In this document: piece by piece, positions 1 through 64,000 of the stretch
Numbering within the stretch: the stretch's first letter is position 1
Layout: the number at the start of each line of letters is the position of its first letter
The notes under the pieces: generated by a model
Seen by the model: the letters and a program-made list of their open reading frames with translations, nothing else
Told to the model about the DNA's origin: nothing
The model's database searches: none
NCBI GenBank assembly: GCA_021325235.1
Contig: JAJPHN010000025.1
Location: forward strand, 372,001-436,000
Direction: 5' to 3'
Origin: Terriglobia bacterium
GTDB taxonomy: Bacteria; Acidobacteriota; Terriglobia; Bryobacterales; Bryobacteraceae
Length of the DNA stretch: 64,000 nt
Made by a program: the position numbers and the translations under genes

Positions 1-214
1 CTTCGATTGGATGGGTAGACTGCTGTGGAGTTTGGAAAGCGGAGCAACCATTCTTCCCTGAGCTGGTTTCTTTAACAAGACGGCTTAGGGTGAGCATGCC
101 TGGTGCCAAAACGCGAGCCTGCGCGGGATGGGCGACTTTTCAGATATTTAGCGCAGAGCGAGCGCAGAGGGCCGGCTCGCAGGTCTTACCGGCCCGGTAA
201 GTTTCTCCAGTGCT

Positions 215-2233
215 TTATTGCGCGTCGGGTAATTTTTCCGGCAGAGTGGACCGGCGGGCGACCTGGCCCGAGCTGGCTTCGTCAATCGAGACGTGGTTTA
301 CCTGAAGGGTGGTACCGAGGGTCTGATCGAGAGCGACCCGGGCGTTGCTGTAGGCGACGAGGGCGGCGACTTCGGTGGACTGGGCGGTGGCGAGATCGCG
401 CTGCTGCTGGACAACCAGAAAGGTGGTGGACGCGCCGAGGGAGAATTTCTTCTGCTCGGCGTCAAGTAATTGCTGCTGCAGGATGCGATTGTGCACGGCG
501 GCCTGGTAGCGGGCGCGTGCCTGCCGCAGTCCGATCAGCTGGTTAGAGACATCGACCGCAACCTGGTTCAGATCCTTATGCATCTGCATTTCGGTCTGGC
601 GCATGGAGAGCTGATCGATGGCGTAGTCGGCCTGCGCCTGGCGATTGCGGGCGTAAGCGGAGAAATAGGCGCCGCCGCTTTGTGAGGGGAAGTCGCGGCG
701 GATCATCTGGCCGAGCGCTTTGCCGAGGCCGCCGATGAAGTATTTGTCGGGAATCAGATAACAGGTGGCAGGGAACTGTCCCGGAGCATGAGGACAGTCG
801 ATGCCGGGCGGGATCTCGGGCGTGCCCGGAGTGGTGACGCCGCTGTTGTTCGTGGAACTGCTGTTGCAGTTGAGCACCTGACAAGCGGGCACCGAAACGA
901 CTTGCGGGGAACCGGAAAGGCCCTGCGTGCTGATGTTTGCTAGTCCGACCAGCAGGGGCAAAACAGCGTTCTCGGTATTCAGGGCGGAAGTTTTTGAGTT
1001 CTCGAGATTCAGCCTTTCGCCTTTCAGGTCGGTGCGATTGGTGAGAGCGGTGGCGACCAGCTGCTTCATGGGGGGCAAGTCGTCGCTTTCCGGCACCACG
1101 ATTCGGTCCACGGGAATAATCTGCACTTCGGCGAGCACCGGATCGGCCAGACCGTTGCGGCTGAGCACATTTTTAAGCTGGACTTCCTGCTGCGCGAGGG
1201 TAGTCTGGGAGACCACCAGATCCTGCTGGCTGGAGGCGACCTGGGCCTCGGCGGTGGTGACATCAATGGGCGCCATGGTTCCGACCTCGACCTGCTTCTT
1301 GTTGTTTTCAAAGAAGCGCTGGGCCACATCGAGCGCACTCTTTTTGGCGCGCAGGTCTTCGTAGTCGGCGGCCAGGCCGTAGTACAGGTTGAGGACGTTG
1401 GCGACGGCACCCATCACCTCGGTCTGGAACGTAGCATCGTCGATCTGCAGATTCCGTTTCTGGATGGTGATGTTGCGGCTGTTCAGCGCCACGCCAAAGC
1501 CGCTCAGCAGGTTGTGCTGGATCGAGATCTGGAGCGTGGTGCCGTTGGTGGGATTGAAAAGGTCTGAGGGCACGTTTTCGTTCAGGTACGAGTTATTGAA
1601 GGTGAGACTGACTGTGCCGCCGCTGATCAGACCCTGACTGATCGAATCGCTGTAGTTGCGCTTGTCCTGAATCCAGTCGATGACGCCGGTTTGACGGATG
1701 TTCGCGCTGGGCGTGGTGAGATGACTGAAGACGTTGCTGCTCTGGAGCACCGGATCGAGCACGGGCGTGACGGAACCGATCTGGGTGACGGTGGCTCCGA
1801 CAGCGTTGCTGCCGTTGCCGTTACCGCCGCCACCGGAAACACCCGCGGCCTGCTGGCTACCGGCGACACCCTGTCCGCTGGCGACCTGCGTGGTCTGACT
1901 GGAGCCGCTCGGCACGCCGGGCAATGCACCGCCGGCTTCCGCGCGCTCCACGTTCCACTGGCCCATGAGCGGGTTGTAGCGATCCAGTTCCAGATCGATG
2001 TTGTTCTCAAGCGCGAGCGCAATCGCATCCTGCGCGGTGAGATACATTTTGCCGCCGCGAATCAAATCGCGGAAACGCCCCGAGTTTGCGAGTCGGACGG
2101 GGGGGATGTAGGCCGCTTCGTATGGGCGAATGAAGATGTTGCCCTGCGGCTTGACCGGGGCAATTTGCGCCTGTTGCGCGAAGAGAGTGGAGGCGGCGCA
2201 GCCGATTGCAAGTATTTGTTGCCAGCGCCTCAC
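215..2233 (-). CDS. TolC-family outer membrane efflux protein (second of two)
   Basis: This 672-residue protein is probably the outer-membrane channel of a tripartite efflux or secretion system. It begins with a signal peptide (MRRWQQILAIG, then SLFAQ). A lipoprotein-like 'AQDAIALALENNIDLELDRYNP' type segment, characteristic of acidobacterial TolC-like proteins, follows at about residues 67-90. Two OEP-type coiled-coil halves come next; the C-terminal one is rich in Gln, Ala and Leu. The central region contains a Gly/Asn/Ser-rich low-complexity loop (about residues 115-150). Its ATG overlaps the TGA of the upstream paralogue by four bases, so the two are very likely co-transcribed and translationally coupled. 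No inner-membrane pump or adaptor gene is visible in the window. Substrate unknown. Confidence 0.88.
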   Translation of the reverse strand: MRRWQQILAIGCAASTLFAQQAQIAPVKPQGNIFIRPYEAAYIPPVRLANSGRFRDLIRGGKMYLTAQDAIALALENNIDLELDRYNPLMGQWNVERAEAGGALPGVPSGSSQTTQVASGQGVAGSQQAAGVSGGGGNGNGSNAVGATVTQIGSVTPVLDPVLQSSNVFSHLTTPSANIRQTGVIDWIQDKRNYSDSISQGLISGGTVSLTFNNSYLNENVPSDLFNPTNGTTLQISIQHNLLSGFGVALNSRNITIQKRNLQIDDATFQTEVMGAVANVLNLYYGLAADYEDLRAKKSALDVAQRFFENNKKQVEVGTMAPIDVTTAEAQVASSQQDLVVSQTTLAQQEVQLKNVLSRNGLADPVLAEVQIIPVDRIVVPESDDLPPMKQLVATALTNRTDLKGERLNLENSKTSALNTENAVLPLLVGLANISTQGLSGSPQVVSVPACQVLNCNSSSTNNSGVTTPGTPEIPPGIDCPHAPGQFPATCYLIPDKYFIGGLGKALGQMIRRDFPSQSGGAYFSAYARNRQAQADYAIDQLSMRQTEMQMHKDLNQVAVDVSNQLIGLRQARARYQAAVHNRILQQQLLDAEQKKFSLGASTTFLVVQQQRDLATAQSTEVAALVAYSNARVALDQTLGTTLQVNHVSIDEASSGQVARRSTLPEKLPDAQ

Positions 2234-4155
2234 TGCAGGCCCTCCGTACCCGTCTCAGTAGCAGCGGGCAATTTGTCCGGCAAAACCGATTTCCGCGACA
2301 CATGCCCGCTCAGCGCTTCTTCCACCGAGATATGGTTTACGTCGAGTGTGGTGCCGAGCGCCTGATCGAAGGCGATGCGCGCGTGGCTGTAATTGGCGAG
2401 GGCCTGGGTCTCGGTGCTCTCGGCTGCGGCAAGATTCTGCTGATCCTGCACGACGGTGAAGACGGTGGAGGCACCGAGCTTATATTTTTTCTGATCGGCG
2501 TCGAGTGTCTGCTCCTGCAGGATGCGCGCTTTGACAGCGGAATCGTAGCGGACGCGTGCCTGACGAAGCCCGATGACGGCGTTCTGGACGTCGACGCGAA
2601 TCTGATTGATCGCCTTTTGCAGTTGTAGTTCCTGCTGCCGGAGCTGAAGGCCGGTGGTGGCGTAGTCCGATTGAGCCGCGCGGTTGCGCAGCGGGATGTT
2701 CAGCGACAGACCGGCGGAATAGCTGGGGTAATTGCGGCGAAAGATCTGATCGACGGCGGTGCCGAGACCGCCAATGATGAACGGATCGGTTCCTTGCCCG
2801 GGAACTGCAGCGCCAGCCAGACCACGGTTGGTGAGTTCGGCGAAGACCTGCAGCGTCGGCTTGAGCTCGTTTCTCACGCCGACGAGGTTGATCTTTGTAC
2901 TGTCGATATTGATGCGGTCCTGCAGAATCTCGGTACGGTGGTTCAGAGCTTCGTCGACCAGATCGCTGATCGGTTTGATTTCATCCTTTTCCGGAACCTG
3001 GATCGTGTCGAGCGGGATGACGTGGACTTCAGCGAGCAGCGGACTTGCCACGCCATTACGGCTCAGCGCATTCTTGAGCACTGTCTCCTGCTGGAGGAGG
3101 TTGGTTTGCGAGATGAGAAGGTCCTGCTGGCTCGAATAGACCTGTGATTCGGCGCGCGTGACCTCGATGGGAGCAAGCGTTCCGATCTGTACCTGCTTCT
3201 TGTTGTCTTCGAAGAGCGCCTGGGCAGTTGCGAGCTCGTCTTTACGTGCCTTCACGTCCTGGTTAAAGCTGACCAGATCCCAGTAGAGGTTGAGCACGGC
3301 CGAGACGGTGGTGATCACCTGCTGCTTGAACTGCAGCATCGAAGCCTTCTCATTGTTCTTGGCCACTTTGATGTTGCGTCCAAGGACTGGCCGGCCGAAG
3401 CCATAGAGCAGATTCTGGGTAACCGTCAGATCGATGTAGGCCTGATTGTAAGGATTGATTTGATAGGAGAAGCTATTGAACTGGTCGTGGGTGTTGCCGA
3501 AGGTGAGCTGTCCGGTGAGTCCGAAGTCCGTGTTTTGGCTGTACTGGGCCTGGTATTGGCGTTGATTGATAATGAGCGCCGTGGTTCCGGTGAGGAACGT
3601 ATTGCTCTGCGGACTCGTGAAGTGTCCGAAGTCCGCATAGAAGCTCAGGTTCGGATCGAGGTTCGGAACGGTGGGGCCGACCTGAGTCAAGACGCCGCCG
3701 CTCAGGCTGGAGGTGGCGGAGGCGGCTGCCGTTCCTCCGCCGCTGGCATTCAGATTGACGCCGGTGGTGCTGACGCTGGTTGGGCCCTGTGCGATGCCGA
3801 CGCCGACGTCGCGCAACAGGCCGCCACCTTCGGCACGCCGCGTGACTTCTTTGGTGAGAAGCGGGCCGTAGCGCTGGATTTCAATATCGAGGTTATTCTC
3901 AAGCGCGAGCGCGATGACGTCCTGGGCGGATAGGTACAGGTTGCCGGCGCGCACGAGCGCTTCCAGACGGTCGCTATTGGCCAGGTTGACCGGTGGTATT
4001 TCGCGTTTCTGATAGGGGCGCGTCAACCAGCCGAGGCCGCCTTTGGGCGGATCGATCCGAACGGCGGTCTGCTGCGCCGGCAGCGTTCCTGCGACCAGCA
4101 GATAGCAGCAGAAAACGGACACACAAGCATGCAATCGTCTCATCAGAGTTGTCAA
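2230..4155 (-). CDS. TolC-family outer membrane efflux protein (first of two)
   Basis: This is a paralogue of the next gene downstream, with the same organisation: signal peptide, the 'AQDVIALALENNLDIEIQR' motif near residues 75-95, and two OEP-like halves with extended helices. The two proteins share long stretches such as VLKNALSRNGV versus VLKNVLSRNGL and ALGTTLDVNHIS versus ALGTTLQVNHVS, which indicates a tandem duplication. The start is uncertain. TTG at 4155 has a nearby GAGG, while ATG at 4143 gives a slightly shorter signal peptide. It is first in a two-gene operon and overlaps the second gene by four bases. The role is inferred as export of an unknown substrate. Confidence 0.87.
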   Translation of the reverse strand: MTTLMRRLHACVSVFCCYLLVAGTLPAQQTAVRIDPPKGGLGWLTRPYQKREIPPVNLANSDRLEALVRAGNLYLSAQDVIALALENNLDIEIQRYGPLLTKEVTRRAEGGGLLRDVGVGIAQGPTSVSTTGVNLNASGGGTAAASATSSLSGGVLTQVGPTVPNLDPNLSFYADFGHFTSPQSNTFLTGTTALIINQRQYQAQYSQNTDFGLTGQLTFGNTHDQFNSFSYQINPYNQAYIDLTVTQNLLYGFGRPVLGRNIKVAKNNEKASMLQFKQQVITTVSAVLNLYWDLVSFNQDVKARKDELATAQALFEDNKKQVQIGTLAPIEVTRAESQVYSSQQDLLISQTNLLQQETVLKNALSRNGVASPLLAEVHVIPLDTIQVPEKDEIKPISDLVDEALNHRTEILQDRINIDSTKINLVGVRNELKPTLQVFAELTNRGLAGAAVPGQGTDPFIIGGLGTAVDQIFRRNYPSYSAGLSLNIPLRNRAAQSDYATTGLQLRQQELQLQKAINQIRVDVQNAVIGLRQARVRYDSAVKARILQEQTLDADQKKYKLGASTVFTVVQDQQNLAAAESTETQALANYSHARIAFDQALGTTLDVNHISVEEALSGHVSRKSVLPDKLPAATETGTEGLQ

Positions 4156-4416
4156 AAAACCTCAAGTTTTGGCGCGGAACACCCTTGCGAGGCACGGCCT
4201 ATTACATCCGCTGCCCAGTGTTAATGAGAACGACGGACCCCTCCGCCAAGTTCCCTGCGATCTGGCAAAACCTCATGGTATCGCGCACAAGAGAAACCAG
4301 GATGCACCCGGTTGCCCATAATGGCCGGGCGGGTAAAACGTTCATTTTGGTGAGGCGAGTTATGGGGCGCGGACAGCTGGTTGTCCGTTTATGGGACTGA
4401 CGGTTTTGAGAGCGGA

Positions 4417-5025
4417 CTATTCGGGAATGTCGAAGACGCCTTCGTAGGCCTCCGCGAGCTGCACTTTGCAATTTATGGAAGGAATGAAAACTTCGGCTTG
4501 GGGACCGCGATGGTCGCGCAGCACCCAGCTGCCGTCCGGCTGACGCGATTAATGCTCGACGAAAGCGGTATCCGTGTGGACGAGGAGGTAATCGGCGAAC
4601 GTCGGGATTTCGCGATAGAGGTGAAACCTTTTGCCGTGGTCGTAATCGGCGGTTGAGGGCGAGAGAACTTCGACGATCGCGGTGGGGTTTATGAGAACAT
4701 CGTCGATACCTTCATGGGTCTTTGGCGGCCCGATCGTGACGGAGACATTGGGATATACGTAAGACCCACTCGATCCCGTTCGGATACGAGCGTCCGACGA
4801 GAATACGTAGCCGGAGCCCCGCGCGATTTCTGAAAGAAGAATTCCGGTCCATGTTGATGCAACCGCAGCGTGACGCAGCGTACCGCCAGCTATAGGGAAG
4901 ATCTCTCCATCAACGAATTCACTCTTGTGGTCCGCCACGCGCTCGAGCCGGAGATACTCTTCCTCTGTCAGCCTTGTGACTGGTTGCGTGGCCATGTCTA
5001 ATTCGGTATCGGCTAACATCGACAT
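4417..5025 (-). pseudogene. Uma2-family (DUF820) protein with internal stop codon
   Basis: Residues 1-158 match the Uma2/DUF820 restriction-endonuclease-like fold: a TEEEYLRLE start, an HKSEFVDGEIFPIAGG core, VYPNVSV, and the IVEVLSPSTADYDHG catalytic region. The frame stops at TAA (4549-4551), immediately after the residues VEH. The same frame then continues without interruption to TAG at 4417-4419 with a typical family C-terminus (SRQPDGSWVLRD, then VQLAEAYEGVFDIPE). The family usually has Tyr after VEH, so a single Tyr-to-stop change explains the break. The catalytic core lies upstream of the stop, so a truncated protein (4549-5025) might still fold. The real start may be ATG at 4995. The gene is divergent from pyrE. 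Confidence 0.75.
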
Positions 5026-5027
5026 GA

Positions 5028-5615
5028 ATGCCCAGCCCTGTGATGCAGCTCTTCGAAGAAACCGGCGCGTATCTGCGGGGCCATTTTCGGCTCACGAGCG
5101 GGCTGCATAGCGGCGAATATCTGCAGTGCGCGAAGGTGCTGGCGCATCCTGATTATGCCGAGCGTCTGGGGCAGGAACTGGCGCAGAAGCTGAAGCCGCT
5201 GATTGGGAGCGAGCGTGTTCAGGCGGTGGTTTCGCCCGCGATTGGCGGCATTGTTATCGGCCACGAAGTCGCGCGCGCGCTCGGTGCGGTAGCGCTATTC
5301 ACGGAACGCGATCCGGCTTCGAACGAAATGACACTGCGGCGCGGCTTCGAGATTGAGGCCGGTGAACCCGTGGTAGTGATCGAAGACGTGATCACGACGG
5401 GCGGCAGCACAAGAGATGTGATTCGCGTCGTTGAGCAGGCTGGTGGGCGCGCCATCGCCGCTGGCTCGATCATCGACCGCAGTAATGGGCGTGTCGATCT
5501 CGGCATTCCGCGTGTCGCGCTCGAAACCTTGAATCCGGTCACATACGATCCCAGCGACTGCCCGTTGTGCCGCGAAGGATTGCCGGTGGTGAAGCCGGGC
5601 TCGCGGCGCGTGTGA
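5028..5615 (+). CDS. pyrE: orotate phosphoribosyltransferase
   Basis: PyrE converts orotate and PRPP to orotidine 5'-phosphate in pyrimidine synthesis. The protein has 195 residues, normal for the family. The N-terminus carries the family pattern LFEETGAYLRGHFRLTSGLHS. The PRPP-binding loop VVVIEDVITTGGST is at about residues 115-128, and the FTERD substrate loop is near 91-95. ATG at 5028 is used here; ATG at 5043 (MQLFEE) is a plausible alternative. It lies 16 bases upstream of truA on the same strand, so the two probably share a transcript. No other pyr genes are nearby. Confidence 0.95.
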   Translation: MPSPVMQLFEETGAYLRGHFRLTSGLHSGEYLQCAKVLAHPDYAERLGQELAQKLKPLIGSERVQAVVSPAIGGIVIGHEVARALGAVALFTERDPASNEMTLRRGFEIEAGEPVVVIEDVITTGGSTRDVIRVVEQAGGRAIAAGSIIDRSNGRVDLGIPRVALETLNPVTYDPSDCPLCREGLPVVKPGSRRV

Positions 5616-5631
5616 GACGGCTGGGCTCTCT

Positions 5632-6393
5632 GTGAGAAGGCTTCGCCTGGAAGTCGCTTACGACGGCACGGACTATCACGGCTGGCAGCTGCAGCCCGGG
5701 CTGCCGACCATACAGGGTGTGCTCGAAGAGGTGATCGGTCAAATCGAAGGCAGGCCGGTGCACGTGGCGGGTTCGGGCCGGACGGATGCAGGCGTGCATG
5801 CGCTCGCTCAGGTGGCGGCTGTCTCGCTCGAGAATCCGATTCCGCCGGATAATTTTCGCCGCGCGGTGAACCGGCTACTGCCGCGCGCGATTCGTATCCG
5901 AAATGTTTCAGAGGCGGACCCGGAGTTTCACCCGCGCTTCGAAGCACGGCAAAAGACGTATGAATATCGCATCTTCCGGGGTGAAGTGTGTTCTCCGTTT
6001 GAGCGGCTGTACGTCTATCACCATCCGTATCCGCTCGACGAGGCGGCCATGATGGAAGCCGCACCGCTGTTTGAAGGCGAACACGATTTCACGGCCTTCG
6101 CAGCGAGCGACGAAAAGGACCGGCTCGGGCGTTCAAAGCGGCGCGCGATCTTCCGCTCGGTCATGAGCCACCAGGGCGAGATTCTGCTGTATCGCGTAAC
6201 CGGTTCCGGGTTCTTGAAGCACATGGTCCGCAACATGGTGGGCGTGCTGCTCGAGATCGGCAAAGGCAATCTGAAGCGGGGAGATTTATTGGCGCGCTTT
6301 GAGCCGGGTTGCGGGGTCGCGCCCGGACCTGCCGTTCCGGCCAGCGGACTGTTTCTCGTCTCGGTCGAGTACGCGCCGAACGATTCGCGGTAG
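5632..6393 (+). CDS. truA: tRNA pseudouridine(38-40) synthase
   Basis: TruA isomerises uridines 38-40 in the tRNA anticodon arm. The 253-residue protein starts at GTG and opens with the typical LRLEVAYDGTDYHGWQ. The catalytic aspartate is in GRTDAGVHA (D52). Later family motifs are present: RFEARQKTYEYRI, HDFTAFAASD and FLKHMVRNMVGVLLEIG. It follows pyrE closely and is followed 43 bases later by an unrelated receptor gene with its own strong ribosome-binding site. Confidence 0.95.
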   Translation: MRRLRLEVAYDGTDYHGWQLQPGLPTIQGVLEEVIGQIEGRPVHVAGSGRTDAGVHALAQVAAVSLENPIPPDNFRRAVNRLLPRAIRIRNVSEADPEFHPRFEARQKTYEYRIFRGEVCSPFERLYVYHHPYPLDEAAMMEAAPLFEGEHDFTAFAASDEKDRLGRSKRRAIFRSVMSHQGEILLYRVTGSGFLKHMVRNMVGVLLEIGKGNLKRGDLLARFEPGCGVAPGPAVPASGLFLVSVEYAPNDSR

Positions 6394-6436
6394 GATAGCG
6401 CCAAGTACCAACACAAGCAGCAGGAAGGGGTTTCCA

Positions 6437-9400
6437 ATGCGAGGCAAACGCATTTTGCTCGTTCTCCTCGGCGTGGGGTTGGCGGTAGCCCAGGTCGATA
6501 CCGGCTCGATCTCCGGGACGATTAAGGATTCCAGCGGCGCAGTCGTGCCAGGCGCGCGTGTGACGCTGACCAACGAAGACACCGGGCAGGTGAATGTGCA
6601 AACCTCCGGCGGCGCCGGCGAGTATACGTTTTCGCCAGTGAAGATCGGCCACTACGCGATCAGCGCCGAGCTCAAAGGTTTTGAGCGGGTACAGCACACG
6701 CATGTCATTGTGAATGTGCAGCAGCGCGTGGTGGTCGATTTCGAGCTGCCGCCAGGACAGGCGACCGAGACGGTGACGGTGAACGCGGAGCCGCCGGCCT
6801 TACAGACACAGGATGCGTCGGTCGGGCAGGTCATCAACGAGCGCGCGATCAACAATCTTCCGCTGAACGGGCGCAACTTCACGTTTCTGGCGCAACTTTC
6901 TGCGGGCGTGACGCAGGATCAGCAGGACACACGCGGGCTGGGGGCGAGCGGCAGTTTTTCGGCGAACGGATCCCGCCCGGCGCAGAATAATTATCTGCTC
7001 GACGGCATCGACAACAACGCGAACCTGGTTGATTTTCTGAACGGCACTGCGTATGCGGTTCGGCCGCCAGTGGATGCGATTCAGGAATTCAAGATTCAGA
7101 CCAACGATTACAGCGCGGAATTCGGACGCTCGGCGGGCGCGATTCTGAACGCGACCATCAAATCGGGTACGAATCAGTATCACGGCACGGCGTGGGAGTT
7201 CCTGCGCAACGACAAACTGGATGCGGCGAACTTTTTTGAAAACTCCGGCGGGCTGTCGAAGGGCGAATTTCGGCAGAACCAGTTTGGCGCAAGCATTGGC
7301 GGGCCGATCCGGCGCGACAAGCTGTTCTTTTTCGGAGACTACGAAGGGACGCGCATTCGACAGGCGTTGCCCTCGATCAATACTGTTCCGACGGCGCTCG
7401 AACGGGCCAGCGGCTACACGAATTTATCCGAACTGCTGACGCAGGGCAGCACGCGTACCGACGTGCTCGGGCGCACCTTTGCTCTCGGCCAGGTGTTCGA
7501 TCCCTCCACCACACGGCCGGTCACCTGCGGGGTAGCCGACACGGTGAGCGGCATCACCATACCCTGCAGTGGCTCGCCGGCCGGTACGCAGCTCGGCTTC
7601 GTACGCGAGCCCTTTCCCGGCAACATCCTGCCCGCAAACCGGCTCGATCCAAATGCCATCAAGCTGCTCAATCTCTTTCCGGCTCCCAACAGCCCGGGTC
7701 TGTTCAACAACTACGCCGCCAACCCGAATGTGAAGAACGATGTGAACCAGTTCGATGTGCGCGTGGATTACGTCCTGAGCGATCGCGACAGCATCTTCGG
7801 GCGAGTGAGTTATTCGAAGAATCCGACGTTGATTCCGGGGCCGTTCCCAGGCATCGCGGATGGTGGGTCGTTCGCGGCCGGCGATCAGAACGCGACCGGC
7901 ACCAACGCCGTCCTCAGCGAAACCCATTCGTTCTCGCCCGACCTGGTGAATGAAGTGCGCGCCGGCTTCAATCGCATTGCCACCAGCCGTGTACAGCCCT
8001 TCGCGAGCACCATGGGAATTCCCGCGCAATACGGTATCCAGGGCGTACCGCAGGTGCCTTCCAACGGCGGTCTCGGCTCGATCTTCATCACCGGACTGAA
8101 TACGCTTGGCAGCAACCAGTTCATGCCGTCCATCGAGTACAGCAATACCCTGCAGTTCACCGACAATCTCACCAAGCATCTCGGGCGGCATTCGCTCAAA
8201 GCAGGATTCGAATTTCAGCAGCTGCGATTTTCGATTCTGCAGCCGCCTTCCGGTCGCGGCGCCTGGAGTTTCACCGGTGTTTACACCGAAGTGCCAGAAA
8301 CGAGCGGCGGGAACACCGGCCTTGCACAGATGCTGCTGACGCCGATTCCGGCCACCGTACCCGGAGCAGCCGATTACGTCGGCGGCGCGGACGAAGTGCA
8401 GGCATCGAATATTGCAAACACCGACATGGTGCGCAATTACTACGGCGCCTATGTGCAGGACGATTTCCAGATCTCGCAGCGGTTGACCGTGAATCTCGGC
8501 CTGCGGTGGGAATATTTTGGCCAGATCCTGGAGCGCTACGGTGCGCAATCGAATTTCCTGCCATCGGGATCGAGCAGCCCGACGCTCTTCCTGCTTACCA
8601 AGAAGCGCTGCAACACGCCGTTCTCACCGGATTTTCTCAGTGCGGCGCAGGCCGACAACATCAAGATCACCTGCTCCGATGTTCCAGGCCTCGGAGAATC
8701 GCAGAAACTGAATTTTTCCCCGCGCGTAGGCTTCGCCTATCAGGTCACGCCGAAACTGGTATGGCGCGGCGGTTACGGCATCTTCTATGGCGGCTTTGAG
8801 AATTCGGTCATTGAGACGTACGTCGATTTCCCCTATCAATTCAATCTCGTCTATCCGAACCTGGTGCCCAATGCGCCGATCACATTTCCCAACGGCTCGA
8901 TTGCAACGCTCGAAACCGGACTCACCGGCATTCCTTTGACCTCCGCCGCTGTGGAACCCGATGGCGTGGCTTTTCTCGGCGAAGACTACCACATGAAGAC
9001 GCCGTACACGCAGGGCTACAACTTCACCATGCAGTATCAGCTGAGCAACAACGACACGCTGCAGGCCGGCTACGTCGGGAATACGGTTCGGCATCTGGGC
9101 GTCTACACGAATCCCAATTCGCCGCGTGAGATTCTGCCTCCGGGGTTGAACTCATACGCCTACTCACCGTATCCGGATTTCCCCACCTCGTTCACGTACA
9201 CCAGCTTCGCCGCGAATAGTTTCTACAACTCGCTCCAGATCAATTACGAACATCGCTTCAGCGCGGGACTGACGATGCTTGCCAACTACACCTGGTCGAA
9301 GTGCCGTACAGATGCGGTCGATGTGCTGAATGCGACCGCGCTCACCGGATATCGCGCGCCGTTCCTGCCAGGTTTCGGACTGCAGGGCGATTACGGTTTG

Positions 9401-10021
9401 TGCGACTTCAATATTCCGCACGTATTTCACTTCAGCGGCAGCTACGATCTGCCGTTCGGGCGCGGAAAGACGTATCTTTCAAATGCCCCGAGGGTCGTTG
9501 ATGCGCTGCTCGGCGGCTGGGGTGCGAACTGGATTCTGACAGTGGAAAAAGGCCAGCCGGGAACGGTCCCCTGCGTGATTACGACGACCTCAGGCTTCGG
9601 TTGCAATGCGATGCTCGTGCCGGGGCAAGATGTCCGCGCAGCTCATCAGTCGGTTGATCAATGGCTGAATCCCGCCGCTTTTACCAGTCCGCCTGTTGCG
9701 ACCACAATCGGGCAGACCGACTACACACCACTGGGCGGCGCACCGACGCAGTTTCTTGGACCGGGTTACCGGAGGCTTGATTTTTCGCTGTTCAAGAGCT
9801 TCCGATTTACCGAAAGCATGCGGCTCGAGTTCCGTGCCGAGGCTTTCAATCTGACCAATACGCCGAATTTTTCGCCGCCCGGATTCAATGGCAACGGAGT
9901 GGTGGCGGCGCCGGGATCGCTCGATTACACGTCGCCGAGCACGTTCGGCAAGATCACCTCGACACGCGACGGCCAGAACGACCAGCGGGAGCTTCAGTTT
10001 GCATTAAAGCTGTACTGGTGA
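6437..10021 (+). CDS. Oar-like TonB-dependent receptor with carboxypeptidase-regulatory domain
   Basis: This outer-membrane protein of 1194 residues has a signal peptide (MRGKRILLVLLGVGLAVAQ). A carboxypeptidase-regulatory-like beta-sandwich follows at about residues 24-105 (TGSISGTIKDSSGAVVPGA). Then come a TonB plug (about 130-240; LPLNGRNFTFLAQLSAGV, NNYLLDGIDNN) and a long 22-strand-type barrel ending in an aromatic residue (ALKLYW). The start was chosen at ATG 6437 because it directly precedes the signal peptide and has AGGAAGGGG about seven bases upstream. Longer upstream reading is only an extension over truA. Such receptors are abundant in acidobacteria and usually import carbohydrates or peptides. 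The ligand here cannot be told; a fucosidase gene lies just beyond, but on the other strand. Confidence 0.9.
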   Translation: MRGKRILLVLLGVGLAVAQVDTGSISGTIKDSSGAVVPGARVTLTNEDTGQVNVQTSGGAGEYTFSPVKIGHYAISAELKGFERVQHTHVIVNVQQRVVVDFELPPGQATETVTVNAEPPALQTQDASVGQVINERAINNLPLNGRNFTFLAQLSAGVTQDQQDTRGLGASGSFSANGSRPAQNNYLLDGIDNNANLVDFLNGTAYAVRPPVDAIQEFKIQTNDYSAEFGRSAGAILNATIKSGTNQYHGTAWEFLRNDKLDAANFFENSGGLSKGEFRQNQFGASIGGPIRRDKLFFFGDYEGTRIRQALPSINTVPTALERASGYTNLSELLTQGSTRTDVLGRTFALGQVFDPSTTRPVTCGVADTVSGITIPCSGSPAGTQLGFVREPFPGNILPANRLDPNAIKLLNLFPAPNSPGLFNNYAANPNVKNDVNQFDVRVDYVLSDRDSIFGRVSYSKNPTLIPGPFPGIADGGSFAAGDQNATGTNAVLSETHSFSPDLVNEVRAGFNRIATSRVQPFASTMGIPAQYGIQGVPQVPSNGGLGSIFITGLNTLGSNQFMPSIEYSNTLQFTDNLTKHLGRHSLKAGFEFQQLRFSILQPPSGRGAWSFTGVYTEVPETSGGNTGLAQMLLTPIPATVPGAADYVGGADEVQASNIANTDMVRNYYGAYVQDDFQISQRLTVNLGLRWEYFGQILERYGAQSNFLPSGSSSPTLFLLTKKRCNTPFSPDFLSAAQADNIKITCSDVPGLGESQKLNFSPRVGFAYQVTPKLVWRGGYGIFYGGFENSVIETYVDFPYQFNLVYPNLVPNAPITFPNGSIATLETGLTGIPLTSAAVEPDGVAFLGEDYHMKTPYTQGYNFTMQYQLSNNDTLQAGYVGNTVRHLGVYTNPNSPREILPPGLNSYAYSPYPDFPTSFTYTSFAANSFYNSLQINYEHRFSAGLTMLANYTWSKCRTDAVDVLNATALTGYRAPFLPGFGLQGDYGLCDFNIPHVFHFSGSYDLPFGRGKTYLSNAPRVVDALLGGWGANWILTVEKGQPGTVPCVITTTSGFGCNAMLVPGQDVRAAHQSVDQWLNPAAFTSPPVATTIGQTDYTPLGGAPTQFLGPGYRRLDFSLFKSFRFTESMRLEFRAEAFNLTNTPNFSPPGFNGNGVVAAPGSLDYTSPSTFGKITSTRDGQNDQRELQFALKLYW

Positions 10022-10032
10022 AGATCCCGACT

Positions 10033-11499
10033 CTACTCGCTTAACTGCAAGACCCAGGCCGGTTGCGTGAACAACTCCTGCGGCAACGCGGGCAAGCTGA
10101 CGACTAATGACTCCCCGTCTGCACGGAATTGCAGCGGCTCCGCATCGCCGAGCAGCGACACCGATTTGATCCTCGCCGCATCTACGTTCTTCACCGTGAA
10201 CTCCTTGCCCGGCCAGCGCGGCAGAATCGCGTACACAGTAGACCCCTTGCTGGTGAAGAATGCTTCGATGGCTGCTTTGCCCGGCTGCGGCGTGCCTGCC
10301 AGCTGCGATACGTCGTATTCGCTCTTGAAGCGCTGGTTGTAATCGACTTTCGGCTGCTCGCCATTGCTCCACTGGCGCGACTCCTTCCAGGGTCGCGTGC
10401 CATAGATCGCGTCGCCGTTGATCTTCAGCCAATCGCCGATCTCTTTTAAGCGCTGTTCCATGATGACGGGAATGCGGCCGTCAGCGCGCGGGCCGATGTC
10501 GAGCAGCAGATTGCCGCCGCGGCTCACGGTATCCACCAGCATCAGCACAAGCTGCCGGCCCGTGTGGTAGTCCTTCAACTGTTCGTCGCGGTTGTAGCCG
10601 TACGAATAGCCCATGCCGCGGCTCTCTTCCCAGGGATGATTGATCTGGCTCATGCCGGCGGTGTACTCCGTGGTCCAGTAGCCGCCGTCGGTATGACGCG
10701 TCTCCTTGCCCCAGCGATCGTTCACAACGACTTTGTCTTTGACCGGCGAATCGTTGAAGAGCCAGGCGAGTAACTCCGGACTGTGCCAGTCGGCGGAGGG
10801 CATCTCCCATTCGCCGTCGGAAAAAATGATGTCCGGCTGATAGTGCGTGACCAGATCTTTGAACTGCGGGAACATGTGCTCACGGACGTAGCGTGGCTTG
10901 TCATTGAGCCAGAGCGGGTTGTACCACTCGTACAGCGAATAATAGACACCCATACGAACGCCTTTCGCGCGCACGGCGTTTGTGAGATCGCCCAACAGGT
11001 CGCGATGCGGACCGATCTCGACGGCGTTCCAGGGGCGACCCCAATCGCGCGAGGCTTCCTTGCTTGGCCAGAGCGCAAAGCCTTCGTGATGCTTCGAGGT
11101 GAGCGCTACATACTTGGCCCCGGATTGCGCGATGACGTCGGCCCAGTGGTCGGGATCGAATAACTCCGCTTTGAACATCGGCGCGAAATCCTGATAGGCG
11201 AAATCGGGCCCATAGACGCGCTTGTGGAATGCCCACGAGCCCGCATCGACCGCATCCGCTCCCGGCTTGCGGCCTTCCGTGATGGCGTGCCAGTACCACT
11301 CGGCGTAGGCGAGATTGTTCGGCAGCACTGGCGCATAGGCCGGCACCGAGTAGACGCCCCAGTGTATGAAAATTCCGAACTTGGCATCGCCAAACCATGC
11401 GGGCGTCGGACGCTTGTTGATGGAATCCCAGGTGGGTTCGTAATGCTGCGCAAAAAGAGAACTCGCCGCAAGAAGCGCAGGCACCAGTCGTTTAAGCAT
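10033..11499 (-). CDS. secreted alpha-L-fucosidase (GH29)
   Basis: This 488-residue glycoside hydrolase has a signal peptide (MLKRLVPALLAASSLFAQ). The GH29 catalytic barrel starts at WFGDAKFGIFIHWGVYSVPAY and continues through YVALTSKHHEGFALWPS. The likely nucleophile is the Asp in the segment DIIFSDGEWEMP, followed by the NDRWGKETRHTDGGYWTTE region. A beta-sandwich C-terminal domain follows. The family releases terminal L-fucose from glycans by a retaining mechanism. The gene is last in a minus-strand run (dnaB, ilvE, DUF1080, small ORF, fucosidase), and the DUF1080 neighbour also suggests glycan degradation. It converges with the Oar-like receptor, leaving only 11 bases between the stops. 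Confidence 0.92.
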   Translation of the reverse strand: MLKRLVPALLAASSLFAQHYEPTWDSINKRPTPAWFGDAKFGIFIHWGVYSVPAYAPVLPNNLAYAEWYWHAITEGRKPGADAVDAGSWAFHKRVYGPDFAYQDFAPMFKAELFDPDHWADVIAQSGAKYVALTSKHHEGFALWPSKEASRDWGRPWNAVEIGPHRDLLGDLTNAVRAKGVRMGVYYSLYEWYNPLWLNDKPRYVREHMFPQFKDLVTHYQPDIIFSDGEWEMPSADWHSPELLAWLFNDSPVKDKVVVNDRWGKETRHTDGGYWTTEYTAGMSQINHPWEESRGMGYSYGYNRDEQLKDYHTGRQLVLMLVDTVSRGGNLLLDIGPRADGRIPVIMEQRLKEIGDWLKINGDAIYGTRPWKESRQWSNGEQPKVDYNQRFKSEYDVSQLAGTPQPGKAAIEAFFTSKGSTVYAILPRWPGKEFTVKNVDAARIKSVSLLGDAEPLQFRADGESLVVSLPALPQELFTQPAWVLQLSE

Positions 11500-11526
11500 T
11501 TACGAGAGATTCTATCGTTTGACGCC

Positions 11527-11751
11527 TCAGCGGCGCTTGAAGAAGCGCTGCTCGACGGCTAGCATCAGCCGGTTATTGTGAATCGAAACGGAAGTAAGCC
11601 GGCGCGGAAACAGACTCGTGTCTTCATCCGGCATCTGCGCGTCGGGCGGCAGCTGAACATCGAGGAGTTGCCGGTCGACCACTTCGCGCAGAATCATCGC
11701 GGCTTGCGCTAATAGTTCGCGGTCGTGCAGTTCGCGGTAAAAGCGCGACAT
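11527..11751 (-). CDS. small hypothetical protein (74 aa)
   Basis: This short frame lies between the DUF1080 and fucosidase genes on the same strand. The sequence begins MSRFYRELHDRELLAQAAM, is predicted to be helical for the first 30 residues, then has an acidic Pro-rich stretch (PPDAQMPDEDTSLFP) and ends VEQRFFKRR. It has no signal peptide, Cys pair or recognisable domain. No clear Shine-Dalgarno sequence is seen. It fits the gap neatly and its composition looks protein-like, but it could be spurious. Confidence 0.45.
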   Translation of the reverse strand: MSRFYRELHDRELLAQAAMILREVVDRQLLDVQLPPDAQMPDEDTSLFPRRLTSVSIHNNRLMLAVEQRFFKRR

Positions 11752-11783
11752 TCATTGATTTTCACACTGCTCGAAGATGTGTA

Positions 11784-12425
11784 TCAGCGGTGCGACAAAT
11801 CGCGGATCCAGATATCCTTAAACTCCATGTTGCCGCGGCCTCCGGCATGTAATTGCAACGCGATGGTTCCGTCGGGAGCGCCGGGTTTCGGATCGGTGAA
11901 ATCCACCATGGGCACACCATTCAAACGCGATTTGTAGCGGTTGCCGACCACTTCGACGAGGTAATCGTTCCATTCCGCCATGCGCACCACGCTCTCATTT
12001 TCGGGCGCCGGCCAGACGACCCATTGGCGTCCGTCTTCGGCATAAACGCCGCCGGTGTGGTGCATCATGTTGCAGTCGATTTCAAACTGCATGCCCTGGG
12101 TGACGTCGGCGGTGCCGGGTTTAAAGGCGGAATGGAAGAAGACGCCGCTATTGCCGTCCCCAACGCACTTGAAGCGCAGGGCCAGCTGGAAGTCTTTATA
12201 GGGTTGCTCGGTTTCGAGGTAGCCGTAGTCTTTGGTGAGGCCTTTGCCGTGGATGAGGCCGTTCTCCACAGTCCAACTTTCGTTGCCGACTTTGTGCCAG
12301 CCGGAGAGATCGGTGCCGTTGAAGAGCGAAATCCAATCGTCGCCGGGGATTTTTTCTTTCTTCTGAGCGAATGCCAGCAGTGCGGCTAAGCAGAGGAGGG
12401 AAGCAGCAGCAAAGCGAGAGGCCAT
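11784..12425 (-). CDS. secreted DUF1080 (3-keto-disaccharide hydrolase) protein
   Basis: This 213-residue protein has a signal peptide (MASRFAAASLLCLAALLAFAQ) followed by one DUF1080 jelly-roll domain. Signature segments are DDWISLFNGTDLSGWHKVG, GDGNSGVFFHS and the closing HAGGRGNMEFKDIWIRDL. DUF1080 proteins are concanavalin-like lectin/hydrolase folds common in acidobacteria and planctomycetes, and some act on 3-keto-glycosides. The start was set at ATG 12425 because the signal peptide begins there; longer reading has no signal and runs into ilvE. It lies 37 bases downstream of ilvE and upstream of the fucosidase, so a role in extracellular sugar breakdown is inferred. Confidence 0.87.
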   Translation of the reverse strand: MASRFAAASLLCLAALLAFAQKKEKIPGDDWISLFNGTDLSGWHKVGNESWTVENGLIHGKGLTKDYGYLETEQPYKDFQLALRFKCVGDGNSGVFFHSAFKPGTADVTQGMQFEIDCNMMHHTGGVYAEDGRQWVVWPAPENESVVRMAEWNDYLVEVVGNRYKSRLNGVPMVDFTDPKPGAPDGTIALQLHAGGRGNMEFKDIWIRDLSHR

Positions 12426-12462
12426 AAGAGGAATGTTCTCACATGGCCTCGGAGCGAAAATC

Positions 12463-13548
12463 CTAGACGAGGGAGTGAGCTTCGACCACCGTACGCCGCC
12501 AGCCGTGCAGATCGGGCACGCGGCCGTATTGGACTCCCGTAAGGTGCTTGTACAGCTTTTCCGATACGGGTCCGGGAGCGGGAAGTGCAAATTTTTCGCC
12601 GCGCTCGGTGAGGAGGTGCGCGATTCCGGTGATAGTGGCCGCAGTTCCGCAGGCGAAGGATTCGGTGATCGCGCCGCTCTTCAGTTTTGCAAAGAGCTCG
12701 GCGGCCGGATAGGCAAATTCGCGTGTCGGAATGCCGAGGTCTTGCGCCAGAACAAGGATGCTGTCGCGGACGACGCCCGGAAGAGTCGTGCTGTTGATGG
12801 GAGGCGTCATGAGCGTACCGTTTTCGACGAACATGATGTTCATGCCGCCCATTTCTTCGACGCGGTGCTCGGGACTGACATCGAGGAAGAGTACCTGGGC
12901 GCAGTTCTGATGCTTGGCGTCGGAGATGATTTTGAGTGTCACGGCGTAGTTCGCAGCGGCTTTTACATTGCCGGTGCCGCCGGGCGCAGCGCGAACCACT
13001 GATTCCGAGATGAGCACGTCTACCGAGCCGAGACCATTCTTTGCTTCCGGGAAATAGGCGCCGCTCGGAAGCGCGAGCGCATAGAAAAGATACTCACTCG
13101 AAGCGCGCACGCCGATGCAGGCTTCGGTGCCGATCAGGACAGGACGGAGGTAAAGGCTGCCGGGCTCGCGGGGAACGTGGTCCTCGTGAATGCGCGTGAG
13201 CTCGGAAACGGCTGCGAGAAAAAGCTCTTCGGGAACCGGCGGCATGCACATCCGCACAGCGGAATCATGGAACCGCTGGGCATTCTTTTCGGGACGAAAG
13301 AGCGCAATGGAACCGTCGGCCTGGCGAAATGCCTTGAGTCCTTCGAAGATGGCCTGGGCGTAGTGGAGGACGATGGCGGCAGGGTGAAGATTAAAGTTGG
13401 CGAGAGGCTCGAGGCGTGGATTCTGCCATTGCCCCTCGCGATACTCGCAGACGAACATGTTCGGAGCGAACATTTTGCCGAATGCGATCTTGGACGGATC
13501 TAATTCGGCCTGCGGCGGGCGGCGTTGCGAGAGATCCTGAATGGTCAT
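12463..13548 (-). CDS. ilvE: branched-chain amino acid aminotransferase
   Basis: This fold-type IV PLP aminotransferase has 361 residues, the size of the longer IlvE subgroup (BCAT type II). It interconverts Leu, Ile and Val with their 2-oxo acids using glutamate/2-oxoglutarate. The PLP lysine is K196 in GGTGNVKAAANYA. Other family segments are LHYAQAIFEGLKAFR, LYLRPVLIGTEACIGV, EEMGGMNIMFV and the phosphate-cup residues around CGTAATITGI. It sits 73 bases downstream of dnaB on the same strand. Confidence 0.94.
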   Translation of the reverse strand: MTIQDLSQRRPPQAELDPSKIAFGKMFAPNMFVCEYREGQWQNPRLEPLANFNLHPAAIVLHYAQAIFEGLKAFRQADGSIALFRPEKNAQRFHDSAVRMCMPPVPEELFLAAVSELTRIHEDHVPREPGSLYLRPVLIGTEACIGVRASSEYLFYALALPSGAYFPEAKNGLGSVDVLISESVVRAAPGGTGNVKAAANYAVTLKIISDAKHQNCAQVLFLDVSPEHRVEEMGGMNIMFVENGTLMTPPINSTTLPGVVRDSILVLAQDLGIPTREFAYPAAELFAKLKSGAITESFACGTAATITGIAHLLTERGEKFALPAPGPVSEKLYKHLTGVQYGRVPDLHGWRRTVVEAHSLV

Positions 13549-13621
13549 CTCTCATTTTTGCATGCTGAAAACGGCGCGCCCGGAGGCCCCGCGCAAGGTA
13601 GAAGACCAAATCTGCGCGGGA

Positions 13622-15001
13622 TTACTCTTCGAAGGGCGCATCGTCGTCGCCGGTATCGGCTGCCAGGTTTTCGAATTTCGTGTAGCGATTGAGAAACGCG
13701 AGCTTCACGCGTCCGGTGGGGCCGTTGCGCTGCTTGGCGAGAATCAGCTCGGCGAGGCCTTTCAGACTTTCTTTGTCGGGGCGATAAACTTCTTCCCGGA
13801 AGATGAAGCCGACCATATCGGCGTCCTGTTCGATGGAGCCGGATTCGCGCAAATCGCTTAGCATCGGGCGATGATCACCCGGCCGCGTTTCCGGCGCACG
13901 GCTTAACTGCGAAAGCACCAGGAACGGGACGCGCAGCTCTTTGGACATCAGCTTGAATCCACGCGACAGCGAGCTGATCTCCTGCACACGATTCTCATAG
14001 CGGCCGCGGCCCTGCATCAGCTGCAGGTAGTCGATCACGACCAGCCCGAGATCCTGTTCGGCCTGCAGCCGCCGAAGTTTCGAATGGACGTCCATCAGAT
14101 TTGTGCCGGCGGTGTCGTCGATATAAAGCGGCGATTCGACGATGCGGTAGAGCGCGTCCTGCAGCGCGTGGCGCTCTTCCGCATTGAGGTATCCGGCACG
14201 GAACCGCTGCTGATCGACGCGCGCGGTGGCACATATCAGCCGCGTCAGCAGCGATTCTTTCGACATTTCAAGCGAGAACACCGCGACTGCTTTCGGGTTC
14301 TTGGGGTTCATCGCCACATGCTGGGCGATATTCAGCGCGAAAGCGGTTTTGCCCATGGCCGGGCGAGCGGCGAGGATGAACAACTCGCCCTCACGCAGAC
14401 CGCCCGTCATTTCATCAAACTTCAGGAAGCCCGTACCGATGCCCTTGATGCGCTTGCTGGCATCGAGAAAGGCGTTGATGCCGCCTTCGTACTCACTGAC
14501 GATCTGAGCCGGGCTCGAGAGTGCATTCTTCGATTGAACATCGCCAAGCTTGATCAGCGTCTCTTCGAGAGCGCCGAGAATTTCGGTCGCGTTTTCCCCC
14601 TGCGCTACGCAGCGGCTGATGGTGTCCTGCGAGACGGCGATGATCTTACGCAGCGTCGATTTTTCTTTGACGATGGCGGCGTAGCTGTCGAGATTGTGCA
14701 GCTGAGGCAGGCCATCATCGAGCGAGACCAGGTAGCTGAGGCCATCCACCGATTGCAGCTGTCCGTGCTTCATCAGCTCATTGGCCAGAGTCACGCGATC
14801 GATCTTTTCGCCGCGCTCGTGCAGCTCGCTCATGCGCAGGAAAATGCGTTTGTGTTTTTCGAGGCTGAAATCGTCGGCCGTGAGCAGACCCGCAACCTGC
14901 AGGAAGGCCGCCTCGGTGCTCATGATGGCGCCGAGGACGAAGCGCTCCGCGTCGAGATTATCGGGCAGAGGATGATCGAGGGCGATTTCGCGCGCAGCCA
15001 T
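13622..15001 (-). CDS. dnaB: replicative DNA helicase
   Basis: DnaB is the hexameric helicase that unwinds the replication fork. The protein has 459 residues. The N-terminal primase-interacting helical domain starts near residue 13 (DNLDAERFVLGAIM). A linker follows, then the RecA-like motor with Walker A ARPAMGKTAF (211-220), LVVIDYLQLMQGRG (Walker B), and LSQLSRAPETR with the arginine-finger region. There is no intein. The C-terminus ends in an acidic tail (DTGDDDAPFEE). It is first in the minus-strand run; the 226 bases between its start and the his leader gene must hold both divergent promoters. Confidence 0.95.
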   Translation of the reverse strand: MAAREIALDHPLPDNLDAERFVLGAIMSTEAAFLQVAGLLTADDFSLEKHKRIFLRMSELHERGEKIDRVTLANELMKHGQLQSVDGLSYLVSLDDGLPQLHNLDSYAAIVKEKSTLRKIIAVSQDTISRCVAQGENATEILGALEETLIKLGDVQSKNALSSPAQIVSEYEGGINAFLDASKRIKGIGTGFLKFDEMTGGLREGELFILAARPAMGKTAFALNIAQHVAMNPKNPKAVAVFSLEMSKESLLTRLICATARVDQQRFRAGYLNAEERHALQDALYRIVESPLYIDDTAGTNLMDVHSKLRRLQAEQDLGLVVIDYLQLMQGRGRYENRVQEISSLSRGFKLMSKELRVPFLVLSQLSRAPETRPGDHRPMLSDLRESGSIEQDADMVGFIFREEVYRPDKESLKGLAELILAKQRNGPTGRVKLAFLNRYTKFENLAADTGDDDAPFEE

Positions 15002-15212
15002 ATTCCGAGCCGTGTGTTGGGGTGGACTTGTCTACGTTATGCGACCCATCGCCCGGAGTGCAATAGGCGAACATACAGCTTCCACGCAATCCACCGCGCA
15101 GCGGGTAACAGAAAAAATATTTGTCAACGGCGTTTCCACAGGAAATCCTATTACATTTTCGCCCAAAAATGTTCAATGTAAAGAGCCCTTTCGGTTTACT
15201 GCCCGCTGCTGC

Positions 15213-15218
15213 TATACT
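15213..15218 (+). promoter_or_regulatory. candidate -10 box of the his operon
   Basis: TATACT is a near-consensus sigma-70 -10 hexamer, 10 bases before the leader-peptide ATG. This would place the transcript start at about 15224-15226, giving an almost leaderless mRNA. The -35 region at the proper distance (TTCGGT near 15190-15195) is weak, so the assignment is tentative. Confidence 0.45.
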
Positions 15219-15227
15219 CGTCAGCAG

Positions 15228-15275
15228 ATGCACAGCAAAGTTCATCGCCACCATCACCATCCTTCGATGGCGTAG
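15228..15275 (+). CDS. hisL: histidine operon leader peptide
   Basis: A 15-codon frame encodes MHSKVHRHHHHPSMA and ends in TAG (15273-15275). Six of the 15 residues are His, four of them consecutive (15249-15260). It lies 80 bases upstream of hisI on the same strand and is followed by a strong terminator. This is the hallmark of transcription attenuation by a histidine-sensing leader peptide, as in enterobacterial hisL, although the peptide itself is not homologous. No Shine-Dalgarno is obvious, which agrees with the very short 5' UTR implied by the TATACT box. It was recognised from the His run and from its position relative to the terminator. Confidence 0.9.
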   Translation: MHSKVHRHHHHPSMA

Positions 15276-15324
15276 CGGCGAGCCTTTGCGTTGTTCCTGG
15301 TTTCTTTTGCAATCGGCCCGCTGC
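15272..15324 (+). promoter_or_regulatory. candidate his antiterminator pairing
   Basis: GTAGCGG (15272-15278), which overlaps the leader stop codon, can pair with CCGCTGC (15318-15324) in seven consecutive pairs, one of them G-U. The second segment is the 5' arm of the terminator, so the two structures exclude each other. A ribosome stalled on the His codons (ending at 15260) leaves 15272-15278 free and favours readthrough. A ribosome at the stop codon covers it and lets the terminator form. A small hairpin CCATC-CTTC-GATGG (15257-15270) could act as the pause or alternative structure. Confidence 0.75.
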
Positions 15325-15347
15325 TCCGGCAGCGGGCCTTTTACTTT
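15315..15347 (+). terminator. his operon attenuator terminator
   Basis: A perfect 10-bp stem is formed by GGCCCGCTGC (15315-15324) and GCAGCGGGCC (15329-15338) around a four-base loop TCCG. It is followed directly by TTTTACTTT. It lies between the leader peptide and hisI and ends 9 bases before the hisI start codon. The GAGG ribosome-binding site of hisI (15347-15350) lies just past the T tract. Confidence 0.92.
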
Positions 15348-15355
15348 GAGGCAGA

Positions 15356-15751
15356 ATGGCGGATTCTTCGATAACGTCTGACTTGGATTTTGAGAAGCAG
15401 GGAGGGCTGATTGCGGCCGTGGTGCAGCATGCGCGAAGCGGGCGCGTGCTCATGGTCGGCTACATGAACCGCGAGGCGTTTCATAAGACACTCGAGACGG
15501 GCCACGTCACGTTTTTCAGCCGCTCGCGGCAGAAGCTCTGGACGAAAGGCGAGACATCAGGTCACTTTCTCGAGCTCGTCTCGATTCACACGGATTGTGA
15601 CGCGGACGCGCTGCTGGTTGAGGCGAACCCAATCGGGCCCGGCGTCTGCCACAACGGCTACGAAAGCTGCTTTTACCGAACTCTGCAGAATGGCGAATGG
15701 GCGGTCACGGATGCGCCTGCCTATGACTCGTCGTCGGTCTATTCGAAATGA
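15356..15751 (+). CDS. hisI: phosphoribosyl-AMP cyclohydrolase
   Basis: HisI opens the adenine ring of phosphoribosyl-AMP, the third step of histidine synthesis. The 131-residue protein carries the PRA-CH signature: [16 protein letters not shown] (55-70), the metal/substrate segment [11 protein letters not shown] (78-88), and Cys98 and Cys105 that complete the zinc site. It is monofunctional: there is no C-terminal HisE (PRA-pyrophosphohydrolase) domain, and no hisE gene lies in this operon. It is the first structural gene after the attenuator, has GAGG five bases before ATG, and overlaps hisG by four bases. Confidence 0.95.
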
Positions 15752-16617
15752 AACTGAAGCTCGGTATACCGAAAGGCTCGCTGGAGTCGGCGACGATTGA
15801 TCTTTTCCGCCGCGCCGGATTCGTGATTACCACCAGCAGCCGCAGTTATTTTCCGGCCATCGATGATCCCGAGATCGAATGCATGCTGATCCGCGCCCAG
15901 GAGATGGCGCGCTATGTAGAAGACGGCGTGCTCGATGCGGGTCTGACGGGCCGCGACTGGGTAGAAGAAAACGAAGCGCATGTGGAAACGGTGGCCGACC
16001 TGATTTACGCCAAACAGAGCTTCGGCAAAGTGCGCTGGGTACTGGCGGCCCCCGAGGCTTCGCCTTACAAGACGGTCCAGGATCTGGAAGGAAAGACGAT
16101 CGCGACCGAGTTGGTCAATTTAACCGAGCGATATCTGGCCAGCAAGGGCGTTCATGCGCGGGTGGAGTTCAGCTGGGGCGCAACGGAAGTGAAACCGCCG
16201 GAGCTGGCGGACGCGATCGTGGAAGTGACCGAGACCGGCTCGTCGCTTCGTGCCAACAAGCTGCGAATTCTGGAGACCGTGCTCGAATCGAACACGCAGC
16301 TGATCGCAAACCTGGATTCGTGGGCCGACATGTGGAAGCGGCGCAAGCTGCAGGACATTAAGATGCTGCTGGAAGGTGCGATCAACGCGCTCGGCAAAGT
16401 CGGGCTGATGATGAACGTGCGGCGCGATCAACTGGAAGCGGTGATCAACGCGCTGCCTGCGTTAAAGAATCCGACGATCTCGCAGCTGAGCGATGAAGCC
16501 TGGGTAGCGGTGAACACGATTCTCGAAGAGGCGACGGTGCGCACCATTATTCCGCGCCTGAAAGAAGCCGGTGCGCAGGGAATCGTCGAGTATCCGCTCA
16601 ACAAGATCGTGATGTAG
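15748..16617 (+). CDS. hisG: ATP phosphoribosyltransferase, long form
   Basis: HisG condenses ATP with PRPP in the first, committed step of histidine synthesis. At 289 residues it is the long, hexameric form with a C-terminal ACT-like regulatory domain (about 210-289) that normally binds histidine for feedback inhibition. It therefore needs no HisZ partner. Motifs include [11 protein letters not shown] at the start, [12 protein letters not shown], and the PRPP loop [15 protein letters not shown]. It overlaps hisI by four bases and ends three bases before hisD. Confidence 0.95.
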
Positions 16618-16620
16618 GCG

Positions 16621-17865
16621 ATGATTCGAATCGTTGACGAAGCTGGAGCCCGAGCCATTCTGAGCAGCCGCGCGCGCACGCTGGGCGATGCGGAAGCAGT
16701 GGCGCGCCCAATTCTGGAGACGGTTCGCGCGGAAGGCGATCTGGCGTTGCTGCGGTATGCGCGGGAATTCGACCGGCTCGGCACACATCCGCTGCGAGTT
16801 ACAGAGAGTGAACTCGCCGAAGCCGAGGCCGCGCTTTCACCGTGCCTGCGTCAGGCTGTCGAAACAGCGACGCGCAACATTCGCGAATATGCAGAGGCGC
16901 AGCTTCCGCGCGAACATTTGGCCGAATTTTCGCCGGGACGAAAACTTGGCTGGATTGTGCGGCCCCTCTCGGCGGTGGGCTGCTATGTGCCGTCGGGAAG
17001 ATATCCGCTGCCCTCCACTCTCCTGATGACGGCGGTGCTCGCGCAAACCGCCGGAGTCGAGCGCATTGTGGTCACATCGCCGAAGCCTTCGCCTGAGATT
17101 CTCGGTTGCGCGAAGTTGCTTGGCATCACGGAAGTGTATCGGGTGGGAGGAGCGCATGCGATCGCGGCACTCGCCTTTGGAACGGAGACGATTGCACGAG
17201 TGGACCGCATCGTCGGGCCGGGAAACGCATATGTGGCTGCGGCGAAGAAGCTGGTAGCCGGCGAAACGGGTATCGATTTTGTTGCAGGTCCGACCGAGAT
17301 TCTGATTCTCGCGGCGCAGGCCGATCCAGGCGTGCTTGCGGCCGATATGCTCGCACAAGCCGAGCACGACGAAGCGGCCAGCGCGATGCTCCTTACGACT
17401 TCGCGCGAGCTGGCTGAGACGGTGGCGCGTGAGCTGGAGATGCAGCTGGCCGATCTGCCGACCGCCGATGTGGCTCGCCGCTCACTGGCGAGCAACGGAT
17501 TTATCGCCATTCTGCCTACCATAAAGGAAGCCGTGGCACTTGCGAATTTCTGCGCGCCGGAACATCTCAGCCTTCACGATCCGGAGCTGCTTCCGCAAAT
17601 TCGTAACGCCGGTGCGGTTTTTCTAGGTGCGTGGTCAGCTGAATCGGCGGGTGATTACGCAGCGGGCCCGAGCCATGTACTGCCGACCGGAGGCGTGTCG
17701 CGGCTGCGCGGCGGGTTATCGGTCACTGATTTCATGAAAGTAATTTCTATTCAGGAGCTAACACCTTCTGCGCTCGCCGATCTCGCTCCTGCGATCACGA
17801 CACTGGCGCGCGCGGAAGGGCTCGAGGCGCACGCCCGCGCCGTGGAGATTCGCTGTGCCCGCTAA
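16621..17865 (+). CDS. hisD: histidinol dehydrogenase
   Basis: HisD oxidises L-histidinol to L-histidine in the last two steps, using NAD and zinc. The protein has 414 residues, slightly shorter than E. coli HisD. Conserved blocks are YVPSGRYPLPSTLLMTAVLA, VGPGNAYVAAAKKLV, the zinc-site region AGPTEILILAAQADP with LAQAEHDEAA, and the catalytic block FCAPEHLSLHDPE. The last codons overlap the GTG start of hisC by 11 bases. Confidence 0.96.
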   Translation: MIRIVDEAGARAILSSRARTLGDAEAVARPILETVRAEGDLALLRYAREFDRLGTHPLRVTESELAEAEAALSPCLRQAVETATRNIREYAEAQLPREHLAEFSPGRKLGWIVRPLSAVGCYVPSGRYPLPSTLLMTAVLAQTAGVERIVVTSPKPSPEILGCAKLLGITEVYRVGGAHAIAALAFGTETIARVDRIVGPGNAYVAAAKKLVAGETGIDFVAGPTEILILAAQADPGVLAADMLAQAEHDEAASAMLLTTSRELAETVARELEMQLADLPTADVARRSLASNGFIAILPTIKEAVALANFCAPEHLSLHDPELLPQIRNAGAVFLGAWSAESAGDYAAGPSHVLPTGGVSRLRGGLSVTDFMKVISIQELTPSALADLAPAITTLARAEGLEAHARAVEIRCAR

Positions 17866-18949
17866 CACTGCTCTCGAGAGCGAAACAAAGACCATCGCAA
17901 ACGGCCCGGCGCCCCGCGAAGCCGTGCTGAAAATGGCGCCCTATCATCCGCCCACCGGCGGACGCCGTAACAAGCTGCGCCTCGATTTCAACGAAAACAC
18001 GGTTGGTGCTCCGCCGCACGTGATCGATTTCATCAAGCGCTACCTGACGGCTGCCGACCTGAGCATCTATCCCGAGTACGAGCACACGCTCGAAGAACTC
18101 GCGGCGTTTTTCAAGGTCGCGCCGGACGAACTTACGCTGACCAACGGCACCGATGAGGCGATCCACATCCTCATCAATACGTACGTGAGCGAAGGCGACA
18201 GCGTGGTTTTGATTGAACCGGCATACGCCATGTATCGCTTCTATAGCCAGCTCGCTGGCGCCACTATCAGCGAAGTGCGTTATCGCCACGGCAATCTGGC
18301 TTTCCCGCTCAGCGAATTACTCGAGCAGCTCGATGCCAACACGCGCGCCGTGCTGATCGGCAATCCGAACAATCCGACCGGCACGGGCACGAATGTCGAC
18401 GGCATCCGGCAGATTCTGCGCGCTGCTCCGAATGCCGCCGTGCTGATCGATGAGGCATATTACGAATTCAGCGGCGTTACGGTGCTTCCCCTGATCCGCG
18501 AGTTTCCGAATCTTTTTGTCAGCCGCACGTTCTCGAAGACCTACGGGCTTGCCGCGATGCGCTGCGGCTGCCTTTTCTCGCAGAGCGCTAATATGGCTCA
18601 CGTTCGCAAAGCACAATCGCCTTACAGTGTGAATGCGCTGGCAGCGATGGCGGTGCGAATAGCGGTACAGGATCGCACGTTCGTCGAAGAGTACGTATTG
18701 GAAGTGCTGGCAGCGAAGGAGTTGCTGTACCTGGGCCTCGAAAGGCTGAAAATTCCGTATATTCGGACGCTCGCAAATTTCGTTTTGTTTGAGGCGGGCG
18801 AGCGCGCCATCGAAATCCGCGACGAACTACGCAATCGCGGCGTGCTGGTTCGGGATCGCAGCTATGAAATCCCGGGCGCGGTGCGGGTTACGATCGGCAC
18901 GCGCGACCAGGTCCAGAGATTCCTCAGCGAACTGGAGAAAATTTGGTAG
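17855..18949 (+). CDS. hisC: histidinol-phosphate aminotransferase
   Basis: HisC is a fold-type I PLP aminotransferase that makes histidinol phosphate from imidazole-acetol phosphate. It has 364 residues. The PLP lysine is K228 in SRTFSKTYGLAAMRCG; IGNPNNPTGT (168-177) and LDFNENT (43-49) are the usual family motifs. The GTG start lies inside the end of hisD, and its own stop overlaps the TTG start of the HAD gene by seven bases. Confidence 0.95.
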   Translation: MPANTALESETKTIANGPAPREAVLKMAPYHPPTGGRRNKLRLDFNENTVGAPPHVIDFIKRYLTAADLSIYPEYEHTLEELAAFFKVAPDELTLTNGTDEAIHILINTYVSEGDSVVLIEPAYAMYRFYSQLAGATISEVRYRHGNLAFPLSELLEQLDANTRAVLIGNPNNPTGTGTNVDGIRQILRAAPNAAVLIDEAYYEFSGVTVLPLIREFPNLFVSRTFSKTYGLAAMRCGCLFSQSANMAHVRKAQSPYSVNALAAMAVRIAVQDRTFVEEYVLEVLAAKELLYLGLERLKIPYIRTLANFVLFEAGERAIEIRDELRNRGVLVRDRSYEIPGAVRVTIGTRDQVQRFLSELEKIW

Positions 18950-19632
18950 CGCCGCCGCGTCCAGATGTTCTGGTTTTCGATATGGACGGCGTGCTCGTCG
19001 AAGTGGGCGAATCGTATCGCGAGGCCATTCGCGAGACCGTGCAGCACTTCACGGGCGAACTCGTTTCACACGACCTGATTCAGGATTTCAAGAACCAGGG
19101 CGGCTGGAACAACGATTGGCTGCTGTCCCATCGTTTGATCGCCGATCGCGGCGTTCACGTCGATTACGCGGAGGTGGTGGAGTATTTCAACCGCATCTTT
19201 CTTGGCGAAAATGGGGATGGTCTGATTCGCCGGGAGAAGTGGGTGCCGGAGCCTGATCTTCTCGGGCGTCTTGCGCAGCACGCTACGCTCGCTATTTTCA
19301 CCGGGCGTGCGCGTTACGAAGCGGATGCAACGCTCTTGCGCTATGCTCCCGGCGTGCAGTTCGACCCGCTGATCACGGACGACTCGGTGGAGCATCCGAA
19401 GCCTGCGCCCGACGGTCTGCTGCTCATTCAGCAGCATCATCCGGACCGGCAGATCTGGTATCTCGGCGACACCGTGGACGATGCACGCAGCGCGCGATCC
19501 GCGAATATCCCGTTCGTCGGAGTTTCGATGCGCGCAAATCCGCGCCATGCAGACATCACGAAGACGCTGTACGACGAGGGCGCCTTCACCGTGCTCGAAA
19601 ACGTCAATGAACTCGAAGGTTTGCTGAGATGA
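18943..19632 (+). CDS. HAD-family phosphatase, candidate histidinol-phosphatase
   Basis: This 229-residue HAD subfamily IA protein starts at TTG. Motif I is DMDGV (D13/D15), motif II is in IFTGRARYE, motif III has the Lys in [10 protein letters not shown], and motif IV is [13 protein letters not shown]. All catalytic residues appear intact, with a helical cap between motifs I and II. It is embedded between hisC and hisB with overlaps on both sides (7 and 4 bases). The operon lacks a recognised histidinol-phosphatase, and hisB here is only the dehydratase. I therefore infer that this gene supplies that step. The biochemical role is not proven by sequence. Confidence 0.85.
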
Positions 19633-20216
19633 GGGAAGCGGCGCTCGAACGTAATACGAAAGAGACGCAGATTCGGGGACGTCTCGCGATTGAAGGCACC
19701 GGCCAGTACAACATCAGTACGGGCGTGCGCTTTCTCGATCACATGGTGGAGCTGTTTTCCAAGCACGGCGCTTTCGATCTCGAGATCGAGGCGCGCGGCG
19801 ATCTCGATGTGGATCAGCATCACACGGTCGAGGACGTCGGGATCGTGCTCGGCGACCTGTTCTCAAAGGCGCTGGGCGACCGCCGCGGCATCAACCGCGC
19901 GGGCTATTTTGTGCAGACCATGGACGAGACGCTGGCCGTAGTAGCGCTCGACCTGGGCGGCCGGCCGGCGCTGGTGTACGACCAGCAGGTCAATGTGGTG
20001 CACGTGGGCGATCTGCAAACGGAACTGCTTGAAGATTTCTTCTCCGGCTTCGCCAATCATGCGGGCGCGAATGTGCATGTGAAAGTGCTGTACGGGCGCT
20101 CGAATCATCACAAGATCGAGGCTATTTTCAAGTGCTTCGCTCGAGCTATGCGGTATGCATGTTCGACGGATGAGCGGTTGAAAGACCAGCTGCCATCGAC
20201 CAAGGGATTGTTGTGA
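19629..20216 (+). CDS. hisB: imidazoleglycerol-phosphate dehydratase
   Basis: HisB (dehydratase domain only, 195 residues) removes water from imidazoleglycerol phosphate in a manganese-dependent reaction. Both metal-binding HHxxE repeats are present: [10 protein letters not shown] and [13 protein letters not shown]. The segment [19 protein letters not shown] is also typical. The N-terminal phosphatase domain of enterobacterial HisB is missing, its place being taken by the separate HAD gene immediately upstream. Overlaps are four bases at each end. Confidence 0.96.
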
Positions 20217-20806
20217 CGACCATTGTGAACTACGGCGCGGGCAACCTTCGCTCGGTTCAGAACACGCTCGAGGAACTCGATGCGCAGTACCTGGTTACCA
20301 GCAAACCGGAAGACGTGCTGCGCGCCGAGAAGCTCATTCTGCCGGGTGTCGGACATTTCGGGCAGATGATGCAGGCGGTGGATGATCTCGGATTACGGGA
20401 GCCGCTGATCGAAAAGATCCGTGCGGGCACTCCGTTTCTGGGTATCTGCGTCGGCCTGCAATGTCTGTTTGAATCGAGCGAAGAATCCCCGGATTCGCGC
20501 GGACTGGGTATTCTGAGAGGTGTTGTGAAACGCTTCAGCGGTCCGGTGCGCATACCGCACATGGGTTGGAATTCGCTCGAGCGCCTCAAACCATCACGGC
20601 TACTGGAAAATTTGGACGCACAGCCGTTTACGTATTTTGCGCACAGTTTTTACGCGCCTCTGATCGACCAGACAGCCGCGGCCTGTACGTATTTGCTGCC
20701 CTACACCGCTGTGATCGAGCACGACAATCTTTTCGCCGTGCAATTTCATCCTGAAAAATCCGGACCCGCCGGCCTGCGCGTGCTGGAGAATTTTCTAAAT
20801 TTCTAA
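20213..20806 (+). CDS. hisH: imidazole glycerol phosphate synthase, glutaminase subunit
   Basis: HisH releases ammonia from glutamine for HisF. The 197-residue class I glutamine amidotransferase starts at GTG. It has the catalytic triad Cys79 ([12 protein letters not shown]), His179 and Glu181 (VQFHPEKSG). The [10 protein letters not shown] start and PHMGWNSL segment are typical. Its stop codon is immediately followed by the hisF ATG, as expected for two subunits made in equal amounts. Confidence 0.96.
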
Positions 20807-21571
20807 ATGCTGGCGAAACGCATCATTCCGTGTCTCGATGTGACGGGCGGCCGGGTCGTGAAGGGCGTGAACTTCCTGCAGTTACGGGATGCGGGCGATC
20901 CGGTGGAGCTGGCGGAACGCTACAACGCGCAGGGAGCGGACGAACTGGTTTTCCTCGACATCACGGCTTCGAGCGATGCACGCGACATCATGGCGGATCT
21001 GGTGGCCCGCACTGCGCGCCGGGTGTTCATTCCGTTGACAGTGGGCGGCGGTCTGCGAACCGTGGCGGATGCGCGTAAGATTATCCTCGCCGGAGCCGAT
21101 AAGGTGAGCGTCAACACGGCCGCGGTACGCCGTCCTGAGCTCATTCGCGAGCTTAGTCTGGAGTTTGGTGCGCAGGCCGTCGTGCTTGCCATCGATGCAC
21201 GCCGGGCGGACGAGAATCGCTGGAACGTATACACCAAAGGCGGCCGTCAGGAAGAAGGCATCGATGCGATTGAATGGGCCCAACGCGGCGAATCGCTGGG
21301 TGCAGGTGAAATTCTGCTCACATCCATGGATACCGACGGCGTGCAGGGCGGCTTCGACTGCGCTTTAACGGCGGCCGTGGCCCGAGCCACGACCATACCG
21401 ATCATCGCCTCGGGCGGGGCGGGCACGCCGGAAGATTTCGTGGAAGTGCTGACAAATGGCTGTGCCGATGCGGCGCTTGCCGCTTCTGTTTTTCACTACG
21501 GAAAATATAGTGTGGCGCAACTCAAAACTGTGCTCGCCGAATCGAACATTCCGGTGAGGCCCTCCGCATGA
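20807..21571 (+). CDS. hisF: imidazole glycerol phosphate synthase, cyclase subunit
   Basis: HisF uses ammonia channelled from HisH to form imidazoleglycerol phosphate and AICAR. The 254-residue (beta/alpha)8 barrel has catalytic Asp11 in [16 protein letters not shown]. The second catalytic Asp is in VVLAIDARR, and the phosphate sites are in LTVGGGLRT and IASGGAGT. It overlaps hisA by four bases. Confidence 0.97.
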
Positions 21572-22278
21572 TTATTCCCTGTATCGACCTCATGGATGGC
21601 CGAGTGGTTCAGCTCGTACAAGGGCGCGAGAAAGTGCTCGAGCGATCGACCGAAGAAATGCTCGAGCAGTTTCGCGGTTTCGAGCAGATTCAGGTAATCG
21701 ATCTCGATTCGGCGATGAATCGAGGATCGAACGGGCCGCTGGTGGAGTACATCGCGCGTCAGGTGAAAGCTCGCGTGGGAGGCGGCGTGCGTACCATTCG
21801 CCGCGCGCTCGAGCTGGTTGCTCAGGGCGCTTATCGCGTTATCGTAGGCACGGCGGCGTTTTCATATGATGGGCCGAATCTGTCGTTCCTGCGCGAACTC
21901 AGCGCCGCAATCGGAGCCGAAAAGATCACCATTGCGCTTGACAGCAAGAACGGAAAGATCGTCACGAATGGTTGGAAGCAGGAGACGGCATTCAGCGCGC
22001 GCGACGTGCTGGCGCTGGTTGAACCCTATTGCTCCGGTTTTCTTTGCACCTATGTCGATAAGGAAGGCATGATGCAGGGAACGGACCTCGGCTGGTTCGA
22101 ATCGCTGCGGCGCGCCACAGGGCACGAAATTATTGCCGCGGGAGGCATCACGACCCTGGAAGACATTGAAGCGCTCACGCGGCTCAACATCCATTGCGCG
22201 ATTGGAATGTCGATCTACACCGGGCGCCTGCCGCTCGACGCACTTCGAGAGATGAATGCCGTCCGAGCCTCCGGGTAA
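21568..22278 (+). CDS. hisA: ProFAR isomerase
   Basis: HisA isomerises ProFAR to PRFAR in histidine synthesis. The 236-residue barrel has Asp in [15 protein letters not shown] and the segments [18 protein letters not shown] and [13 protein letters not shown]. Compared with common bacterial HisA, the middle is divergent: the second catalytic Asp lies in [14 protein letters not shown], somewhat like the fungal/plant HisA pattern. Its end overlaps the wbqC-like gene by 23 bases, so this is still part of the operon. Confidence 0.93.
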
Positions 22279-23035
22279 CACCCCCGGCGCTTCCAGCGAC
22301 TCCGGGATCCGCGGACTTTCGTGCGTGATCCTGCAGCCCTCCTACATTCCCTGGCGCGGCTATTTCCACCAGATCCGTAAAGCCGATATTTTCGTCTTCT
22401 ACGACGATGTGCAATACGACCGGCATGGCTGGCGCAATCGTAATCGAATCAAAACGCCTGCCGGACCCAAATGGCTGACCATTCCGCTACACGCAACCGG
22501 CAAATCGATTGAACAAAGCCGGATCTGCGATATGCGAACAGTGGAAGAGACAAACTGGCGCGCCCGGCATTTTGAAACGCTGCGCCACAATTACACGAAG
22601 GCGCCGTATTTTGCGGAGTATCGGCCCATGCTCGAGCGCTGGTACAGTGAACCTGCGCCGGTGCTTGCGGATTTCACGATTGGTACCACGATTGATCTGG
22701 CCCGGGAGCTCGGAATCACGAAAACGCAGTTTATTCGCAGCTCGGCGCTGGGCTTCGAGGGTACAAAGACGGAACGGCTGCTGCATATTTTGTTGCAAGT
22801 CGGAGCAAAACATTACATCAGCGGCCCGTCGGCCCGCGACTATCTCGATGAATCTCTGCTCAAGGCTCACGATATCGAAGTGGAATGGATGCGCTACGCG
22901 TACGGCGAGTATCCACAGCTGCACCCGCCTTTCGATCCGCAGCTTTCCGCGCTCGATCTGCTGCTGAATACCGGACCAGCAGCAGGCAGCTACATCTGGG
23001 GCGCTGAGCCGGCTGCGTCCGCCCACTTACAATAG
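22256..23035 (+). CDS. WbqC-family protein
   Basis: This 259-residue protein has the WbqC-like signature LQPSYIPWRGYFHQIRKADIF, then FYDDVQYDRHGWRNRNRIK, WLTIPL and GAKHYISGPSARDYLDE. WbqC-like proteins occur in O-antigen and sugar-modification clusters and sometimes beside aminotransferase genes; their biochemical role is not settled. Here it is tightly coupled to hisA (23-base overlap), which is unusual. About 20 residues at the N-terminus look disordered. The next gene (mrdA) starts 29 bases later. Confidence 0.85.
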   Translation: MPSEPPGNTPGASSDSGIRGLSCVILQPSYIPWRGYFHQIRKADIFVFYDDVQYDRHGWRNRNRIKTPAGPKWLTIPLHATGKSIEQSRICDMRTVEETNWRARHFETLRHNYTKAPYFAEYRPMLERWYSEPAPVLADFTIGTTIDLARELGITKTQFIRSSALGFEGTKTERLLHILLQVGAKHYISGPSARDYLDESLLKAHDIEVEWMRYAYGEYPQLHPPFDPQLSALDLLLNTGPAAGSYIWGAEPAASAHLQ

Positions 23036-23064
23036 AGGAGACAGCGTCCGGCCGGAAGTTCTAC

Positions 23065-24978
23065 GTGGCACTCATTCATAGCGAGCGCGATCGGGAAGAG
23101 CAACTCGACCCCGAACGCCTGCGCAATCAGGATCACCTCCGCGACGATACCAAGAAAGCTTCTGGCAAAATTGCGATTTTCCAGTACCTGACGGTCGGGG
23201 TCTTCGTTTTTCTGATTTCGGGCTTCTGGACGCTGCAGGTGCAGAACCCGGACGTCTACAGTCAGGCGGCCGAGAACAATCGAATCAAAAGCACGCCGAT
23301 TCTTGCGCCGCGCGGCAAGATTCTGGACCGCGACGGGCGCGTCATTGTCGACAATAAGGCCTCTTACTCGCTGCTGCTCAATCGCGACGAAATCAAGCCG
23401 GAACATCTGCGCCCGATTGCTGATGAGCTGCAGCTCGATTACGCCGATCTGACCACCAAAATCCGGCGCATGTCGTCGCGGCCGCAGATTATTATCAAGG
23501 ACCAGCTCACGCGCGATGAAATGGCGTGGGTGGAATCGCATCAGGATGCGCATACCTATCCTGAAATGCAGGTTGTGCGCGCCTGGCGGCGTCAGTATCC
23601 GCAGGACGGGTTTGCTGCGCACGTGACCGGCTACGTGGGCGAAATCAGCGAGGCCGAACTGAATGCTCCCCAGTTCATCGATCGCAATCAGGGCGACATC
23701 ATCGGCAAAGACGGGCTGGAAAAAGAATACGATTCGACATTGCGCGGAGTGGATGGCCAGCAGCGAGTGCTGGTCGATAACATGGGCCGCGAACGGCAGA
23801 TGGAAAATGCTCGAGAAGCTGTACCGGGCAAGGATTTGCGCACCACGCTTGATCTCGATTTACAGGCCGTGGCCGAGCTTGCGATGCAGGACAAACGCGG
23901 CGCGGTGGTGGCGCTCGATCCGCGCAACGGCGAAGTGCTCGCCATGGTCAGCCGCCCGACTTTCGATCCGAACAAATTCACGGGCCGCATCAGCCGCAAG
24001 GATTGGGATGAGATGGCGAACGATCCGCACAAGCCGTTGCTCAATCGCGCGATTCAGGCCCAGCTGGCGCCCGGTTCGACTTTCAAACCGATTATGGCGA
24101 TTGCGGGCCTAGAGACCGGCGTTGTCGATCCCGAAACGCAGTTTCACTGCTCGGGCGGCGCATCTTTTTACGGTCATTACTACGCCTGCCACTTGAAGGG
24201 CGGGCATGGCAACATTTCGCTGCACCGCGCCATCGCTCAGTCCTGCGATGTCTATTTTTACAACGTCGGCAATCGTCTGGGAATCGATCGTATTGCCCAC
24301 TACGCCGATATCGCCGGTATTGGGCGTAGGACAGGTATCGATCTGCCGAACGAAACCCAGGGCACGATGCCGTCCACGAAGTGGAAAATGCGTGTGGCGC
24401 GGCAGAAGTGGTACGCGGGAGAAACGATTTCGGTGGCGATCGGACAGGGCGCGGTCACGGTTTCACCGCTGCAGATTGTGGCGGCTCTGGGTGGTTTGGG
24501 CGAGCGGGGACGCTGGTATCAGCCGCACCTGGTTTACGGAGAGCACGCGAAACTGCTGCGGCAGGGGAATTTCAAGCCGGAGAATCTCGAACAGGTAATT
24601 TCGGGTATGTACGGCGTAGTAAATGAAGGCGGCACAGGCCGTGCGGCGTATATTCCCGGCATCAAAATCAGCGGAAAAACAGGTACCGCCCAGCTCGCCG
24701 CCACCGAGCGGACCAAAGGCGCAAAGAAAGGCAATGCGCTCGCTAACAACGCCTGGTTCGTGGCATTCGCTCCGACTGAAAAGCCCGAAATCGCGGTGGT
24801 GGCACTCTTTGAAAACGCCGAGGAAAGTTACAACGCAGTGCCCATCGTGCGGGATGTAATCAAAGCCTATTTCGATAAGAAGCAGCGGGAACAGAATCTG
24901 CAGGCGCGCAATACCCTGCTCGAAAGCATTACGCACAACTTGTTCACGCTCCCGGCATTGGCGGTAGTAGCGCAATGA
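23065..24978 (+). CDS. mrdA: penicillin-binding protein 2 (elongation transpeptidase)
   Basis: This class B PBP crosslinks peptidoglycan during cell elongation together with RodA. The 637-residue protein starts at GTG. It has a short cytoplasmic tail, one TM helix (about 37-56), a PBP dimerisation domain with PILAPRGKILDRDG (78-91), and a transpeptidase domain. The SxxK box is S338-TF-K341 in APGSTFKP, the second motif is in AQSCDVYFYNVG, and KTG is in ISGKTGTAQL. Its stop overlaps the rodA start by four bases. Promoter unknown: the gene may be read from the his operon or from an internal promoter in wbqC. Confidence 0.95.
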   Translation: MALIHSERDREEQLDPERLRNQDHLRDDTKKASGKIAIFQYLTVGVFVFLISGFWTLQVQNPDVYSQAAENNRIKSTPILAPRGKILDRDGRVIVDNKASYSLLLNRDEIKPEHLRPIADELQLDYADLTTKIRRMSSRPQIIIKDQLTRDEMAWVESHQDAHTYPEMQVVRAWRRQYPQDGFAAHVTGYVGEISEAELNAPQFIDRNQGDIIGKDGLEKEYDSTLRGVDGQQRVLVDNMGRERQMENAREAVPGKDLRTTLDLDLQAVAELAMQDKRGAVVALDPRNGEVLAMVSRPTFDPNKFTGRISRKDWDEMANDPHKPLLNRAIQAQLAPGSTFKPIMAIAGLETGVVDPETQFHCSGGASFYGHYYACHLKGGHGNISLHRAIAQSCDVYFYNVGNRLGIDRIAHYADIAGIGRRTGIDLPNETQGTMPSTKWKMRVARQKWYAGETISVAIGQGAVTVSPLQIVAALGGLGERGRWYQPHLVYGEHAKLLRQGNFKPENLEQVISGMYGVVNEGGTGRAAYIPGIKISGKTGTAQLAATERTKGAKKGNALANNAWFVAFAPTEKPEIAVVALFENAEESYNAVPIVRDVIKAYFDKKQREQNLQARNTLLESITHNLFTLPALAVVAQ

Positions 24979-26060
24979 TCGCCCGCTCCCTCCGCGAACT
25001 GGACTGGGCGCTGGTAGCGGTCACCCTGGTGTTGTGCTGCCTCGGCATTCTGCAGATTTATAGCGCGACCATCGACACTCGCTGGCACGATGCCTGGTGG
25101 AAGCAGATCATCTGGGTCGTAAGCGGGTTGCTCATGATGTGGGCCGCGGCGAATATCGATTACCATGCGCTGCTCGGCCGCGTATCGTACCTGTACGGTG
25201 CTGCACTCGTGCTGCTGCTCGTTACGGCTTTCGTCGGCAACAAAGTTTTCGGCTCGACACGCTGGATCAAGATTGGCGGATTTACGCTGCAGACTTCCGA
25301 ATTCGTGAAGATTGTTCTCATCCTGCTGGTGGCGAAATATCTGACCGACATCAAAGCGGAAAACCTCGAGTGGAAAGACATCGCGAAGCTCGCCGGCTTG
25401 GTAGCCGTGCCCATGCTGCTGGTGATGAAAGAGCCGGATCTGGGCACGTCACTGACGTACATCCCGATCCTGATCGCGGGTATTCTGATGGCCGGCTTAC
25501 GCTGGAGGTACTTTCTTATCATTACCGGCGTGCTCGTCCTGACTTTGCCGATCGGCTATTATTTTCTTAAGCCGTATCAGAAGGATAGGCTGGTCAGTTT
25601 TATCAATCCTGACCGCGATCCGAAAGGGACCGGCTTTCAGGTGATCCAGTCGAGAATCGCTGTGGGAAACGGCGGTATGTGGGGACGCGGGGCCAAGGAG
25701 AGCTCGCAGACGCATCTGGGGTTTCTGCCCGTGCCTCATACAGACTTCATCTTCTCGTCGTTCGCTGAAGAGCACGGGTTTGTAGGTATTGTCGTGGCGC
25801 TGGTACTGTACTTCCTGCTGATTATGCAGGTAGTGCAGAACGCGCAGACCGCCATTGATCGAGCGGGCATTTATGTCTGCATGGGAGTGGCGGCGTTGTT
25901 GTTGTTCCATGTTCTGGTGAACGTGGGTATGGTGGTCGGGCGTATGCCGGTCACCGGTATCCCGCTGCCCCTGATGAGTTCGGGGGGGTCCAATACGTGG
26001 TCGATTTTTCTGATGCTGGGCCTGGTGAACAGTGTCCGGATGCGGCGGTTTGTGAATTAA
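24975..26060 (+). CDS. rodA: rod-shape SEDS glycosyltransferase
   Basis: RodA polymerises lipid II into glycan strands as the partner of PBP2. The 361-residue polytopic protein has about ten TM segments. Family motifs are GSTRWIKIGGFTLQTSEFVK, MKEPDLGTSLTY (with the catalytic-region Asp), FIFSSFAEEHGFVG and the C-terminal PVTGIPLPLMSSGGSN. It is the last gene of the run starting at hisI; 237 bases separate it from the RNase gene. Confidence 0.95.
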   Translation: MIARSLRELDWALVAVTLVLCCLGILQIYSATIDTRWHDAWWKQIIWVVSGLLMMWAAANIDYHALLGRVSYLYGAALVLLLVTAFVGNKVFGSTRWIKIGGFTLQTSEFVKIVLILLVAKYLTDIKAENLEWKDIAKLAGLVAVPMLLVMKEPDLGTSLTYIPILIAGILMAGLRWRYFLIITGVLVLTLPIGYYFLKPYQKDRLVSFINPDRDPKGTGFQVIQSRIAVGNGGMWGRGAKESSQTHLGFLPVPHTDFIFSSFAEEHGFVGIVVALVLYFLLIMQVVQNAQTAIDRAGIYVCMGVAALLLFHVLVNVGMVVGRMPVTGIPLPLMSSGGSNTWSIFLMLGLVNSVRMRRFVN

Positions 26061-26168
26061 AGGCCGGTCTCGAAGAGGCCGAGTCGACTTTGAAAAAGAA
26101 AGTCGGGCGGAAGGAACAAGAAGTTTCGACGAGTTGCAGACAGCCTCGCAAGCTGTGATGGTGCGATT

Positions 26169-26199
26169 CCCGGATGTATGTGAGTGATCTCCATCCGGG
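26169..26199 (+). other. hairpin in the RNase E/G upstream region
   Basis: CCCGGATG (26169-26176) and CATCCGGG (26192-26199) form a perfect 8-bp stem with a 15-base loop in the 237 bases between rodA and the RNase gene. It is followed by TTGAAAACAGGTTTT, not a clean U tract. It could end rodA transcription or be part of a structured 5' UTR of the RNase mRNA; rne genes in enterobacteria autoregulate through their 5' UTR. Either reading is tentative. The rest of this gap shows nothing I recognise. Confidence 0.35.
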
Positions 26200-26297
26200 T
26201 TGAAAACAGGTTTTAGACGATGCGTTCGCTAGAAGACGCGTCCGATACATGCAATTCTCGACTCTTCTACTCGTGAAGCCCGGTTGAGGTGTAATCC

Positions 26298-28895
26298 ATG
26301 AGTAAAGAGCTGGTGATTGGTTCCAATCGCCACGAGACAAAAGTAGCCATTCTCGAAGACGATCAGTTAGTCGAGATCTATTTCCAGCGCGAGAATGAAT
26401 ATTCGCTGGCTGGCAGTATTCACAAAGGACGAGTGACGCGCGTGCTGCCCGGTATGCAGTCCGCGTTCGTCGATCTGGGCCTCGAGCGCGATACGTTCCT
26501 CTACGTCTCCGATTTTTTCGAAGAGCACGAAGACATCGATACCGTTTCCGAGGAGCGCCCGGCTCGCGGCGAGCGGCGGGAAAATCGAGGAAGTCGCGCA
26601 CCTGTGCAGACCGCTGCTCCGCTGACCGTGAGCGAGGGTCCGGCCGCGGACGATGCGGAAACGCCCGCTGCGGTCGAACCCACGGCAGCGACCGCCATTC
26701 GGGCTGAAAACGGCGAACCCGGTAATGAACGAAACCCGCGCACCGATCGCGGCGATCGCGGAGAACGAGGCGATCGCGGAGAACGGGGTGACCGCCGGGG
26801 CCGAAGATCGCGTCGGCGCCGTCATCGTGGCGGCGGCAATTTCCCGGAGAACAAGTACGCAACCGCTGGGGCGGGTGCTTCGGCAAGTGCCGCCGAGACA
26901 ACAGAGGAAACAGAGACCGCCGAGGACCCGGGCGATGTGATCGTATTGCCGGGCGAATCGCTGGCCAAATACAGGCGTGTCGCTGCCGGCGAGAGTGAAC
27001 GCGAAAGCACAGCCGGCGAAGAGCACGCTTCCGAGGAAGAACTGGATCAGGAAGCCGCCGAAATCGCCTTGACCGACCTGGTGTTTGCGCATCGCGACGA
27101 GCCGCAGCCCGAGGCGTTCGAGGAAGAAGCGGCGGGAGTGGAGGACAGCGCTCCGGCGACGCCCGAGTTTTCCAGCCACAAGGTTGAACCTGAGCCCCCC
27201 GCTTCTCAACTGGACACACTCGAGACGCTGCCGGATGTGGAGCCGGCTTCCAATGGAGAACCCGCGGAGCTGAAGCCGCCTGTTCTAATAACCGAGCCCG
27301 AGCCCAGCGATTCCGGACTGCCTTCGTCGGAGCCGATCGCACTCGATACATACGAAGTTCTCGCGATCCAGGAAGGCTTAACCGGCGTGGATGAGCCTTT
27401 GCTCGATGAGATGACTTCCGACGATGCCGTCGAGACAGAAGCGGAAGCCTCAGGTTCGCAGGAGCCCGAGGCACCGGAAACTTCCGCACAGACAGCGACG
27501 GTCCGCGAGCCTTCCAATCGCTCCATGCATCGCGTTTCGCGCCGGATGCGCCGCCGCCGCGGTGGCAATCGCTTCGGTTCGCAACAGCACGGCGAATCCG
27601 GCAACGGCGGGACCACAATCGCGCCCGACGTCCGCACCGAAATGCACCGCGAGGGCATCGAAGACAAAGCGGTCGAGCGGCCGGAGCGGTCGTATCCCTC
27701 CATCTCCGATCTGCTCAAGCCCGGGCAGGAGATCATCGTCCAGATTGCCAAAGAACCGCTGGGGCAAAAAGGCGCGCGTATTACCTCGCACATCGCTCTT
27801 CCTGGCCGCTACGTGGTGTTTATGCCGAGCGTTAGTCATCTCGGCGTCTCGCGCAAGATCGCCAGCGACGAAGAACGGCAGCGCCTGAAGCGCATTCTGC
27901 AGGCGCACCGTCCGGGAACGACCGGAGGCTTCATTGTGCGCACGGCCGGCGAAGGGGTGCCGGAAGACGAGATTGCGAACGACATGTCTTCGCTCTACAA
28001 TCTCTGGCTCGACATTCGCGCCAAAGCTGAGAAGAAGCCAGCGCCGGCGCTGCTGCATCACGATCTGGATATCGTTGAGCGCATTCTCCGCGATCAGGTC
28101 ACCAGCGACTTCAAAGCGATCTGGGTCGATAACGAAGATTTGTACGAAAATGTCGTCACCTTCATGCAGCGCTTTCAGCCTGCGCTGGTGAATCGCGTGA
28201 AGATGTACACGCGCTCAGCGCCGATTTTCGATGCGTTCAATATCACGCAGGAACTCGAGAAAGCACTGCGGCCCAAGGTGTGGTTGAAATCGGGCGGCTA
28301 CATCGTGATCAATCAAACCGAAGCGCTGGTTGCGATTGATATCAACACAGGCAAGTACGTCGGGAAATCGAATCGGCTGGAAGACACGATCGTCAAGACC
28401 AATACCGAAGCGGTAAAGGAGATTGTGCGCCAGATCCGGCTGCGCGATCTGGGCGGCATCATCGTGGTCGACTTCATCGATATGGATGAACGCAAGAACC
28501 GGCAGAAGGTGATGCAGGCGCTCGAAGAAGCCATGCGGGCCGACAAAGCGCCCTACAAAATTCTGCAGTTCAACGATTTCGGTTTAGTCGCGATCACTCG
28601 CAAGCGCGTCAAGCAAAGTCTGGAGCGCACACTCTGCTCGCCATGCCCGTACTGCGAAGGCGCCGGTTATGTGAAGAGTGTTCAAACGGTGATCGGCGAG
28701 ATTCTGGTGGAAGCGCAGAAACTCGCGCCAGCAATCGAAGGCAAGAATGTGATGCTGCGCGTACATCCGGACGTGGCGAAGGTACTCAAAGCGAGCGATA
28801 ACCACTACCTGGAAGAGCTCGAAGAAATTCTCGGCCGGCCGGTGCTGGTGACCGGCGACGCTGCGCTGCATCATCAGAAGTTCGATCTGGGCTGA
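26298..28895 (+). CDS. rne: ribonuclease E/G with large insert in S1 domain
   Basis: This endoribonuclease of RNA decay and rRNA maturation has 865 residues. The N-terminus reads KELVIGSNRHETKVAILEDD, and the first half of the S1 domain runs to about residue 80 (SAFVDLGLERDTFLYVSDFF). A disordered insert of about 380 residues (roughly 85-463) follows, rich in Glu, Pro, Ala and Arg/Gly, with GDRGERGDRGERGD repeats and two Arg clusters. The S1 domain then resumes at SISDLLKPGQEIIVQ. Catalytic Asp residues are D681 (VAIDINTGKY) and D725 (IIVVDFIDM), and the zinc-link cysteines lie in CSPCPYC (780-786). There is no C-terminal scaffold domain, so the insert may play that part. rng would be an equally fair symbol. 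Confidence 0.93.
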   Translation: MSKELVIGSNRHETKVAILEDDQLVEIYFQRENEYSLAGSIHKGRVTRVLPGMQSAFVDLGLERDTFLYVSDFFEEHEDIDTVSEERPARGERRENRGSRAPVQTAAPLTVSEGPAADDAETPAAVEPTAATAIRAENGEPGNERNPRTDRGDRGERGDRGERGDRRGRRSRRRRHRGGGNFPENKYATAGAGASASAAETTEETETAEDPGDVIVLPGESLAKYRRVAAGESERESTAGEEHASEEELDQEAAEIALTDLVFAHRDEPQPEAFEEEAAGVEDSAPATPEFSSHKVEPEPPASQLDTLETLPDVEPASNGEPAELKPPVLITEPEPSDSGLPSSEPIALDTYEVLAIQEGLTGVDEPLLDEMTSDDAVETEAEASGSQEPEAPETSAQTATVREPSNRSMHRVSRRMRRRRGGNRFGSQQHGESGNGGTTIAPDVRTEMHREGIEDKAVERPERSYPSISDLLKPGQEIIVQIAKEPLGQKGARITSHIALPGRYVVFMPSVSHLGVSRKIASDEERQRLKRILQAHRPGTTGGFIVRTAGEGVPEDEIANDMSSLYNLWLDIRAKAEKKPAPALLHHDLDIVERILRDQVTSDFKAIWVDNEDLYENVVTFMQRFQPALVNRVKMYTRSAPIFDAFNITQELEKALRPKVWLKSGGYIVINQTEALVAIDINTGKYVGKSNRLEDTIVKTNTEAVKEIVRQIRLRDLGGIIVVDFIDMDERKNRQKVMQALEEAMRADKAPYKILQFNDFGLVAITRKRVKQSLERTLCSPCPYCEGAGYVKSVQTVIGEILVEAQKLAPAIEGKNVMLRVHPDVAKVLKASDNHYLEELEEILGRPVLVTGDAALHHQKFDLG

Positions 28896-28994
28896 GTTAC
28901 CTCAGCCCCCGAATCGATTCAAACTCGCCGCCGCTACGGCAAACGAACTAGAGCTTTTCGCGCCAGAAACCGCTATACTGCCGCCAAACGGCAC

Positions 28995-29306
28995 ATGTGG
29001 ACGAAACCACACGGCGCGAGGCTACCCAGGCTCTTGCAGCACCTGCTTGCTGTGTGCCTGGTCACAATTTTTCTCGGCGTTCAGCTTGCCTCCGCCGCCC
29101 ATCCGCACGACGATGAAGGCGGCCACTGCTGTCCTGTCTGTCATGCCGGCCACATCCCGCTGGAATGCGCCGCACCGGCCAACCGCATCGTCCGCCAAGA
29201 GATCTTTTGGGGTCACGTTTGCCCACCTGTGGCGACGCGGCCGTCCCTCCGCCAAACCAACCTCCGATCCTGCCGCACACCGCCTTCCCTGTTCGAGAAC
29301 CGCTAA
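28995..29306 (+). CDS. small secreted Cys/His-rich protein
   Basis: This 103-residue protein has an N-terminal hydrophobic signal (LLAVCLVTIFLGVQLASA) and a likely metal-binding cluster HPHDDEGGHCCPVCHAGH directly after the cleavage site. A basic tail follows. The layout resembles small DUF2946-like periplasmic proteins often found next to TonB-dependent metal receptors, but I cannot assign the family firmly. TATACT at 28974-28979 lies 16 bases before the ATG and is a plausible -10 box. The frameshifted TonB receptor follows 84 bases downstream, so the pair may have been a metal-related unit. Confidence 0.65.
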   Translation: MWTKPHGARLPRLLQHLLAVCLVTIFLGVQLASAAHPHDDEGGHCCPVCHAGHIPLECAAPANRIVRQEIFWGHVCPPVATRPSLRQTNLRSCRTPPSLFENR

Positions 29307-29390
29307 GAAACTGCCTCGCACGTGACCTGCTTATTGCATCACGGGCAAGGTGTATTTTCTGGTTTATCGAAATTCAGGGGAGAACAATCA

Positions 29391-29842
29391 TGTATTTCAG
29401 ACAGTGCCTGAGCCTGTCTATGGCCCTATGCGCGGCGTGTGTCTGCGCGTGGCCGCAATCGATCTCAAGCGGTACGGTAGATGGTTCCGTTGTCGATCCC
29501 GCCAAAGCCGTCGTGCCCAAAGCCTCGGTCGAGCTTTCGAATGGCGTCAGCGGCTACCGGCAAATTGTCTCGACCGGCGACAATGGCAATTTCCGATTCA
29601 ACAATGTGCCTTTCAACGATTACCGTCTGACGGTGAGCGCGCCGGGGTTCGCCACATTGACGATCGAAATTCATTCCACCATTCCGCAGCATGTTTCGGC
29701 GCAACTGGCACTGGCAGGCTCGAAGCAGGAGGTCGACGTAGAAGCCAATAGCGGTCTGGTCGAGAACGAACCCTCGGCTCACACCGACACCGACTCGAGC
29801 GTATTTCTCAAGCTGCCGCGCTTCGATCCCGGTTCGGATTGA
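29391..29842 (+). pseudogene. TonB-dependent receptor, N-terminal fragment (frameshifted)
   Basis: This 150-codon frame starts with a signal peptide (MYFRQCLSLSMALCAACVCAWPQ). It continues with a carboxypeptidase-regulatory domain (SGTVDGSVVDPAKAVVPKA, GNFRFNNVPFNDYRLTVSA) and ends LPRFDPGSD before TGA. The next frame takes over at once with LSSIINYSTGG, so the intact gene would read DPGSG-LSSII. Restoring one G in the GG at 29836-29837 rejoins the frames. The domain order matches Oar-like acidobacterial receptors. A real deletion or a sequencing error is equally possible. ATG at 29391 is preceded by GGGGAG. Confidence 0.8.
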
Positions 29843-31965
29843 GCAGCATCATCAACTACAGCACCGGCGGAACAGCTTCCGACGCCAACGGCTTCTTCCA
29901 TCCGCTCGGCGATCACGCTCAGGTGAGCTTCGTCTTCGACGGGCAGACCATCAGCGATCAGCAGAGCAAAGTCTTTTCCACGCAGTTCCCCCCGGACGCG
30001 ATCCAAAGCACGGAGATCATCACGGGCGCTCCCGATGCCGAATACGGCGATAAATCGAGCCTGGTTGTGAATGCGGTCACCAAATCCGGACTCGGCCAAC
30101 CCAAAGGCTACGGCAGTCTCGAAGCTTACGCCGGATCCTTCGCTACTTACGGTGAGAACGCCACCTTCGGTATCGGATCCAGTAAGTTTGGCAACTTCCT
30201 CGCGATCAACGGCATTCGCACCGGGCGCTTTCTGGACACGCCCGAATTTCTTCTGATACACGATATCGGCAACAACGAAAATATTTTCGATCGCCTCGAC
30301 TTTCAACCCGACTCGCGCGACTCGCTGCATTTGAATCTGTTCGTCGCTCGCAATTGGTTCCAGGTGCCGAACAGTTACGATCAGTTGTCCCAGGACCAGA
30401 AGCAACGAGTGCTGACCTGGAATGTTGCACCCGGTTACCAGCGTTCCATAAACCCCAACACACTGCTCACTGTGAACGCCTGGGGACGCCGCGACCAGGT
30501 CAATTACTACGGCAGCCACGATCCGTTTGATGATACGCCCGTTACCGAATCGCAGCTTCGCTTCCTGACCAACTACGGCACGCGCGCCGAAATTGCTGCC
30601 ATTCGAGGCCGGCACAACATACATGCCGGGATGCAGCTACAGCAAACGCGTCTGCTTGAAAATTTCGCACTCGGCGTGACCGATCCTTCGTTCAATCCCG
30701 TCTGTCTGGATGCAAACGGCGGCGCGCTTCTGCTGCCCGGTATCACCAATCCAAACGCGTGTTCAACCGTCAATCCCGCCTATCAAGCCAACCCCGGCTT
30801 GCTGCCCGGCCTCGTGCCGTACGATCTGACTCGCGGCGGCAGCCTTTTCGATTTTCGCGGCAAACACAACATCAATCAGTACGCCTTTTACTTCGACGAC
30901 CGCATCACGCTCGGCAACCTGACGATTACGGCCGGGCTCCGCGAGGATCAGTACAACGGCTTGGTCTCCAAGAATGGAATCGCGCCGCGGCTCGGCCTCT
31001 CCTATCTCGTCAAATCGTCCGGTACGGTGGTCCGCGCTGCTTATTCACGCACCTTCGAAACGCCCTTCAATGAAAATCTGCTGCTCTCCAGCGCAACGGG
31101 CGCGGGTGGTCTCGCGCAGAATATCTTCGGCGCGACCGGGAGCGTCCCGATTCAACCCGGTTTCCGCAATCAGTTCAATACCGGCCTGCAACAGCGCTTC
31201 GGACGCTTTCTGCTCTTTGACGGCGATTACTTCTGGAAATACACCCACAACGCCTTCGATTTCGACGTGCTGTTCAACACCCCGCTCACCTTTCCCATCG
31301 CCTGGCACAACTCGAAGATCGACGGCGTCACCGGGCGCCTGAGCACGACGAATCTGCACGGCCTTCAGGTCTACACCACCTTCGGCCACACACGCGCGCG
31401 CTATTTCCCGCCTGAAGTTGGCGGCCTCCTCTTCCAGGGCACAGCCGCGCAGCCCGGAGTCTTCCGCATCGATCACGATCAGGCCTTCCAGCAAACCACG
31501 AATCTTCGCTATCAATACGGTAAGAATGGTCCCTGGATCGACTTCATCTGGCGGTTCGACAGCGGTCTGGTTGTGAGCGGCGTGCCCGACGTAGCCGCTG
31601 CCACCGCGCTCACGCCGCACCAGCAGGTCGATATCGGTTTCTCCTGCAACGGCATTTACGCCACGCTCGCCGCGCCCATCACTTCCTGCAACGGTATCGG
31701 CCGCTCCACTTTGTTAACTCTCTCCCAGACCGGTCAGGAAAACGACGACCACAATCCCGACCGCGTGAAGCCGCGCAACTTGTTTGATCTTTCACTGGGT
31801 ACCGACAACATTTTTCGGATGGAGGGACGCAACAAAATCGGTCTGCGGTTCACCGCTGTGAACTTGACGAACAATGTTGCGCTCTATAACTTCCTGTCAA
31901 CTTTCAGCGGCACGCATTTCGTGACGCCGCGCAGTTATCAGCTTGCCCTGACGTATCTGTTCTGA
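29839..31965 (+). pseudogene. TonB-dependent receptor, plug and barrel (frameshifted remainder)
   Basis: This 708-codon frame continues the receptor without a signal peptide of its own. The plug region is NGFFHPLGDHAQVSFVFDGQ to PDAEYGDKSSLVVNAVTKSG, followed by a long beta barrel ending YQLALTYLF with the terminal Phe expected for BAM recognition. The apparent start is TTG at 29839, overlapping the TGA of the N-terminal fragment as TTGA. Without the upstream part the product could not reach the outer membrane, so this half is non-functional unless the frameshift is an artefact. Everything downstream is intact over more than 2 kb, which argues for a very recent event or a sequence error. Confidence 0.82.
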
Positions 31966-31975
31966 GTGAAACCCG

Positions 31976-32009
31976 GCAGGCTGGCTTCGCAACGACCGGC
32001 CTGCTCTTC
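31976..32009. terminator. candidate bidirectional terminator
   Basis: GCAGGCTGG (31976-31984) and CCGGCCTGC (31996-32004) form a 9-bp stem with one G-T pair, between two convergent genes (receptor and DUF3303). It is followed by TCTTCA on the plus strand and by GGGTTTCA after a short gap on the minus strand. The U tracts are weak. Confidence 0.4.
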
Positions 32010-32292
32010 AATCTGAGCGCTTGCCCAGGACTTTATGAGCCACCTCACCCGCGTCCGCGTCGTCCATGACCGGATACACTTCGTATTCGAGTAGATCGCC
32101 CCAATCGGCAACGTGCCCGGCTACCGCCCCGAGATCGCCTTCAATCAGGTGCCACCCAAGGGTCGACCCGGGCACGTGCCAGCGTCCGACGGTCTTGGCT
32201 CCTTCCGGTACTGGACCTCCCGTTCGAACAAACTGTTCGATGGCCTGCTTGTATTTCCCCGGAACCGTCCTCCAGACGACCATGATCTTCAT
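32008..32292 (-). CDS. DUF3303 domain protein
   Basis: This 94-residue cytoplasmic protein has the DUF3303 pattern MKIMVVWRTVPGKYKQAIEQF, then KTVGRWHVPGSTLGWHLIEG and WGDLLEYEVYPVMDD. The fold is expected to be a dimeric alpha/beta (ferredoxin-like) barrel of the kind seen in small monooxygenase-like or stress proteins. The function is unknown. A strong GGAGG lies about seven bases upstream of ATG. It is monocistronic: the kinase gene on the same strand ends 88 bases upstream. Confidence 0.85.
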   Translation of the reverse strand: MKIMVVWRTVPGKYKQAIEQFVRTGGPVPEGAKTVGRWHVPGSTLGWHLIEGDLGAVAGHVADWGDLLEYEVYPVMDDADAGEVAHKVLGKRSD

Positions 32293-32380
32293 TGGCTACC
32301 TCCTTCCGAAAAGTGAGTCGAAGTCTATCACAAGGCCATGCGGCTGCATCAGACAAAATCTGCTCCGGCCGGTTACTCCG

Positions 32381-35212
32381 CTAACGTGTTTGCAATTTGC
32401 TCTTGAGTTCTTCCCACTTGTGCTTTTCAAAAGAATCAGCATCGCTTTGTTGCATCAACGGTGTTGCTTTCGCAACGTACACCGCTGCTTGCGTCTTCTC
32501 TCCGCGCAGGATATTCAGACGAGCCTTCGCCACATCGAGCGATCCTTCGGCATTTTGCAAACCGGGAAGACGCTCTACCGAGGAGAAATCGAGCGTATTA
32601 ATGATTCGAGCCGCTTCGTCCAGATCTTTCTTGCGTCCAGTCAAGCCCAGCTGCTCCGCCTGCGTTAACAGGCAGTCCGCACGCCGGAACCGGCCAAGCT
32701 CGGCCATGGCAGGGATATCGAAGTGGTCCGGAGAGCTCTCCGCAATCAGTTGAGTTGCGTAGTGCAAGCCCTCGGCAAAGTGTCCCGAATCGCATTCGAG
32801 AGCGGCCACAGACTCCAATGCGTTCTCGGCCAGGAAATGAGCGGCCGGCAGATTGCGGCTCGCCTGGTAAACGGCGAGCTGATCGTGAATGGCGTCGGCG
32901 TAGCGCTGAGACTCTCCTTCGTCAATCGCCTTCATGCTGAGTGCGGCCAAGGTGAGCTGGTTATCGGAACCAAGCGCGCGCGCAAACTTCTGATAATTGG
33001 CTGAACCCTGCCCGATAGCTTCCCCATACTTCCCTTGTTCATGCAGGGCTTCCTGAAGAAAGATATCGGCATCGAAGAGTTCCCGGCTGTCCAAACCTCC
33101 GTGGCTCTCGATATCTGAGATGATCTGCCGGGCAAGGTGTTCCGCCTTCGCGGGCTGATTCGCCTGAAAATACGCTGGACACAGGCGCAGCCGTAGAGAT
33201 CGGAGCAGAACGGGATCGAATCCTGAGCTGTGCTCCGCTGCGCGGATGGCGTCATTCAGGACGGGAATACTCTCGCCCGGTTGAGCGCCCGTCACGTACG
33301 ATGCAGTAAGCGTCAGCGCGTTCCACGCTCTCACAACGGGGCTGACATAAGGCAAACTCCGAATTACATCTTGCTCCTTTGCAAGTGCTGCTTTGGCCTC
33401 CTGAGCTGCTCCCGCCTGCCGCGTACGAAACAGAACCTGCTCGCGCCGCAATTCCGCAACGATGGCATCATCCGACCGAGCGCCCTCGGCTCGCCGGAAC
33501 TGTTCTGCTGCGTCCGCGAATTGCCGTTCGGCCTCGGCATAATGCGTTTGCGCCTCAAAAGCTGCCCCTATGGTTTGGTGCAACTGGCCGGCAGTTGCCG
33601 GGTTCGCAGAGAATCTACGGTCGATCTGCGGTGAAGCTTTGCGGATGGCATCGAGCAGGGATTCGTCTTGAACTTGCCCCGATGCGGCCGTTCCGCGCAT
33701 AGGATTACTTTGCGCCAGGAGATCCTGACTGAGAAACCGATTCATCGCCTGCAGCGCGGCATTTCGCTCGCTTGCCAGATGCAATGCCCGAACGGATTGC
33801 AGATAAAACCAGAAACAGACGGCCAGACCAACGGCCAGCGCGGAACTCACCACGGCCAGGAATTGCCACATGCGCCGGGCCCGTGCGGCTCTCCACTGTT
33901 CAGCGGCCCGGATCTTTTCCTCTTCGCGTTTTCTCTCTTCAGCTCGCCGGCGATCCTCCAGTGTTCGAAGATTTTCGGCGAGCGCCTCCGCCGTCTTGGT
34001 CCGCAGAAGCGGATCCATGTGTGCGGCGTGTGCGATGTCGGCGCGCAGCAAGGGATCCGCGACCCGCGTCTCCCATCCGGCCGATGGCGTGGCCACGAAA
34101 TCCCCGGTCACAATCTGAAAAAGAATGACGCCGAGCGCGTAGATGTCGCTCAACGGGTTTGGAAGGGCTCCCGGCGCTCGCATCTCCGGAGCCAGATACA
34201 ACAGAGAGCCGCGTACCTCCATGCCGCCGGCCAGATGATTCTCTTCAGAGTCTGAAAACGCACCGTAATGCGTCAGCTGCATGGCAACCTGGCGTCCCGC
34301 ATCGGTGAGGGTGGCGATGCCGAAATCTATAACCGTGACTTGCCAATCGTCCGAACCGGCGAGCGGACGGCGTCCAATCAGGATGTTTGCCGGTTTCAGA
34401 TCATTGTGCAGGATCCCGAGCCGGTGCGCCGCCGCCACAATCTCCACCATCTGCGCGGCCAGTTCGACGCGCTCTGCGGTGCTCATCTGCCGGAAGGCGT
34501 CCGTCTCGGCAAAGTGGTAAAGATCGAGACCCGCGTACTCAGTCTCGATGAAGTAAGGCGCTTCGTCGAAATTGCTCTCGAGCACGCGAGAGAAACCCGC
34601 CTGCTCAGGACACTTTTGCGCAAAGATCCGCGACAACGTCAGCTCGCGTTGCAAAGCTCGCAACCGAATGCCGTCATTGGCAAGCTTGAATACCCGCGCG
34701 ACCTTGGTATCCCGGTGATGAGCGATCCAGACGTGGGGCGGATTATGAACGCCCAGGGGCTCGTCGGCAATCCATTCCCTTTTGCCAGGTATCGCGTCAC
34801 CGGGCTTTAGCCGGAGTGGTTGCGGAACCGGTTCTTCGTCGGCCACGCACGTCACCGGCACCGCCATTCGGTATCCGGCGCCGGAGATGTTCACGATGAT
34901 CGAATCCCGGCCGCCGCCGAATGCCTTCCGTAGAGAATAAATCGCCGTCTGGACCGACTGGCTGGTGACCTGTACGTCTTTCCAAACCTCGTCCAGCAAG
35001 GCCTCGCTGGACACAATTTCGCCCGGCCTTTCCAGCAGCCGCTGCAGGACGTCCAGCTGCTTGCCTTCCATCCTCACTGGCTGGCCATTTACGAGAAGCT
35101 GGCGCCGGACCTCAGAGTACTCGCAGTGTCCAAAGCTCCATTTCCGGCCGGGGCGCGATAAGTCGGGTCCTAAAACGGTGCTAGCCATGGCTTCTTGATT
35201 TTTCTTGAGCAT
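32381..35212 (-). CDS. winged-helix / serine-threonine kinase / TPR membrane protein
   Basis: This fusion of about 943 residues begins with an OmpR-type winged-helix DNA-binding domain (about 20-110; GKQLDVLQRLLERPGEIVSS, SVQTAIYSLRKAFG). A kinase domain follows: the Lys is in KVARVFKLA, the catalytic loop is HNDLKPAN, DFG is in VIDFGIATL, and YLAPEM closes the activation segment. Next are a coiled, charged stretch (RRRAEERKREEEKIRAAEQ), one TM helix (about 480-500) and a C-terminal TPR-like region. The catalytic loop has HND instead of HRD, and the glycine loop is degenerate (LGVHNPPHVWIA), so activity is uncertain. ATG at 35212 or 35188 both fit. It is divergent from a membrane-protein gene. 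Confidence 0.85.
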   Translation of the reverse strand: MLKKNQEAMASTVLGPDLSRPGRKWSFGHCEYSEVRRQLLVNGQPVRMEGKQLDVLQRLLERPGEIVSSEALLDEVWKDVQVTSQSVQTAIYSLRKAFGGGRDSIIVNISGAGYRMAVPVTCVADEEPVPQPLRLKPGDAIPGKREWIADEPLGVHNPPHVWIAHHRDTKVARVFKLANDGIRLRALQRELTLSRIFAQKCPEQAGFSRVLESNFDEAPYFIETEYAGLDLYHFAETDAFRQMSTAERVELAAQMVEIVAAAHRLGILHNDLKPANILIGRRPLAGSDDWQVTVIDFGIATLTDAGRQVAMQLTHYGAFSDSEENHLAGGMEVRGSLLYLAPEMRAPGALPNPLSDIYALGVILFQIVTGDFVATPSAGWETRVADPLLRADIAHAAHMDPLLRTKTAEALAENLRTLEDRRRAEERKREEEKIRAAEQWRAARARRMWQFLAVVSSALAVGLAVCFWFYLQSVRALHLASERNAALQAMNRFLSQDLLAQSNPMRGTAASGQVQDESLLDAIRKASPQIDRRFSANPATAGQLHQTIGAAFEAQTHYAEAERQFADAAEQFRRAEGARSDDAIVAELRREQVLFRTRQAGAAQEAKAALAKEQDVIRSLPYVSPVVRAWNALTLTASYVTGAQPGESIPVLNDAIRAAEHSSGFDPVLLRSLRLRLCPAYFQANQPAKAEHLARQIISDIESHGGLDSRELFDADIFLQEALHEQGKYGEAIGQGSANYQKFARALGSDNQLTLAALSMKAIDEGESQRYADAIHDQLAVYQASRNLPAAHFLAENALESVAALECDSGHFAEGLHYATQLIAESSPDHFDIPAMAELGRFRRADCLLTQAEQLGLTGRKKDLDEAARIINTLDFSSVERLPGLQNAEGSLDVAKARLNILRGEKTQAAVYVAKATPLMQQSDADSFEKHKWEELKSKLQTR

Positions 35213-35303
35213 ATCCTTGAGGCCCAAACTATTCCGTCCCGGGCTCCTGAAACGGCATGCTGAGGCTGACCTCGGCGAACGCGAGGCCAAGGAGAACTCA
35301 GAG

Positions 35304-36059
35304 ATGACGAAACGTGGAAGAATCCTTCGCGATACGAGTGCGGGGCCCGGGCTCCTCACCATCGAAGGAACGCAATATCGATTTGTTTTGGAGGGAATGT
35401 GGCAATCCGACATACCGCCGCAACCCGGCATGGCGGTAGACGTCGCGTTTGCCGATGACGGAACGCCGGAAAGAGTGTTTGCCGTCTCAGAATCGCAGCT
35501 CGCTCTTCAGAACGCGCAGAAAACGCTGGCCGGCGCGATGCGGGGCGGGGAACTGCTGACGAGCAACGTGAAGAGCCGGTTGAGAGTCCCGGTAATCGCT
35601 GCAGAATGCCTGCTTTTGGTCGCGTTCTTTTCTCTTCCCTGTGTGCTGATCACCCCGCCGTGGTTAACGTCGGCAGTGCCGCTCACAGGGTGGAAGGCGA
35701 CCGGTTTCAGCCCGACAGCCGTGCAAGGGCCCGAATACGGGCTGGCCAGTTTACTATCTGTGGTCTGCCTGGTTGCTCCGTTGGCAGCACCATTTCTGAA
35801 ACAGAAATGGGCGCACTGGCTGAACGCGGTGCCGCTTGCTTTCTTGCTCATTGGGGCGCTGATGCTCTGGAACGAGGTCCATAACATAGGGCGCCACACC
35901 GCCGGAGCGATTGGCGATCTGCTGGGCAGCGACGCCGGAAAAGAAGCGGCGCGGCAGGCCGCATTCGCCATCCGGCCGGGGATCGGATTGTGGATTGCCG
36001 TGGCGTGCGCAGTGTATTTGCTGATGCGGGCCCTCCGCAAAGATCGGCGGGAAGCGTAG
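35304..36059 (+). CDS. membrane protein with OB-like N-terminal domain
   Basis: This 251-residue protein has a cytoplasmic N-terminal part of about 75 residues with the look of a small beta-barrel of cold-shock/OB type (RGRILRDTSAGPGLLTIEG, FVLEGMWQSDIPPQPGMAVDV). Four hydrophobic segments follow (about 105-125, 150-170, 180-195, 225-245), then a basic tail. The start at ATG 35304 is supported by AAGGAGA ten bases upstream. It is divergent from the kinase fusion and is followed 17 bases later by a secreted protein, so these two are probably co-transcribed. The function is unknown. Confidence 0.7.
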   Translation: MTKRGRILRDTSAGPGLLTIEGTQYRFVLEGMWQSDIPPQPGMAVDVAFADDGTPERVFAVSESQLALQNAQKTLAGAMRGGELLTSNVKSRLRVPVIAAECLLLVAFFSLPCVLITPPWLTSAVPLTGWKATGFSPTAVQGPEYGLASLLSVVCLVAPLAAPFLKQKWAHWLNAVPLAFLLIGALMLWNEVHNIGRHTAGAIGDLLGSDAGKEAARQAAFAIRPGIGLWIAVACAVYLLMRALRKDRREA

Positions 36060-36076
36060 GGAGGGAAAGAGAGCCA

Positions 36077-37342
36077 ATGTCGAATCGATGGATAATCCTG
36101 ACCGCCCTCGTTCTTTCCGTCTTGCGCTTGCCGGCGCAAACTACAGTCGAGCCTCAATACATCGACCAGTTCAACGCTTTGATCGCGGGCCAGCTGGTGC
36201 CTCTCGAGCGCGAGAACGCCGTTCTCGATACCAAATCTCGGCGAAACTTCGTCATCACTCCCAACACGAAGGTGTTTGAAAGCATCTCCGGCAAGGCATC
36301 GCCCGTACGTCTTCCGGGCAATGCGCATTTCATCGTCAAGATGTCGACCGGCGGACGCGACCCGCAAACGCTGATTCACCTGAAAAAGCTGGTCGTCGGC
36401 AAGAATACGCGCCAGATTCCGATCGTCACCTACAAAGTCAGTCTGATCCCGGGCGGGGGCGTCAAACACGATCGCCCTAACGACGAAAGCGTTCCCGTGA
36501 ACATCTCGAAGTACGGGCAGGAATCGTTAGAAATCACGTCCCGCAATCCGCTAGAGCCAGGCGAGTACGCTTTCCTGGAGGGGCACGACGCGCAGTGTTT
36601 TGGAGTGGACGCCGGGACTGGCCCCACTGCACAGCCTTCTCCGCAAGTAACTCCCGCGCCGAGCCCGTCCATGCAGTCTGCAACCGCGGCTCCCGCGCCA
36701 GTTGCCGTTTCGGCTCCGTCGCAAACGCCGAGAACGCCGGCGCATCCCCCGTCAACGCTGGTCGATTTGCCACCCGCAGCACCGGGCTATCCGGCTCTGC
36801 ATGCCTCGCAACCCGCGGCCGAGGGCTGCTGGTGGGTTCCATTCCTGGCCGATAAGTTCTCGCTCGAGATGCTGGTTCAAAACTGCGAGCCGGGCAAATG
36901 GCCGGGTGGATCCGCGGCGCGTTTCGTGGTCAGCGAGCACGGAATTGGCGTTCTGTTAGATACCAGCAACGAACCCACGGAGTTGTTCACGGTGCATACC
37001 AAACCCGCGGCGCAATCGATGACGGCAGCGATTCAACAACAGTTCATCAGCAAGTTGGCGGGTGCGTCTGCCCGCGCAAATTGCAAACCGGCCAAAGAGG
37101 GAGAAGGCGCCAGCACAGAGACCTATACGGTGATTTACAAAGGGCCCGCAAGCAAAACGAATCAGGCGGATGAAGGTCTTGCCGATCCGTTATGCCCCGG
37201 AGTGGCGTCGGACGATGTTGTGTCGCGTTACTTCCTCTATCTACCGCAAGATTCGAAGACAAAGTTCCTGTTTTTTGAGATTCAGGAACCATTCCCGTTC
37301 GACCAAGCTTCGATCCGATTTGGTCCGGAAACGGCGCGTTGA
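36077..37342 (+). CDS. secreted protein of unknown function
   Basis: This 421-residue protein has a signal peptide (MSNRWIILTALVLSVLRLPAQ). An N-terminal domain spans about 25-180. A Pro/Ala/Ser-rich linker (about 190-255) joins it to a C-terminal domain containing four Cys residues (EGCWWVPF, QNCEPGKW, RANCKPA, DPLCPGV) that could form disulphides outside the cytoplasm. I recognise no family. AGGGAGGGAAAG upstream of ATG 36077 is a good ribosome-binding site. It sits in a probable two-gene operon with the membrane protein upstream. Confidence 0.72.
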   Translation: MSNRWIILTALVLSVLRLPAQTTVEPQYIDQFNALIAGQLVPLERENAVLDTKSRRNFVITPNTKVFESISGKASPVRLPGNAHFIVKMSTGGRDPQTLIHLKKLVVGKNTRQIPIVTYKVSLIPGGGVKHDRPNDESVPVNISKYGQESLEITSRNPLEPGEYAFLEGHDAQCFGVDAGTGPTAQPSPQVTPAPSPSMQSATAAPAPVAVSAPSQTPRTPAHPPSTLVDLPPAAPGYPALHASQPAAEGCWWVPFLADKFSLEMLVQNCEPGKWPGGSAARFVVSEHGIGVLLDTSNEPTELFTVHTKPAAQSMTAAIQQQFISKLAGASARANCKPAKEGEGASTETYTVIYKGPASKTNQADEGLADPLCPGVASDDVVSRYFLYLPQDSKTKFLFFEIQEPFPFDQASIRFGPETAR

Positions 37343-37398
37343 AGCGAAACCGGAGATGCCCGTCTCGACCGGGAAATCGGGCGGGCATCTCTTCGCTT
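37342..37398 (+). terminator. long hairpin after the secreted-protein gene
   Basis: A nested inverted repeat starts at the stop codon. AAGCGAA (37342-37348) pairs with TTCGCTT (37392-37398), and inside it GAGATGCCCG (37353-37362) pairs with CGGGCATCTC (37382-37391). The end is TTCGCTTGT, not a pure U tract. Its position after a stop codon and 52 bases before the next ATG fits a terminator. Confidence 0.5.
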
Positions 37399-37449
37399 GT
37401 ACGGCAGCGGCCGCGCGCTTGCAGGCTGACGTCGTACACTTGTTTCGCG

Positions 37450-38505
37450 ATGAACTTCCTGCTGATCGGCGCGACTGGTTTCATCGGCAAGCACGTTACT
37501 GCTCAACTCCTCGGACTAGGCGCGTCGGTGACGGTTTTTCACCGCGGTCCAACGAAGCTGCCGGTCGGGGCAGAAGAAATCTTGGGAGACCATAAGGAAC
37601 TCGCGCGCCACCGGGACGCGCTGCGGGCGCGGAAACCGGACGCCGTAATCGACTTTATCCTGAGCAACGAACGACAGGCGAGTGAACTTGTGGACATTTT
37701 CAGCGGCCATGCCGGCCGGATCGTCGGGGTCAGCAGCGCCGACGTGTATCGGGCCTGCGGCATTGCACATGGGTTTGAGTCCGGTCCGTTACAAGCTCTG
37801 CCGCTGACGGAAGATTCCGCATTGCGAACCACGCGAAACGTTTATGGAGCCGACGATCTCGCCCGCTTGCGCACTATTTTTTCCTGGCTGGGAGAGGAAT
37901 ACGACAAGATTCCGGTGGAACAGGTCATCATGGCGGCCGATGCCATGCCGGGTACGGTGCTGCGGCTGCCCATGGTGTACGGTCCGTGCGATCCGTTGCA
38001 CCGCCTTTTCCCATACTTGAAGCGTATGGACGACCAGCGCCCCGCCATTCTGCTGCAGGCCGATGCCGCATCGTGGCGCGGACCGCGCGGATATGTGGAG
38101 AATGTTGCGGCTGCGATTACTCTGGCCGCGGCATCGCATGAGGCGGCAGGAAAGATCTACAACATCGCTGAGCAGGATTGTCTTTCCGAAGCGGACTGGA
38201 TCCGCGCCATCGCGGCCGTGGCAGAGTGGACCGGTGAGATCGTCGCCATGCCCGCGGCCCGGCTGCCTGCTCACTTGCAGGTGCCGTACCGGACTGAGCA
38301 GCACTGGGTCGTGAGCAGTGAACGGATCCGTCGCGAGCTGGCTTTCCGCGAACCAGTGGATTTCAACACCGGACTGGCAAACACCATTGCGTGGGAGCGT
38401 GAGAACCCGCCTCCGTTTGCTCCTGCCGCTTTTAATTACGAGGCGGAGGATGCGGCGCTTGCAGCTTACCTCGCCGAAGGGGAGCGCGAAAGCGCCGAGC
38501 AATGA
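37450..38505 (+). CDS. NAD-dependent epimerase/dehydratase-like protein
   Basis: This 351-residue protein has a Rossmann fold: the GATGFIG glycine motif at residues 7-13 is followed by a basic residue (HRG), suggesting NADP or NAD use. SSADVYRA stands where the catalytic Ser/Tyr region is expected, and LRLPMVYGPCDP is typical of extended SDRs that act on nucleotide sugars. The YxxxK motif is not clear (NVYGADDLARL has Lys replaced), so catalysis may be altered. The start ATG 37450 directly precedes the Rossmann motif. The substrate is unknown. Confidence 0.8.
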   Translation: MNFLLIGATGFIGKHVTAQLLGLGASVTVFHRGPTKLPVGAEEILGDHKELARHRDALRARKPDAVIDFILSNERQASELVDIFSGHAGRIVGVSSADVYRACGIAHGFESGPLQALPLTEDSALRTTRNVYGADDLARLRTIFSWLGEEYDKIPVEQVIMAADAMPGTVLRLPMVYGPCDPLHRLFPYLKRMDDQRPAILLQADAASWRGPRGYVENVAAAITLAAASHEAAGKIYNIAEQDCLSEADWIRAIAAVAEWTGEIVAMPAARLPAHLQVPYRTEQHWVVSSERIRRELAFREPVDFNTGLANTIAWERENPPPFAPAAFNYEAEDAALAAYLAEGERESAEQ

Positions 38506-38555
38506 GCCCGCGAAGTTCCGCGCATCCTCACGGGCTACCCTAACGTTAATTCACT

Positions 38556-39680
38556 GTGCGCGCGATCTGGCTGATCTTTCTCCCCGCTCTCGTCTATCAA
38601 CTGCTCGCCATCGCCGCTGCACTGAATCATCTGCGCCGCCGCTACACGGCTCCTCGACGACCTCAATCGTTCGCACCGCCCGTGTCGATCTTGAAACCTC
38701 TGCGCGGGCTCGACCCGAATACCTACGACGCCTTCGTTTCGCAAGCCGCCCAGCAGTATCCGGAGTTCGAACTGCTGTTCGGTGTGGCGGACCAGAGCGA
38801 TCCGGCGGTTACCGAGGTGAGCCGGCTCGAGCAGCAGTTTCCAGCGGTGCGCATCCGTCTGATCGCGGGCTCCGAAGCGCTCGCCAACGGTAAGGTCGGC
38901 GTGCTCGCCAGGCTGGCACAGTATGCGCAGAATCCGGTCTGGGTGGTCAACGACAGCGACATTCGCGTCAACGAGCGCTATCTCGCCGAAGTCGTGGCGC
39001 CGCTCGCAGAGGAAGACGTCGGCGTGGTCACATGTTTGTACCGGCCGCGCGCACACACGCTTCCGGCGCTTTGGGAAGCGCTCGGCATCTCCACCGATTT
39101 TATGCCGAGTACACTGGTAGCCCAGCTCATCGGGGTGCGCGAGTTCGGCCTCGGTTCCACTCTGGCATTTCGCGCACAGGATCTTGCGCAAGCCGGCGGA
39201 TTTGCCGCTATCGGCGACTATCTGGCCGACGACTATCAGCTCGCCAAACGCATCACGCAAAACGGTAAGCGCGCGCTGCTCTCAACCTACACAGTGGAGA
39301 CTTCGCTGGGCGATAAGACGTGGAGCGGTTCGTGGCAGCACCAGCTTCGCTGGGCGCGCACCATTCGCGCGTCAAAAGGCGGCGGACATGCCGGCCTGCC
39401 CTTCACGCAGACCAGCGTGTGGATCGTGCTCGCGCTTGCCATAGGCGCAAAAAGTGCAGCAATCGCACTTCTTATAGTGCGGCTCCTCGCGGCTTTTCTG
39501 GGCGGCTGCCTGGTGCTCGAAAATCCGCTGATGGCCGCTCTCTTCTGGCTCGCTCCGCTGTGGGATCTGTACGCTTTTTGCATCTGGCTGACGTCCTACG
39601 GAGGGCGTGAAGTGCGCTGGCGCGACCGCAGTTTGCAGATTGCACGCGATGGCCGAATCGTGCGCAACACAGGTTCGTGA
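38556..39680 (+). CDS. ceramide-glucosyltransferase-like (HpnI-type) glycosyltransferase
   Basis: This 374-residue membrane-bound GT2/GT21-type enzyme has an N-terminal TM helix (3-24) followed by the donor-binding domain PPVSILKPLRGLDPN. The metal-binding motif is NDSDIRVN, the acceptor-site aspartates are in DYLADDYQLAKR, and the processive-type motif is QHQLRWART. Two or three C-terminal TM helices follow. The sequence resembles HpnI, which adds a GlcNAc to bacteriohopanetetrol, and also eukaryotic ceramide glucosyltransferase. No hpnJ/hpnK or other hopanoid gene is present here, so the acceptor lipid is uncertain. It starts at GTG. Confidence 0.82.
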   Translation: MRAIWLIFLPALVYQLLAIAAALNHLRRRYTAPRRPQSFAPPVSILKPLRGLDPNTYDAFVSQAAQQYPEFELLFGVADQSDPAVTEVSRLEQQFPAVRIRLIAGSEALANGKVGVLARLAQYAQNPVWVVNDSDIRVNERYLAEVVAPLAEEDVGVVTCLYRPRAHTLPALWEALGISTDFMPSTLVAQLIGVREFGLGSTLAFRAQDLAQAGGFAAIGDYLADDYQLAKRITQNGKRALLSTYTVETSLGDKTWSGSWQHQLRWARTIRASKGGGHAGLPFTQTSVWIVLALAIGAKSAAIALLIVRLLAAFLGGCLVLENPLMAALFWLAPLWDLYAFCIWLTSYGGREVRWRDRSLQIARDGRIVRNTGS

Positions 39681-39758
39681 CAGCCGGTTGCAGATAATGT
39701 AGAGTGGCCGCGCAAATTGGAGCGAGCCGAATTTCAGACGAGGAGTTCAGGAAGAGAA

Positions 39759-40277
39759 ATGAAGGTCTTAGGCGTACTGCTGCTTGCTTTGGCGGCGCCG
39801 TTTGCAAACGTCATGGAAGCGCAGGCCATCGCGCCTGCAAAGGTCGGAATCGTGAATGCGCAGAAAGCGGTGGCAGATACTCAGGAGATCAAAAAGGCGC
39901 AGGCCACGCTCGAGGCCAAATACCGCCCCCGCCAGCAGGCCATCGCACAATTGCAGAACGATCTGCAAAGCATTCAGCAGCAGCTCACCGCGCCCAACCT
40001 CACGCCGGATCGCGAAGCGCAGCTGCGCCAGACCGGAGCGGACAAGCAGAAGCAACTGCAGCGCGCCAACGAAGATCTGCAGAGCGATGTCAACGCCGAG
40101 CGCCAGGACATTTTGGGGCGTGCCGGGCGGCAGATGAGCGAAATCATCCGAAAACTGGCCGAACAACGCGGGCTCGATGTGATCGTCGACGTCACCAACA
40201 CGCTCTACTACAAGCCGGCGCTTGATCTGACTGCCGAAGCAACCGCGGATTACGACAAAGCCTATCCGGCAAAATAA
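39759..40277 (+). CDS. OmpH/Skp-family periplasmic chaperone
   Basis: This 172-residue protein has a signal peptide (MKVLGVLLLALAAPFANVMEAQA) and then the Skp/OmpH core: a short strand KVGIVNAQKAVADTQE, a long Gln/Ala-rich coiled coil forming the tentacles (about 40-125), and the closing strand DVIVDVTNTLYY. Skp escorts unfolded outer-membrane proteins across the periplasm. ATG 39759 was chosen because AGGAAGAG precedes it and the signal peptide begins there. The neighbours downstream are not bam or lpx genes, unlike the classical context. Confidence 0.82.
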   Translation: MKVLGVLLLALAAPFANVMEAQAIAPAKVGIVNAQKAVADTQEIKKAQATLEAKYRPRQQAIAQLQNDLQSIQQQLTAPNLTPDREAQLRQTGADKQKQLQRANEDLQSDVNAERQDILGRAGRQMSEIIRKLAEQRGLDVIVDVTNTLYYKPALDLTAEATADYDKAYPAK

Positions 40278-40289
40278 GGGTGCGCGGGC

Positions 40290-40775
40290 ATGAGCACTTA
40301 TCTGCAGACGTACGGCGAAGGCGACGAGCGGCGCGGGCGCATTATCCGTATCCTCGTGCTCAGCGCGATCGCGCTCCTGATCGTGGCCTGGATCTTGTAC
40401 CTGATCCTGCACAACTACTCCGAAAAGAAGACGGTGCAGCATTTCCTCGATCAGGTGAACGCGCGCCAATACCAGCAGGCCTATGCCGACTTCGGCTGCA
40501 CCGACAAAACGCCCTGTCCCAACTACGATTACCAGCGCTTCCTGCGCGACTGGGCTCCGCAGAAACCAATCACTTCACCTTGGCGCATCGTTTCGCTCGA
40601 TGGCTGCAAGCAGTTCGTGACGATCAACGTGCAGGCGGGCGGTACAGAGCTCGAATCGCTCGCCGTGGAGCGCGGCACGCACACGGTCATGTACGCGCCC
40701 TCCGCCGAGTGCCAGGAGCCGAAGTGGCACTGGAAACAATTCTTCCAGCGCCTCTTCGGCGGCAAGCAGTCCTGA
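40290..40775 (+). CDS. membrane-anchored hypothetical protein
   Basis: This 161-residue protein has a short charged N-terminus, one TM helix (about 20-42; IRILVLSAIALLIVAWILYL) and an extracytoplasmic domain that begins FLDQVNARQYQQAYADFGC. That opening resembles small NTF2-like/DUF4878-type domains. Four Cys residues (FGCTDKTPC, LDGCKQF, SAECQEP) may form disulphides. It follows the Skp-like gene by 12 bases and is probably in the same transcript. The function is unknown. Confidence 0.68.
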   Translation: MSTYLQTYGEGDERRGRIIRILVLSAIALLIVAWILYLILHNYSEKKTVQHFLDQVNARQYQQAYADFGCTDKTPCPNYDYQRFLRDWAPQKPITSPWRIVSLDGCKQFVTINVQAGGTELESLAVERGTHTVMYAPSAECQEPKWHWKQFFQRLFGGKQS

Positions 40776-40781
40776 AGCGGC

Positions 40782-42332
40782 TCAGAGCGAGTTCAGGAAG
40801 TTGACCAGATCCTGTTTATCCTGCGCGCTCAGGCCGATGCTGAAGCGAGTGTTGTAAAAGTCCACAAGCTGATTGAGCGTCGCCGCATTGCCACCGTGGA
40901 AATACGGCGCGCGTGCGGCCAGGCCGTTCAGACGCGGAACTTTGAACTTACCGAGGTCCGCGCATTTGCCGCTGATCAGACCCATGCCGGGATCGGTTGT
41001 CTGATACTCGTCGTAAGTCGTGCCGTTGATGGTGACCGGGTTGCTATAAAACGGAATCGATCCCACCGGGCAATCGAACGCAAACAGCGGCTGATCCTTG
41101 CTGGGAGGCAGTGCGGTTGCCGTCATCTGATTGCCGGATTTGTCAGCCGCGCTATTGTCGCCAATGCCGAGATGGCGTCCACCCGAAACGGCATCCGATC
41201 CGACGTCGAGATTGTTGTGGCAGGTCGAGCAGGTTGCCAACGGAAACGGATTGCCGGCGACGTCGTTGAATCCCGCCACTCCCTTCATCGTGAAGGTGCG
41301 CGTGGTAAAGATTTTCTGCCCGCGATTGATGGAGGCCTGAGCGGCGTTGTTGGTCGGCAGAGTCCAGGCATCGAATTGGTGAAAAGCCAGCGGGACGACC
41401 GGGTCGGGCACGTTCGAAACGCCAACCGTCGCCAGCGTCTTCGGTCCGCCGAGGCCGCCCGATCCCGAAAGGCTTCCGGCGTTGTTGTCGAAGCTCTGCG
41501 AGGTGAACAGGCCGGTTTCAAACGTAACTCCCTGGTTTACCTGTGCGGCAGTCGGCGCAGTGGAGGCTTGTGCATGTCCGAGCGTCGCGTCGGTAAACTG
41601 GCTCTGCAGGCTGGGTTCGCGGCCATCCCACATAATGGCGCCTTCGGGCGAAAGCGGCGGTCCCGCCTGAGCGTTTCTCGTTAGATTCGTACTGTTCATA
41701 ACTCGCCGGTACATGGAAATAATTCCCGTTGGCAAGCCGTATTTACTGCTTGATTCGCAACCATACGGATCGGCTAAGATACGAACCTGAAATTCAGCTC
41801 CGGAAGGTACCGGAAGAAAGATTCGGATGTTACCTTTCGTGAGTAACTGGCTCGAAGCTGCACTCTTCTGAGCTAGTGTTTGGGCGGCTGCGCCTGTATC
41901 CGGACAATTGGCTCCATCAACAGGCGCAAACAGAGGGTCTGTTCCGTTGGTCTGATTGAAAATGGCTTGTGCGGCGCTCGCACTCAAAGCCCAACCGCTC
42001 TGCGGCTGATGACAGGTGAAACAGGTACGTCCGTTGGTGCCGAGTGGTGTGAAAAATGCATTTCCGGCCGTCGTGGTCGCCCCGTTCGGCTGGTAGGTTG
42101 CTACGCGTCCCGTGGCATCGCTGCTCTCAGCGTATTGCGGAATCGAAGCTGGTGTTTGGCCCGGCTGCGTACTGGAGGGAGCCGGTGCATTGCGTGATTG
42201 GGTCCAGACCGGCGGAAACCACACAGGTAAACCGGGCACTCCGATCTGCGCGCGAGTAAGTTGCGCAAGAAATACAGCACCGCCGAGCAGCATCAGTGCT
42301 GAAACACAACGGCTCAGCCGCTTCAACGTCAT
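40782..42332 (-). CDS. di-haem cytochrome c peroxidase-like protein
   Basis: This 516-residue exported protein has a signal peptide (MTLKRLSRCVSALMLLGGAV) and two c-type haem sites, CFTCH (104-108) and CSTCH (368-372). The C-terminus has the MauG/CcpA pattern FKVPRLNGLAARAPYFHGGNAATLNQLVDFYNTRF. It probably reduces peroxide or performs an oxidative modification in the periplasm. Relative to classical CcpA it is long, with an extra segment of about 250 residues between the haems. It is convergent with the membrane-anchored hypothetical gene and divergent from the amidohydrolase across a region containing a large palindrome. Confidence 0.85.
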   Translation of the reverse strand: MTLKRLSRCVSALMLLGGAVFLAQLTRAQIGVPGLPVWFPPVWTQSRNAPAPSSTQPGQTPASIPQYAESSDATGRVATYQPNGATTTAGNAFFTPLGTNGRTCFTCHQPQSGWALSASAAQAIFNQTNGTDPLFAPVDGANCPDTGAAAQTLAQKSAASSQLLTKGNIRIFLPVPSGAEFQVRILADPYGCESSSKYGLPTGIISMYRRVMNSTNLTRNAQAGPPLSPEGAIMWDGREPSLQSQFTDATLGHAQASTAPTAAQVNQGVTFETGLFTSQSFDNNAGSLSGSGGLGGPKTLATVGVSNVPDPVVPLAFHQFDAWTLPTNNAAQASINRGQKIFTTRTFTMKGVAGFNDVAGNPFPLATCSTCHNNLDVGSDAVSGGRHLGIGDNSAADKSGNQMTATALPPSKDQPLFAFDCPVGSIPFYSNPVTINGTTYDEYQTTDPGMGLISGKCADLGKFKVPRLNGLAARAPYFHGGNAATLNQLVDFYNTRFSIGLSAQDKQDLVNFLNSL

Positions 42333-42433
42333 AACAGACTCCTTGTGTTACGTCACTCCGTCATTCGCAACGGGAGCTGACCTACTCAAAAGAGCTTAGT
42401 GTGCGTGCGTGGATACGGTTCTATAAGTACCTC

Positions 42434-42465
42434 GAGTAACAATGGCAACAAGTTGTCAGTTACTC
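42434..42465. promoter_or_regulatory. 32-base inverted repeat between divergent genes
   Basis: GAGTAAC (42434-42440) is the exact inverse of GTTACTC (42459-42465). Inside it TGGCAAC (42443-42449) is the inverse of GTTGTCA (42452-42458) with a single mismatch. The centre is AA and two extra A bases lie on the left arm. It lies about 100 bases from one start codon and 52 from the other. It could be an operator for both genes or, as RNA, a strong hairpin; no T tract follows. Confidence 0.5.
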
Positions 42466-42517
42466 GCTTCGGAGTCTTTACCTGTTGTGTTAGAGTCGCA
42501 AACCGGAGGACATGTCG

Positions 42518-43921
42518 ATGTTAGTCCGTGTGGGAGTCGTTTTGATCGCAGGGGCCTTGACGCTGGCAGCACAGGATCCGTCGGTCGCATTTCGCGATCC
42601 GGTGATTGCACTCGAGCATGTGCGGGTGATCGACGGAACCGGCGCAACGGGACGAGCGGATGAAACCCTCGTGATCGATCACGGAAAGATCAGCGCGCTT
42701 GGCCCGGCCTCTTCGGTGGCTGTTCCGCCATCGGCGCGAGTGCTCGATCTGAAGGGTTACACAATCTATCCCGGCCTGGTGGGAATGCACGAGCATCTCT
42801 TCTACCCGGCTCCCGACAACGGAGGTCTGCCCGTCTATAACGAAATTCCATTCACTGCGCCGAGACTCTATCTCGCTTCGGGCGTCACCACCATGCGCAC
42901 AGCCGGTTCCATGGAGCCGTATGCCGATATCAATCTGAAACAACTCATCGACAAAGGCGTCGCCGGTCCCGAGATCGATGCGACTGCTCCTTATATTCAG
43001 GGACCAGGCGGATTTTCGTTTCAGATGCCCGTGATTCATTCAGCCGATGAGGCGCGGCGCTTCGTTGACTACTGGGCTTCCGCGGGAGCAACCTCCTTCA
43101 AGGCATACATGAATCTATCGCATGACGCGCTGGCAGCAGCAATTGAAGAAGCGCATCGGCACAAGCTGAAAATTACAGGTCACCTATGCGCAGTCGGCTT
43201 CACCGAAGCGGCCGAGCTGGGGATTGACGACCTGGAGCACGGGTTGCTGGTCGATAGCGAATTCACGCCCGGCAAGCAGCAGGATGCCTGCCCCAACCAG
43301 AAGCAGTCGATGGATGCGGTTCGAAAGCTGGATGTGAACGGGCCGGAATTGCAGAAGCTCATTCATACACTTGTCGAACATAAAGTTGCCGTAACCTCCA
43401 CCCTCTCGGTCTTCGAAGCGTTCATCCCGGGACGTCCACCGCTGACTCAACGAATGCTTGAAGTACTCGCACCGCAAGCGGCCACGAATTACCTTGCGTC
43501 GAAAGAGCAAACCTCCGCGCGAGGAAGCGATTTCGCGCCCCTGCTCAAGAAAGAGATGGAGTTTGAGCGAGCGTTCGTGGCAGCCGGAGGTCTGCTGCTC
43601 GCCGGATGCGATCCCACCGGCAACGGCGGTGCGCTGCCCGGCTTCGGCGATCAGCGCAATCTCGAGTTACTTGTGGAAGCGGGTTTCACGCCCGAAGAAG
43701 CGATTCACATCTACACGCAGAACGGCGCCGAGTATCTGGGGCGCGCCGATCGGATCGGAACTCTCGCTCCGGGAAAACAGGCGGACATCGTGGTCGTGGA
43801 AGGCAATCCATCCGAGCGCATTGCCGACGTCGAAAAGGTGAAATGGGTGTTCCGCAACGGGGTGGGCTACGATTCAGCCAGGCTGATCGATTCCGTACGC
43901 GGGCTGGTCGGAATGGAATAA
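42518..43921 (+). CDS. secreted amidohydrolase-family protein
   Basis: This 467-residue protein has a signal peptide (MLVRVGVVLIAGALTLAAQ). The amidohydrolase-superfamily fold follows: VIDGTGATGRADETLVIDHGKI, then the metal site GLVGMHEHLF (HxH as H-E-H), a likely carboxylated Lys in ATSFKAYMNL, His in KITGHLCAVGF and DDLEHG, and Asp in LLAGCDPTGNG. The C-terminal composite domain ends with LAPGKQADIVVVEGNP. It belongs to the imidazolonepropionase/prolidase-like group; the substrate may be a dipeptide or lactam. ATG 42518 lies eight bases after GGAGG; ATG 42512 is too close to it. Confidence 0.88.
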   Translation: MLVRVGVVLIAGALTLAAQDPSVAFRDPVIALEHVRVIDGTGATGRADETLVIDHGKISALGPASSVAVPPSARVLDLKGYTIYPGLVGMHEHLFYPAPDNGGLPVYNEIPFTAPRLYLASGVTTMRTAGSMEPYADINLKQLIDKGVAGPEIDATAPYIQGPGGFSFQMPVIHSADEARRFVDYWASAGATSFKAYMNLSHDALAAAIEEAHRHKLKITGHLCAVGFTEAAELGIDDLEHGLLVDSEFTPGKQQDACPNQKQSMDAVRKLDVNGPELQKLIHTLVEHKVAVTSTLSVFEAFIPGRPPLTQRMLEVLAPQAATNYLASKEQTSARGSDFAPLLKKEMEFERAFVAAGGLLLAGCDPTGNGGALPGFGDQRNLELLVEAGFTPEEAIHIYTQNGAEYLGRADRIGTLAPGKQADIVVVEGNPSERIADVEKVKWVFRNGVGYDSARLIDSVRGLVGME

Positions 43922-43955
43922 GGGCGAGGCCGGAGCCTCGCCCTTGTTGTTGTTT
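43921..43955 (+). terminator. rho-independent terminator
   Basis: AGGGCGAGGC (43921-43930) and GCCTCGCCCT (43935-43944) form a perfect 10-bp stem around CGGA, followed by a T-rich TTGTTGTTGTTT. It starts in the stop codon of the amidohydrolase gene and separates it from convergent clpC. Confidence 0.88.
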
Positions 43956-43968
43956 GCTGAGGTGCTTT

Positions 43969-46444
<2,476 letters not shown>

Positions 46445-46452
<8 letters not shown>

Positions 46453-47197
46453 AAGTACCACCGCCAGGACGGGTTGCGTCCTGTACTACTCCGATCGCTT
46501 GCAATTCCATCTCCGATGGAGTGTGCAGCGACCCTTTCTTCAACTCTAAAACCCGGTCGCAACGAGCGGCGAAAGCCAGGTTATGTGTGACAAAGATCGA
46601 GGTCAGACCGTGCCGGGCATGTACATCCGCGAGCAGGTCCATAATCATCTCGCCGGTCCGGAAATCGAGATTACCGGTGGGCTCATCAGCGAGCAGAATC
46701 TGCGGTCCGGCCACCAGGGCGCGAGCGAGCGCGACGCGCTGCTGTTCGCCGCCGGAAAGTTCGCCGGAGCGATGATGCGCGCGATCGGATAGACCGACTT
46801 CGGCGAGCCGTTCGTGCGCCTGACGAACCGCCTGGGCGGCCGAAACGTCGCGGATCAGAAGCGGCATGGCGACGTTCTCGAGAGCGGTAAATTCCGGCAG
46901 CAGCGAGGGATTCTGCCAAACGAACCCCAGCTCCTGGTTGCGGAATTTTGCCAGCTCGAAATCGCCGAGGGCGGTAATGTCGCGGCCGTTCGTAAAGATC
47001 CTCCCCTTATTAGGACGGTCGAGACCGCCTAACAGATGCAACAGGGTGGATTTTCCGGCGCCGGATTCGCCGATGACGGCCAATCGTTCGCCACGGCGCA
47101 CTTCAAGCGAGAGCCCGTCGAAGACAGCGACCTGGCCGTTTCCCGAGCGGTAGATTTTGGTGAGACTTTCAGCCCGGATCGCGTCTGAAGCGCTCAT
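46445..47197 (-). CDS. LolD-like ABC transporter ATP-binding protein
   Basis: This 250-residue ABC ATPase of the LolD/MacB class has Walker A GESGAGKST, Q-loop FVWQNPSLLPEF, signature LSGGEQQRVALARAL and Walker B ILLADEPTGNLD. LolD frees lipoproteins from the inner membrane together with LolCE, while related ATPases serve MacB-type permeases. No permease is adjacent: upstream lies the repeat tract, and downstream is clpC, whose start it overlaps. Translational coupling to clpC is therefore likely, a pairing I do not recognise from other genomes. Confidence 0.87.
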
Positions 47198-47204
47198 TTT
47201 TTGA

Positions 47205-47273
47205 ATCTTCGGCTCGCTGAGAAGCGCGGGCTCGTCCTTCTTTCATCTTCGCCTCGCTGAGAAGCGCGGGCTC
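47205..47273. repeat. 29-base direct repeat, 40-base period
   Basis: The 29 bases at 47205-47233 recur at 47245-47273 with one mismatch. The shared core is CTCGCTGAGAAGCGCGGG. The first copy ends eight bases before the ATP-binding gene's start codon (minus strand), so the repeat is in that gene's 5' untranslated or promoter region. Between the copies is CTTCTTTC-like filler. The origin and role are unknown. Confidence 0.8.
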
Positions 47274-47375
47274 ATGCATCGCCAATCTTCCGCCCCGCCT
47301 TATCCTTAGCTTAAAACAAGATACGCGAATTGCCGCCATTTGGTTGAGCTGCCCGTTCGGACAGGTCGGGGGCGG

Positions 47376-48001
47376 GTTGGAAAAACGAAGCCAATTCCGG
47401 GCGTCGGGAATTTGCAGGAACGAAGCCAGGCGGGGAGGGGCCGGGAACGGCAGTGAGCTTCGGAAGGGAAGCGGGGTGTGCTGAAAAAAACGAAGCCAAT
47501 CCGGGCAGTGAGAACTTTGCAGGAACGAAGCCAGTGGCCGGCCTCGGTTGGAAAACAACGCGATCCCGGCGTGGGCGGGTGAGGTGGTCGGGAAACGATT
47601 TGGGCGGCCCGGCGGGTTGAAAAAACGAAGCCGATTGTGAAGGGTTGGGAGGTTGCGCGCTTCTTCGGATGAGCGCGCGCCGATTCGCGGTGGGTTCGAG
47701 CGGGCTGAAAAAGCGAAGCCAATTCTGCACGAGGGCTGGAATTTGCGGGAACGAAGCCAGCCGCTGGGCTTGGGTGAGGTGGATTGTGAGCGGTGCGACG
47801 GTTGCCCCTTCGACTGGACTGAAAAAACGAAGCCAATCCTGACTGTCTGCTGGGAATTTCGGGAACGAAGCCATTTCAGTATGCGCGGCGGAGTTGAAAA
47901 AACGAAGCCGATCTGGGAGTCGGGCGGACGCCTGTCGGGTGTGAAAATACGAAGCCAATTCTGGCTGGGTCAGGCATTGCAGGTTTGAAAAAACGAAGTG
48001 A
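47376..48001. repeat. interspersed short repeat tract with ACGAAGCCA core
   Basis: About a dozen copies of a 15-20 base unit lie on one strand in 625 bases. Type A (TGAAAAAACGAAGCCAAT) has its ACGAAGCCA-like core at 47385, 47490, 47625, 47713, 47827, 47902, 47949 and 47993. Type B (TTGCAGGAACGAAGCCA) has it at 47420, 47525, 47751 and 47865. Each B follows an A by 35 or 38 bases. The copies fall in all three frames of the minus-strand readings, so they are not coding. Spacers differ in sequence and length. Together with 47198-47375 and 48002-48144, where I see no gene, this 950-base gap is the longest non-coding stretch of the window. Confidence 0.85.
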
Positions 48002-48144
48002 ATGAGTGATTTGGTCCCGCGTGATCAGTTTGGTGGGGCGATGCTCGGGCGGCTTGGGGGTCGTCCGGTAAGTTGTTTTGGCGGCGGGAATTCGGGCTTC
48101 GCCGGGAGCGGTGAACGACGCGCGACCCGTGCTATTCTTCCGGC

Positions 48145-48807
48145 GTGACTGAGGGACAAAAGCCGCTGGCTTTTATCTTTGATGTGGATGGCGTGCTGGT
48201 ACATTCGATGCCGCTGCACGTGCTGGCCTGGGAAGAATACCTGGCAGGGCTCGGAATCAAAGTCGAGGATCTGGAGCGGCGGATGCACGGCAAGAGAAAC
48301 GCCGAACTGGTAAACGATCTGATTGCCAGCGATCTGACCGAAGACGTGGTGTTTCAACACGGCGCGAACAAAGAAGCGCTCTGGCGCGAGATGATTCTGC
48401 GCGAAGGGGTGGAGAAGTATCAGATTGCGGGGCTGCGCGAATTTCTGGAGCGGCACCGGGATGTGCCCAAAGCCGTGGCTTCGAACGCGGAGCCGAAGAA
48501 TATCGACTTTGTTCTCGACCAGTATCGTTTGCGCGAGTTCTTTCCGGTGGCGGTGAACGGCTTCGATGTGGAACGGGGCAAGCCCGCGCCCGACATCTAT
48601 CTGGAAGCGGCGCGGCGGCTGGGCGTACAGCCGGATCGCTGCATCGTCTTTGAAGATTCGCCGACCGGGCTCGAGGCGGGATTAGCGGCCGGAATGCGCG
48701 TGGTGGGTGTGAAGACCACAACGGACCAACTCGAGGGCGCGGCACTACTGGTGGACGATTTCCGCGACCCGAAGCTGGAAGAGTGGATCAGCCGCGTCAG
48801 TAAGTAA
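48145..48807 (+). CDS. HAD-family phosphatase (beta-phosphoglucomutase-like)
   Basis: This 220-residue HAD subfamily IA protein starts at GTG. Motif I is FIFDVDGVLVHS (D15/D17 region), with a helical cap MHGKRNAELVNDLI. Motif II is AVASNAEPKN, motif III is ERGKPAPDIYLEAA, and motif IV is CIVFEDSPTGLEAGLAAGM. This set is typical of sugar-phosphate phosphatases and beta-phosphoglucomutases. The substrate is unknown. It lies next to the repeat tract and converges with the thioredoxin-domain gene. Confidence 0.87.
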   Translation: MTEGQKPLAFIFDVDGVLVHSMPLHVLAWEEYLAGLGIKVEDLERRMHGKRNAELVNDLIASDLTEDVVFQHGANKEALWREMILREGVEKYQIAGLREFLERHRDVPKAVASNAEPKNIDFVLDQYRLREFFPVAVNGFDVERGKPAPDIYLEAARRLGVQPDRCIVFEDSPTGLEAGLAAGMRVVGVKTTTDQLEGAALLVDDFRDPKLEEWISRVSK

Positions 48808-48819
48808 AGCGGCTTTCGC

Positions 48820-50937
48820 TCACTTCAAGGATTCGAGCCGGTTTAACATGTTTTTGCCCCAATCGGATTCGGACGAATCGAAGCCGATCTGTTCCCACTG
48901 CCATTTGCCGTTGGCGTCGATGAGCCAATTGCGCGGGATGGAATTGACATCGACACGATTCGCGAGCAGGGAATAGGCCGGCAACACCGGAAAGGTAAAA
49001 CCCTTCTTTTTGACAAACGGCTCGATGAGTCCGATATCCTCGTCGAAGTTCAAGGTGAGGATGCGGATGTCGGTGCGGTCTTTGGTCTGCTCGTATAACT
49101 TTTGGAGCTGGGGCAATTCGGCCTGACAGGGACCGCACCAGGTGGCCCACACGTTGATGAGCACCTTCTGACCTTCGAGCGATTTCAGCTTCCAGGTTTT
49201 GCCCGCGAGGTCGGCGAGTTCGAAAGCGGGCAGTTCCTTGTCGGGCTTCTCCCAGCGTCCTTCGGCGAGTGCGGGCTTCTGCGAGGAATCGGGCTTGCTC
49301 CAGATGGCGAATGCCGCTTCCGATCCGCCTGCGTCTTTCCAGACGTGTTGCGCGTCGGCCAGCAGCGTGTCATTGAGCACGCCATACTGCTTCTTGGGCG
49401 GTTCGCGTAACGCCAGCGCCTTCTGATAGTAGGTGAGCGCATCGGGGATGCGGTGCTGGATTTCGGCGAGCAGGGCGCGCGCCTGCCAGTAGGCATCGGG
49501 AGCCTTGTCGTTAGCGGGTTCGGCGGCTTCCACCTGAGCGGCCAAAGCAGCGGCTGCAGATGGATCGCTGGCGGCGCGGCAGGCGCGCAGGTACAGGACA
49601 CGGAAATGGGTCTCTGAGGCGGCGTGCTCTGCCGCGAGATCCTCCAGCTCTTTGGGTTTGGCGTAATCGGGAGGCTCGAAGTTGATGCGCTCGCCGGGAG
49701 AATCTCGCAAGCGCCTGGCCTGCTGAAGCAGTTCGAGAGCACGAGCGGGTTCGATATGGTGATCGAGAAGAGCCTCGGCGACCTGTTCGCGCGTGTCGGA
49801 AGACGGCCCTTCGTAGAGATCGCTTTGTTGGATGTAGCGCTCGCCTTCGCGGATGATTTCGGCGGGCGGCTCTCCGTCGAGATGCGCGGTGTCTGCGAAC
49901 AGGAAGTAGTTCAGGAAGCGCTGCTGGGGAAAGCGCTGCAACTGGTCGCGATCGTGAGCGAGCTCGAGACGCAGGTACTGCTGCCAATCGGAGGCGGAAG
50001 CTTCGGGCGTGGGCGTGGGGTGCTGATTTTCCCAGGTTTCGCGGATAATGTCGGCGGCCTCGGAGGAGTGGGGAAATTCGATCGTGATGCGAGCTTCGAG
50101 AGCCTTGACCTGCGCCTCGGGAGCGCCGCTCTGCTTGTAGCCGTCCTTAAGAAAAGCGAGCCACTCGGCGGTGGGTTGAATGGGGAGCTTTTCGAGGCGA
50201 TGGAGATCTTCGGCGATGCGCTGCCTTTCTTTGGGATGCTCGTTCACGGGCAGATTCGAGAACTCGAGGGCCCAGACGTCGGAATAGGAGAGGAGCACAT
50301 ACGGATCTGTCGCGGTTGCGAGGCGCTGGCGGAGGCTGCGGGCAACAGCGCCTTTCAGCTCGTTGGATTCCATCTTCTTGAGATGAAAGAGAGCGAACTC
50401 GTCGCGGCTCGAAGGGCAGAGCTGATAGAACTTCTCAAGATAAGTGAGCGCTTTGGTCTTATCGATGTACTTGCCGGAGCCATCGTAGTAGCCGGAGAGT
50501 TCGAGATAAGCGGGTGCGTAGTTTGGGTTGGCGGCGATGGCCTGCTCGAGGAAACGCATGGCCTGGGGCGTGTCCTTACGGGAAAGCGCGCGGGCAGCGA
50601 TGGTCAATTTCAGCGCATCGTCCGGATGGGAGTGTGCATCGGCGACGAACTGATCCCGCACGGCGTCCCACTTCTCGGGTTCGTCGTAGCGAACGGTGAA
50701 CATGTAATAGCGGCGGACCGGACGGTAATCGCTCGGATCGAGGCGGTGCATTTTTTCATACGCCTGGCGCGCGAGCACGAGCGATTCCTGAAGTGTGACG
50801 GTGGGGCGCTGCTGCCCGGACTCGCGCATGACGGCTTCAACGGCCGGAGTGGATTCGCAGCTTAGACCAGAGGCGGCGAGAGCGGGCAGGGCAGAGCAGA
50901 GACAGAGAAGAGAACAGACGCCGAAAAGGGTTCTCAT
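48820..50937 (-). CDS. TPR protein with C-terminal TlpA/ResA thioredoxin domain
   Basis: This 705-residue exported protein has a signal peptide (MRTLFGVCSLLCLCSALPALA). A long helical TPR-like region runs from about 45 to 540, and a thioredoxin-like domain of the TlpA/ResA type starts at about 565 (ELPAFELADLAGKTWKLKSLEG) with active site WCGPC at 600-604. The domain probably reduces disulphides in the periplasm, while the TPR part may bind clients. ATG 50937 is used because the signal peptide starts there. It lies 59 bases downstream of the porin gene on the same strand. Confidence 0.85.
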   Translation of the reverse strand: MRTLFGVCSLLCLCSALPALAASGLSCESTPAVEAVMRESGQQRPTVTLQESLVLARQAYEKMHRLDPSDYRPVRRYYMFTVRYDEPEKWDAVRDQFVADAHSHPDDALKLTIAARALSRKDTPQAMRFLEQAIAANPNYAPAYLELSGYYDGSGKYIDKTKALTYLEKFYQLCPSSRDEFALFHLKKMESNELKGAVARSLRQRLATATDPYVLLSYSDVWALEFSNLPVNEHPKERQRIAEDLHRLEKLPIQPTAEWLAFLKDGYKQSGAPEAQVKALEARITIEFPHSSEAADIIRETWENQHPTPTPEASASDWQQYLRLELAHDRDQLQRFPQQRFLNYFLFADTAHLDGEPPAEIIREGERYIQQSDLYEGPSSDTREQVAEALLDHHIEPARALELLQQARRLRDSPGERINFEPPDYAKPKELEDLAAEHAASETHFRVLYLRACRAASDPSAAAALAAQVEAAEPANDKAPDAYWQARALLAEIQHRIPDALTYYQKALALREPPKKQYGVLNDTLLADAQHVWKDAGGSEAAFAIWSKPDSSQKPALAEGRWEKPDKELPAFELADLAGKTWKLKSLEGQKVLINVWATWCGPCQAELPQLQKLYEQTKDRTDIRILTLNFDEDIGLIEPFVKKKGFTFPVLPAYSLLANRVDVNSIPRNWLIDANGKWQWEQIGFDSSESDWGKNMLNRLESLK

Positions 50938-50996
50938 GGTTCGATCCGAGTCCGATTGTATCTTTGGACGTCCGCAGTTCGGGATGGTTGCGGAGT

Positions 50997-52436
50997 CTAC
51001 CAGGCTCCCTGTTTTTCGCCGAACCACCACAGCAAGCCGAGAGTGGCGGTGTTTTGTTCCTTCTTAAGGATGCCGAGGGTATTGGTGTAGAAGTAGGGCT
51101 GATTGGAGAAGTCGCGGCGCCACTCGCCCATGACCTGAAAGCCTTCATCGAAGCGGTGCGAGAGGGTGATGGTCAACTCTTTGACGGCCTGGGTGATGCC
51201 GGTGAAGCTGCCGCCGCGGTCGGCGAGATATTCGGCGCGCGTGCCGAGATAGGTCTTGGAAGTGAACTGGTAGCGGAGATAGGCGGCGCCGCCATCGGTG
51301 TGGACCGGATAGGAGTTGGCATTGAGGCGCTGAATAAAATCGTCGGCTTCGACAGCGGCGAGCCAGCGCGGGGTGAGTTGCCAGCTGACGTAGGTATCGA
51401 AGATGTGCAGTTTGCCGTGGGCGGGATTGGGCACCGGCTCGAAAGGCACGCCCTGGAGGGTGGGAGCGTCAGGCGGTGCGCCGCCGTTTGGGAAATAGAC
51501 GACGTCGGGGTGCTCCTGGCCGAGATAGTATTGCGCGTTCCAGGTGATGTTTTTGGTGGGAGTGAAGGAGAGGCCGAAGAATTCGTCCTTGAAGCCGTTG
51601 AATGGTTCGCTTTGATTGGTGCCGTTGACGAGCCAGTAATTGACGGCGAACTTGTCGTTGAACTTGTAGTTGAGGCGCGCGCCGAGGTGATAGAAGGGAA
51701 GGAAATTGAACCAGAAGGACCGCGAGTAGTTGATCTGGTCCTTAGTGTAGTTACCTTCATAGCCGAGCGAGCTGGCGAATTTGCCGACGTCGATGGTGAG
51801 GCCTTTGCCGATGGGCGCGACCCAGGTGCCGTAAGCCTGGAAGATGTTGCGATAGATCTCGGGGCGCGGCTCATTGAGCGGATTGCCCTGTGAGGCCTGA
51901 GTGGCCTGTCCGTACTGGAAGTCGAGACGGAGGCCGAAGCGCTTGCCGTGGTCGGGATCGGCGGCGTTTTCGAAGATGACTCCGGCCTGGTTGATGCTGA
52001 AGGCGTTGCTCGAGACATCGTAGGCGCGCAGGAGATTGACGCGGCCGATGGGGTCGTTGAAGTTGTAACCGTAGTAGCCGTCGAGGAAGAAGTTGATGGT
52101 GGTGTTGGGCGGGACGGCGTTGGAGACCGGGTTGGGAGCGGGGACGGGGACGGGCTGTGACGGCGCCGGAGCGAGGGCAGCGGATTGTTGAGTTGCGGGT
52201 TGTGCGGCGGCTGCGGCGGACGGTGCATTTTTTTCGAGCTGATCGATTTTCTCGAGCCGATCGAGGCGGGCCTGCAGCTTCGCGACGATGCCCTGCAGAT
52301 CGGCTATGCGCTGCTCGAGAGTGCGGGTGTCTTCGGGGGCTGCGGGGTTGGGAGCGGGCGCGTTCTGGGCCAATGAAGCGGGAACAAAAGCGGCGAGGGC
52401 AAGAAGGGAAGCGGCGAAAAGTTGCCTGAGAAACAT
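50997..52436 (-). CDS. OmpL-like beta-barrel porin
   Basis: This 479-residue outer-membrane protein has a signal peptide (MFLRQLFAASLLALAAFVPASLAQ) and a short coiled coil (TRTLEQRIADLQGIVAKLQA, about 36-66) that could trimerise or attach to peptidoglycan. A Pro/Ala linker and a large beta barrel starting TINFFLDGYYGYNFNDP follow, ending TATLGLLWWFGEKQGAW. It resembles the 'putative beta-barrel porin-2' (OmpL-like) family common in acidobacteria. The solute is unknown. It lies in the same orientation as the TPR-thioredoxin gene downstream. Confidence 0.85.
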   Translation of the reverse strand: MFLRQLFAASLLALAAFVPASLAQNAPAPNPAAPEDTRTLEQRIADLQGIVAKLQARLDRLEKIDQLEKNAPSAAAAAQPATQQSAALAPAPSQPVPVPAPNPVSNAVPPNTTINFFLDGYYGYNFNDPIGRVNLLRAYDVSSNAFSINQAGVIFENAADPDHGKRFGLRLDFQYGQATQASQGNPLNEPRPEIYRNIFQAYGTWVAPIGKGLTIDVGKFASSLGYEGNYTKDQINYSRSFWFNFLPFYHLGARLNYKFNDKFAVNYWLVNGTNQSEPFNGFKDEFFGLSFTPTKNITWNAQYYLGQEHPDVVYFPNGGAPPDAPTLQGVPFEPVPNPAHGKLHIFDTYVSWQLTPRWLAAVEADDFIQRLNANSYPVHTDGGAAYLRYQFTSKTYLGTRAEYLADRGGSFTGITQAVKELTITLSHRFDEGFQVMGEWRRDFSNQPYFYTNTLGILKKEQNTATLGLLWWFGEKQGAW

Positions 52437-52542
52437 AACGTCATTTCAGGCTATTTCGGACGAGCTTAAGGACGGCTAAGGCAAAGATAAGGACGCGCTA
52501 AATCTGGTGCGGAATTCGAGAGCGATGGCGAGCGCGGGTTTG

Positions 52543-52574
52543 GTAAGGAGGAGCAGGTCGGGTGAGACCTGCTC
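52543..52574 (-). terminator. candidate terminator after the SDR gene
   Basis: GAGCAGGTC (52551-52559) and GACCTGCTC (52566-52574) form a perfect 9-bp stem with a six-base loop, 26 bases past the SDR stop codon. On the minus strand it is followed by CTCCTTACC, which is only moderately T-rich. Confidence 0.5.
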
Positions 52575-52599
52575 GTATGACGCACGTGGGTGGAGGGCG

Positions 52600-53505
52600 T
52601 TAGCTGAGGGCGGGAACGGCGGTGGGTTCGAAGTAGACCGGACGGTCGATATCGGCGAGAAGACCGGGACCGGTCGGTTCCCAGCCGAGCTGCTGGCGTG
52701 TAAGCTCGCTGGAGGCGGCGGCGTCCATCTGGGCGAAGCGGGCGAACCAGCCGAAGTGCTCGGCGGCCTGTTCGGGGGTGATGCTGCGGACGGGCACGTT
52801 GAGACGGCGGCCGATGACGGCGGCGATGTCGCGGAGCGGAATGCCTTCCTCGGCAACGGCGTGGTAGCGGGCTCCGGCGGTACCTTTTTCGAGCGCCAGG
52901 CGGTAGAGGCGCGCGGCATCGAAGCGATGAACGGCGGACCAGCGGTTGGTGCCCTCGCCCACATAAGCGGAAACGCCTTTCTCGCGGGCGGTGGCGATGA
53001 GCCGCGGAGTGAAGGCATGGTCGCCGTCGCCATGGACCTGTGGAAGACGTACGGCGGAGGTCCGGACACCCTGGTCGGTGAACGCGAAAGCGGCCTGTTC
53101 GGAGCGGCGCGGGCTGGGAGTGTTTTCCATGATGTCGTTTTCGGTTGCGGCGCGTCCGGGAGAGAGGAAGCCTACGCCGGAGGTGACAATCAGCGGGCGG
53201 CCGGAGCCAACGAGCGCCGAACCGAGTGCTTCGATAGCGCGCTGGTCGATGGCGCAGCTTTCCTGAAATTTGGTGAAATCGTGGATGAAGCCGCAATGGA
53301 TGACGGCATCGGATTGCGAAGCACCGCTGCGCAGGCTTTCGAGGTCTTCGAGATGGCCGGGATGGACCTGGGCGCCGGCCGCGCGCAGCGAGTTGGCATT
53401 GGTTTCAGAGCGAGCGAGGGCGAGAACCTGGTGGCCGGCAGTCAGGAGTTCCTGAACGACGGCGGAGCCGACGAAGCCGGTGGCGCCGGTGATGAAAACA
53501 CGCAT
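52600..53505 (-). CDS. NAD(P)-dependent SDR-family oxidoreductase
   Basis: This 301-residue atypical/extended SDR protein starts [21 protein letters not shown], with the cofactor glycine motif GATGFVG (7-13) and ALARSETNA after the second strand, suggesting [16 protein letters not shown] occupies the catalytic Ser region, [14 protein letters not shown] the substrate loop, and the C-terminus is variable. It is divergent from a TetR regulator, with two palindromes between them, so it is very probably the target of that regulator. The substrate is unknown; such pairs often respond to toxic small molecules. Confidence 0.88.
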
Positions 53506-53566
53506 TTGTTTTTCTCCTTCGGGCAGCCGGTGGAGTGTTGACCCGCGGCTGCGGATTCAGTTAAAA

Positions 53567-53610
53567 CGGAGATTGTCTCCGCTTGGTCCGATAAACGGAG
53601 TGCGTCTCCG
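53567..53610. promoter_or_regulatory. two operator-like palindromes for the TetR regulator
   Basis: CGGAGATTGTCTCCG (53567-53581, six-base perfect arms) and CGGAGTGCGTCTCCG (53596-53610, five-base arms) are both preceded by AAA. Their centres are 29 bases apart, near three helical turns, in the 123-base gap between the divergent SDR and TetR genes. This is the usual place and size for TetR operators, controlling both the regulator and the SDR gene. Confidence 0.75.
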
Positions 53611-53628
53611 GATTCAAGTTTTTTTTTG

Positions 53629-54201
53629 ATGCCGAAAAAATCTAAGGTTGTTGAACGAAAGCGGCGCGCCGACGCCGAGCGCAACCGTCAGCGCATTCTC
53701 GAAGCGGCCCGGGAGGTCTTCACCCGCTCGGGTGCGCTGGCGGGACTGGACGAAATCGCCAGGCTTGCGAATGTCGGCCCGGGAACGCTGTACCGGCATT
53801 TCCCAACACGCGATGCACTGCTCGAAGCGGTTTTCCGCTGCGAGGTGCAGAAACTGGCCGACGCCGGGCGGAAGTTTGCGGAATCGATGCCGCCAGTGGA
53901 AGCGCTGCGGGCGTGGATGCTGCTGTTTGTGGATTACATTGCGGCCAAACAGATCATTGCACCCGCGCTCCAGGGGCAGATGGACGCAAAGGTGGTGAAG
54001 GCGTCGTATGCGCCGGTTCACGATGCGGTGCGGAGGCTGGTGAAACGCGCGATCGAGAGCGGCGAAGTGCGCAAAGATGTGGACGCCGTGGATCTGCTGC
54101 GGGCGCTGGTGGGAGTGGCGCAGTTTTCGGGCAGCTCGGACTGGCGGGCCAGCGCGAGAAGGCTGGTGGACATTCTCATCGCGGGTTCGCGAAAAACCTA
54201 G
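53629..54201 (+). CDS. TetR/AcrR-family transcriptional regulator
   Basis: This 190-residue regulator has an N-terminal helix-turn-helix (about 18-60; RQRILEAAREVFTRSG, LDEIARLANVGPGTLYRHFPTRDALLEAVF). An all-helical ligand and dimerisation domain follows, with the C-terminal SBP/TetR_C-like pattern LVGVAQFSGSSDW. ATG at 53629 is preferred over TTG at 53626. It is divergent from the SDR gene; two palindromes upstream are probable operators, so the protein likely represses itself and the SDR gene until an inducer binds. Confidence 0.9.
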   Translation: MPKKSKVVERKRRADAERNRQRILEAAREVFTRSGALAGLDEIARLANVGPGTLYRHFPTRDALLEAVFRCEVQKLADAGRKFAESMPPVEALRAWMLLFVDYIAAKQIIAPALQGQMDAKVVKASYAPVHDAVRRLVKRAIESGEVRKDVDAVDLLRALVGVAQFSGSSDWRASARRLVDILIAGSRKT

Positions 54202-54203
54202 AG

Positions 54204-54311
54204 GAGACGTTCGGCACCGTTGGTGTCAGCTTCCGTCTGCTGCCGGCGCGCCGCGCCTCGCAGCTCAATCCCACCGAAGCCCTGCGCTCGAATAACTCGG
54301 TCCTGCGCTAA
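54204..54311 (+). pseudogene. C-terminal remnant of an ABC permease (MacB/ADOP type)
   Basis: Directly after the TetR stop codon is an open frame with no start that encodes the tail LLPARRASQLNPTEALRS and ends VLR-TAA. The motif PARRAS-x-L-NP-x-EALR is the hallmark C-terminus of MacB/FtsX-type permeases. The rest of the permease (over 700 residues) is missing. It looks like the end of a deleted gene joined to the TetR gene. Confidence 0.6.
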
Positions 54312-54326
54312 TCTGATCGAGCGCGC

Positions 54327-55451
54327 ATGAACACATCCGCTGCGTTCTGGAAATCGTTTCCACGAAAATCCATCGCCGGATTCCTGCTCGGTGTCTTCTT
54401 CATCTTCAGCGCCCTCGGCTTCGTTAACGACATCATGCAAATGGGTCAGCAGCCACAGGGCCGCCTGATACTCGGCGTTCTCGTTTCCGGCCTTTTTGCC
54501 GTCCTCTACGCTCTCAGTTTCACTCTGCTGCGCCGTCAATTCTGGAAGGCCTTCGTCCCGGTGTTCGTCGTGCACATGCTGGTCGTGAATCTGATCGGCC
54601 ACGCCATTCCGAACCGCACTGCGATGTCCTCATCCGATCTCCAGAACCGGCTTGTTTTCGATGGCACGAGCACCACCTTCTGCGTTGCGCTGGGCTACGC
54701 CTGTTTCGTCTACGTGTCGATCACGGCCGCGCGCCGCTATGCTCGCGTACACGCCGAAATCGTGCTCGCTACGGAAATCCACCGCGTGCTCGTCCCGCCC
54801 ATCGATACCCGCATCGACCACTTCGCCTTTCATGGACGCTCTCTGCCGAGCGGCGAAGTGGGCGGCGATCTCATCGACGTTTTTCCGCATGGGCGCGGCT
54901 GGATTGCCTACATCGCCGATGTTTCCGGACACGGCGTTGCGCCCGGCGTGGTCATGGCGATGGTCAAAAGCGCCGCCCGCATGCAGCTCTCTTCAAAAGA
55001 AGACAGCACCGACCTTTTCGAGCGTCTCAACGACGTTCTCTATCCGATCAAGAAGCCCGAAATGTTCGTCACCTTCGCCTATCTCGCCTGGGATGGCGAA
55101 CGGCTCTATCATTCACTCGCCGGACATCCGCCCATCCTGCACTTCCACGCCGCTACCGGCGAGGTCACCGAATCGGCCTGTTCGAATCTGCCCGTCGGCA
55201 TGTTCGCCCGCCAGCAGTTCGTCCGAGAGCCAGTCACTTTCGCACCCGGCGACCGCTTCCTGCTCTACACCGACGGGCTTCTCGAAATCGCCAATGCAAA
55301 AGATGAAGAGTTTGGACTCGCCGGTCTCAAAGCGGCCTTCGCAGCGCACGCACGTGACACCGCGCAAGCGAATCTCGATGCCATCATCGACGCCGCCAAC
55401 CGTCACGGCCGCGCCGAAGATGATCGTTCGCTGTTGTTGATCTGTTGTTAA
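54327..55451 (+). CDS. membrane-bound SpoIIE-type PP2C phosphatase
   Basis: This 374-residue protein has four or five TM helices in the first 150 residues and then a cytoplasmic SpoIIE/RsbU domain. That domain shows LPSGEVGGDLIDVFPHG (metal-binding Asp residues), YIADVSGHGVAPGVVMAMV, SLAGHPPILHF and the closing LLYTDGLLEI with GRAEDDRSLLLI. Such phosphatases act in partner-switching pathways by dephosphorylating anti-anti-sigma proteins; no anti-sigma or STAS gene is adjacent. The membrane part may sense an envelope signal. Confidence 0.88.
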   Translation: MNTSAAFWKSFPRKSIAGFLLGVFFIFSALGFVNDIMQMGQQPQGRLILGVLVSGLFAVLYALSFTLLRRQFWKAFVPVFVVHMLVVNLIGHAIPNRTAMSSSDLQNRLVFDGTSTTFCVALGYACFVYVSITAARRYARVHAEIVLATEIHRVLVPPIDTRIDHFAFHGRSLPSGEVGGDLIDVFPHGRGWIAYIADVSGHGVAPGVVMAMVKSAARMQLSSKEDSTDLFERLNDVLYPIKKPEMFVTFAYLAWDGERLYHSLAGHPPILHFHAATGEVTESACSNLPVGMFARQQFVREPVTFAPGDRFLLYTDGLLEIANAKDEEFGLAGLKAAFAAHARDTAQANLDAIIDAANRHGRAEDDRSLLLICC

Positions 55452-56003
55452 TTACGCCGCGCGCCGCAGTTCATCCACGTGCGTCTTCCGCTCGAGCAGC
55501 GTATACGCGCTGAACAGCACGCCCGAATAGAACAAGTCGCCCAGCACGGTTCGGCCGAAGAACGGCAGCCCGGCGATATAGCAGGCGGCCAGCCCGCCTG
55601 CCGTGTGCGGATACAGCGTCCCGGCGAACCACGTGAAGAAGTTTGTAATCAGGAAAAACTGCACACTCCCCGCCAGCGCTACCGCTCCAATGCGCCACGG
55701 ATTCGTACTCCTGCCGATCAGCGTGCGCCCGAGCAGCACGTAAATCAGAAGCGAGAAGTAGACGACCAGCGTGCCCGCCGAATACGCCGGGTAACCTGCC
55801 ATGTAGCTCAGGATCGGATCCGTCACCAGCATGGCGAGCAAGGGCACCACATAGGCCTGCCAGCCCGCGAGTCGCGCGCCGCCAAACAATGCCGCGCTTC
55901 CGATCGGCGTGAAATTGAACGGATGTGGAACCAGCCGCAGCAGCGCGGCCGCGACCGTCAGGCTGAGCGCAAGCGGCTGAAACGACGACTTCTTTTCCTG
56001 CAT
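55452..56003 (-). CDS. DUF6580-like integral membrane protein
   Basis: This 183-residue protein has five or six TM helices and the pattern RLVPHPFNFTPIGSAALFGGA, then VPLLAMLVTDPILSYMAGYP and NFFTWFAGTLYPHTAGGLAAC. This matches the DUF6580 family, whose conserved Pro/Asn/Asp residues resemble those of ECF-type vitamin-uptake S components. The role is unknown. ATG 56003 was chosen; an upstream start would add an unlikely charged leader. It is convergent with the phosphatase, with no gap between the stops. Confidence 0.78.
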   Translation of the reverse strand: MQEKKSSFQPLALSLTVAAALLRLVPHPFNFTPIGSAALFGGARLAGWQAYVVPLLAMLVTDPILSYMAGYPAYSAGTLVVYFSLLIYVLLGRTLIGRSTNPWRIGAVALAGSVQFFLITNFFTWFAGTLYPHTAGGLAACYIAGLPFFGRTVLGDLFYSGVLFSAYTLLERKTHVDELRRAA

Positions 56004-56060
56004 TCTAGTGTCGAGTATAGCCAAACCGCGCGCCTCTGGTCGTCGCGCCAAAGCGAAGAT

Positions 56061-56240
56061 TTACCACGCCGAAGGCGGATCGCTCGCCGGAAAACTATCC
56101 TCGACGGTAATGTCGTGTGCCTTATCGATCTCGCGTTTACGCTGCCCCAGGCGCGGCCAGAGCGCCCAGATCGCAAGCGGCACGGTGATGCCGAGCAGCA
56201 GGTACAAAATCTTCGTCTCGCCTTTGCACGAATCGCTCAT
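56061..56240 (-). CDS. small single-TM membrane protein
   Basis: This 59-residue protein (MSDSCKGETKILYLLLG...) has one TM helix (about 10-28) and a cytoplasmic tail that ends VEDSFPASDPPSAW. That C-terminal motif is shared by many tiny bacterial proteins of unknown function. The start is supported by GGGAGAG upstream on the minus strand. It is divergent from the Ku gene. Confidence 0.7.
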   Translation of the reverse strand: MSDSCKGETKILYLLLGITVPLAIWALWPRLGQRKREIDKAHDITVEDSFPASDPPSAW

Positions 56241-56325
56241 GTCTTTACTCTCCCATGGACGCGCACGCCGCGAATCCATTTCGTGTAGCCGCGTTTTCAG
56301 GACACAATATAAATAAGGAGTTACG

Positions 56326-57279
56326 ATGGCATCCACCGTCTGGCGCGGTTACATCTCGTTCGGTCTCATCTCGATTCCGGTAAGGCTGTTTCGGGCCGCG
56401 CGACCCGAGCGCATCAGCTTCCGCCGCATGTACCGGCAGTCGCAACCCGAGCCCGAACCGGAGCCGGACTATGAAGCGCCTGCTCCTGTGAAATCGAAGT
56501 TCACTCGCGCGCCGAGCGCCGAGCCGCCCGAACTTCCCGAACCCGCTGTTCTCACTCCACTGAAACAGGTCTCCATCCGCCCCGAAACCAACGAGCGCGT
56601 TGCCGAAACAGCGGTTGTCAAAGGCTACGAATACGAAAAGAACCGCTACGTCGCGCTCGAGCCCGAAGAGTTGAAAAGCGTAGCGCCCACGACCTCGGCT
56701 TCGATGGAAATTCAGGAATTTGTTCAGCTCGCCGATATCGATCCGGTCTATTTCGAAACGTCCTATTACGTCACGCCCGAAGAAGCCGGCGAAAAAGCCT
56801 ACGCGCTTCTTTACAAATCGATGCAGACCTCGGGCCTCGTCGCGCTCGCGCAATTCGCCATGCACAGCCGCGAGCATGTGGTCGTGCTGCGCCCCGGCAA
56901 GCATGGTCTGCTGGCGCATACGATGTTTTTCGCCAACGAAGTGCGCGCCGACGACGAGTATCATGCCGATCTCAAGGCCGTCAGCGACAAAGAGCTGAAG
57001 CTCGCGGAAACGCTGATCCATTCCCTCGCCGGGCCCTTTGAGCCCGAGAAGTATCACGACACCTATCGCGAGAAAATTCAGGCGCTCATTGATCGCAAAG
57101 TTCAGGGTCTACCTGCTCCCGCCGCCGCTCCTGCTCCGCAGAAAGGGGCGGTCGTCGATATTGCTGACGCTCTGCGCAAGAGCCTCGCCAATCTCAAAAA
57201 ACCCGCTGCTTCGGCCTCCAAAGAGCCGGCTGCGAATCCAGCGCCTCGCAAGACCCGCAAAGCCGCCGCCGCTCACTGA
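56326..57279 (+). CDS. ku: bacterial Ku DNA end-binding protein
   Basis: Ku binds double-strand breaks and recruits LigD for non-homologous end joining. The 317-residue protein starts STVWRGYISFGLISIPVRLF, has the core VVKGYEYEKNRYVALEPEEL and IDPVYFETSYYVTPEE, and carries a Lys/Ala/Pro-rich C-terminal tail (about 265-317) like those that contact DNA. The region of residues 40-80 is replaced by an acidic Pro/Glu segment, whereas most bacterial Ku proteins have a short Cys-containing loop there. AAGGAG lies upstream of ATG. No LigD gene is in the window. Confidence 0.93.
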   Translation: MASTVWRGYISFGLISIPVRLFRAARPERISFRRMYRQSQPEPEPEPDYEAPAPVKSKFTRAPSAEPPELPEPAVLTPLKQVSIRPETNERVAETAVVKGYEYEKNRYVALEPEELKSVAPTTSASMEIQEFVQLADIDPVYFETSYYVTPEEAGEKAYALLYKSMQTSGLVALAQFAMHSREHVVVLRPGKHGLLAHTMFFANEVRADDEYHADLKAVSDKELKLAETLIHSLAGPFEPEKYHDTYREKIQALIDRKVQGLPAPAAAPAPQKGAVVDIADALRKSLANLKKPAASASKEPAANPAPRKTRKAAAAH

Positions 57280-57319
57280 GCCCAGGCTCTAGGACGCGAT
57301 CTTAATATTCCCCTTGCTA

Positions 57320-57358
57320 ACCGAGAGGAGTTGCCGTAAACTGGTCTCGGTAACCGAG
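57320..57358 (+). promoter_or_regulatory. inverted repeats upstream of the padR gene
   Basis: CTCGG-TAA-CCGAG (57346-57358) is a 5-3-5 palindrome overlapping the padR ribosome-binding site. ACCGAGA (57320-57326) is the inverse of TCTCGGT (57345-57351). The TAACCGAG element therefore occurs twice directly and once inverted. A PadR operator for autoregulation is the natural reading. Confidence 0.5.
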
Positions 57359-57370
57359 GAGAACCGCTCT

Positions 57371-57706
57371 TTGAGCAAACCATCCGATCTGGTCCAGGGC
57401 ACGCTCGATCTGCTGCTCTTGAAAATCCTCGCGCTCGAGCCACTGCACGGCTGGGCGATCTCGCTCCGCCTGAAACAAGTCTCGGGCGACATCCTGCAGG
57501 TCAGTGACGGCTCGCTTTACCCCGCACTGCACAAGCTCGAGCAGCAGGGCTGGATCAAATCCGAATGGAAAGCGACCGAAAACAACCGCCGCGCCAAGTT
57601 CTATTCGCTGACCCGCCTCGGGCGCAAACAGCTCGACAACGAAGCCGCCAACTGGAAGCGTCTCGCAGGTGCTATCTCGCGGGTCGTAGCGCTCGAGGAG
57701 CTCTGA
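57371..57706 (+). CDS. PadR-family transcriptional regulator
   Basis: This 111-residue winged-helix repressor starts at TTG with GAGGAG about ten bases upstream. Family pattern: LVQGTLDLLLLKILALEPLHGWAI, then QVSDGSLYPALHKLEQQGWIKSEW and KFYSLTRLGRKQL. It belongs to the acidobacterial PadR group that precedes long ABC permeases; its stop codon overlaps the permease start (TGATG). It probably represses the two-gene operon through the palindromes just upstream. Confidence 0.92.
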   Translation: MSKPSDLVQGTLDLLLLKILALEPLHGWAISLRLKQVSGDILQVSDGSLYPALHKLEQQGWIKSEWKATENNRRAKFYSLTRLGRKQLDNEAANWKRLAGAISRVVALEEL

Positions 57707-60420
57707 TGACCATCGAGAACTGGTTATATTCGATCCCGCTTAAGTTGCGCTCGCTCTTCAAACGCAAGCGAGTGGAGAACGAACTCGCCGAAGAACTGCG
57801 CTTCCATCTCGAACAGCGCACCGAGCAAAACATCGCTTCCGGCATGGACCCCGAATCGGCGCGCCTCGAAGCGCTGCGCGCCATGCAGGGTCTCGAACAG
57901 AGCAAGGAAGCCTGCCGCGACACGCGCGGCCTCAATCTCATCGACAACCTCGCCCGCGATCTCCGCTATGCCATTCGCATGCTGCGCAGGAGCCCGGGTT
58001 TCACTGCCGTAGCCGTATTATCGCTCGCGCTCGGCATCGGCGCGAATACAGCCATTTTCAGCCTGATCGACACGCTCCTGCTGAAGCCGCTGCCGGTCCC
58101 GCACGCCGACGAGTTGCGCACCCTCGCTCTCAAAGGTAATCAACCCGATCGCGTGCTGGTCGCTGTGACCTACCCGATTTTTCAGGCGCTTCATAAGTAC
58201 AATCACGTCTTTTCGGGTCTCTTCGCCTGGAGCAATTATGACTTTCAAATGCGCTCCGGCCCCGACATGGTGCACGTCGCAGGCACCCTCGCGAGCGGCG
58301 AGTATTTTTCCACTCTCGGTGTCAAACCGCTCCTCGGCCATACGTTCACCAATTCCGACGATCAGTCTTCTGGTGGCCCGAACGGACCGGTCGCCGTCAT
58401 CAGCTATCGTTTCTGGTCCAAGCATTTCCACCGATCCCCGCATGCCATCGGCAGCCCGCTCGTGCTCGATCGCACCCGCTTCACCGTGATCGGTATCATG
58501 CCGCCCGATTTCTTCGGTGCCGAGGTGGGAGTTCATCCCGAGATCTGGGTCCCGCTTGCCATCGGCGGCAATCTTTTCGATCGCGTGTGCATGGCGAGTC
58601 GAAGCTGCTGGTTCCTCATTGTCATGGGCCGTGTGCATCCGGGGTTGAGCGCATTGTCGGTCAATGCTGGCTTGCAGGTGCTCACGCCACCTGTCCTTCA
58701 TGATGCCTTGCCCACCGACTGGCCCCCTCCTCTGCAGAAGACCTTCCTCGAGCGCCATATCATCGCCAACGACGGTGCGCACGGTTATACATGGATGCGT
58801 TTCCTGTTCACGCATCCGCTTACCGTTTTGATGACGCTCGTCGCGCTGGTGCTGCTCATCGCCTGCGCCAATCTCGCGAATTTGCTGCTGGCGCGCGCCT
58901 CCGCCCGCAACCGCGAAATCGCCGTGCGCCTCTCGCTCGGCGCGGGGCGTCCGCGCGTCATTCGCCAGTTACTCACCGAGAGTATCCTGCTCTCGCTTCT
59001 CGGCGCTGCCGCCGGCCTCGCCTTTGCCTGGTGGCTGACGCGTATTCTGGCGAGCTTTCTCATCTCCCAGCCTGGCCCTGGGCCCTCGTTCGAGCTCGAC
59101 ATTGCTATCGATTGGCGCGTCGCTCTTTTCACCGCTCTCGTCGCGGGCGGCTCTGGCCTGCTCTTCGGCTTAGCGCCCGCACTCCGCGCCACCCATTCCG
59201 GCATCGCTTCGTTGCTCAAAGAAAGCACCCACCAGCTCCGCCGCGCCCGCCGCTCCGTATTCGCCCGTTTTCTTCTTCCGCTGCAGGCCGCGCTTTCCGT
59301 CTTATTGGTCGCAGCCGCCGGCCTCTTCGGCGGCAGCCTCTTCCGCTTGCTGCATCTCGATCCCGGCTTCCATCCGCAGAGAGTGCAGCTCATCTCGCTC
59401 GATACGGATAAACGTCCCGAAAAGAATGCCGCCCTTGCTGCGCTCTACACCCGCATACTCGAGCGCATCCAGACGCTGCCCGGCATCCAATCGGCCAGCC
59501 TGCTCTGGCTCACCCCGCTCTCGGGCGGCGGCTGGGATCAACCCGTCGCCATTCCGGGCCGCAGCGACCTTTCCGAGGACCAGCGCGACACCTACCTGAA
59601 CCTGATCGGCCCGGGCTTCTTCGAAACCATGCAGATTCCGCTGCTCGCCGGACGCGCCTTCAACTCCGCCGACACGGCCGTCTCCGAAAGAGTCGGCATC
59701 ATCAATCAATTCGCCGCCGAACGCTTCTTCCCTCACAAGAATCCGATCGGCGAGCATCTCATTCTCGACAAAACCCCGATCCGTATCGTCGGTATCGCGG
59801 GCAATATCAAATACCTCGACCTGCGCGACCCCGACCCGCCCGAGATGTACTTTCCATACACGCAAAAATCCGACGGCATGCCCTCGCTTACCTTTGTTGT
59901 CAAAACAAAACCCGGCGCTCGCTCTCTCTACCGCGACCTCCGCACCGCTCTCCACGAAATCGCGCCTGACGTTCCCATCGGCACACCCAAATCCCTCCAG
60001 CAACAGCTCGAAGATTCGATTGCGCGGGAACGTCTGATGGCCACACTCTCGCTCTTCTTCGGCGCGCTCGCGCTGCTTCTCACCTCGGTCGGCCTCTACG
60101 GCGCGCTCGCCTACGATGTCACCCGCCGCACCGGCGAGATCGGGATCAGTATGGCGCTCGGCGCTCGCATGCCTGACGTGATGTGGCTGGTCGTCCGCGA
60201 AAGTACGTTCCTCGTCACAGGCGGCATCGTCATCGGTGTCGCCGCCGCGCTGGCATTATCCAAACTGGTCGCCAGTCTGCTCTACGCTATCGAACCGAAT
60301 GATCCTCGCACGCTGCTCGGAGCGGTTGCCGCCCTGCTCGCCGTCGCCATCGCCGCTGCTTCGATTCCCGCACTCCGCGCCGCGCGGCTCGACCCGACTG
60401 TCTCCCTACGCAGCGAGTAG
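57706..60420 (+). CDS. ABC transporter permease (ADOP type, MacB-like)
   Basis: This 904-residue permease has an N-terminal cytoplasmic segment (LFKRKRVENELAEELRFHLEQRTE) typical of the acidobacterial ADOP group. It contains two repeats of a TM helix, a MacB-type periplasmic domain and three more TM helices. The FtsX-like parts show NREIAVRLSLGAGRPRVIRQLL and GEIGISMALGARMPDVMWLV. The C-terminus is IPALRAARLDPTVSLRSE. No ATPase gene is adjacent. The substrate is unknown; export of a lipid, peptide or antibiotic is the usual guess. It is translationally coupled to padR. Confidence 0.92.
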   Translation: MTIENWLYSIPLKLRSLFKRKRVENELAEELRFHLEQRTEQNIASGMDPESARLEALRAMQGLEQSKEACRDTRGLNLIDNLARDLRYAIRMLRRSPGFTAVAVLSLALGIGANTAIFSLIDTLLLKPLPVPHADELRTLALKGNQPDRVLVAVTYPIFQALHKYNHVFSGLFAWSNYDFQMRSGPDMVHVAGTLASGEYFSTLGVKPLLGHTFTNSDDQSSGGPNGPVAVISYRFWSKHFHRSPHAIGSPLVLDRTRFTVIGIMPPDFFGAEVGVHPEIWVPLAIGGNLFDRVCMASRSCWFLIVMGRVHPGLSALSVNAGLQVLTPPVLHDALPTDWPPPLQKTFLERHIIANDGAHGYTWMRFLFTHPLTVLMTLVALVLLIACANLANLLLARASARNREIAVRLSLGAGRPRVIRQLLTESILLSLLGAAAGLAFAWWLTRILASFLISQPGPGPSFELDIAIDWRVALFTALVAGGSGLLFGLAPALRATHSGIASLLKESTHQLRRARRSVFARFLLPLQAALSVLLVAAAGLFGGSLFRLLHLDPGFHPQRVQLISLDTDKRPEKNAALAALYTRILERIQTLPGIQSASLLWLTPLSGGGWDQPVAIPGRSDLSEDQRDTYLNLIGPGFFETMQIPLLAGRAFNSADTAVSERVGIINQFAAERFFPHKNPIGEHLILDKTPIRIVGIAGNIKYLDLRDPDPPEMYFPYTQKSDGMPSLTFVVKTKPGARSLYRDLRTALHEIAPDVPIGTPKSLQQQLEDSIARERLMATLSLFFGALALLLTSVGLYGALAYDVTRRTGEIGISMALGARMPDVMWLVVRESTFLVTGGIVIGVAAALALSKLVASLLYAIEPNDPRTLLGAVAALLAVAIAAASIPALRAARLDPTVSLRSE

Positions 60421-60569
60421 AATGCCGGCTTACTTACTTGCTTGCCGTCTTAATTCGAACTGAGTACACTGAAACCAGCACTGCTCATCTCCGGCATTTG
60501 GTTACTCACTTGCTCTAAAATGGCAGCACACAGGTATAACCGCTCACTCCGCACAGAGTTTGGGTCGCC

Positions 60570-63500
60570 ATGCTCACTTGTCCTGTCTGCGACACGCCTA
60601 ACGAAGACGGCTCGCTGTCTTGCGAACGGTGTAACTGTGCTCTGAGCAGCGACATAGGCGCCGAGACCGCGGAGACGATTCTCTCCGGAAAAGTTGTTCC
60701 CGAAGACGAGCAGACCGTTCTCGCCACGGCCGCGCAGGCCATTGTGGCCGCCCATATTCGTCCACGCTCGCCATCTTCCGATCTGCCGCCTGGCACCGTT
60801 CTCGGCGACCGTTACGAAATTCAGGCGAAGCTCGGGCAGGGCGGAATGGGCACTGTCTTCCGCGTGCTCGATCGCGAGCTCGACCGCGTCATCGCGCTCA
60901 AAACCATCCGCGCCGATCTGGCTTCGAACACCAGCGCCCTGCGCCGTCTCAAACAGGAAACGCTGCTCACTCGCCAGATTGCGCATCGCAACGTCATCCG
61001 CGTCTTTGATCTCGGGGTCGCCGACGATCTGCGCTTCATCACCATGGAGTACGTCGAGGGCCGCGATCTGCGCGCCCTACGGCAGGATCGAAAAAAGCTG
61101 CCGATCGATGAAGCCCTCGATATTCTGCTGCAGATTGCGCAGGGTCTGGCGGCGGCTCACGGCGAAGACGTCATCCATCGCGATCTGAAGCCGCAGAACG
61201 TGCTCATCTCGGCCGGCAATCGCGTGCGCATCGTCGATTTCGGTCTGGCGCGCACGTTTGAAAACACAGGCATCACGCACTCCGGCCTGATTCTGGGAAC
61301 GCCCGCTTACATGGCGCCGGAGCAGGCGCTTGGTCAGCCTGGCGATGCGCGCTCGGATTTCTTTTCCTTCGGCGTGATTGCTTTCGAGCTGCTCACCGGC
61401 GAACTTCCGTTCCCGAGCGGCAGCCTCTCGGAGTCGCTGGTGAGCCGCACCCGCGGACGCGCTCGCTCGCTCGAGTCCGTTGCGCCCGAAGTTCCGGCGT
61501 GGCTAGCGCGCATCGTGATGAAGTGTCTTGAGCGCTATCCGGCCGATCGCTACGCCAGCGCGGAAGGAATTGTCGCCGATCTGATGGCGCGCGAGGTCTG
61601 CCCGTTTCCTGCGTCGAATACCAAGGCCGGCGTGTTGCCTCCGGGCACCATGATCGGCTCGCGCTATCGCATCGAGGCCGAAGCGGGCGAAGGCGGCATG
61701 GGCAAGGTGTATCGTGCGACCGATCTCGATCTGCAGCGCACGGTCGCGCTGAAAGTGGTGCGGCCCGATCTGAGCGGTTCGCGCGAGAGTTTCAATCAGC
61801 TCGCTCACGAAATCGCCATCGCCAGCCAGATCTCGCACAAGAACGTGCTGCGCATCCACGATCTCGGCGAAGCGAGCGGGCTGCGCTTCATCTCGATGGC
61901 GTGGGCCGAGGGCGAAGATCTCGGCCATCTGCTCAAGCGCACCGGACCGCTGCCGGAAGAACGCATCCTCGAACTCGCGATTGAAATCTGCGAAGGTCTG
62001 GAAGCCGCGCACGAGCAGGGCATCTGCCATCGCGATCTCAAGCCGAGCAATATTCTGCTCACCTCCGCCGGGCACGCCTGCATCGCCGACTTCGGCCTCG
62101 CGCAGACACTTTACACCGAATCTGCTCCCGCCATTGCGGCCGCCGCCGGCTCGGCGGAATCGGTCTCCGTCTCCTCCATGGGCACGCCGCGCTACATGTC
62201 GCCCGAGCAGGTCGACGGAGCGCATATCGATCATCGCAGCGATATCTACTCGCTCGGCCTGATCCTCTATGAAATGGCAACCGGCCGCATTCCGTTCAAC
62301 GACGAATCGGTCTTCCAGACCATGACAGAGCGGCTCACTGCCACGCCCGTATCGCCCAAGCTCTTCAATCCAGAGCTCTCCGACAAGCTCACGCATATCA
62401 TCCTGCGCTGCCTGCAGCGCGAGCGCGAGGCGCGCTACACCAGCGTGAGGGAGTTGCTTGACGATCTGCGCGCGCAGCCTGCTGCTCCGGCGCCTCTGCT
62501 CATTGAGCCCGCGCCACCGAAACGCAGCAAAGCCTGGTGGGCCATCGGCGCGCTGGCTGCGCTGGTCCTGGTTGCGCTGGCTGCCTGGTTCGTTTATCAC
62601 AGGCGCAACGCTCCCATCGAGCCCCCGCGCAATGGCAAATATGTTGCGGTGCTGCCGTTTGCTCCGCTCGGCGCCGATCCGAACCTGAAGTACCGCGCCG
62701 AAGGCATCGCCGATGCGATCTCCTCACGGCTGTCTTCCTTGAGCAGCGTGCATCCGGTCTCGTACGAAGCGCTCAGCAAGACCAGCCTGGCGCAAACGCC
62801 GGAAGCGATCGCGAGACAGGTCGGAGCGAACCTGCTGGTGCGCGGCACGGTCCAGCAGGTAGGCGACCGCATAAAGGTGGATGCGAACATCTATAACACC
62901 GAAAAGGGCGCGGTCGTGTGGTCGAACGATTATGAAGGACAGGTCGCCGATCTGTTCACGCTCGAAGATCGCATTTCGAGCGACGCCGAGCGCGCCCTGA
63001 AAGTGAACCCGACCATCCAGGATCGCGAGCGTCAGACCAGCGCGCCCACCCAGAATCTGGCAGCCTACGATCTTTATCTGAAGGGCCGCGACATTCTCAA
63101 GAATCATCGCGACGAAGCCAGCGTTCGCAACGCCCTGCAGCTTTTCGAACAAGCCCGGCAGCAGGACGATTCGTTCGCACTCGCCTGGACGGGTGTGGCG
63201 GACGCCAGCCGTCTCCTGTATCGCATGACTCACAACGACATCGACATCTCGCGCGCTCTGTATGCGGCGGAGGAAGCGCGCAGGCGCAACGACCTTCTGC
63301 CCGAGGTCCACTTTGCACTGGGCAGTGTCTACACAGCGACCGGGCGCAATGCTGAGGCCATAAGCCAGATTAAGCGCGCTCTCGAGCTTTCGCCTAATTC
63401 TGACGATGGCTACAACCGCCTGGGCCGCGCCTACATGGCCACCGGCAAAACCGCCGACAGTCTGGCGGCTTATAAAAAAGCAGTCGAACTGAATCCGTAT

Positions 63501-64000
63501 TACTGGTACAACCACAATCAGCTTGGTTCCGGCTATCAGAACGCAGGGCGTTATGCAGACGCGCTGAAGGAGTTTCAGGAGCAGGTGAAACAAAATCCGA
63601 CCAGCGAAGACGGTTACCTGAACATCGGCAGTGCTTACCTTGGCTTGAACCAGCCGAAGAAAGCAATTCCAGAGCTACAAAAGGCTATCTCGATGCATCC
63701 CTCCGAGTTGGCTTATTCCAACCTCGCCTCCGCTTACGTTCAGCTCGGCCGCTACAACGAAGCGATTCCTATCTATCAAAAGGCGCTGGAACTCGTGCCG
63801 AACCATGCGGATATCGTGCATAATCTGGCCGATGCTTATGCCCGCGCGGGCCGCCACGCCGAGGCCAACCAGACCTACGATCGCGCGATCGATCTACTCT
63901 ACAAGGAGCTCGACGTCAATCCCAGAGACGCGCATGCACTCGACGCCTTGGCCGGTTGTTACGCCGGCAAGGGCGAATTTGAACGAGCGCACAACCTAAT
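60570..64000 (+). CDS. tandem-kinase / TolB-like / TPR protein, partial at the right end
   Basis: This frame of at least 1143 codons runs off the window. Domains in order: a zinc-ribbon-like N-terminus (CPVCDTP...CERCNC, residues 4-24); kinase 1 from about residue 80, with LGQGGMGTVF, HRDLKPQN (H203), VDFGLAR and MAPEQ; kinase 2 from about 363, with GEGGMGKVY, ALKVVR, HRDLKPSN (H487), ADFGLAQ and MSPEQ; one TM helix near 657; a TolB N-domain-like part (YVAVLPFAPLG, LLVRGTVQQVGDRIKVDA); then several TPRs to the edge. Both kinases keep their catalytic Lys, HRD and DFG residues. ATG 60570 directly precedes the zinc-ribbon part. It is probably an envelope-linked signalling protein. Confidence 0.9.
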   Translation, partial: MLTCPVCDTPNEDGSLSCERCNCALSSDIGAETAETILSGKVVPEDEQTVLATAAQAIVAAHIRPRSPSSDLPPGTVLGDRYEIQAKLGQGGMGTVFRVLDRELDRVIALKTIRADLASNTSALRRLKQETLLTRQIAHRNVIRVFDLGVADDLRFITMEYVEGRDLRALRQDRKKLPIDEALDILLQIAQGLAAAHGEDVIHRDLKPQNVLISAGNRVRIVDFGLARTFENTGITHSGLILGTPAYMAPEQALGQPGDARSDFFSFGVIAFELLTGELPFPSGSLSESLVSRTRGRARSLESVAPEVPAWLARIVMKCLERYPADRYASAEGIVADLMAREVCPFPASNTKAGVLPPGTMIGSRYRIEAEAGEGGMGKVYRATDLDLQRTVALKVVRPDLSGSRESFNQLAHEIAIASQISHKNVLRIHDLGEASGLRFISMAWAEGEDLGHLLKRTGPLPEERILELAIEICEGLEAAHEQGICHRDLKPSNILLTSAGHACIADFGLAQTLYTESAPAIAAAAGSAESVSVSSMGTPRYMSPEQVDGAHIDHRSDIYSLGLILYEMATGRIPFNDESVFQTMTERLTATPVSPKLFNPELSDKLTHIILRCLQREREARYTSVRELLDDLRAQPAAPAPLLIEPAPPKRSKAWWAIGALAALVLVALAAWFVYHRRNAPIEPPRNGKYVAVLPFAPLGADPNLKYRAEGIADAISSRLSSLSSVHPVSYEALSKTSLAQTPEAIARQVGANLLVRGTVQQVGDRIKVDANIYNTEKGAVVWSNDYEGQVADLFTLEDRISSDAERALKVNPTIQDRERQTSAPTQNLAAYDLYLKGRDILKNHRDEASVRNALQLFEQARQQDDSFALAWTGVADASRLLYRMTHNDIDISRALYAAEEARRRNDLLPEVHFALGSVYTATGRNAEAISQIKRALELSPNSDDGYNRLGRAYMATGKTADSLAAYKKAVELNPYYWYNHNQLGSGYQNAGRYADALKEFQEQVKQNPTSEDGYLNIGSAYLGLNQPKKAIPELQKAISMHPSELAYSNLASAYVQLGRYNEAIPIYQKALELVPNHADIVHNLADAYARAGRHAEANQTYDRAIDLLYKELDVNPRDAHALDALAGCYAGKGEFERAHNL

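Follow-up and report, generated by a model that had tools for sequence, protein, structure and literature searches.

A putative ribosome-mediated histidine attenuator with a probably near-leaderless leader gene ahead of the hisI-led his operon of a Bryobacterales-like acidobacterium

The his operon and its leader region

The window, the whole 64,000-nt stretch of DNA that was analyzed, carries on its forward strand a his operon that opens with hisI, encoding phosphoribosyl-AMP cyclohydrolase (15356-15751; NCBIfam PRK00051.1 above cut-off, Pfam PRA-CH), and continues through hisG, hisD, hisC, a HAD hydrolase gene, hisB, hisH, hisF and hisA (15748-22278), as named by NCBIfam, with all of the operon genes downstream of the leader overlapping or no more than 4 nt apart. 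HisI, HisG, HisD, HisB, HisH and HisF pass their NCBIfam cut-offs, and HisC and HisA are best names that fall under theirs. The upstream neighbor, dnaB (13622-15001; Pfam DnaB), lies on the opposite strand. The closest named relatives of hisI belong to records titled Terriglobia, Acidobacteriaceae, Bryobacterales or Bryobacteraceae, and the host is a Bryobacterales-like soil acidobacterium with a his operon led by hisI. The first-pass annotation had called both the gene order, with hisI first, and the phylum different from those of the established enterobacterial cases, and the NCBIfam and Pfam matches together with the hisI relatives uphold it on each count.

The hisB gene of this operon encodes a dehydratase only, so the HAD-type hydrolase encoded between hisC and hisB (18943-19632, forward strand) may be the missing histidinol-phosphate phosphatase. 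The HisI product (15356-15751, forward strand) contains the cyclohydrolase domain only (Pfam PRA-CH), and no hisE was seen among the his operon genes scanned. At the far end, the first ATG of a WbqC-family open reading frame (22256-23035, forward strand) falls 23 bases inside the end of hisA, and the true start of this frame may be later.

Ahead of hisI is a short open reading frame on the same strand (15228-15275) that encodes MHSKVHRHHHHPSMA and has comparable His-rich counterparts in relatives. Direct reading of the sequence places its ATG at 15228 and its TAG stop codon at 15273-15275, and the codons between specify M-H-S-K-V-H-R-H-H-H-H-P-S-M-A, so that the six-His leader peptide first proposed for this position is indeed there. 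The six His codons, which are the candidate regulatory codons, start at 15231 and 15243 and then form an uninterrupted run at 15249-15260. Nine nt upstream of the leader ATG is a -10-like TATACT (15213-15218) preceded by TG (15210-15211), which together make up a predicted extended -10 promoter element, TGC-TATACT (15210-15218, forward strand), recognized from its sequence and from the -10 spacing seen across leaders. The position of this element predicts a transcription start zone at 15224-15227 on the forward strand, and thus a 5' untranslated region of only about 0-4 nt. As a check on chance, the genome that contains the window was searched for CAY4 sites; among 30 of the 47 found (those fetched as loci and examined), the site in the window is the only one that lies within a short open reading frame followed by a terminator.

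A perfect, GC-rich 10-bp stem, GGCCCGCTGC (15315-15324) with GCAGCGGGCC (15329-15338), separates the leader from hisI. It has a 4-nt loop and is followed by TTTT (15339-15342), just as had been claimed, and its sequence, its fold and its covariation in a 47-sequence alignment mark it as an intrinsic terminator (15315-15342, forward strand). Regulation might instead act on hisI translation by sequestering the ribosome-binding site, or might work through a T-box or a protein rather than by termination. Such control is possible as an extra layer, but as a replacement for termination it is very improbable, since the structure on the 3' side has the canonical form of an intrinsic terminator, the GAGG that directly precedes the hisI start and the ATG itself are both outside the stem, and no T-box was matched in Rfam, either in the window at the gathering score or among the 12 weak matches to 15180-15400 at E up to 10. 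Termination of transcription is therefore the reading followed here. A weak TAnnnT (TACTTT, 15342-15347) also sits 8 nt upstream of hisI's own ATG.

Conservation of the leader and its promoter spacing

The hisI gene is present in 76 of 80 relatives, and 70 upstream regions were examined, one for each genome and with the window's genome included. The six hisI-bearing relatives outside this count are G016 and G059, in which the gene is at a contig edge, and G073, G074, G075 and G077; a second hisI match in G063 was omitted, and one region that was retained, L113, has just 248 nt of upstream sequence. A further set of loci (L031-L057), at least 11 of which have upstream sequence identical to loci already in the main set of genomes, was inspected and kept out of the counts. 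The detector applied to these regions called an open reading frame of 8-45 codons with at least three His codons behind a TAnnnT box 5-14 nt before the start codon, plus a terminator; it overlooks some terminators that are recognizable by eye, as in L005, because the stem extends into the T-run.

A loss of both the His codons and the competing stems in relatives, which would have spoken against the first-pass annotation, is not what was seen. A His-rich leader behind a -10 box was found in 51 of the 70 regions, the window's included, and a terminator accompanies it in 50. Twenty rounds of dinucleotide shuffling gave a mean of 1.65 leaders per 70 regions and no leader with a terminator in 1400, and the reverse complements of the same regions gave two leaders in 70 and one leader with a terminator. 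The detector hits are spread over the window's genus (13/15), the rest of its family (25/29), family f2 (2/2), the members of family f3 outside genus g34 (5/6) and the other families of the class (6/7), with none in the 11 members of g34 examined. The misses number 19 of 70, a figure that falls to 17 once L116 and L130 are admitted, in each of which a His-rich open reading frame has its -10 box farther away. In the g34 loci (L026, L114, L119, L120, L125, L131 and five more) the detector finds the leader absent in all 11, and a conserved GAGCTTGATATTCTGAGATTCTGG block takes its place in six of them.

The 51 leader peptides range from 12 to 26 amino acids and contain 276 His among 996 residues (28%), encoded by 161 CAT and 115 CAC codons, as against 15 and 23 His of 1047 in the other two frames. 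Since both His codons are used and His is scarce in the other frames, selection acts on the peptide itself. It may nonetheless be asked whether the His codons are sensed at all, as a constitutive promoter and a leaky terminator could simply hold the operon at a fixed low level. Consistent with such an arrangement, a -10-like box and a terminator are kept without a His leader frame in a few relatives, namely L118 according to the detector and L005, L046 and L049 by eye, which are perhaps natural losses of the sensor. Against it stand the His-rich leaders of 51 of 70 regions, with both codons in use, and an antiterminator that goes with the terminator arm, and on this evidence an unsensed leader is improbable. 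Attenuation by sensing of the His codons is thus preferred.

Outside the His residues, and in length, the peptides vary freely, and two layouts can be distinguished. For most members of the window's genus, the leader stop codon is placed at the antiterminator arm or immediately upstream of it, and in many other relatives the reading frame extends until its last codons are themselves the antiterminator arm, which gives peptide ends such as RRAGF; the arm would be masked in both layouts by a ribosome that has reached the stop codon. This variability bears on another possible role for the frame, as the gene for a functional, His-rich and perhaps metal-binding small peptide whose terminator ends its own message. 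The frame does have its own predicted promoter and its own terminator, but peptides that are free to change outside His and in length (12-26 amino acids), C-terminal codons that double as an antiterminator arm in many relatives, and a position upstream of his operons whichever gene leads them make a peptide with a function of its own hardly credible, and a regulatory leader is by far the better account.

The spacing of the promoter was assessed on 44 leaders chosen by His content, an ATG start and a terminator, with the promoters not consulted. In 35 of the 44 a TAnnnT box ends 8-9 nt ahead of the ATG, and each other distance from 0 to 50 accounts for at most three; a box of this kind is preceded by TGn in 26 leaders, and a motif resembling a Shine-Dalgarno sequence occurs in two. 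With the -10 box at this distance in so many leaders, the leader gene is probably near-leaderless, as had been suggested from the -10 box of the window alone. According to PMC3160421, leaderless genes are marked by TA-like signals about 10-12 bp upstream of the start, and in three acidobacteria they make up 13.3% of the genes on average.

Competing RNA structures and their covariation

The predicted fold of the leader RNA (15224-15346) has a z-score of -4.88, and none of 200 shuffled sequences folded as well. Besides the terminator, it contains a leader hairpin in which 15235-15249 pairs with 15277-15289 and hides the antiterminator arm, a structure that is additional to those in the first-pass annotation. 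Three strands on the forward strand can be defined from the computed structures. Strand 1 (15235-15249) pairs with strand 2 and is predicted to hide it when the leader is untranslated, as indicated by the fold and by the probability of sequestration in relatives. Strand 2 (15274-15290), the 5' arm of the antiterminator, overlaps the leader stop codon, and strand 3 (15308-15325), the 3' arm, contains the 5' arm of the terminator (15315-15324); both of these are supported by folding, by modeling of the ribosome and by covariation. In RNA that lacks the first part of the leader and stops short of a complete terminator 3' arm (15252-15330), the lowest-energy antiterminator has about 15-17 bp, with 15274-15280 paired to 15319-15325, 15282-15284 to 15315-15317 and 15286-15290 to 15308-15312. 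A 7-bp antiterminator had originally been drawn between 15272-15278 and 15318-15324; that pairing exists, with one G-U and with the stated overlap between its 5' arm and the stop codon, but the best pairing is longer and shifted in register by three bases. The 7-bp helix is accordingly kept as an alternative to the longer one of lowest energy. A small hairpin at the end of the His run, CCATC-CTTC-GATGG (15257-15270, forward strand), appears in the fold and in the consensus of 14 short-type leaders, where one of its four pairs has changed on both sides, in two sequences, and it is a possible pause hairpin for RNA polymerase.

On the assumption that the ribosome footprint extends some 15 nt from the A-site codon's first base, the sequence from 15274 on is free or almost free while the ribosome is in the His run, and is covered once the ribosome is at the stop codon. 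Switching was computed with such ribosome positions on the 50 leaders with a terminator, as the probability that the terminator 5' arm pairs upstream. Its mean is 0.77 for a ribosome placed on the first codon of the His run, 0.69 for one on the last codon and 0.25 for one on the stop codon, compared with 0.57 when the intervening RNA is shuffled, and the probability exceeds 0.5 in 49, 41, 7 and 40 of the 50 leaders, respectively. The shuffled value is high because the regions are GC-rich, and so the contrast between stall and stop counts for more than the level of pairing. The contrast in the window is among the weaker ones, at 0.92 for the first His versus 0.56 for the stop codon, with the latter equal to the shuffled value. 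On average across the 50 leaders, the modeled antiterminator excludes the terminator, is masked when the ribosome is at the stop codon and is free when it stalls on His codons. The leader is also predicted to hide the antiterminator arm, with a mean probability of 0.65 (shuffled, 0.42) in the 19 leaders that have a long gap between stop codon and terminator and of 0.69 (shuffled, 0.52) in the other 31.

Leaders pair better with their own terminator arms than with those of others, at a mean of -15.37 kcal/mol versus -13.96 (sd 0.25) for swapped arms, and none of 20000 permutations, which ignore kinship, was as good as the own arms. In four leaders (L018, L012, L020 and L126) the pairing with the own arm is poorer than the average with foreign leaders or arms in at least one direction. 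Alignments A1 and A2 hold 47 of the 50 leaders (without L122, L138 and L142), as does A3 (without L122, L138 and L147). Consensus folding of the aligned leaders returned the terminator, plus the small hairpin in the 14 short-type sequences; the antiterminator was not recovered, probably because gaps blur the middle of the alignment, and it was therefore assessed through modeled ribosome positions and named alignment columns.

Assessed on such columns in an alignment of 47 sequences, the antiterminator helix shows pairing in 79.0% of cells, versus 35-46% when it is slid along the alignment, and has a covariation score of 0.109, versus 0.086 for shuffled alignments (2 of 500 as high) and 0.007-0.055 for slid versions. 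Three of its seven pairs have changed on both sides in some sequence, a count that says little alone, since 33 of 500 shuffles reach it and slid versions give 1-3; two of the five covariation measures are weak in this sense, with 33 and 37 of 500 shuffles reaching them. The antiterminator thus covaries modestly. In the same number of sequences, the terminator is paired in 95.7% of cells, versus 31-59% when slid, four of its eight pairs have both partners changed (a count reached in 6 of 500 shuffles) and its covariation score is reached by no shuffle in 500. All three strands change together at one position (columns 93, 161 and 179) in two sequences, L149 and L150. The covarying stem arms that were to be sought in relatives can therefore be said to exist, in that pairing is retained through some compensatory changes.

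Relation to known attenuators, spread and proposed mechanism

In PMC9413887, his attenuators are described in gamma-proteobacteria and predicted in 17 Firmicutes species, with T-boxes or HisR elsewhere, and PMC2965389 reports a His leader of hisS paralogues in bacilli. The gamma-proteobacterial attenuator, that of Escherichia coli included (RF00514 His_leader), is similar to the present element in its His-rich leader, its mutually exclusive structures, its terminator before the his operon and its use of ribosome position as the sensor (PMC9413887). It differs from the element described here, in which hisI is the first gene (hisD or hisG in some relatives), the message probably begins with scarcely any sequence ahead of the leader and the phylum is another. 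At the gathering score, neither the window nor the loci of eight relatives match RF00514, which is also absent from the 12 matches to 15180-15400 at E up to 10. At the locus a short open reading frame with tandem His codons precedes the first his gene and an intrinsic terminator lies between the two; together with the computed antiterminator, these features place the element in the functional class of his attenuators, and the lack of an RF00514 match in these searches places it outside the Rfam His_leader family. The his and hisZ attenuators predicted in Firmicutes (the Bacillus cereus group, Peptostreptococcaceae with Lutispora, and Erysipelotrichales) likewise combine a terminator and an antiterminator with predicted leader peptides that have three to five consecutive His codons; they are recorded from 17 species in three lineages (PMC9413887), and the present element, with its probable near-leaderless start, from 58 of 297 genomes of another phylum. 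Leader peptides transcribed leaderless, as predicted here from a -10 box at leaderless distance and the near absence of Shine-Dalgarno motifs, are described in PMC8079986 for the LeuL1, IlvL and TrpL2 attenuators of Streptomyces lividans, which serve other amino acids and genes, and the word histidine is absent from that paper. RF00506 Thr_leader matches 15224-15346, exactly the leader, below threshold (30.5 bits, E 0.00036, against a gathering score of 55 bits); its amino acid and operon differ, and kinship was set aside in favor of a shared attenuator shape. No description of such an attenuator in acidobacteria was found in full-text searches of a literature collection with few subscription papers, and as far as those searches extend the element is new for its phylum.

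The distribution was followed with a covariance model built from 47 leaders, which was run with a limit of E 1e-4 on 297 genomes of the phylum, under stricter filters that lose weak matches. The 58 genomes matched comprise 26 of the 30 genomes of family f11 listed (219 non-matching genomes are not itemized in this search), three from the family to which the window belongs, two of them (G000 and G040) also present in the model's alignment, and 29 from outside the class. In 54 of the 58 the match lies just upstream of a his gene (hisI in 47, hisG in four and hisD in three). The matches at L200, L205 and L208, which do not adjoin his genes, were rejected as his elements, and that at L189 ends at a contig edge. 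The hisI upstream regions of 53 loci taken for comparison, mostly from other phyla (L058-L110), contained two matches, each in a record with the title Acidobacteria; another two acidobacterial records, one with little upstream DNA, gave none, and the set is a weak control because hisI need not be the first gene in many of its records.

Leaders for other amino acids were also encountered. At L205 (G244:C1, near 443150, reverse strand) an Ile/Ala-rich short open reading frame, seen by eye and beginning MSHAGSTLIIAAIAII, is accompanied by a terminator and is possibly another amino-acid attenuator. In the window's genome, a leader encoding MIRFSLISVLVAVRNTA lies about 180-126 nt before the matched start of ilvB (L212; G000:C45, ilvB at 41445), with a GC-rich stem and T-run downstream that are visible by eye and were not called as a terminator by the detector; it is a probable second attenuator in this genome. 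Similar Val/Leu-rich leaders, for example MNRLQKVVVLLGAVAHRTA, occur in six of nine members of the genus examined, L212 included, and among these six only L214 has a TAnnnT box located 5-12 nt ahead of the ATG of its leader. An upstream scan of 15 leuA-like loci, a designation under which the family cut-off was passed in 0 of 25 genomes, found with the -10 criterion no Leu-, Ile- or Val-rich leader worth following.

Comparison of sequences indicates that the element is very probably a ribosome-mediated transcription attenuator of the his operon. From sequence, conservation, spacing, covariation and computed structure competition we infer the transcription start, the stalling, the termination and the response to histidine in the following scheme. 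RNA polymerase would start just upstream of the leader ATG, so that the ribosome would load at the message's 5' end or close to it. With charged His-tRNA available, the ribosome would arrive at the stop codon (15273) and cover the antiterminator 5' arm (15274-15290), the terminator (15315-15342) would form and transcription would end before hisI. When charged His-tRNA is short, the ribosome would stall in the His run (15249-15260) with strand 1 covered and strand 2 free, and strand 2 would pair with strand 3, block the terminator and allow transcription of the operon. In the absence of translation strand 1 would pair with strand 2, and termination would be the default.

An attenuator of this kind is ordinary in principle, and the probable near-leaderless leader is its most distinctive feature. 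The element pairs a textbook sensor with what is probably a near-leaderless leader gene, and as such would provide a direct test of how leaderless initiation keeps up with RNA polymerase; the covariance model allows elements of this kind to be annotated. A broader proposal, offered tentatively and perhaps more doubtful than not, is that histidine attenuation in the Acidobacteriota is old, widespread and near-leaderless, with loading at the 5' end, rather than a Shine-Dalgarno interaction, timing the race between ribosome and polymerase. If this is true, anything that alters leaderless initiation would be a second input to histidine expression.
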